From Candidatus Nomurabacteria bacterium (GTDB lineage: Bacteria > Patescibacteriota > Minisyncoccia > Phycocordibacterales > UBA9973), in assembly GCA_023267375.1 (NCBI GenBank), contig JAHFNJ010000003.1, positions 92,579-124,635 on the forward strand: a stretch of DNA of 32,057 bases, in the 5' to 3' direction. The notes under the pieces were generated by a model, which ran no database searches, was not told the DNA's origin, and was given only the letters and a program-made list of their open reading frames with translations. The position numbers were made by a program, and so were the translations under genes. Position 1 is the stretch's first letter, and the number at the start of each line of letters is the position of its first letter. Positions 1 to 32,057 of the stretch are shown in pieces.

Positions 1-517
1 TTTTCTTCCCTTTGTAAGTACGCGTCAACTCTGAGTCACGCTTTTTGATAAGTTCTTTTACTGTTTTAATTGGTAACGATAGATACACCACCAAATCAGG
101 CCGAGGAATGCCGAAAACTCCGTACTCCATCTTGTCGAGCCATTCCAAGAAATCTCGACGTTTCTTTGCATTTTTTATCTTCCCGCCTTGATGAATCTGG
201 TTGGCAGAAACATAACGATTGGCAATAACCACGTAACCTTTTTTAAGCCAGCCCTCGATTTCATCTTTTGATTCCCAGCGATCCGCTGCATAGAAAATCG
301 AAGCAATTTTTGGATGGAGATTTTTAAAATTGTAACGCTGTTCAGTGAGGCAATGACCGACAAATTCTCCAAAGAAGTGCTTTCCATATTCAGGAAAATC
401 CACAATCTTTACCGTTTTCCCCTCTTTTACGAGGCGCTTCCGCAAAAGCTCCACTTGGGTCGCCTTTCCAGATCCGTCGGTTCCGTCTATTACAATCAAC
501 TTCCCGCTTTTTTTCAT
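1..517 (-). CDS. tmk: dTMP (thymidylate) kinase, C-terminus runs off window
   Basis: Reverse-complement translation from ATG at 517: MKKSGKLIVIDGTDGSGKATQVELLRKRLVKEGKTVKIVDFPEYGKHFFGEFVGHCLTEQRYNFKNLHPKIASIFYAADRWESKDEIEGWLKKGYVVIANRYVSANQIHQGG...; P-loop GTDGSGKATQ and NRYVSAN motif. Missed by the ORF track because it is open at the edge. Confidence 0.9.
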   Translation of the reverse strand, partial: MKKSGKLIVIDGTDGSGKATQVELLRKRLVKEGKTVKIVDFPEYGKHFFGEFVGHCLTEQRYNFKNLHPKIASIFYAADRWESKDEIEGWLKKGYVVIANRYVSANQIHQGGKIKNAKKRRDFLEWLDKMEYGVFGIPRPDLVVYLSLPIKTVKELIKKRDSELTRTYKGKK

Positions 518-540
518 ATATGAAATATAGCAGAAAAAAG

Positions 541-966
541 CTATTTCTCGATGTCGAAGAAGTGTTTGCCTGTTTTATAGCTTTCTATGGCCAGTTTGGA
601 AAACTCGAATATCGGTTCAGGTAAATCGTCAAGCGAGTACCACTGCCAATCACCAAGCTTTTCCGGCTCGAGTGTCCGTGGTTCACCACTCTCCCAATCG
701 GCCAAGAATACCGTACTTATAAAGTGATGTGGCGCATATTTGATGCTATTGACCACCGCCTGAAATCGAATATTTGTAATAACTACTCCGCATTCTTCGA
801 GCGTCTCTCGACGAACGGTGTCTTCCATCGATTCCCCGTATTCTATTTTTCCACCAGGAAATGTGTATTCGCCAACAGCATATGACCCTCCCCGCTTTCC
901 GAGAAGCACTTTGCCGTCTTTGAATATCATAACTCCTACACCAGGGACTGGTTTTTGATTTTCCAT
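541..966 (-). CDS. NUDIX hydrolase
   Basis: Nudix box GGKIEYGESMEDTVRRETLEECGV. Confidence 0.9.
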   Translation of the reverse strand: MENQKPVPGVGVMIFKDGKVLLGKRGGSYAVGEYTFPGGKIEYGESMEDTVRRETLEECGVVITNIRFQAVVNSIKYAPHHFISTVFLADWESGEPRTLEPEKLGDWQWYSLDDLPEPIFEFSKLAIESYKTGKHFFDIEK

Positions 967-969
967 GAA

Positions 970-1524
970 TTACCGTTTAAGATTATTACTTTCTAAAAAC
1001 GCGTCAACTTTCTTGAAAAAAGTCTCAATGTCGCCATTATTTTCTATCGTATAATCAGCAAGCTTCAAGCACTCAAACAGCCGTTGTTCATTTGGTGCGG
1101 CATTTTCTTTTCTCTCATTTTCGATAAACTCTTCCAATATTTTTGCTTCGCCCAACTTATTGCGAATCAAGCATCTCTGAAAACGCACTTCTGGTTCGGC
1201 ATCTATCGCAAGGAGAACTAGATTGTAATTCTCGCGAAGGTATTCAATAACACCCACCACCCTGATTCCCGTTATGATGAGCAAGTCATCCGGCACCTTG
1301 TCTATCAACAGTTTTACCAAAAAACCAGGCCCATTTTCTTTCACAAGATCAGAACCAAGCTTAATCAGATTTTCACGTATCGGCTCGATCCCCCGTTCTT
1401 TAGCAATATCTTTCAGTGGCTGGCTAATCTGAAATGTTGGGATAGAAAGTTTTTTAGAAATATATTCAGCCGCGGTATCTTTCCCCGAGCCAATCGTACC
1501 GATAATACCAATGATTGTTTTCAT
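970..1524 (-). CDS. P-loop nucleotide kinase-like protein (dephospho-CoA kinase / dNMP kinase-like)
   Basis: N-terminal MKTIIGIIGTIGSGKDTAAEYISKKL Walker A. Confidence 0.7.
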   Translation of the reverse strand: MKTIIGIIGTIGSGKDTAAEYISKKLSIPTFQISQPLKDIAKERGIEPIRENLIKLGSDLVKENGPGFLVKLLIDKVPDDLLIITGIRVVGVIEYLRENYNLVLLAIDAEPEVRFQRCLIRNKLGEAKILEEFIENERKENAAPNEQRLFECLKLADYTIENNGDIETFFKKVDAFLESNNLKR

Positions 1525-1525
1525 A

Positions 1526-1999
1526 TTATTTACTTAGTTCCTTGAGTGCCTCTTCTGCATAAAATCGCACATTCGGCACTAAATCCATAGTAGCAAGTTC
1601 TTCCTTTGTTACCCAGCGAGTTTCGCTGCGCTCATGATCACTTAAAGATTCGGCAATTGCATCTGTGTCTGATGTGGCAAAATACACAAAGGCGATATGT
1701 TCATGGGTGTCTGAAACAGGATGCCGGCCTAAATAGCGTGGGGGGATAAGGTACTTATACCCCCGATTTTTCTCTTCTTGGTCTTTGATACCATCCGCCT
1801 CGCCGATGATTTTTATATCAAGACCCACTTCTTCTTTCACCTCACGAATAGCCGCTTCAACAGGATCTTCGTCGAGTTCGATATGTCCACCCACCGAAAG
1901 CCAAATATGGTGCTTGTCGTGCATCCGAAGAAGTACTTTGTTGTCATGGACAATAAATACTTCGACAGTAAAATCGATTTTGTCGTGAATATGGGGCAT
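1526..1999 (-). CDS. NUDIX hydrolase
   Basis: Nudix box GGHIELDEDPVEAAIREVKEEVGLDI. Confidence 0.9.
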   Translation of the reverse strand: MPHIHDKIDFTVEVFIVHDNKVLLRMHDKHHIWLSVGGHIELDEDPVEAAIREVKEEVGLDIKIIGEADGIKDQEEKNRGYKYLIPPRYLGRHPVSDTHEHIAFVYFATSDTDAIAESLSDHERSETRWVTKEELATMDLVPNVRFYAEEALKELSK

Positions 2000-2001
2000 G
2001 A

Positions 2002-2577
2002 CTATTTATAAACTTCCTTAGCAATATCTGGGTGGTAGTGTTCCAGATATCGTACTGTCTTGCTTGGCAACTTTTTTATTTCAAATGAAAAACGTTTAGC
2101 GAAATCAAGTATTTTCTGGTCTGCTTCATCAATCCCCTCTTTTTTCTCAACCAACAATTCAATTTCAACCATGTCGTATCCAATATCTGTTTTATCTACA
2201 TCGATGGTAAACCCTTCTTTTTTGTATTTCCAACGATTTGTTCGTATAACGTAAATTACCTGTAGATTTTTTTCTACGACGTCTGTTAAATTTTCTTCTT
2301 TCGAAAAACCAAGTTCTTCCAAAATCTCTGGTTCAGTATCAATTTCTCTCATAACCTGAGCTGTAGCACCATGCAACTCTTTTGAAGTAGCTTTAATCTC
2401 CCAACCTCCATCTCGTGAACGCAAGCGAATTCCCTTTTTTAAATAAGTAAAATCAGGAGTATCGTAATATGTATCGGTAATATTCTTTTCTCCTAAGAAA
2501 TCTGCCCCTTCAAGCATCGCTGTAAGTTGCTCCTCTGTCGGCTGAAATTTTTTTTCTACTTCGATCATAATTTTCAA
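2002..2577 (-). CDS. CYTH domain protein (thiamine-triphosphatase / class IV cyclase-like)
   Basis: IEVEKKF start, YYDTPDFTYLKKGIRLRSRDGGWEIK pattern typical of CYTH (ExExK) domains. Confidence 0.8.
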   Translation of the reverse strand: MKIMIEVEKKFQPTEEQLTAMLEGADFLGEKNITDTYYDTPDFTYLKKGIRLRSRDGGWEIKATSKELHGATAQVMREIDTEPEILEELGFSKEENLTDVVEKNLQVIYVIRTNRWKYKKEGFTIDVDKTDIGYDMVEIELLVEKKEGIDEADQKILDFAKRFSFEIKKLPSKTVRYLEHYHPDIAKEVYK

Positions 2578-2591
2578 CCGTATTTAAAATA

Positions 2592-3890
2592 CTACACAAA
2601 CTTTTCTGGGATTGGGAACTTTTCAGCAAGTGATTTTATCTCGGCTTTTATCTGTGCTTTCTTTTCAGCATTATCCTTGTTTCGAAGCGTTTCAATCAGA
2701 AGCTCAGCAACACGAGCACATTCAGCCTCCTTGAAGCCCCGAGTGGTAATAGCTGGGGTGCCGAAACGAATGCCCGATGGATCCAAAGGCTTTCGTGTAT
2801 CGTCAGCAATAGAATTCATATTGAGCGTAATACCCACTTCATCAAGCACTGTCTGTGCTTCTTTGCCAGTTACACCAAGTGATCCGAAAACGTCTGCGAG
2901 TATTAAATGGTTGTCCGTTCCCCCGCCGATCATGCGAATATTTTCACGCTTCAGCACGGCTTCCATGGCTTTCGCATTTTTTAAAATCTGCGCTGCATAT
3001 TCTTTGTACGCTGGTGTCATCGCTTCTCCAAATGCCACCGCCTTTGCAGCAATCGTATGCATATGAGGACCACCTTGAATACCCGGGAAAATACTACTGT
3101 TGATGAGAGTCGACATCAATATATCCTCACCTTTCGCGTTTTTGTATCCAAACGGATTCGGGAAATCTTCACGCAGTAAGATAAGTCCCCCGCGTGGTCC
3201 GCGAAGCGTTTTGTGCGTCGTCGAAGTGATGATATCAAATCCGTCATCAAACGGATTGCGTAACACACCTGCAGCAATGAGCCCAGCAATGTGCGCCATA
3301 TCAGCCATGGTGATAGCGCCGACTTCTTTTGCAATCTCCACAAACTTTTTGTAATCAAGTGTGCGAGAGTACGCAGAAAATCCGGCGAGAATAATCTTTG
3401 GCTTTTTTTCAATCGCCACACGACGAAGTTCTTCGTAATCAATCTCCCCTGTTTCCGTATTCTTCATCTTATAGGTAACGAAGTTATAAATTTTTGCGGG
3501 AAGAGTCATCGGATGGCCGTGAGTAAGGTGTCCGCCATGTGAAAGATCCATGCCAAGCACTGTGTCCCCTGGTTTGAGAAAAGCTGCGTAGACTGCTAAG
3601 TTCGCAGGCGCCCCCGAGTGAGGCTGCACGTTCGCAAACGTAGCGTTGAATAGCTTGCAGGCACGTTCGATGGCCAGACGTTCAACTTGGTCGGTAAATT
3701 CCTGTCCGCCATAATAACGCTTGCCGGGATAACCTTCAGAGTATTTGTTGGTCAAAATCGAGCCGTTTGCTTCAAGGACGGCATGAGAAACATAGTTTTC
3801 AGAAGGGATGAGTTCGAGCCCTTCAGATTGGCGCTTCGCTTCGCCGTTTATAGCATTTAAAATGTCTTGGTCTTGTTGTTGTAAGTACAT
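2592..3890 (-). CDS. glyA: serine hydroxymethyltransferase
   Basis: Full-length 432 aa; LIPSENYVS, TNKYSEGYPGKRYYGG, TTHKTLRGPRGG. Confidence 0.97.
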   Translation of the reverse strand: MYLQQQDQDILNAINGEAKRQSEGLELIPSENYVSHAVLEANGSILTNKYSEGYPGKRYYGGQEFTDQVERLAIERACKLFNATFANVQPHSGAPANLAVYAAFLKPGDTVLGMDLSHGGHLTHGHPMTLPAKIYNFVTYKMKNTETGEIDYEELRRVAIEKKPKIILAGFSAYSRTLDYKKFVEIAKEVGAITMADMAHIAGLIAAGVLRNPFDDGFDIITSTTHKTLRGPRGGLILLREDFPNPFGYKNAKGEDILMSTLINSSIFPGIQGGPHMHTIAAKAVAFGEAMTPAYKEYAAQILKNAKAMEAVLKRENIRMIGGGTDNHLILADVFGSLGVTGKEAQTVLDEVGITLNMNSIADDTRKPLDPSGIRFGTPAITTRGFKEAECARVAELLIETLRNKDNAEKKAQIKAEIKSLAEKFPIPEKFV

Positions 3891-3940
3891 GCAGGCATTG
3901 TACGGCGTTCAGTGCCGAAAATCAAATATGGCTAAAAATA

Positions 3941-3971
3941 AAAGCCGCCCCGTTTGGTACGGACCGGCTTT
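3941..3971 (-). terminator. Rho-independent terminator-like hairpin
   Basis: AAAGCCG/CGGCTTT stem followed on minus strand by TTATTTTT, just after the stop of the 4000..4533 gene. Confidence 0.6.
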
Positions 3972-3999
3972 CTTTTAAAACTTTGTGAAAATAACCATA

Positions 4000-4533
4000 T
4001 TACTGATGAGCAGCGAGCTTGATAAAATAACCTTCTCGCTCAACCTCTCCTTTTCCATCGTCACCGACGTACTTAAATCCAAATGGCAACAATGTGCCCA
4101 GATGCCCAAGAAACTTCTCCAGAAGCTTGTATGTTTTAACCGCGACAGTTTCATCTTTGCGATCGAGGCAGATTTTTAAATCAGTGCCTCCCATATACAC
4201 ATCTGCCATCACACTGGCAAACAGATTCCTGTTGTTCTCAAATGTCTCCTGACCATTGTAAGGAACCGGCTTTTGACTGAAGAAATCAACGACAGTTTTC
4301 TTCTTTCCAACAGAAGCGATCAAGGCATTCATTTTCTGTTTGATTTGAAGATTATGCGTTTCTTCATCTATGGTTTTACGTGATGCTATCACTTTTTCGA
4401 ATTCCACTGCCATAGATCCGGTTATTTTTATGGAATCCACTAAGAGAGTTTTTGAATCTCTCATTTCATTTAAAAGCCGTTGAGTCTCACTCAGTGGCTT
4501 TCCTGTTTTTTGGGGTTGTTTTTTAGCTGACAT
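4000..4533 (-). CDS. hypothetical protein (177 aa)
   Basis: Long ORF, no overlapping better ORF, terminator downstream; no family recognised. Confidence 0.7.
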   Translation of the reverse strand: MSAKKQPQKTGKPLSETQRLLNEMRDSKTLLVDSIKITGSMAVEFEKVIASRKTIDEETHNLQIKQKMNALIASVGKKKTVVDFFSQKPVPYNGQETFENNRNLFASVMADVYMGGTDLKICLDRKDETVAVKTYKLLEKFLGHLGTLLPFGFKYVGDDGKGEVEREGYFIKLAAHQ

Positions 4534-4638
4534 AACACTTTTTATTTTTGGATTAATACTGTATTTTCTTCACTCTACGTTTTTTACGCAATATGTCAAC
4601 TAGTATGCTCGCCCCTCTTTTTTTGATAGAATCGAACC

Positions 4639-5580
4639 ATGGTAGGCAAACATGTCGACGAACAATATCTTGATCTTCTTGAGCACATCAAGACACATGG
4701 CGCAACAAAAACAGACCGTACAGGTACTGGCACAAAATCAGTCTTTGGATATCAGATGCGTTTCAATCTCGCCGACGGCTTCCCTCTCCTTACCACCAAG
4801 AAGGTGCCGATTAAATCAATCATTCATGAATTGCTTTGGTTCATGCGCGGTGATACAAATCTAAAATATCTCGCTGACAACAATGTGCACATTTGGGACG
4901 AGTGGCCATACAAGGCATATTTGAAACGAAACAACATGCCGATTCCAGAGATCAACGGAGCTGAATGGACTGCTGGCATGAAAGAGTTTGTGGAGAAAAT
5001 AAAAACAGATGAGGCTTTTGCGAAAGAGTACGGAAACCTGGGTCCTATTTACGGCTACCAGTGGCGTTCGTGGCCAACACCAAATGGCGGACATATTGAC
5101 CAGCTCGCGCAAGTGATTGAGCAGATAAAAAAGACTCCTGATTCACGTCGCATGATCGTATCCGCGTGGAACGTCGCCGATATCGAAGAAATGTCCAAAG
5201 CTGGATTGCCTCCATGCCACTGCTTCTTTCAATTCTATGTCGCTGATGGAAAACTTTCCTGCCAGCTCTACCAGCGCAGTTGTGATACCTTCCTCGGTGT
5301 CCCCTTCAATATCGCTTCGTATTCTATTTTCACCATGATGATTGCTCAGATCGCCGGACTTCAACCAGGCGAATTTGTCTGGACTGGCGGCGATGTACAT
5401 CTGTACCAGAACCACTTAGAACAAGTAGATCTCCAGCTTTCTCGCCGCAATGATATTCGCCCGCTGCCAAAGATGAAAATAAATCCAGCAAAAATGAAAA
5501 TTGAAGATTTTACTATCGACGACTTCGAACTTGTCGATTACAACCCCCACGAAGGCATTAAAGCGCCAATTGCGGTATAA
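4639..5580 (+). CDS. thyA: thymidylate synthase
   Basis: [29 protein letters not shown] (catalytic Cys), [17 protein letters not shown]. Confidence 0.98.
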
Positions 5581-5583
5581 ACT

Positions 5584-6102
5584 ATGATCCTCTCACTCAT
5601 CGCCGCTATAGGAAAAAATAATGCACTCGGGAAGAATAATGCCCTGCTCTGGCAGATGCCAGCAGACATGAAGTACTTTCGCGAAACAACCGCCGGACAC
5701 ACCGTCATCATGGGGTGGAAGACGTTTGTCTCAATTGGCCGCCCGCTTCCCAACCGCCGCAATATCGTCATCACTCGAGATGTCGCAGGAGCTCCAACGG
5801 GGATTGAAGCAGTGAGTTCACTTGATGAAGCGCTCCAAATCGCATCCCTTGAACAAGGACGAAAATTTGAAGAGAACCAGGACGAAGTAGAAGTATTCGT
5901 TATTGGCGGCGGACTCACCTACGCCGAAGCACTGCCGAAAGCGAACAAACTCTACATCACAGAAATAGATGATTCTCCCGAAGCTGACAGTTTTTTCCCA
6001 GAAATCAAAAAAGATGAGTGGCAAGAAATATCTCGTGATCATCATGAACCAGATGAAAAAAATCCGCATCCCTATTCGTTTGTAATTTATAAGAGAATGT
6101 AA
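5584..6102 (+). CDS. folA: dihydrofolate reductase
   Basis: MILSLIAAIGKNNALGKNNALLWQMPADMKYFRETTAGHTVIMGWKTFVSIGRPLPNRRNIVITR. Confidence 0.96.
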   Translation: MILSLIAAIGKNNALGKNNALLWQMPADMKYFRETTAGHTVIMGWKTFVSIGRPLPNRRNIVITRDVAGAPTGIEAVSSLDEALQIASLEQGRKFEENQDEVEVFVIGGGLTYAEALPKANKLYITEIDDSPEADSFFPEIKKDEWQEISRDHHEPDEKNPHPYSFVIYKRM

Positions 6103-6127
6103 AGCCCATCGCACTGCGATGGGCTTT
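6101..6127 (+). terminator. Rho-independent terminator of thyA-folA
   Basis: AAAGCCCATCG-CACTG-CGATGGGCTTT then CTTT. Confidence 0.8.
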
Positions 6128-6129
6128 CT

Positions 6130-6261
6130 TTAAATTTGACCACTCCACCCTACTCCAAAAGGATCATTGGGGTGTGGGGTCCAAGTAGGCAGAATTGGTT
6201 TTTTGGGTTTTTTACCGCCTGGCTGATTGGACGCACGGGTTCTTTTTTTCTTTTTTTTCAT
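6130..6261 (-). CDS. candidate small Lys-rich protein (43 aa)
   Basis: Own translation: MKKKKKRTRASNQPGGKKPKKPILPTWTPHPNDPFGVGWSGQI*; below the ORF-track length cutoff; no clear Shine-Dalgarno. Confidence 0.4.
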   Translation of the reverse strand: MKKKKKRTRASNQPGGKKPKKPILPTWTPHPNDPFGVGWSGQI

Positions 6262-6291
6262 TGGGGGTATTTTTTTAGAAGGTACAACATA

Positions 6292-6330
6292 CAAAAAGAA
6301 AAGCACCTCCGAGAGGTGCTTTTCTTTTTG
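6292..6330. terminator. perfect 18-bp hairpin, bidirectional terminator-like
   Basis: CAAAAAGAAAAGCACCTC-CGA-GAGGTGCTTTTCTTTTTG. Confidence 0.75.
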
Positions 6331-6460
6331 TAAAATTAATTGGGATGTAATTATATAAGAAGAAAATAGCCCTCGGATGGAGAGTTCTTTACCTTCTTAT
6401 TTTTTGAAACTATGACTACCATATTTTTACTATAGAGTATCCTTGCTGCTTTTGCAAATC

Positions 6461-6793
6461 TCAAGGATCTTCCGGTGTGCGCGTCCGTATAAAAATATCT
6501 TTACCATCAGGTGATTTCATTTTTGTATATTTACGATTTTTATTGATCTCAATTTTTCGTATGATTTCTTTCTCGAGATCGAAGCCTAAAATTTCAGACA
6601 TTCCCAGTAAAAACACCATCACATCAGCAAATTCTTCTGCTGTGCCTTTTGCATCCCCTTTTGCATGCTTGTTGTATGCTTCCGAAAGCTCCTCGTAAGC
6701 ACGACAAAATTCTACTGCAACATCGGTGGTGTTGAAACCTTTCTCAAGCTTATTGCGCATTACTTCTTCTTGTAGTTTCTTAAGATCAACCAT
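6461..6793 (-). CDS. MazG-like nucleotide pyrophosphohydrolase
   Basis: EFCRAYEELSEAYNKH...AEEFADVMVFLLGMSEILGFDLE (EExxE/ExxD metal-site pattern). Confidence 0.8.
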   Translation of the reverse strand: MVDLKKLQEEVMRNKLEKGFNTTDVAVEFCRAYEELSEAYNKHAKGDAKGTAEEFADVMVFLLGMSEILGFDLEKEIIRKIEINKNRKYTKMKSPDGKDIFIRTRTPEDP

Positions 6794-6838
6794 TGGTTTC
6801 TTTATTAGACATTAGTAATTAGGATTTAGAAATTTCTT

Positions 6839-7327
6839 CTACTGGTTTTCGTATTGCATCGTTTCGTCGCTCATTTGCTCAAATTTCACCCCAGCCTCTT
6901 TGAATATTTCCTTACTGCGACTTCCTGCATGATAATCTTTTGCCACGACAACACGGACAATACCGGCAGTAATAATCAGCTTTGCGCAGACGTAACACGG
7001 CGTCATGTGGCAGTAGAGTGTTGCTCCTTCGAGTGATGCACCTACACGTGTAGCTTGTACGATAGCATTTTGTTCAGCGTGTGTCGTACGAATACAGTGC
7101 TTTGTCTGTGTGCCATCCGCATGGGTGACTACATGCATCTCGTGCCCTACGTCGTCGCAATGAGGGAGACCTGGCGGAGCACCGATATAGCCGGTCGAAA
7201 GGATGCGCTTGTCGCGAGTAATAACACAGGCTGAACGCCCACGATCACAGGTAGTCCGTGTAGCTACCACGTCAGCGATTTTGAGGAAGTATTCATCCCA
7301 AGATGGTCGTTCAGGGGCTTCTTTCAT
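6839..7327 (-). CDS. dCMP deaminase family protein (ComE-type cytidine/deoxycytidylate deaminase)
   Basis: RSACVITRDKRILSTGYIGAPPGLPHCDDVGH, CIRTTHAEQNAI, MTPCYVCAKLIITAGI. Confidence 0.93.
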   Translation of the reverse strand: MKEAPERPSWDEYFLKIADVVATRTTCDRGRSACVITRDKRILSTGYIGAPPGLPHCDDVGHEMHVVTHADGTQTKHCIRTTHAEQNAIVQATRVGASLEGATLYCHMTPCYVCAKLIITAGIVRVVVAKDYHAGSRSKEIFKEAGVKFEQMSDETMQYENQ

Positions 7328-7375
7328 AGGGTTAGTGTAGCGTATTTAAGGAAAGGTGGAAAGCTTTTTTTCTTT

Positions 7376-7404
7376 GACAGTACTCAGTAAAAATAGTATG
7401 GTGA
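7376..7404 (+). promoter_or_regulatory. sigma70-type promoter for 7435..7782
   Basis: TTGACA - 17 nt - TATGGT; AAAAGGAGGAG Shine-Dalgarno before the ATG at 7435. Confidence 0.65.
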
Positions 7405-7434
7405 AGAAAAAATGTTACTAAAAAAGGAGGAGAT

Positions 7435-7782
7435 ATGAGACCTGCTCATAAGCGCGTTTTTACTGATGAAGAAAACAAAGAAATATATTTCGCCTGTTAT
7501 CAATTAAGAACTGGACTAATCGTCAACGCGCCCAAATACAGTACGACAACAGGTGTACTGAACATCACCCCGCATTTATCACACGGACTTGCGATCCACA
7601 AACTGATTATGAACAGAGGCTGGAAAGAATTGTTCGAAAACAAAGAGTGGTTACAAGTATTGCTGACAGCATCTGATGTGAACGCTGTAGGCAAAGGATT
7701 CTTAAGAAACCAGCTCCGGATCATTTTGCGGTATTTCCCCACTGAGACAAAGGGGTATCTAAAAAAAGAGTTTATTCTCTAA
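7435..7782 (+). CDS. hypothetical protein (115 aa)
   Basis: Promoter, strong SD and terminator frame this ORF; no family recognised. Confidence 0.8.
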   Translation: MRPAHKRVFTDEENKEIYFACYQLRTGLIVNAPKYSTTTGVLNITPHLSHGLAIHKLIMNRGWKELFENKEWLQVLLTASDVNAVGKGFLRNQLRIILRYFPTETKGYLKKEFIL

Positions 7783-7789
7783 TAAAAGA

Positions 7790-7821
7790 AAAACAGGAGG
7801 CTTTGAGGCCTCCTGTTTTTT
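7790..7821 (+). terminator. Rho-independent terminator
   Basis: AAAACAGGAGGC-TTTGAG-GCCTCCTGTTTTTT. Confidence 0.85.
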
Positions 7822-7830
7822 AGCAACAGA

Positions 7831-8538
7831 CTATTTCTTTTTATGAAGCGATCCAAACAGCGGTGCATAGACATCCTCCTTTGGATCAATAATAAGTTCG
7901 CGCTTATTTATCTTTTCAGTAAAAACGATTGGTGCTTGAGTTATGAGTGCCAGTGGCTGACATTCTCTCCCTTCACCCATGGTAAGCACCGCAGAGGTCG
8001 CCAAACTGTCGGCAATATCAGTCTGCGAGAAAACAAATTTTCGACCGAACAAATCAGGAGTGCCTTTATAACTTTTTATACCCTTAAACCCGGCGTAGCC
8101 CATTGCCACCCCAACAACACCTGCGCGAAGCGGGAAAAGTCGGCTATCCGTAATGAGTACTCCCAGCTTTTTTACTTTATATATTTTTTGTAATTGCTTT
8201 CGCAACACTGCCGCAGACTGAAAACTATCTTTCGGCAATAAAATCAACTTCCCTTTTGCATTTGAATCATCGATGCCAGCATTTGCCATTACCATACCGT
8301 CTTTGATAGTGAGTAGCACATATTTTGTTTGTAGCGCAAAATCACTTTCATTGCGTATTAATTTTTCTTTAGTAGAAGCGCTCGTATCACTCACTGTCCG
8401 TCCCTCAGCAAGTGCCACGATTTTTGAGGTAACAACTAAAACCGATTTCTCTGGAATCTTTTTAATATGAGCACGAATGAAATCAACTAGGTTTTCGTTC
8501 TCTTTAAATATTCGCGTTTTGAGGGGTTGTACTTTCAT
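7831..8538 (-). CDS. coenzyme F420-0:L-glutamate ligase-like (CofE fold) protein
   Basis: VLVVTSKIVALAEGRTV, GVLITDSRLFPLRAGVVGVAMGYAGFKGI..., DLFGRKFVFSQTDIADSLATSAVLTMGEG. Confidence 0.8.
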   Translation of the reverse strand: MKVQPLKTRIFKENENLVDFIRAHIKKIPEKSVLVVTSKIVALAEGRTVSDTSASTKEKLIRNESDFALQTKYVLLTIKDGMVMANAGIDDSNAKGKLILLPKDSFQSAAVLRKQLQKIYKVKKLGVLITDSRLFPLRAGVVGVAMGYAGFKGIKSYKGTPDLFGRKFVFSQTDIADSLATSAVLTMGEGRECQPLALITQAPIVFTEKINKRELIIDPKEDVYAPLFGSLHKKK

Positions 8539-9184
8539 TATCCTTGTCTTTTAAGAGACGAATACCTAAATAAGAAATTGGGGTATACAAAAATCCCATT
8601 GCTACTTTAAACAGCCAGTAGGTAAGGATGATTACTATGAGCTTATGCACTGAATAGACTCCAGCAAATGCCACGAGCATAAAAATAACCGTATCTAAAA
8701 ATTGAGACCAGACGTTCGATAGGTTTGCGCGCACCCAAAAACGACTGACTTTTTGCCTCTTCTTCAAAAAGAAGAAAAAGATAACATCCTGGTATTCACC
8801 GATAATGAATGCGAGGACTGAGGCGATAGAAATACGGATAGAAACGGAATAGAGCATATCGTATGCGTCATGTGCCCAAAGTCCGGATTGCGCCCATGGA
8901 AGCACGATTGAAAGAATATTGAATATAGTAAACGCGAGGACTGCGATAAAACCAGCAATAACGAATTGTTTTGCCATTTTTTTGCCATACACCTCTCCGA
9001 TTACGTCGGTCATGAGAAACACGAATGGGAAATAAAAAATTGATACAGTAATATAACTACCGAAAAAGAATGGCATCAATTTTATGCCGAGTGTATTTGC
9101 CGCCATGAGCGATGTGATATAAATCGCGAGACAGATCAGGATTTTCTTAGAATTTTTTTCGGTAAGCATACAGTTTTGAAACAA
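8504..9184 (-). CDS. queuosine precursor transporter family (YhhQ/QueT-like, DUF165)
   Basis: Multi-TM; FVFLMTDVIGEVYGKKMAKQFVIAGF, SQFLDTVIFMLVAF. Overlaps the start of the CofE-like gene. Confidence 0.8.
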   Translation of the reverse strand: MFQNCMLTEKNSKKILICLAIYITSLMAANTLGIKLMPFFFGSYITVSIFYFPFVFLMTDVIGEVYGKKMAKQFVIAGFIAVLAFTIFNILSIVLPWAQSGLWAHDAYDMLYSVSIRISIASVLAFIIGEYQDVIFFFFLKKRQKVSRFWVRANLSNVWSQFLDTVIFMLVAFAGVYSVHKLIVIILTYWLFKVAMGFLYTPISYLGIRLLKDKDNESTTPQNANI

Positions 9185-9224
9185 AAAATGCCCCGTATGG
9201 GCACTTTTTGTTCTTATATTTCAA

Positions 9225-9650
9225 CTAGCCTTTAATTTCGATTCCTGCTTGTCGAGCTGATCCAGCAACGATATTCATTGCTCCTTCGAGATCCTTCGCG
9301 TTTAAGTCAGGCATCTTGATCTTTGCAATTTCTTCAAGCTGTGCGCGGGTAATCTTTCCTACTTTTGAAGTATTTGGCTTACCAGAACCTTTTTCAACGC
9401 CAGCGGCTTTGAAAAGAAGGTTTGCGACAGGCGGAGTCTTGAGGGCAAATTCGTAGGTACGGTCTTCATATACAGTAACCGCCACGCCCACGATATTGCC
9501 AGCCTGACTCTGACTTGCGGCATTGAACTTCTGAACGAAATCGCCGATGTTAATACCAGCCTGACCAAGCGCAGGACCAAGTGGTGGCGCAGGGGTTGCC
9601 TTACCGGCAGGGATGTTTAATTTGAGTTTTTTAGTGATTTTTTTAGCCAT
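9225..9650 (-). CDS. rplK: 50S ribosomal protein L11
   Basis: [35 protein letters not shown]. Confidence 0.98.
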
Positions 9651-9699
9651 AAATTTGTGTGTCAGCTTTAGAAGCGAAGCCGACAGGACTTACATTACC

Positions 9700-10245
9700 T
9701 TAGATCTTCTTTACTTGCAAGAAGTCGAGTTCGACGGGTGTCTCGCGACCAAACATAGACACAAGTACTTTTACTTTACCACGCTCCTGGTCAACCTCAG
9801 AAACTTTACCTTCAAGCTCCTTGAATGGACCATCGGCAATCAAAATCATTTCACCAATTTCGAGGTCGATATTGTGACGAGCATTGCCACCATCCATACG
9901 AGAGAAGAGTGCGTCTACTTCAGTCTGATTGAGTGGTACAGGATTGACCCCTGCCCCAACGAAGCCGGTAACGCGAGGAGTGTTGCGGACAACGTACCAT
10001 GAATCGTCAGTTACGATCATATCCACGAGTACGTACCCAGGGTAAATCTTCTCTTCAACTTCTGTACGCTTACCGCCTTTGATTTTGATTTTCTTTTCAG
10101 TCGGAACAATAACATTGAAAATTTTATCCGAAATACCCAATGAATCAATACGCTGCTTCAGATTACGTAACACGGCATTTTCATAGCCAGCGTACGTATG
10201 AATCGCATACCAATTTCGCCCGCCTTGTAGTTCTTGTTTTGCCAT
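9700..10245 (-). CDS. nusG: transcription termination/antitermination protein NusG
   Basis: [24 protein letters not shown]..., [40 protein letters not shown]. Confidence 0.98.
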
Positions 10246-10292
10246 AAAATAAGTAAATGATTAATAGAAAATAGTAAAGTAAATAGAGACTA

Positions 10293-10472
10293 TTAGAGAA
10301 AGCGTACGAGAATCTTCGAAAAGATCGAATCAAAAAAACCAAGCAGATACGCAACAACGCCTGAAATGACAATGACAATGACGGTAAACATAATAGTCTG
10401 CTGGCGTGTAGGCCAGTTCACGTGCTTAAATTCAGCCCGTGTTTCCTTTAGATAGTTGGTGATTTTTGACAT
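10293..10472 (-). CDS. secE: preprotein translocase subunit SecE (59 aa)
   Basis: Own translation: MSKITNYLKETRAEFKHVNWPTRQQTIMFTVIVIVISGVVAYLLGFFDSIFSKILVRFL*; canonical position upstream of nusG; too short for the ORF track. Confidence 0.93.
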   Translation of the reverse strand: MSKITNYLKETRAEFKHVNWPTRQQTIMFTVIVIVISGVVAYLLGFFDSIFSKILVRFL

Positions 10473-10497
10473 AAAGATATATAGCTTTTCCTAATAA

Positions 10498-10517
10498 AAA
10501 ACACCCCGGGGGTGTTT
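10498..10517. terminator. short terminator-like hairpin upstream of secE
   Basis: AAACACCCC-GG-GGGTGTTT. Confidence 0.4.
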
Positions 10518-10675
10518 GACCTTTTCAATATACTCTTATTCGGGCAACAAGTCAACAGCAGCTAAAAATAGGGTGTTTCACTAAATTTGACGATTTGTCT
10601 AAAATATGATACAAAAAGGTTCGTTATTTAAAATAAATATAGTGTTAAACAAAAATTAAACCCGTAATTCAGATT

Positions 10676-11137
10676 ATGAGTGAAACCCAATCCGAGGGAA
10701 CAATGACCCCCTCCAGAAAAGAAAGAGTGAGCCCTAACGGGGCTCAGACCACAAGCGACAGCAGTGCCGCTCATGAAGTAGTAGTGATGGACAAAACCAT
10801 CAAAACACCCCCTACATCAAAACTCATTGAAGGCCCCCCGTATGAAATTGTGACCTACACTGGCCAAATGTTTAAGATGATCTATAAGGAATTCTATTTC
10901 CTGAAAATAGATGAGGGTAAAATTGACGCAAAGGTAATACAAATTACCGGCTACACCCCGACAGTGACTCATCTTCCTAAAAATGAGCTCACGAGCATTG
11001 GTGTCACACCACGATTTGAAATTGTTGACCTTAAAAGTCATGAGTTTAAAATCAATGGCCTACAAAGTCATGAAGATCTGCTGAATAAATGGTCTGGCAG
11101 AATCCCAAAGATTAAGCAGGAAAAAAAGTTCAGCTAA
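10676..11137 (+). CDS. hypothetical protein (153 aa)
   Basis: ORF with terminator 11161..11193 downstream; no family recognised. Confidence 0.7.
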   Translation: MSETQSEGTMTPSRKERVSPNGAQTTSDSSAAHEVVVMDKTIKTPPTSKLIEGPPYEIVTYTGQMFKMIYKEFYFLKIDEGKIDAKVIQITGYTPTVTHLPKNELTSIGVTPRFEIVDLKSHEFKINGLQSHEDLLNKWSGRIPKIKQEKKFS

Positions 11138-11160
11138 TTTTAGCTAACTTCAACAACAAA

Positions 11161-11193
11161 AAAAACCGCCCCGACAAATCGGGGCGGCTTTTT
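11161..11193. terminator. Rho-independent terminator
   Basis: AAAAACCGCCCCGA-CAAA-TCGGGGCGGCTTTTT. Confidence 0.85.
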
Positions 11194-11211
11194 ATTTTAC
11201 ACAACAACTAG

Positions 11212-12036
11212 TTATTTTATCTCGTACGTAATACTTACATTTGAAGTAATCTTGTTCTCCCCAGTAGGAAGCGTTGGAGCAGGCGCAGCAGAGCCAACAC
11301 TATCAGCAGACATCATTGCTTTTCCGTAGTATACAGGGTATCCACCGCCATCTTCATTGAAAGAAACAATGCGGCCGAGAGAAATGCCGAGGTCTTTCTC
11401 GAGAGAAGCTGCCTTTACCTTTGCATCGGCAATCGCCTTCTGGCGCGCTTCTGCCTTTAGGCCATCTTCATCATCAATAGAAAAGTTTGGACCAGAAAGT
11501 TCTACTCCTATTTCAGAAAGACCTTGCACAATCTTTCCAGTATCATCAACATTTCTAATCTTTATAGAAATTGTTTCAGTTGCAGTATAACCAGAAATAA
11601 CTTGGTTTACTGGTGGGCATGGATAACGGAAACATTCAATCTGTGGACCAGCGGTGTATTTTGGATACACACTATTTGATTCGGTCTTAATATCTTTATC
11701 GGCGACGCCAACACTTTTCAAAAAAGCGAGCACTTTACCTTCTTTCACAGAGACAGGTTCTTGTGCTTCTTTTTGTGTTTTACCCTCAGACTGGATCGTA
11801 ACAGTTTCTGTAGCGATATCAGGAACAGCACTTACTTCTCCTGTTCCAGAAACAGTAATAGTATTCCCTGGTGTAATGCCTGCGCCAATATATTTATTAT
11901 TTTTAATCTCATTTACCGCCTTTAGGGCAATAAACACAGACAGGAGGACGAAAAGTGTCGTCAGTGTCTGCATAAAACGTTTATTCGATGCTATGGTATC
12001 CATATAATTTTGGATGGGATAGGCCATCCGATACAT
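11212..12036 (-). CDS. SIMPL-domain (DUF541) exported protein
   Basis: TM anchor then ITVSGTGEVSAVPDIATETVTIQSEGKTQKEAQ...; ARQKAIADAKVKAASLEKDLGISLGRIVSF. Confidence 0.9.
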   Translation of the reverse strand: MYRMAYPIQNYMDTIASNKRFMQTLTTLFVLLSVFIALKAVNEIKNNKYIGAGITPGNTITVSGTGEVSAVPDIATETVTIQSEGKTQKEAQEPVSVKEGKVLAFLKSVGVADKDIKTESNSVYPKYTAGPQIECFRYPCPPVNQVISGYTATETISIKIRNVDDTGKIVQGLSEIGVELSGPNFSIDDEDGLKAEARQKAIADAKVKAASLEKDLGISLGRIVSFNEDGGGYPVYYGKAMMSADSVGSAAPAPTLPTGENKITSNVSITYEIK

Positions 12037-12119
12037 TATTTATTAATAGAACTTACCTTATGAGACGTAGCTACTGGAAAAATCTTTCCTGCCCTCACAA
12101 ATGGGATTAGTACCAACTT

Positions 12120-12635
12120 TTATTTATACGTAATAACGATATCGTCAACTTTCCCAAGATCACCTCCCGAATCATAGGTCCCCTGTCCGGTAATAGCATA
12201 ATTTTCAAAATCAGTATTCGGTTCACCATTCACTGTCATGGTAATCGTATGCCCATCAGTTGCCGTATGTCCCATGATTGAATCTTTAGAGAAATCCTTC
12301 CCCCATATTTTGAAAAATTCTTTCAAACGAAGCTGGTCTTTAGTTACCATGCCAAAAAACTCAGCATGAATAATACCCGACGTATCATGCGTATGGAGTG
12401 CCATAGGGTCGCCTCCTGCACCCATTGGTCCATTCACACCGATATCAGTGGGGATTTCAACAGGCTTCCCATCCACAACAATAGAGAGATGTGCATGCCA
12501 GTGAAGCTCTCCTGTACGATTTATAATATCGCCCTCCGCAATTTTAGGAGATGTCGCAATAGCATAAACGCCCCAAGCCACTCCAGCAAGGACAATAATA
12601 CCGACTACCCAACTAATTATTTTTCCTGTTTTCAT
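12120..12635 (-). CDS. membrane-anchored His-rich hypothetical protein (171 aa)
   Basis: Single N-terminal TM, then ELHWHAHLSIVVDGKPVEIPTDIG...ALHTHDTSGIIHAEFFG. Confidence 0.75.
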   Translation of the reverse strand: MKTGKIISWVVGIIVLAGVAWGVYAIATSPKIAEGDIINRTGELHWHAHLSIVVDGKPVEIPTDIGVNGPMGAGGDPMALHTHDTSGIIHAEFFGMVTKDQLRLKEFFKIWGKDFSKDSIMGHTATDGHTITMTVNGEPNTDFENYAITGQGTYDSGGDLGKVDDIVITYK

Positions 12636-12650
12636 ACAATATATCTTTTT

Positions 12651-12683
12651 GAAAAATAGCTCAGCACAGCTGAGCTATTTTTC
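12651..12683. terminator. Rho-independent terminator of the FKBP gene
   Basis: GAAAAATAGCTCAGC-ACA-GCTGAGCTATTTTTC. Confidence 0.8.
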
Positions 12684-12689
12684 TGCATA

Positions 12690-13229
12690 TTATTTAATCC
12701 CGACAAGTTCAACTTCGAAATTCAAGTTTGCTTTTGCAGGAATTGCTGGAGGATAACCGCTCTCACCATATGCGAGCTGATACGGAATGTAGAGCTTTCG
12801 CTTCTCGCCGACTTTCATACCGACAACACCTTCATCCCAACCCTTGATCACACGACCAACACCAATCGGAAAATCTGCTGGACCGCCATGATCAGCACTC
12901 GCATCAAACTTTGTGCCGTCTTCAAACGTTCCGACATAGTTCACTGATACGGTGTCGCCTGATTTTGCAACCTGCCCATTACCTGCTTTTATAATAGTGA
13001 TCTGCAAACCATCGGCTTGCGTATATGTTTGTCCTTCTTCCATAGTTGTTGTAGGGGCACCTGTGTTGTCGGCAGGAACTACACCTTCCGCATTTTGAGT
13101 CTGCGTATCAGTATTTGTATTCGCTGGTGCTATTTTTTTAGCACCTTTGAGCACAAAGAATCCAGCGACAACTGCAATTATGATAATAATAACTGAAACT
13201 CCGATCGATTGATTTTTATTTATTGACAT
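12690..13229 (-). CDS. FKBP-type peptidyl-prolyl cis-trans isomerase, membrane-anchored
   Basis: [21 protein letters not shown]...[55 protein letters not shown]-type FKBP core. Start taken at 13229 (MSINKNQ) because the 13230-13325 extension lies in a structured non-coding element. Confidence 0.92.
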   Translation of the reverse strand: [179 protein letters not shown]

Positions 13230-13245
13230 AGAAATATCTACTATA

Positions 13246-13366
13246 GGAATTACGCAGTTAGATGCAGTTCGAGGCGTGAGTGAGGCTTGCGACCAAGCTG
13301 TAGATGACCTACTGCGCGGAAGCAAACGAACGAAACAACGAAGAAATGCGCTGACTGTGTAATTCC
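13246..13366 (+). repeat. structured intergenic element with 16-nt pairing ends
   Basis: GGAATTACGCAGTTAG ... CTGACTGTGTAATTCC pair over 16 nt (two G-U wobbles in the + RNA); internal GCTTG-CGAC-CAAGC hairpin. Confidence 0.5.
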
Positions 13367-13425
13367 ACTAAATTAATGATGCGACATCATCGAGTATACA
13401 CCCTCGCCAAATATTTTCCAATTGA

Positions 13426-14340
13426 CTATTTTGCACTCCATCGTGCAAAAATACCGCAAGGCAAGAGGCGTCCCGCACCTGATTCTTTTATAGTAAGCTC
13501 CCCCATTTCAATAGCACCAGAATGATCCCCCATCATGGCTATAAGGTTGTTTGCATACGCTGTCGGCGAGTAGCCTGAGGCGTAACCGTTTATAACCACA
13601 AATAAAGGATTATCCGAAAGCACTTGCTTACAAAGCTCAAGCAGCTCCGTAAAATGCTCTTCAATCTTCCAAAGCTCATCGTTTGGTCCATACCCAAATG
13701 CCGGCGGATCCATAATGATCGCATCATATTTATTCCCACGCTTCACCTCACGCTTCAAAAAGACGCGGGCATCATCTAAAATCCAGCGGATTGGTTTATC
13801 AGAAAGATCTGAAGCTTTGGCATTTTCTTTCCCCCATTCGATTGAGGCTTTTGAGCCATCAAGGTGTACCACTTCTGCTCCAGCTTTAGCACAGACCAAA
13901 CTGGCACCGCCAGTGTAACCAAAAAGATTTAACACTTGCACTTCGTTCCCTGCTCGCTTCTTTTCTGATTCTAGTTTTGAAACACGCGCTTTAATTTTCT
14001 GCTCCATCCATCTCCAATTTGAAAGCTGCTCGGGGAAAAGTCCTGTGTGTTTAAATGACGTCGCACGAATAACGAGCTGGAGTCCGCCAAATTCAATTTC
14101 CCATGATTTTGGCAATTCATTTTTCACTTCCCATTTTGCGCTCTTCCCTTCCCGAACAAATACAGCATCTGCATCTTCCCATTTTTCAGGTACAGATTTC
14201 TGCCAAAGTGCCTGCGGATCCGGACGCTCTAGAACCACATCGCCCCAGCGTTCAAGTTTCTCCCCGTCGCCGGAATCTATAAGCTCGTAATCAGCCGACG
14301 GTTCAGTTATTAGTGTGAGTGTTTTTAGTTCGGATGACAT
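13426..14340 (-). CDS. class I SAM-dependent (rRNA) methyltransferase, RlmI/RlmK-like
   Basis: VLNLFGYTGGASLVCAKAGAEVVHLDGSKASIEWGKENA..., YDAIIMDPPAFGYG. Confidence 0.85.
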   Translation of the reverse strand: MSSELKTLTLITEPSADYELIDSGDGEKLERWGDVVLERPDPQALWQKSVPEKWEDADAVFVREGKSAKWEVKNELPKSWEIEFGGLQLVIRATSFKHTGLFPEQLSNWRWMEQKIKARVSKLESEKKRAGNEVQVLNLFGYTGGASLVCAKAGAEVVHLDGSKASIEWGKENAKASDLSDKPIRWILDDARVFLKREVKRGNKYDAIIMDPPAFGYGPNDELWKIEEHFTELLELCKQVLSDNPLFVVINGYASGYSPTAYANNLIAMMGDHSGAIEMGELTIKESGAGRLLPCGIFARWSAK

Positions 14341-14347
14341 AAATTAA

Positions 14348-15109
14348 TCATGAAAATTTAAGTAATAATGGTAAATGGTCTGAAACTTGATCTTGTAAAA
14401 CTTTGAAGTCGAGCACGCCAACATTGGGAGATACCAGCACATAGTCCGCAAACTTTTCTTCACCAGTGTAAAATCCGCTTCGGGTAGAAATCGCTCCGTA
14501 TTCCGTAATAAGGTTCCTCATTCCTTCTTCCAACAGCGCAATACTCTTGCCATCAGGCTTCAAATTAAAATCCCCGCAAAGGATTTTTTTGCCTTTTTTC
14601 TTACTCAAGAAATCTTTTATGATTGTCGATTGGAGAATTCTTTCAGGGGTATCAACTTTCTTTGTCCCCTTCTGCCAGAGACCATGGAGATTCGCTATAG
14701 TCAGAATCTGGTTGCTGTATTCAATATCAACCCACTCCACATTACCTGTTACCTTCCCTCCCTCAACTGTGTTCATCGGGACTTCATCATAACAAAGAAA
14801 GCCCCCATCTGCTGTTACAGTGATGCCTTTTCTCACAAAAATCGCCTGTCCAGCACCAAAAAATATCGATTCGTGTTGAAAATGTTTACTTGGAGAAATT
14901 CTTTTATGGGAATTAAAATCAACGAGTATAGTTTTAATTTCCGAAAAAAGATTGCCCCGCGCTCGGTCACCTGGAGTGAAATCCGGAATATCGCCAAAGA
15001 GCATCTCTTGAAAACAGAAAATATCGGTGTCTTTTGCGTGCGTTTTTATGAACTCCATCAAGGGCTCGTACACGATACCGCCCCAGAGATTTAAAGTGAT
15101 TAGTTTCAT
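14348..15109 (-). CDS. endonuclease/exonuclease/phosphatase (EEP) family protein
   Basis: MKLITLNLWGG, IFCFQEM, NLHGLWQKG, LCGDFNLKPDG, FADYVLVS, VSDHLPLLL. Confidence 0.85.
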   Translation of the reverse strand: MKLITLNLWGGIVYEPLMEFIKTHAKDTDIFCFQEMLFGDIPDFTPGDRARGNLFSEIKTILVDFNSHKRISPSKHFQHESIFFGAGQAIFVRKGITVTADGGFLCYDEVPMNTVEGGKVTGNVEWVDIEYSNQILTIANLHGLWQKGTKKVDTPERILQSTIIKDFLSKKKGKKILCGDFNLKPDGKSIALLEEGMRNLITEYGAISTRSGFYTGEEKFADYVLVSPNVGVLDFKVLQDQVSDHLPLLLKFS

Positions 15110-15132
15110 CCTGTTTGCGTATAGTAAATCAA

Positions 15133-16152
15133 TTAAATAATATTCACTTCTGGCGAAAGTGTGATCCCGAATTTTTCGCGAACGGAAGCAATGATGTCGT
15201 GTGCGAGCTGTTTGATTTCATCACCAGTGGCTTCGCCGTGATTCACTAGCACGAGCGCTTGGCGGGTGTGGGTTCCAGTATTGCCGATGCGTTTGCCTTT
15301 CCAACCGCATTGCTCGATAAGCCAAGCGGCTGGAATTTTAATGAGACCAGAAGGCATCATGTAATGCGGCATGTCGGGAAATTCTTTTTCAAGTTTTGAA
15401 AAGATGGCATTTTCGACTTCTGGATTCTTGAAGAAACTACCAGCATTGCCGATATCTTTTGGATCTGGCAATTTCGCGCGACGAATAGAAATGACGGCAT
15501 CACTCACGTCTTTGATTGTGGCAGTCACAATCCCCTTTTCTGCAAGCACGCGCGCCACATCGCCATAGTCAGTACGCAGTTTTGGATGTTTCAAAAGCTT
15601 TACGGTAACAGAGAAAATAAAATACTTCCCCTTCTCTTCATTTTTAAAAATACTATCGCGGTAACCGAAATTGCATTCTTCTTTAGTGAAAATTCGCATT
15701 TCACCAGTTTTAATATCGAGCGCTTCAAGTTCGACAAATGTTTCTTTGAGCTCCACGCCGTACGCACCGATATTTTGCATCGGTGCTGCGCCGACAGAAC
15801 CTGGCACCAGCGAGAGATTTTCAATTCCGCCCCAACCATGCTCTACTGCAAACACCACAAGGTCATGCCAGATTGTTCCACTCATCGCTTTCACCCAGAC
15901 ACTTTCATCATCTTCTGTAAGAATTTCGATACCGACAATTTCATTCTTGATGACCAGTCCCGGAAAATCCTGCGTCAAAAGGACGTTTGAGCCTCCCCCA
16001 AAAACCATGATCTCCGAATCAGCAATTTCGGGATTCTTCAGCACTTCCAGAAGCTCTTTTTTCGATTTCACCGTCGCAAAAAGCCGAGTCTTCGCCGGCA
16101 GATGAAACGTATTGTATGGGGTCAGAGAAACGTCTTTTTCGATTACAACCAT
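15133..16152 (-). CDS. murB: UDP-N-acetylmuramate dehydrogenase
   Basis: VFGGGSNVLL, GGIENLSLVPGSVGAAPMQNIGAYGVEL, DIGNAGSFFKNP. Confidence 0.96.
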   Translation of the reverse strand: MVVIEKDVSLTPYNTFHLPAKTRLFATVKSKKELLEVLKNPEIADSEIMVFGGGSNVLLTQDFPGLVIKNEIVGIEILTEDDESVWVKAMSGTIWHDLVVFAVEHGWGGIENLSLVPGSVGAAPMQNIGAYGVELKETFVELEALDIKTGEMRIFTKEECNFGYRDSIFKNEEKGKYFIFSVTVKLLKHPKLRTDYGDVARVLAEKGIVTATIKDVSDAVISIRRAKLPDPKDIGNAGSFFKNPEVENAIFSKLEKEFPDMPHYMMPSGLIKIPAAWLIEQCGWKGKRIGNTGTHTRQALVLVNHGEATGDEIKQLAHDIIASVREKFGITLSPEVNII

Positions 16153-16199
16153 AAGACCAATATACTCTGGTAGCCGTTTTTTTCAAAATAGAGAAATAG

Positions 16200-16952
16200 C
16201 TACGATAAAGAAAATTCTAAATACATAGCATTATGGTCTGAAACTTCTTCTGGGAGTATCTTAAAATCTTTAACTTCTACCCCTTTTGTAATCAAAGCAT
16301 AATCAGCAAAGCGTTCTTCTTTTTTATAATGCGATGTCCTCGTGGAAGTAATACCATATTCTTTAACAAGATTCCGAAAGCCGAAATCTTCAACAATCTT
16401 TAAACTTTCAGTATCTGGCCTTAAATTAAAATCGCCACATAAAACCACTTCCCCCTCAAGACTTTTTAGAAATTCAACAATTTTCCTTGACTGTGCAACC
16501 CTACTTTCGGAGTCAGTCTTCCCTTTTCCATTCCATAAACCGTGGAAATTGACTATACTAACTTTTTTACTGTTTATTTCAGTAAGAACATATTGAATAT
16601 TTTTTGATGTTCCGCCTCTGCGAGCTTCCTCAATAGATTCTGTCTGGTGAACAAGTTTTTCTCCCTCTGCGATTATTTGAATGTTCTTTTTGACAAACAT
16701 TGCCAGTCCCCAGAAATCTTCAAAATGTGGATAGAAAATTCCTACATGATTTGGCAAAAGCTGAGCAACATAATCAAACAATTGATTATGTATCCCGTCA
16801 TCTTTCCATTCGACATTCGAAAATTTACCATCCGCCTGGTGGTACATTTCTTGAAAACAGAAAATGTCTATACTGTCTTGCTTGCTCTTTAAAAAATGAG
16901 TTAGCTCGGCATGAACTCTGCCACCCCAGACATTAAGTGAAATTATTTTCAT
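16200..16952 (-). CDS. endonuclease/exonuclease/phosphatase (EEP) family protein, paralog of 14348..15109
   Basis: MKIISLNVWGGRV, IFCFQEMY, NFHGLWNGK, LCGDFNLRPDTES, FADYALIT, VSDHNAMYLEFS. Confidence 0.85.
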   Translation of the reverse strand: MKIISLNVWGGRVHAELTHFLKSKQDSIDIFCFQEMYHQADGKFSNVEWKDDGIHNQLFDYVAQLLPNHVGIFYPHFEDFWGLAMFVKKNIQIIAEGEKLVHQTESIEEARRGGTSKNIQYVLTEINSKKVSIVNFHGLWNGKGKTDSESRVAQSRKIVEFLKSLEGEVVLCGDFNLRPDTESLKIVEDFGFRNLVKEYGITSTRTSHYKKEERFADYALITKGVEVKDFKILPEEVSDHNAMYLEFSLS

Positions 16953-17112
16953 AATCGTATTATATCAAAACTATCGTCTAGCCATCAGATTTAATCTAAT
17001 CCACAGGGGTTGTTGACACCGACACCGGTGTCGCCATATACTGGGGGTACATCAAACAACTCCAAAACTGCCGGCGGTTCGCCTCCTGTTGTTTTTGTTG
17101 TTTGGTGTAAAA

Positions 17113-17146
17113 ATGAGAAAAGCCACCTCTAGCTAGAAAGTGGCCT
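17113..17146 (-). terminator. Rho-independent terminator-like hairpin (minus orientation)
   Basis: Minus strand: GAGAAGGCCAC...GTGGCTTTTCTC then ATTTTT. Confidence 0.55.
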
Positions 17147-17169
17147 TCTCTAACACAGTGGATTAAAGA

Positions 17170-17192
17170 ACAATTGTTGATCAAACAATTGT
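17170..17192 (+). repeat. 9-bp perfect inverted repeat with following T-run
   Basis: ACAATTGTT-GATCA-AACAATTGT then TTTTT. Confidence 0.6.
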
Positions 17193-17219
17193 TTTTTAAT
17201 TATGACAACAGCGTGAGTG

Positions 17220-17378
17220 CTACATCACACCATGTACCGGACAACACGGAGGCCATGATTTTAAACCATAATCTCGTGCGTCTTTACATACTCCGTTTGG
17301 ACAAAGCACCCTGAGGCATTTCATCGGCAAGGAGCAAATTGGACATGCTTGATTGCACGTAAATTTATATACTTTCAT
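17220..17378 (-). CDS. candidate small Cys-rich protein (52 aa)
   Basis: Own translation: MKVYKFTCNQACPICSLPMKCLRVLCPNGVCKDARDYGLKSWPPCCPVHGVM*; eight Cys including CPIC and CC; no strong SD seen. Confidence 0.45.
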   Translation of the reverse strand: MKVYKFTCNQACPICSLPMKCLRVLCPNGVCKDARDYGLKSWPPCCPVHGVM

Positions 17379-17544
17379 ATAAGGAATATTCTGTATCGGT
17401 AATTTTAGTTAAGAGTTCGATCACTCTCCCACACGTCCCCTATATTAATTGCAAAAGGACAGGCAAACTACCCAGCTATTTGTAAATCCGATTTTCTAAA
17501 GCTTTACTGATCTATACCAGTAGGGGTAATCGGTAAACAAAAAA

Positions 17545-17673
17545 CACCAAAAATTCTCTGCACAGCGCTGGACAAGTGTTCGGAATTGATTTCTCTCTTC
17601 CTAAACTAATCCCAGTGGAAGCTGGAACATGATTATTCATCTTGTCCCAGCACCGTGCAAAACTTTCTTGGTG
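17545..17673 (-). ncRNA. core long hairpin of a putative structured RNA
   Basis: Minus strand CACCAAGAAAGTTTTGCACGGTGCTGGGACAAG (17673-17641) pairs, with wobbles and a bulge, to CTTGTCCAGCGCTGTGCAGAGAATTTTTGGTG (17576-17545); a sub-hairpin TTCCAG-CTTCCA-CTGGGA lies in the apical region. Confidence 0.5.
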
Positions 17674-17713
17674 TTGTTACGGTTAGCTGATAATGGCTGT
17701 GCCTCCTTTTTAT

Positions 17714-17736
17714 GTTTGGAACTTCCAATTCCAAAC
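17714..17736 (-). other. hairpin next to SD-like sequence in the 5' part of the putative RNA
   Basis: GTTTGGAA-TTGGAAG-TTCCAAAC (minus), followed by AAAAAGGAGG with no start codon at usable spacing. Confidence 0.5.
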
Positions 17737-17772
17737 AGGAGAAAAACTTATTTATTTTTCAAACCTAAATAT

Positions 17773-17800
17773 ATTATAGCATTAGCAAGAAAGCTTTCAA
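17773..17800 (-). promoter_or_regulatory. extended -10 promoter
   Basis: Minus: TTGAAA - 16 nt - TATAAT, with TGC directly before TATAAT (TGN extended -10). Confidence 0.65.
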
Positions 17801-17824
17801 TACAAAATTGTGAATAACTTAGAA

Positions 17825-18832
17825 TTATTGGTTCTCTTCTTTCTTTTTAGTGGTGTTATGTCCATGAGCGTCCACTTCGTAGGAGGTGTTTTGTGCCTCA
17901 AAGAAATTCACCAATTCATACACATCTGTCGCGCCAGCCATCCATTTTGCAGGATTCGTTGCATTATAGTGCTTTGGCATACCGAGCTCTTCAAGACGAC
18001 GGTCAGCGACGTATTTTACATATTGGTTCACGTAGTCAGCATTCAAGCCAAGAATACCTCGAGGGAAAAGATCCACGTTGTAGGCAACTTCAAGATCCAC
18101 GCCATCGATAACGATTTGGCGGATTTCATTCGCGAATTCTTCGGTGAGCAATTCTGGATTCTCTTCGAGAATATTGTGGATGAGGTTAATACCGAACTGG
18201 AGGTGTAGTGATTCATCGCGGAGCACCCAGTTGATCATTGAGCCGAAATTGCGGAGCTGATTGCGCTGACGGAACGAGAGTGCCACCATAAATCCTGAGT
18301 AGAACCAGACGCCTTCCATGACAATGTTTGTAGCCACCAAGTTTCGAACGAAGTCCTTCTTCCCTTCTGGAGTCTCAATATTGAGAGAATCTTCCGTCAT
18401 GCGCTTCAAATATTTATTGATGAATGCTTCCTTATTCACCATCGATGGGGTAACGATGTGTGTATTAAACACAGTCTCACGGTCAAAAGGAAATGTTTGG
18501 AGTACATATTCGAATGATACGCAGTGGTTTGCTTCTTCAAACATCTGCTTAGCGAGATAGAGGTGACATTCTGGGGATTTGAGGTATGGATACACACCAA
18601 GCGCCAACGAGCGATTCACAATAAGTTCAGCAGGATTGAAGAATGCCATCAGGAATTTCACCGCATGGCGTTCATCTTCAGTCATTTTGCGCCAGTCTTC
18701 CAAGTCTTCACCGAGAGCGATTTCGTGTGGGAACCACGTATTGCGGACTGCCTGGTTGTAAAGATCATACGCCCACTGATAGCGTATGGGATGCAAATTC
18801 ATATCTTCTGGTGAAGCTTTTCCGAGTAACAT
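17825..18832 (-). CDS. nrdB: ribonucleotide reductase small subunit (R2), Tyr-less class Ic-like
   Basis: FFNPAELIVNRSL, FEEANHCVSFEYVLQTFPFDRE, MEGVWFYSGFMV, LRDESLHLQFG. Confidence 0.93.
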   Translation of the reverse strand: MLLGKASPEDMNLHPIRYQWAYDLYNQAVRNTWFPHEIALGEDLEDWRKMTEDERHAVKFLMAFFNPAELIVNRSLALGVYPYLKSPECHLYLAKQMFEEANHCVSFEYVLQTFPFDRETVFNTHIVTPSMVNKEAFINKYLKRMTEDSLNIETPEGKKDFVRNLVATNIVMEGVWFYSGFMVALSFRQRNQLRNFGSMINWVLRDESLHLQFGINLIHNILEENPELLTEEFANEIRQIVIDGVDLEVAYNVDLFPRGILGLNADYVNQYVKYVADRRLEELGMPKHYNATNPAKWMAGATDVYELVNFFEAQNTSYEVDAHGHNTTKKKEENQ

Positions 18833-18840
18833 AAAGTAGA

Positions 18841-18931
18841 GGGACTAGTTTCTAGGTGCTAGGGACTAGTGAAATTAAATGAAAACTTAATAAATAATGT
18901 TACTAGCAACTAGAACCTAGTTACTAGAACC
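18841..18931. repeat. CTAG-rich imperfect inverted repeat between nrdA and nrdB
   Basis: GGGACTAGTTTCTAGGTGCTAGGGACTAGTG ... TTACTAGCAACTAGAACCTAGTTACTAGAACC; eight CTAG sites. Confidence 0.7.
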
Positions 18932-18936
18932 TGATC

Positions 18937-21522
18937 CTATTGGCATCCTTCACACAACAATGCGTCTTGAGGATCAACGGGACCATGAATTACAAATTCG
19001 GGTGCAGGTGCGGAAGCAGCAGCGACAGGTTTTGCATCAGCAACAGGAGTTGTTACTCCTTCTGAAACAAGAGAAGTCTGCTCGATCGCCGTAGCTACTT
19101 CAGCTGGTGATGGCGCTGCCTGTACCGGAGCGACCGCCTTAACTCCAAGCGCCGCAAATCCTCGCTTTCCTGTCATCTGTGATTTATTTACAGCCGTTGT
19201 TGATTGTTCAGCAGTGTGGCGTGGCTTCATGTGCAAGTAGTATGTCGTCTTCAATCCTTTCTCCCACGCACTCTGGTAAATGCGCATCACTTCATCGATG
19301 TCACGAGTATCAAGATACATATTGCGTGAGATACCTTGGTCTACCCACTTCTGTGCACGTGCAGCGACTTCAACGAATGCGTACGGAGAGATAGCAAATG
19401 ATGTCTTGAAGATTTTCTTAATGCGATCTGGAATAATATCGATTTCAGAAAGGTCACCGTGGTTGGTCAAAATCTGTTCGCGTACTTTCTCCCACAATCC
19501 TTCTTTCTTTAGCGCAGTGATCATGTTTGGATTCACTTCAAGATATTTTCCAGAAATTTTATTTCGTGAAAACATTTGTGCGAAGCGTGGGTCGATACCA
19601 GGGGAGGTTCCCGCAACGAGACCAATGTTTGCATTTGGGGCAATCGCAAGCACGGTTGCATTGCGCATCCCCTTCTTTACCTTAGCGCGAAGCGTTTCCC
19701 AATCAAGGGGTGGCGTAATTTTGACACTGCCACGAAATACGGTGAGTGCGGTGCCACGAGCATCTTCGAGTTTAGCGAGTGTATCGATTGGCACTTGTCC
19801 TTTTGACCATGCAGAACCAGGGAAATTCTCATAACTGCCGCGTTCTTGTGCGAGCTTTGCACTTTCATCGATAGACATATAGCTGATGAATTCAAAGACC
19901 TTATCAGCAAGTTCGTGCGCGCCCTGATCTTCATACGAGAAGCCCAGCTGTTCAATAGCATCAGCAAAGCCCATGAGTCCAAGTCCTACTGCGCGGTTCT
20001 TAGTATCAGCGTTTACAGCTTCAGGGATAGGCAAACGGTTGATATCTACCAAGTTGTCGAGCTGGCGAGTCGCCAAACGGACAGATTCTTCAAGCTTAAA
20101 CCAATCGATCTGGCCTGCTGAGATGTGGCGTGGGAGGTTGATAGAAACCAAGTTACAGACCGCTACGTTGTCGCGATCCTGCGGCAAGGTAACTTCAGTA
20201 CAAAGGTTTGAGCAGTGAATCGTACCAGTATTGTTGTTGAGCGCACGGACATTGATAGTGTCCTTCCAAGTGAGCCATGGGTGTGAGGTAGTTTCGAGCG
20301 ATACGAGGATATTCTTGTACTGCTGACGAGCCGGCATTTTCTTCCAGAGCTTCATCTCCCCTCTATCTGCCATTGCACAATACTCATTGTAGCGTTTTGA
20401 GAAAGCTTCACCGTATAAATCGATAAGATCAACAACCTCTTTCGGATCAAAGAGATACCAGTCATCACCATTTGAAACACGCTTCATGAATTCATCGGAA
20501 AGATATGCTGCAGTGTTTGCGGTACGTGCACGGCGATAGTCATCACCAGCATTTTGTTTCAAGTCGAGGAAGTCTTGGAAATTGTAGTGCCAGTTCTCCA
20601 TGTAGAAACAGAGTGCACCTTTTTTCTTTCCGCCACGTTGCACTGCGCGAACAGCAGAGTCGATGATGTGCATGAATGGAATTGGTCCAGACGAAACAGT
20701 GTTGTTTGATTTAAGAACAGATCCTTCCGCGCGAAGTCGAGTGACTGCAAGTCCGATACCACCTGTCGCTTTTGAAAGAAGCAATACATCTGAAACTGTT
20801 TTGCCGATGTGCTCCATCTCATCTTGAATTTCCATCAAGAAACAGTTTGAGAGACGCGGATTGTTTGTGCCAGCACCAATGTTTGTCGAACCAGCAGAAA
20901 GATATTCGAGTTTCGAAAGTTTTTCGTAGAATTTTTTCGCCCATGCAGTCGGATCAGTCTCATTGAGTGACATACCCATCGCTACGCGCATCCAAAAATA
21001 TTGCGGTGTCTCAAGTGGTGTCTGGTCAGCAGCCTTCGTGAGGTAACGATCACGCATCGTCGAAAGACCAGAGTACTTATAGAGCTCATCGCGATCAACT
21101 TTCAACGTGTTTGCGATCTCGGTAAGATCAAAAAGTGTACCCAAACGTTTATCGAGCAATCCTAACTCGATCGCATTCATCAAATAATCTTTAAAATGAT
21201 CGCGGTGAAGCTTCGCAAGCTCTTCATCTGAGTGAAAATCCCCTACTACTTTCTTGTAGATAGTCTTAAGGAGGATGCGCGTAGCGACTTTATCAAACTC
21301 AATATCGTTTTGTGCGTTCTGGAGTGCAGCGTTGATGGTCGCAATGTCCATTTCTTCTTCCGTGATGCCATCGTAGAGTGTGAGCTCTGTCTCGGAAGCA
21401 ATCTGTGTCACCTTTCCGATCGGATCGGAGAGTCCGCGACACGCGCGTTCAATAGATCTGTTGATGCGATCCGCATTGAATGGTTCCTTAGTACCGTCGC
21501 GTTTTGTGATTGAAATGTCCAT
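18937..21522 (-). CDS. nrdA: ribonucleoside-diphosphate reductase large subunit
   Basis: ATP cone MDISITKRDGTKEPFNADRINRSIERAC; SNCFLMEI; C-terminal CEGCQ. Start placed at 21522 rather than the ORF-track 21663. Confidence 0.95.
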   Translation of the reverse strand: MDISITKRDGTKEPFNADRINRSIERACRGLSDPIGKVTQIASETELTLYDGITEEEMDIATINAALQNAQNDIEFDKVATRILLKTIYKKVVGDFHSDEELAKLHRDHFKDYLMNAIELGLLDKRLGTLFDLTEIANTLKVDRDELYKYSGLSTMRDRYLTKAADQTPLETPQYFWMRVAMGMSLNETDPTAWAKKFYEKLSKLEYLSAGSTNIGAGTNNPRLSNCFLMEIQDEMEHIGKTVSDVLLLSKATGGIGLAVTRLRAEGSVLKSNNTVSSGPIPFMHIIDSAVRAVQRGGKKKGALCFYMENWHYNFQDFLDLKQNAGDDYRRARTANTAAYLSDEFMKRVSNGDDWYLFDPKEVVDLIDLYGEAFSKRYNEYCAMADRGEMKLWKKMPARQQYKNILVSLETTSHPWLTWKDTINVRALNNNTGTIHCSNLCTEVTLPQDRDNVAVCNLVSINLPRHISAGQIDWFKLEESVRLATRQLDNLVDINRLPIPEAVNADTKNRAVGLGLMGFADAIEQLGFSYEDQGAHELADKVFEFISYMSIDESAKLAQERGSYENFPGSAWSKGQVPIDTLAKLEDARGTALTVFRGSVKITPPLDWETLRAKVKKGMRNATVLAIAPNANIGLVAGTSPGIDPRFAQMFSRNKISGKYLEVNPNMITALKKEGLWEKVREQILTNHGDLSEIDIIPDRIKKIFKTSFAISPYAFVEVAARAQKWVDQGISRNMYLDTRDIDEVMRIYQSAWEKGLKTTYYLHMKPRHTAEQSTTAVNKSQMTGKRGFAALGVKAVAPVQAAPSPAEVATAIEQTSLVSEGVTTPVADAKPVAAASAPAPEFVIHGPVDPQDALLCEGCQ

Positions 21523-21745
21523 AATTTTTTTAAAGTTTATTCTTCTAAAGTGGGTACATTTTAGCACCGGGATGCAAATTTCAAAATGTGGATAAGAGAA
21601 AAAAATCCTTATTCCTGCGAGGGCGTAAAAATACCTCGCGCTGGCTTGCCAGAAAGCCTGCAAAAAAACACATTCATTGGCTGGCGTCTATATTGCTCGG
21701 GCTATTATTATACTAGACTACTGCTTTTTCACAAAAGCCCCCTTT

Positions 21746-22402
21746 TTAGAGAGGAATGTACGTCGAGAGCGAGGAAATAACAGGCGTCGCACGCTCTTCA
21801 GTAATGAATTCTGGGGAAATATTCATGAGTAGAGTGAGCTGTTTTTCAATCTCGCGAAAACAATCATGTATTTGTGATGGAACATTGTCGCTTCCAACAT
21901 TTTTTCTGTCTTTATATCGTTCTTGTGCTTCTGTAATCCGTTCTTCAAGAGAAGTAATGCTGTGCGGTGCAACACGAATGTCAGCGTAGGAACAAATTTT
22001 TCGAGCAATAGCAACTGACTGACTGTTTGCGCATGCATTTTTCGCGCCAATTGCATTAATAAGTTCGAGTGTTCGAGGATGAACGTTTAATTCTTGAGCA
22101 ATTTTAGAATGTACATCGTGCTGATCAGTTCCATATCGCTGCCAAAAATCTTTTTGCACTCCTTCCCAGTAGTGAAGTCCACCAGGCTCTAAAAATTCTG
22201 GAAAGTACTCAAGTTTGAACTTCACGATGTTCCCCATGTCATGAAGTAGACATGCGGAAATAATATGCGCTTCTTCGTCTTGCGAGAGAGGTTCGCGTAA
22301 ATGATCAAGAATTATTTTTGCTACCGCTGCCACGCGCAGCATATGCAACTGCAAGTTCGGCATTATCTGGTACTGTTCGTAAATTGTCTTTATATTTTTC
22401 AT
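21746..22402 (-). CDS. HD-domain phosphohydrolase-like protein
   Basis: QLHMLRVAAVAKIIL...IISACLLHDMGNIVKF HD motif. Confidence 0.8.
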   Translation of the reverse strand: MKNIKTIYEQYQIMPNLQLHMLRVAAVAKIILDHLREPLSQDEEAHIISACLLHDMGNIVKFKLEYFPEFLEPGGLHYWEGVQKDFWQRYGTDQHDVHSKIAQELNVHPRTLELINAIGAKNACANSQSVAIARKICSYADIRVAPHSITSLEERITEAQERYKDRKNVGSDNVPSQIHDCFREIEKQLTLLMNISPEFITEERATPVISSLSTYIPL

Positions 22403-22507
22403 TGGCCTATTTTTTTACTCAGCTGGTTGTATACGTAATTCAGTATACTCCTCACTCCTTTCAAATAAAAATAGCCGGGTGTATACTAAAGAGAAAAACG
22501 TATCGTC

Positions 22508-22612
22508 ATGTTAACTACTGCAATTATTTTGACGATGTACCACACGTATCGTCGCCACAGTCGTTTTCGTCTCTATAGACGAAAACTAAAAAGATTACTG
22601 CAATTAAAATAA
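22508..22612 (+). CDS. candidate 34-aa basic micro-protein (or sRNA)
   Basis: Own translation: MLTTAIILTMYHTYRRHSRFRLYRRKLKRLLQLK*; immediately followed by a terminator hairpin; TATACT -10 upstream. Confidence 0.35.
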   Translation: MLTTAIILTMYHTYRRHSRFRLYRRKLKRLLQLK

Positions 22613-22613
22613 G

Positions 22614-22640
22614 ATAATGCACCTCTCTGAGGTGCATTAT
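22614..22640 (+). terminator. terminator-like hairpin
   Basis: ATAATGCACCTC-TCT-GAGGTGCATTAT then TTCATTT. Confidence 0.7.
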
Positions 22641-22656
22641 TTCATTTACACTATAT

Positions 22657-23070
22657 TTAAGCAGCAAGTAATGACTCAAGCTTTTCCTCTTCTTTGGAAA
22701 GCGTGGTTAATTTCTCACGGAGCATATTCGCTTTCAATGACGTTAACCCTTCAATACTATAGAGCAAACTTGTAACAACTTCTTTTGACATATCAAGTAA
22801 TTCTGCAGGTGTTTTTTCATCTTTCCCCACAACCATCATTGATGTCGGTCCACGTTCTCTTATTTTAGTAGAAAGCATTTCAGCTTGTTTTTCCAATTCA
22901 ATAGCTTTTTCACACATACGATCGCGCAATTCAAATGCTTTATCAGTATCAAGACCTCGCAACCCAATGGCTAAAAGACCGAAAGCAACACCAGGTTCTT
23001 TCATGCGTCTCTCAATATTACTTATAATGTCTTCATAGCGCGGTTCGTGATAGCCTTCATTTGTTCCCAT
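22657..23070 (-). CDS. hypothetical protein (137 aa, helical)
   Basis: Complete ORF, no recognised family. Confidence 0.75.
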   Translation of the reverse strand: MGTNEGYHEPRYEDIISNIERRMKEPGVAFGLLAIGLRGLDTDKAFELRDRMCEKAIELEKQAEMLSTKIRERGPTSMMVVGKDEKTPAELLDMSKEVVTSLLYSIEGLTSLKANMLREKLTTLSKEEEKLESLLAA

Positions 23071-23137
23071 ATAAAAAGACTAGCGCATGGCTAGCCTGGA
23101 TGCAAGGAATATATTGCAGACAGCCGACATCAACTTT

Positions 23138-23905
23138 TTATAATCTCTCCGCCGGCACCTCGTTCAATATTTGGCGAATCAGTGCACGAGTATCAGAAAC
23201 AGTGGTAACAGGTACACATTTTGTTCCAAGCGTAAGCGCTGGAGCATCATTTCCTCCTGGAAAAAGAGTGTCGCCTATATACAAAAGCTGGTCTTTCGAA
23301 TGATCGAGGTGTTTGAGTAATCTTCGAAGTCCGTACGCTTTATTGATCCCCTTTTTTGTTACATCAATCGAAGTTGTCCCGCCAATAGTAACTGATAATT
23401 CAGGCAAGAGCTCCGATAAGTTTTTTACAATCCGCTCGCGTTTCGTGTGATCGGGATCCCATTTGGCTTTTTCTTCACAGGGAGCATGTACTCCAAGTCC
23501 AGCAAAGGTCACCTGCGAACAACGATGCTCAATAATTGGTCCATACGTTGTTGCTGGTGTTTCGTATCCACTTTTTACCAATGCCTGATCGAAAGCATTC
23601 ATAATTTCACGAGCTTCGTCTTCGGTAAAATCAATACAGTAGAGCGATCGCCAACCATTATCGTATTCATAGAGGGCTGAGCCATTTGTTGGGAGAAGGT
23701 ATAAATTTTTAAAATAAGATGTGTCGCATGAAAAATGTTTGAGAAGCTGCTGTTCAAACTGGTTCAATGTTGCTCCTGATGCAATTGCTATTTTTTTATG
23801 CCGCAGAAGAGATTCGAGAAGTGTAATTGTTTCAGGCTCAATAGGCGTAGCACTTTCCGTAAGTGTTCCATCCATATCAAAAGCAATAAGACTAAACTCG
23901 TTCAT
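23138..23905 (-). CDS. HAD-IIB / phosphomannomutase-like hydrolase
   Basis: LIAFDMDGTLTES, IASGATLNQ, LYIGDTLFPGGNDAPAL. Confidence 0.88.
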   Translation of the reverse strand: MNEFSLIAFDMDGTLTESATPIEPETITLLESLLRHKKIAIASGATLNQFEQQLLKHFSCDTSYFKNLYLLPTNGSALYEYDNGWRSLYCIDFTEDEAREIMNAFDQALVKSGYETPATTYGPIIEHRCSQVTFAGLGVHAPCEEKAKWDPDHTKRERIVKNLSELLPELSVTIGGTTSIDVTKKGINKAYGLRRLLKHLDHSKDQLLYIGDTLFPGGNDAPALTLGTKCVPVTTVSDTRALIRQILNEVPAERL

Positions 23906-24032
23906 ATAGTTCTATCATATTCCCATTCATTATAAAATCAAGGAAGCTGTGTGTATTATTGATATAGGTCTGTTATACTATACACAAGATATTTTTAAAT
24001 AAGGTCGATTAACGTAATATAGATATTACATT

Positions 24033-24245
24033 ATGATGGATGAACAAAACAAAGGGGTCTGCGGAATGGATTGCAAGTGCACACACCACAGTGTGGTGCC
24101 ACTATGCATCATTCTTGTCGCCGCGGCATTTCTTCTGCAAGAAGTAAGTGTCATCTCAACACATACGTTGGGCATCATCTGGCCAACACTCGTAATCATT
24201 GGTGCAGCCGCAAGTATGTTTGAAAATAAGTGCCACTGCTGCTAA
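24033..24245 (+). CDS. small membrane protein with Cys-rich termini (70 aa)
   Basis: CGMDCKCTHH, two hydrophobic segments, KCHCC end; terminator downstream. Confidence 0.7.
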   Translation: MMDEQNKGVCGMDCKCTHHSVVPLCIILVAAAFLLQEVSVISTHTLGIIWPTLVIIGAAASMFENKCHCC

Positions 24246-24260
24246 TGACTGCTAGAAAAA

Positions 24261-24290
24261 TCCCCCGACTATGTACTGTCGGGGGATTTT
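24261..24290. terminator. terminator hairpin between convergent genes
   Basis: TCCCCCGAC-TATGTACT-GTCGGGGGATTTTTT. Confidence 0.85.
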
Positions 24291-25741
24291 TTATTTTATG
24301 AAAAGTATCTGCCCATCAGATCGCCCAGCAAAAGAAATGATATAGAAACCATTCGGCAATAAGGGTTGTGTACCAACAGGCCCTTGATACACGAGCTGTC
24401 CAAGTATTGTACAGACATTCATCACTCCACTTTGCTCTTTGATAGTAACTGCACGTATTGGCGAGTATGAAAATGGCCATCATAATCCACCTGTTTCAAG
24501 CGATAGTAGCTCACTCCGCGAAGTGGGGCATCATCGATCGCTTTATACGAAACAACTCCGGTTGTTGTACCACTCCCCTTCACCCGTATTTGCTCAGTGA
24601 ATACTTGGGCATCACTACTCCGCTCAACACAGAAGTAACCGTTGTTTATTTCAGAAGCGGTACTCCAATGTAAACGAACAACATCACGAGACGCTTCATA
24701 CTGTGCACTAAAATCAAGCAGTTCAACCGGTAACCCGCAACCAGTATTATTGGCATAGGCAAATGGCCAGTAATAATAGTAGTCACTACATGCTGTATTC
24801 TCCCAAGCAAAGCAAATGCAAACAGTTGTATTGCAGGTTACTGTAAAATACGGGTTCGTTAGGATATTCGTACAACCAATAATAGTGCCAGTATTATCAC
24901 AGAGTGTGGCTGTTGCCCAGGCGACATTCCCCGAAGGACAATTACTACTAATCACCACCTGTACGCCAATCGATGTTGTATTCCCCGTGTTAATAGTCAT
25001 ACATCCCTGCAATACTTTATTTGTATCTTCTGCGGTGACAGGAAATGCATGCTGTGGGCAATATGTAATCACATCAGCTACTGTTGGCACATACGAGAAT
25101 ATGCACCCAGTAAAAGGATTTGCACAGGTTGATTGTGGCGCTGGATTGCTCGGTGTTGACGGAATCGTGGTCGACACCCAAATAAAATACGAAGCGCTTT
25201 GTCCGCAAATACCACCAGGTGTATACAGTACTTGCACCCAATAGGTATTTCCGACAATCAAATTTGAAAGCACATGTTCGGTACGAATGAGACCATTAGC
25301 TTTCGACTGACAGGAAAGAATGTCGCATGAAGCGCCACTACACGGAGGTGTTTTCCAAACAGCCGACGAAAGATAGCATCCACCACTATTTTGAAAAATA
25401 GTAACGGTCAAACTAGCAGCAGTCGCAACAAATCGATACCACACACTTGCGGTGGAATTTGTTGACGTAAGACAATCAGGAATTTCAAAAGCCAAAATGG
25501 TCCCATCACAGGTAGTACCAGATTTCGGCGCTGCGCCAACAACAAGAGTATCGGCAGTAGTACAATTGTCATTTGGTGCTGTTGAACAGCCTTGTGTGGT
25601 ATTGCCACCCTGAGACCTCTTCTCTTTCATAAAAAGAGAAAGATCAATGCGCATCGTATCGGTATATTGCCCGAACGACGCTACGCTGCCAAGCAATAAT
25701 GCAAAGACAGTACTCATGCGAAAGTTCGGTATTTTTTTCAT
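24291..25741 (-). pseudogene. Bacteroidota-style secreted protein with T9SS-like C-terminal sorting tail, frameshifted near 24470-24473
   Basis: Signal peptide MKKIPNFRMSTVFALLLGSVASFGQ; LPVELLDFSAQYEASRDVVRLHWSTASEINNGYFCVERSSDAQVF...SYYRLKQVDYDGHF; +1 T restores SYSPIRAVTIKEQSGVMNVCTILGQLVYQGPVGTQPLLPNGFYIISFAGRSDGQILFIK*. Confidence 0.85.
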
Positions 25742-25787
25742 TTTAGTAGGATTTAGTTTTTATTGAACAATTTTATATATATTGTAC

Positions 25788-25833
25788 AAAAAGAAAATCA
25801 CCTCTGCCAATTAACAGAGGTGATTTTCTTTTT
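25788..25833. terminator. terminator hairpin (19-bp stem)
   Basis: AAAAAGAAAATCACCTCTG ... CAGAGGTGATTTTCTTTTT. Confidence 0.85.
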
Positions 25834-25837
25834 CGAT

Positions 25838-26743
25838 TTATTTTTTAAGAATCGAAGCGAGGAGCGCCATGCGGACAAAGAGTCCATACTTCGCTTGCTT
25901 GAAGTAAAGCGCTTTTGGTGATGCATCAACTTCGGGAAGAATTTCATCAACGCGCGGCAATGGATGCATAATGATTGATTTCTTTTTCATAGTATCTACC
26001 AACCGCATATCAATCTGATATACACCTTTCAATTTTTTATACTCGGCTTCATTTGCAAAACGTTCTTTCTGAATACGCGTCTGATAGAGGACATCAACAA
26101 GTGGAGCAACTTTTGCTAAATCAGCTGTCTCTTCATACGAAACAGCGTGCTTGTCTAAATACTCTTTAATATCATTCCCCACTTTTAGTTCCTTTGGCGA
26201 AACAAAAAATATTTTTACGTTTTTATATTTACCGAGCAAATATGAAAGCGAACGGATAGTGCGGCCATTTTTAAGATCACCAACAAAGGCAATGGTGATG
26301 CCGTCGATTTTTCCGATTTCTTTTTTGATCGTATAGAGATCAAGGAGTGCCTGCGTTGGGTGCTGCCCGGGACCATCTCCCGCACTAACTACGGGCACAG
26401 TTGCGACAGCAGCTGCACGTCTTGATGCACCCTCTTGATGGTGACGCATGACAATCACATCCACGTAGCCAGAGACAATGCGAATAGAATCTTCGAGTGT
26501 CTCCCCTTTTTGCGCGGAAGAAAATTCTTCAGCATTTTCTGTAGTAATCACCTGCCCACCGAGATGCAGCATGGCTGATTCAAATGAGAATCGAGTGCGC
26601 GTTGATGGTTCATAGAAAAGCGAAGCCATGATTTTACCCTTAAGCGGTGAGCCAGGTTTTTTAGCAAGCTTGTCTGCTAAAGCGAATAGCTTGGCTATTG
26701 TTTTCGTATCAAATTGTTGCGATTCAATGATGTGGTGTAGCAT
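25838..26743 (-). CDS. pyrB: aspartate carbamoyltransferase catalytic subunit
   Basis: FYEPSTRTRFSFESAMLHLGG, GDGPGQHPTQALLDLYTI, MHPLPRVDEI. Confidence 0.95.
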   Translation of the reverse strand: MLHHIIESQQFDTKTIAKLFALADKLAKKPGSPLKGKIMASLFYEPSTRTRFSFESAMLHLGGQVITTENAEEFSSAQKGETLEDSIRIVSGYVDVIVMRHHQEGASRRAAAVATVPVVSAGDGPGQHPTQALLDLYTIKKEIGKIDGITIAFVGDLKNGRTIRSLSYLLGKYKNVKIFFVSPKELKVGNDIKEYLDKHAVSYEETADLAKVAPLVDVLYQTRIQKERFANEAEYKKLKGVYQIDMRLVDTMKKKSIIMHPLPRVDEILPEVDASPKALYFKQAKYGLFVRMALLASILKK

Positions 26744-26825
26744 TACGGGATAGTATACTCCAGCCGCCTGACAATGAAAAGCTACACCTTATTGGACATA
26801 AAGAGCTACCCTGAGACAAAAAGGT

Positions 26826-27449
26826 CTACGAATTCTGCAGTGCAGCAGTCACCACCAATCGTTTATTGTGCGTCCGCAACTCTTGGATCCAAGTGCCAGC
26901 ACACGTAATCAATCGCACTTGTGGCGATCCGGAGTCGGTAAACACATCATTTGTCGGCGCATTGTAATCATAGGTATCTGCTTCGGTAACAATAAAATGA
27001 AGTTCGCTGCCTCCGGACATTTCTATATATATGTTATCTCCCACGTGAAGATCGTTAAGGTTGCTGAAAACTGCCGGTAATGAAAGACCGTTATCGACAT
27101 GCCCCGCAATTACCGCACTACCATTTTCTCCTGGAGCTACGCCGTACTTGTACCAACCAACATCGGTAAAATTAGTTGGGGTCGACATATTTCCTTTTCG
27201 CGTAATACCAACCGCTTGAATGAGTGCGTCAACATGTATTGAAGGAATTCGTAAACGAACTGGAACCTCATCCCCCACTTTCTTTTCTTGGTATGAGCTA
27301 TTTGAAACATCAACAACCTTCAACCCAGGAGGAAGCGGCACTTCAGCTTCAGGGGCATAGAAAACTGCATGCACCGCAACGTATAAAAACCCAGCGAGAG
27401 CCATGACGGTTAAAATTCCTATGAGGTATGAAGTGCTTTTATTTTTCAT
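26826..27449 (-). CDS. sortase, class F-like
   Basis: N-terminal TM; RLRIPSIHVDALIQAVGI, AVIAGHVDNG (His), RLITCAGTW (Cys), THNKRLVV (Arg). Confidence 0.9.
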   Translation of the reverse strand: MKNKSTSYLIGILTVMALAGFLYVAVHAVFYAPEAEVPLPPGLKVVDVSNSSYQEKKVGDEVPVRLRIPSIHVDALIQAVGITRKGNMSTPTNFTDVGWYKYGVAPGENGSAVIAGHVDNGLSLPAVFSNLNDLHVGDNIYIEMSGGSELHFIVTEADTYDYNAPTNDVFTDSGSPQVRLITCAGTWIQELRTHNKRLVVTAALQNS

Positions 27450-27493
27450 AGAATGAATGTATTAAAAGACTTAGGCAAACTCTTGGGTAGACT

Positions 27494-27522
27494 AAAGACG
27501 GACGCTCGTCACGTCCGTCTTT
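27494..27522. terminator. terminator of LPXTG-protein gene
   Basis: AAAGACGGACG-CTCGTCA-CGTCCGTCTTT. Confidence 0.8.
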
Positions 27523-27529
27523 ATCTTTT

Positions 27530-28027
27530 CTATTTCGCTACAGCAGTTCTACGAGAGAAGTAGATTCCGCCAGCAATCACGATTGCTCCCAAAGAGATGA
27601 GGAGAGCAGCATTTCGCGCGGCATCACCTCCAGCACCAGTTGTTGGCAATCCAGGAGTTCCACTTGGAGGAGTCGATGCAGGCACTCCCCACGAAACAAC
27701 CGTTGTACCATTACATGGCTGACCAGATTCGGAACTATATCCGTAAATCGAGGAACAACCTTGAAGGTATGCAATAGCTACAGAGCCACCACTACACGGA
27801 GCACCATTGGTATCACTGTAACCTAAGGCACTATTACAACCAGGAAGATAGGGCATGGTCGCAGTTGAAGTACCGTTACATGGACTACCTGTTGTTGCGC
27901 TGTACCCTAAGGCTGACCCACAACCATCAGGGAAGGTTGCCGCTTGCGCAGTGGTAACCCCCACAACAGCCATGGCAACCACAAGAACAAGAAACAGTGC
28001 GAACGCAGAAACATATTTAGTAATCAT
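27530..28027 (-). CDS. LPXTG-type cell-surface protein with three Cys-pair repeats
   Basis: Signal peptide; repeats GCGSALGYSATTGSPCNGT / GCNSALGYSDTNGAPCSGG / GCSSIYGYSSESGQPCNGT; LPTTG (27635-27649), TM helix, terminal SRR. Confidence 0.9.
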   Translation of the reverse strand: MITKYVSAFALFLVLVVAMAVVGVTTAQAATFPDGCGSALGYSATTGSPCNGTSTATMPYLPGCNSALGYSDTNGAPCSGGSVAIAYLQGCSSIYGYSSESGQPCNGTTVVSWGVPASTPPSGTPGLPTTGAGGDAARNAALLISLGAIVIAGGIYFSRRTAVAK

Positions 28028-28173
28028 AGTGTTGTTTAAATAAGCTAATAATACATAAGACGACCTTACGGTATTAGTGACGAACCCTTATCAAGAACGT
28101 GACGCTTAAAATAAACTATGAAACAAAAATAAAATTTTGCAAGATTACCTTTTTTCTACCACATCAACACCTC

Positions 28174-28860
28174 TTATCCTTCACTTTCTCCTTTGAGTAC
28201 GGCTGTTACAACTCTTCGTCGTTCGTGGGTACGCTTAGCGATAAGCCATTTTCCTTCACAGGTAATAATGCGCAATTCAGGTGGGCCATCTTTAGTAAAA
28301 ATTTCTTCGGTCGAAGCATCGCGATCATACAATTTGCTTTCCTTCATTACAAATTCAAGTTTACGACCGTCGTCGCCAACCACAAAAATAGAATCGCCCA
28401 CAGACAATTTTGCAAGATTTTTAAAGACACCATCAATAGTAGAGCCGTTATTTAAATGCCCATCGAGTACCGCATTCCCTACTTCACCTGGCATCGATCC
28501 ATATTTATACCAGCCAACATCGGTAAAATTCTTCGGTACATCCATCAATCCTTTTTCTGTAATACCAACATCGGTAACTTTCGCATCAACTCCCAACGAC
28601 GGGATGATCACACGCGCAGGATGAACAGGAGTCGGCGGAGTTGTTGTAGAAGGATCTTCAGCAACCGTTGTGTCGATATTTGGCAGTAGTAAAGTCTCTT
28701 CGCTAGCAAGTGGTATCACCTCAGGTGCAACCGATGCACTCGCAAGTGTTACGAGAGTTGATTGCGAGACTGTATTTTCTTTAACAAGAAAAGTTTTTAC
28801 ACTAAAAATACTACCGATTCCAATAATAAAAATACTAAGGTACAAATATAGTTTATGCAT
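28174..28860 (-). CDS. sortase, class F-like
   Basis: N-terminal TM from MHKLYLYL; VIIPSLGVDAKVTDVGI, AVLDGHLNNG, RIITCEGKW, THERRRVVTAV. Confidence 0.9.
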   Translation of the reverse strand: MHKLYLYLSIFIIGIGSIFSVKTFLVKENTVSQSTLVTLASASVAPEVIPLASEETLLLPNIDTTVAEDPSTTTPPTPVHPARVIIPSLGVDAKVTDVGITEKGLMDVPKNFTDVGWYKYGSMPGEVGNAVLDGHLNNGSTIDGVFKNLAKLSVGDSIFVVGDDGRKLEFVMKESKLYDRDASTEEIFTKDGPPELRIITCEGKWLIAKRTHERRRVVTAVLKGESEG

Positions 28861-28934
28861 ACAGCATCTATCTATATCAGAGTGGTGACGGCAGTGCAAG
28901 GGGTATATAAAAAGAGTCTTTATTTATAAGGTTA

Positions 28935-29046
28935 CTGGGAATCTCCCCTTACTGGGGCAGTACACCTTTTGCATTTTCTCGGAGCACAGCTCCTCGTAAA
29001 TATGCAAAAGCTTTTCGATTCCCAGACACAAGTGAAGCAGTTCACT
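28935..29046. other. multi-hairpin structured intergenic element
   Basis: Outer CTGGGAATC/GATTCCCAG enclosing CCCC-TTACT-GGGG and CTTTTGCAT/ATGCAAAAG (with inner GGAGC-ACA-GCTCC); adjacent AGTGAA-GCAG-TTCACT. Confidence 0.6.
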
Positions 29047-29056
29047 CGCTTAGTCT

Positions 29057-29100
29057 CCCAATAGAAAAAGTCCGGACAAAGCCGGACTTTTTCTATTGGG
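29057..29100. terminator. tRNA-His terminator, 19-bp stem
   Basis: CCCAATAGAAAAAGTCCGG-ACAAAG-CCGGACTTTTTCTATTGGG. Confidence 0.8.
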
Positions 29101-29171
29101 GGCCTACTGGGAATCGAACCCAGATCGAAGGTTCCACAAACCTCAGTGTTAACCGTTACACCATAAGCCCC
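29099..29171 (-). tRNA. tRNA-His (GTG)
   Basis: Minus: GGGGCTTATGGTGTAACGGTTAACACTGAGGTTTGTGGAACCTTCGATCTGGGTTCGATTCCCAGTAGGCCCC; anticodon loop TTGTGGA; encoded G-1 opposite C73. Confidence 0.95.
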
Positions 29172-29293
29172 ATACATTCAATCAGTAATCACCACTTCGT
29201 AATTACAAATTGGGCTTCCCGTCACGACGGGAGCCCCTCTGTTATAGCAGATTTTCTTTATATTTTCCAGCTTGCCCGCCTCTGGCGGGTTTA

Positions 29294-29752
29294 TCAGAGA
29301 ATAAATGGCCCTAAAACAAAATGAGTAGAGAAAAAAGTAATGAGGAAAATAATCGTTGAAATCGTCGCTGAGAGCAAACACCAGGTACAAATCTGTTTCA
29401 GAATAAAAAGCTGCACCGAAACAAGATAGAGCGAGAAGAGAAATGCTCCTGTCGCGACAACGAGTGACGAAAGGAAAAATGCTGGGTGTGTGAGATTGGG
29501 AGAAAAAACAAGAAATGCATGAAAGAGTGTTGTTGCGAGGTAGTAATAAATACCCAACAACTCAACGGGGATACCGACGAATCGAGAATAGTCACTATGA
29601 ATGACTGCTTCGCAGTTTGAACGAAGCGGACAGACGAGTGGCTTACTTTTTTTCTTGTGCCGATGAATATAGAGCGCAAGAGAAAACCCGACAGCCCCTA
29701 AGAGTGCCGTCGACAGATCCCAAGAAGCCAATGAGAAAAAATTATCCACCAT
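29294..29752 (-). CDS. vitamin K epoxide reductase (VKOR) family protein
   Basis: Multi-TM with CPLRSNC...GIPVELLGI... and ICTWC (CXXC). Confidence 0.88.
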   Translation of the reverse strand: MVDNFFSLASWDLSTALLGAVGFSLALYIHRHKKKSKPLVCPLRSNCEAVIHSDYSRFVGIPVELLGIYYYLATTLFHAFLVFSPNLTHPAFFLSSLVVATGAFLFSLYLVSVQLFILKQICTWCLLSATISTIIFLITFFSTHFVLGPFIL

Positions 29753-30083
29753 AGAGCATATCTATTTTGGATGCCATAATAAAATCATTCTCTGAGAGTC
29801 CCCCGATTGCATGTGTCCATAGTTCAAAAGTCACCTTATTATAAAAAATATGGATATCAGGATGATGCCCTTCCTCTTCAGCGACATCCGCAACACGATC
29901 AACAAATGCCATTGTCTGGACAAAATCTTTAAACTTGAACTCGCGATAAATTTTTTTTGCATCAGGCGACAGTGCCCAGTGGTGCACTTCATCGAGGTAG
30001 TCTTGCAGCTGCTGCCCCGCGAGCGGTGGTGTGCTTTTTTTCTCGCACGGTATACATTTTTTCTTCGGTAGATCCATGGACAT
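29742..30083 (-). CDS. 4a-hydroxytetrahydrobiopterin dehydratase (PCD/DCoH)
   Basis: FKFKDFVQTMAFVDRVADVAEEEGHHPDIHIFYNKVTFELWTHAIGGLSENDF. Confidence 0.93.
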   Translation of the reverse strand: MSMDLPKKKCIPCEKKSTPPLAGQQLQDYLDEVHHWALSPDAKKIYREFKFKDFVQTMAFVDRVADVAEEEGHHPDIHIFYNKVTFELWTHAIGGLSENDFIMASKIDMLYGG

Positions 30084-30127
30084 ATAATTAGTTTATCATA
30101 TCCCTAGTACCGATACCTACATACAAT

Positions 30128-30157
30128 AAAAGGGGTTGATTTAATCAACCCCTTTTT
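30128..30157. terminator. terminator hairpin
   Basis: AAAAGGGGTTGAT-TTA-ATCAACCCCTTTTT. Confidence 0.8.
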
Positions 30158-30177
30158 CTCCATTAAAAACTTTCCTC

Positions 30178-30864
30178 TTACAGAAACGTATCGCCGATAT
30201 GTTTCCAGCTTTCAAGCTTTGGAATTTCTGTCTCTTTAGTATGTACGCCGTGTAAATCAAAAAGATATGATGGAATAATATCTTTCGTCCCCAACACCTC
30301 TTTAAGAGTATCGTCGATGAATGCGATTTTTTCACCCTCAAAATTTTGTATGAATGTTGCCTTGGGAACACTCCAAAATCCGCGACCTTCTTCATAATCC
30401 CAGGCGCAATGTAGTTCTTGAATACATTTGGGGATATGTCGATGATACACAGTTCTAAGAGCACTATGCCCAATTTTTTGCCTTGCTGTCGCAATATGCA
30501 GATTGTACTTCTTGGCCAGCTCGGGAGCCACTTTTGGCATATCTTCTATTATGGGCATACGTTCATTCCATATATCAGATGCATGGAAATTTTTACCTAT
30601 ATCCAGATAGACTTCATCAAAAGTAAGGTTGGGATTTCCGGTATGAAGCTGAATAACTTCGTGCAACAGATCAAAGTTAATGTTGTCTGCTAGACGTAAG
30701 TTTATTTTATACCTTTCGTTAAGGTACAGTAACACGTATGGTTTTTCATCAACCATGACACCATCATGATCGAGGAACATATTTTTCTTTTTCATAGCTT
30801 CTATGATTTTTAGTAATAACTCGAATTTGTCGGAACAATACCACTTACAAGGCATTTTGGTCAA
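30178..30864 (-). CDS. HAD-like hydrolase, possibly 5'(3')-nucleotidase type
   Basis: MFLDHDGVMVDEKPYVLLYLNERY, NLHIATARQ, KIAFIDDTLKEV. Confidence 0.65.
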   Translation of the reverse strand: MTKMPCKWYCSDKFELLLKIIEAMKKKNMFLDHDGVMVDEKPYVLLYLNERYKINLRLADNINFDLLHEVIQLHTGNPNLTFDEVYLDIGKNFHASDIWNERMPIIEDMPKVAPELAKKYNLHIATARQKIGHSALRTVYHRHIPKCIQELHCAWDYEEGRGFWSVPKATFIQNFEGEKIAFIDDTLKEVLGTKDIIPSYLFDLHGVHTKETEIPKLESWKHIGDTFL

Positions 30865-30927
30865 TCAACCAGAATGACTGGAAATTATTGGTGAAATGTA
30901 TTACAATCCGGGGGTTATCAAATATAT

Positions 30928-31011
30928 GCGCAGGTGGCGAAACTGGTAGACGCACTACCTTGAGGTGGTAGCGGGAGCAATCCTATGGGAGTTCAAATCT
31001 CCCCCTGCGCA
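30928..31011 (+). tRNA. tRNA-Leu (GAG)
   Basis: GCGCAGG acceptor, D-arm GCG..CGC, anticodon arm CTACC-TTGAGGT-GGTAG, long variable arm, T-arm GGGAG-TTCAAAT-CTCCC; no encoded CCA. Confidence 0.95.
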
Positions 31012-31019
31012 CAAAAAAC

Positions 31020-31045
31020 AAAAAAGGTACCTGCGTACCTTTTTT
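31020..31045 (+). terminator. tRNA-Leu terminator
   Basis: AAAAAAGGTAC-CTGC-GTACCTTTTTT. Confidence 0.85.
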
Positions 31046-31093
31046 GTTTACTTGGGCGAGCCGCAATGATGCCGCTTTGCGGCCATGAGGCGG

Positions 31094-31155
31094 GGTCGCG
31101 AGTACTTAGTCCGCGCAGAGTGTACTCACTTGAGCAGACTTAGTAACTCGTGACC
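31094..31155. repeat. imperfect inverted repeat, structured intergenic element
   Basis: GGTCGCGAGTACTTAGTC ... GACTTAGTAACTCGTGACC; preceded by GCCGCAA...TTGCGGC hairpin. Confidence 0.5.
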
Positions 31156-31197
31156 ACAGAAAATATTCGTGACCAAATCAACCGAACGCACATAAAC

Positions 31198-31223
31198 AAA
31201 AAACTCCCTCTCGGGAGTTTTTT
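31198..31223. terminator. rplS terminator
   Basis: AAAAAACTCCC-TCTC-GGGAGTTTTTT. Confidence 0.85.
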
Positions 31224-31243
31224 GTTTCTTGTCTTATTGTAAG

Positions 31244-31639
31244 TTAGGCTGTTGCCTCTTCAGTAACCTCAGCTTCATCAGCATACACTTTCGCTGATTT
31301 CATTTTCTTAGAGATTTCCTTCACCGCCTTTTCACGGATATAGTAGAGCTTTGAGCGACGAGTACGGTTACTCTTTACCACTTCAATCTTATCGATGTTT
31401 GGTGAGTAGAGTGGGAAAATACGTTCAACACCAACGCCATTTGAAACCTTGCGTACAGTGAATGTCGCACCGATCTCTTTGCCATGCTTACGAGCAAGTA
31501 CGAGACCTTCAAACGCCTGGAGACGAGTTTTGCCCTTTTCGATAATTTTTGACCAAACGCGAACCGTGTCGCCAGAAGCAAAACCGAGCTTCTTGCGCTC
31601 GTCTGTACTGACTGATGTTAGTTTTATTGCAGTTGCCAT
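31244..31639 (-). CDS. rplS: 50S ribosomal protein L19
   Basis: [68 protein letters not shown]. Confidence 0.97.
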
Positions 31640-31669
31640 AGTGGCACTACTCTAGCATACATTTTTCCC

Positions 31670-32057
31670 CTACGCAACAGTTAGGGCATTCTGAAAGTCT
31701 TCAGGAAAAGGAGCCTCGAAAGTGTGGGTCTTGCCGTCAGGGAGGCTAATGGTAAGGGTTTGGGCATGCAAGGCAAGGCGGTTAAAACCAAGCGCCAGTG
31801 GCCGATTTGGAGCATAAATCGGATCACCGATGATAGGGTGGTTGATATATTTCATGTGAACGCGGAGCTGGTGTGTTCGGCCGGTTTTAGGCATCAATTT
31901 TACATAGGTATACGTTCCCTCTTCGGTACTGCCATTTTTTCGGCTCTCCTCCCATTTATCTTCAGGTATACGCTTCATGACTTCAAAATCAGTCCATGCC
32001 TCACGAATAGTCCCACGCGCGCCCTTCCCGGTCGTCCACATACGAATATCACCAGCA
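31670..32057 (-). CDS. RluA/RluD-family pseudouridine synthase, C-terminal part (gene continues past window)
   Basis: YTYVKLMPKTGRTHQLRVHMKYINHPIIGDPIY...FNRLALHAQTLTI. Confidence 0.9.
   Translation of the reverse strand, partial: AGDIRMWTTGKGARGTIREAWTDFEVMKRIPEDKWEESRKNGSTEEGTYTYVKLMPKTGRTHQLRVHMKYINHPIIGDPIYAPNRPLALGFNRLALHAQTLTISLPDGKTHTFEAPFPEDFQNALTVA

Follow-up and report, generated by a model that had tools for sequence, protein, structure and literature searches.

The explanation that we put forward, with somewhat less than even confidence, is that a family of Patescibacteria without a type IX secretion system (T9SS) maintains T9SS cargo tags, which may be addressed to a partner cell, and that the gene studied here is a member of this set damaged at its 3' end. 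The gene is located in a stretch of 32,057 nucleotides, hereafter called the window, from a metagenome-assembled genome (MAG) named Candidatus Nomurabacteria. The interpretation given in the initial annotation was supported in part: what held is that a Patescibacteria chromosome encodes a T9SS cargo protein of the Bacteroidota type, the tail of which is removed by a 3' indel.

According to a review, proteins with a T9SS C-terminal domain (CTD) are 'restricted to' Bacteroidota and, a few exceptions aside, strictly follow the T9SS core (PMC10202324). An ultra-small bacterial lineage that keeps such tags under constraint without a reader would break this rule. The tails would further provide a sequence-based clue to the hosts of uncultured Patescibacteria and a possible route for an episymbiont to attach to its host or to decorate it. 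Within open PMC full text, no paper on T9SS tails in Patescibacteria was found, and uncommented database annotations may exist.

The window gene and its displaced tail

Bacteroidota T9SS type A CTD cargo (TIGR04183/PF18962) and the intact relatives in the family alike combine a Sec signal peptide and a variable passenger with a C-terminal Ig-like tail bearing PNP, G and LxxGxY motifs. In a hydropathy test, such a signal peptide was also found in the window protein, where it is followed by a passenger of cysteine-rich beta domains and by an LPVELL module (Table 1). This module usually lies N-terminal to type A CTDs in Bacteroidota proteins, and most of its plasmid-borne relatives in Bacteroidota bear the annotation 'T9SS type A sorting domain-containing protein'. 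The window ORF ends with the residues ...YYRLKQVDYDGHFHTRQYVQLLSKSKVE at a double TGA, 15 residues past ...DYDGHF. As stated in the initial annotation, a frame change in the T4 run gives access to a 59-residue tail, and exactly these residues were recovered from 24470 up to the TAA. A terminator-like hairpin abuts this TAA and not the stop of the ORF, and therefore the gene most likely ended originally at the stop of the -1 frame. By our own estimate, 59 open codons would occur by chance in about 6% of cases, which is weak evidence taken alone. As assembled, the window copy would be untagged, with the tail displaced by a one-base frame change that is either a real mutation or an assembly error.

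Table 1. Positions of the features discussed, numbered along the window
Feature	Position	Strand	Basis or remark
ORF of 439 aa, secreted passenger and 'LPVELLDF...YYRLKQVDYDG' domain	24422..25741	(-)	premature out-of-frame end HTRQYVQLLSKSKVE, then TGA 24424-24422
Signal peptide MKKIPNFRMSTVFALLLGSVASFGQ	25667..25741	(-)	sequence; hydropathy 2.2
LPVELLDF..YYRLKQVDYDGHF domain, residues 337-424	24470..24733	(-)	homolog comparison
T4 run, site of the -1 frame change	24470..24473	(-)	sequence
Displaced tail in the -1 frame, 59 aa and TAA 24291-24293, type A-like CTD remnant	24291..24470	(-)	homolog comparison
Intrinsic terminator-like hairpin abutting the -1-frame stop	24255..24292	(-)	-23.5 kcal/mol, z = -7.9
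Two sortase genes flanking a small surface protein with an LPTTG-like C-terminal anchor	26826-27449, 27530-28027, 28174-28899	(-)	Gram_pos_anchor 16.6 bits, below cut-off

Neither TIGR04183 nor PF18962 matched the window ORF, the restored tail, or the tail plus its upstream sequence. Against a CTD profile built from 31 Patescibacterial tails of relatives, the displaced tail reached 10.5 bits, compared with 8.7 bits for the best of 3000 shuffles, and it ranked first among the 497 stretches of 59 residues in the six frames of the window. The segment VDYDGHFSYSPIRAVTIKEQSG matched that of locus L006 (VDYDGKVSYSALRAVT-TEMSG) at 68% of positions, spanning the shift point. In comparison with L004 and L006, about 16-23 residues are missing from the region of the first CTD strand. 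Judged by sequence, the displaced tail is related to T9SS tails, though weakly.

A scan for close relatives with the window protein alone gave no matches. The best full-length homolog, L004/L040 (519 aa), comes from the Candidatus Nomurabacteria MAG nzgw481 of the same GTDB family and has the same domains, with 41% identity over the whole ORF. Unlike that of the window protein, its tail is uninterrupted and in frame, scoring 18.4 bits against TIGR04183 and hence below the cut-off of 23 bits. Because this homolog is Patescibacterial and its tail is intact, the objection that such proteins naturally end at KSKVE fails. Outside Patescibacteria, the best full-length relative is L041 from a Bacteroidia MAG (JANYIQ010000020.1, GL140_3), with 31% identity at residues 66-432; it resembles the window protein in the order of NDNC-type beta domains, LPVELL domain and CTD, but carries its tail in frame with a PNP motif. 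Structural modelling was too poor to name the passenger both for the window protein (pLDDT 56) and for L122, a cargo protein of genus g16 (pLDDT 58), and the fold matches of both were generic (beta-sandwich, carbohydrate/collagen-binding and cohesin-like).

With regards to the lesion itself, it is quite possible, though not probable, that the frame change arose in sequencing or assembly and that the cargo protein is intact, with its tail, in the living cell. A single-base change in a homopolymer would suit this, the terminator and the homology both fit the -1 frame, and the remaining genes on the minus strand of the window look intact. However, the restored tail is about 20 residues short and may therefore be non-functional anyway. 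The tail of the window gene was probably degenerate already before the frame change, and the notion of a recent lesion was not supported, since the restored tail is shortened and lacks a TIGR04183 match. Programmed -1 ribosomal frameshifting on U UUU C, yielding a short and a long product, was rated very improbable: in the T4 run the UUU codon could slip back by one base and pair again, but a classical slippery heptamer is missing and L004 is read in one frame through the same point.

Intact tails and T9SS machinery in the family

At 94% completeness and 0.55% contamination, the window genome amounts to 847,608 bases in 14 contigs. While the sorting signal is lost in the window copy, as had been proposed, two other proteins of this genome carry intact TIGR04183 tails of 47.7 and 39.4 bits (cut-off 23), with PF18962 also above its cut-off. 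Such tails were detected in 57 of the 147 genomes of the GTDB family, with 56 genomes counted above the TIGR04183 cut-off, and in 20 of its 24 genera. Together, these observations point to a family trait and not to a one-off foreign gene; as TIGR04183 found no match in the remaining 90 genomes, the trait is not essential. Tails were rarer in a phylum-wide sample of 380 genomes, seven of which had them, five outside the family (out of about 373). In a sample of the order (397 genomes), 33 genomes had tails, 26 of them outside the family, including 11 in family f200. Genome G557 of the same order (family f185) holds ten TIGR04183 tails in about 0.9 Mb, several of them sharing contigs (C14, C15 and C19), and G375, from the same phylum but outside the class, holds four, three of which lie on contig C1.

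Type A tails dominate, and type B (TIGR04131) was found in 2 of the 147 family genomes. A profile of 17 tails matched solved T9SS CTDs, namely 8glk_D (E 2.3e-15), 8glj_D (3.8e-13) and 5hfs_A (2.8e-6). All 41 tail-bearing cargo proteins tested had a hydrophobic, signal-like N-terminus, compared with 33% for the flanking genes.

The Bacteroidota CTD is normally read by SprA from the periplasm. Neither the SprA/Sov translocon nor the GldM/PorM motor was found in any of the 147 family genomes, and for each all four Bacteroidota controls were positive; the PorU-type peptidase C25 was absent from the 56 family genomes searched, which include nearly all tail-bearing ones, with three out of three positive controls. 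The presence of SprA and a PorU-type peptidase, raised in the initial annotation as a check, was thereby answered in the negative, and in the lack of SprA, GldM and a PorU-type peptidase the tail-bearing Patescibacteria differ from the organisms that carry T9SS cargo among Bacteroidota.

Altogether, 96 distinct tails from 53 genomes fell into 77 of a Bacteroidia-like kind and 19 of a long NPFNP kind, which we take to be the one known from Ignavibacteria. A single kind was present in 25 of the 26 genomes with at least two tails, a uniformity that is not independent of descent; the one odd tail belongs to genome G157. Within g16 alone, mixed kinds occurred in 1 of 11 genomes, compared with 7.3 expected (p 0.0002). 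Descent accounts for part of this uniformity, yet unrelated passengers in one genome share the same kind, which gives a hint that tails are matched to partners.

Possible roles of the tails

Patescibacteria have been proposed to lack an outer membrane (PMC12102498). PorV acts in Bacteroidota as the shuttle that recognises all type A CTDs, and their processing falls to the PorQ/U/Z attachment complex (PMC12618676, PMC10202324); for this reason we infer that the tails could address the T9SS of a partner. The family, including the MAG named Candidatus Nomurabacteria, would have acquired tailed genes from T9SS-bearing bacteria of the Bacteroidota type and would have retained these Sec-secreted, type A-tailed proteins despite the absent T9SS. 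The proteins may be exported by Sec through the parasite's own single membrane, and the tail may then act on the partner cell, where its putative capture by the surface-exposed PorV shuttle and the PorU attachment complex would lead to fixation of the passenger on the partner's surface by the partner's T9SS. As for the window copy, its tail would have been short already when the frame shifted by one base and displaced it. In the partner-cell model the parasite would use a host sortase from outside, with PorV and PorU of the partner picking up the tagged proteins and displaying or anchoring them on the partner's surface; we regard this specific route as doubtful, if conceivable.

The main rival places the function of the tail inside the parasite and involves no partner T9SS: the tail would be re-used as an Ig-like module that folds and shields the C-terminus, or that keeps the protein attached to the Patescibacterial surface. 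Type A CTDs form compact Ig-like domains of seven strands (PMC10202324), and seven strands were likewise predicted for the g16 tail (pLDDT about 80); the constraint on the tails described below would equally suit such a role. In addition, the genome has surface anchoring of its own, with two sortases and an LPTTG protein encoded in the window 1-3 kb upstream of the tailed gene. We nevertheless consider this re-use somewhat unlikely: the T9SS-type motifs PNP, LxxGxY and the terminal K stay close to those of solved cargo CTDs, and a generic fold would not need a tail kind that is uniform per genome across unrelated passengers.

Chromosomal setting and constraint

The chromosomal setting was examined in 40 fetched regions, in which the names of neighbouring genes were assigned by us from sequence. 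The tailed genes are surrounded by Patescibacterial housekeeping genes (pheST, gyrB, valS, nusA, PGK/TPI, clpP and similar genes) on contigs that reach 488 kb, and the order of neighbours is common to several genomes. In genus g16, one cargo set is located near valS in at least five genomes and another adjoins nusA in six, which shows vertical retention of these genes at their sites. The GC3 of 40 tailed genes tracks that of their flanks (r 0.73, mean difference 0.002). Tailed genes are GC-ameliorated and often syntenic.

Among g16 orthologs, the tail (last 80 residues) is about 63% identical (49-74%) and the passenger about 26% (17-42%). The pN/pS values were about 0.21/0.72 and 0.26/0.78 for the CTD and 0.50/0.68 and 0.55/0.74 for the passenger, and in the tail as in the passenger the synonymous sites were almost saturated. 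Substitution patterns thus show a stronger constraint on the g16 tail than on its passenger. Internal stops were present in 2 of about 97 tail profile matches of the family. The g16 passengers L122, L132, L140, L128 and L127 contain dockerin-like DLxGDGxxxxxD repeats; the L122 model bears a weak, low-confidence resemblance to cohesin domains.

These data bear on a further reading, according to which the tailed genes arrived passively from Bacteroidota by horizontal transfer and are now decaying to varied degrees, with the window gene on its way to becoming a pseudogene. Patescibacteria often receive genes from Bacteroidota (PMC12455944). The LPVELL domain tree places the window protein next to L004 as its sister (96/85), with the remaining Patescibacterial sequences dispersed among those of Bacteroidota; the tree has too few columns, and a single origin of the Patescibacterial domains was not rejected (p-AU 0.10). 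The window copy is both frameshifted and shortened, the tail of L004 is degenerate as well, and in the g24 pair L157/L158 the degenerate tail is as variable as the passenger. Plain decay is plausible for the window gene's own subfamily, namely the window gene and L004 with their degenerate tails. For the family at large we judge passive acquisition unlikely, given the synteny and strong tail constraint in g16, the near absence of stops in the tails and the GC3 amelioration, and we keep to the reading of maintained tags.

Misbinning of Bacteroidota contigs into Patescibacteria MAGs, for which some matches on short contigs could speak (e.g., the odd G157 tail on a contig of 7 kb), has a negligible probability and was rejected as a source of the tails on contig context, since many tails are embedded in contigs of 63-488 kb, where their Patescibacterial neighbours recur from genome to genome, and the window gene itself is located on a contig of 124.6 kb, about 6 kb away from its end.

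Two minor observations concern the window genome (G000). On its contig C2, locus L120 encodes at 1165-1812 a protein with a Bacteroidota-like lipoprotein N-terminus (MKKINSLLVLGVLFASCTFMSCKKD...) that has no Pfam match and is possibly Bacteroidota-derived. Furthermore, L120 and the corresponding locus L126 of G002 present the tailed genes of the two genomes in a similar setting, with a common large gene and an rRNA-like stretch, which might be an old insertion place common to both.
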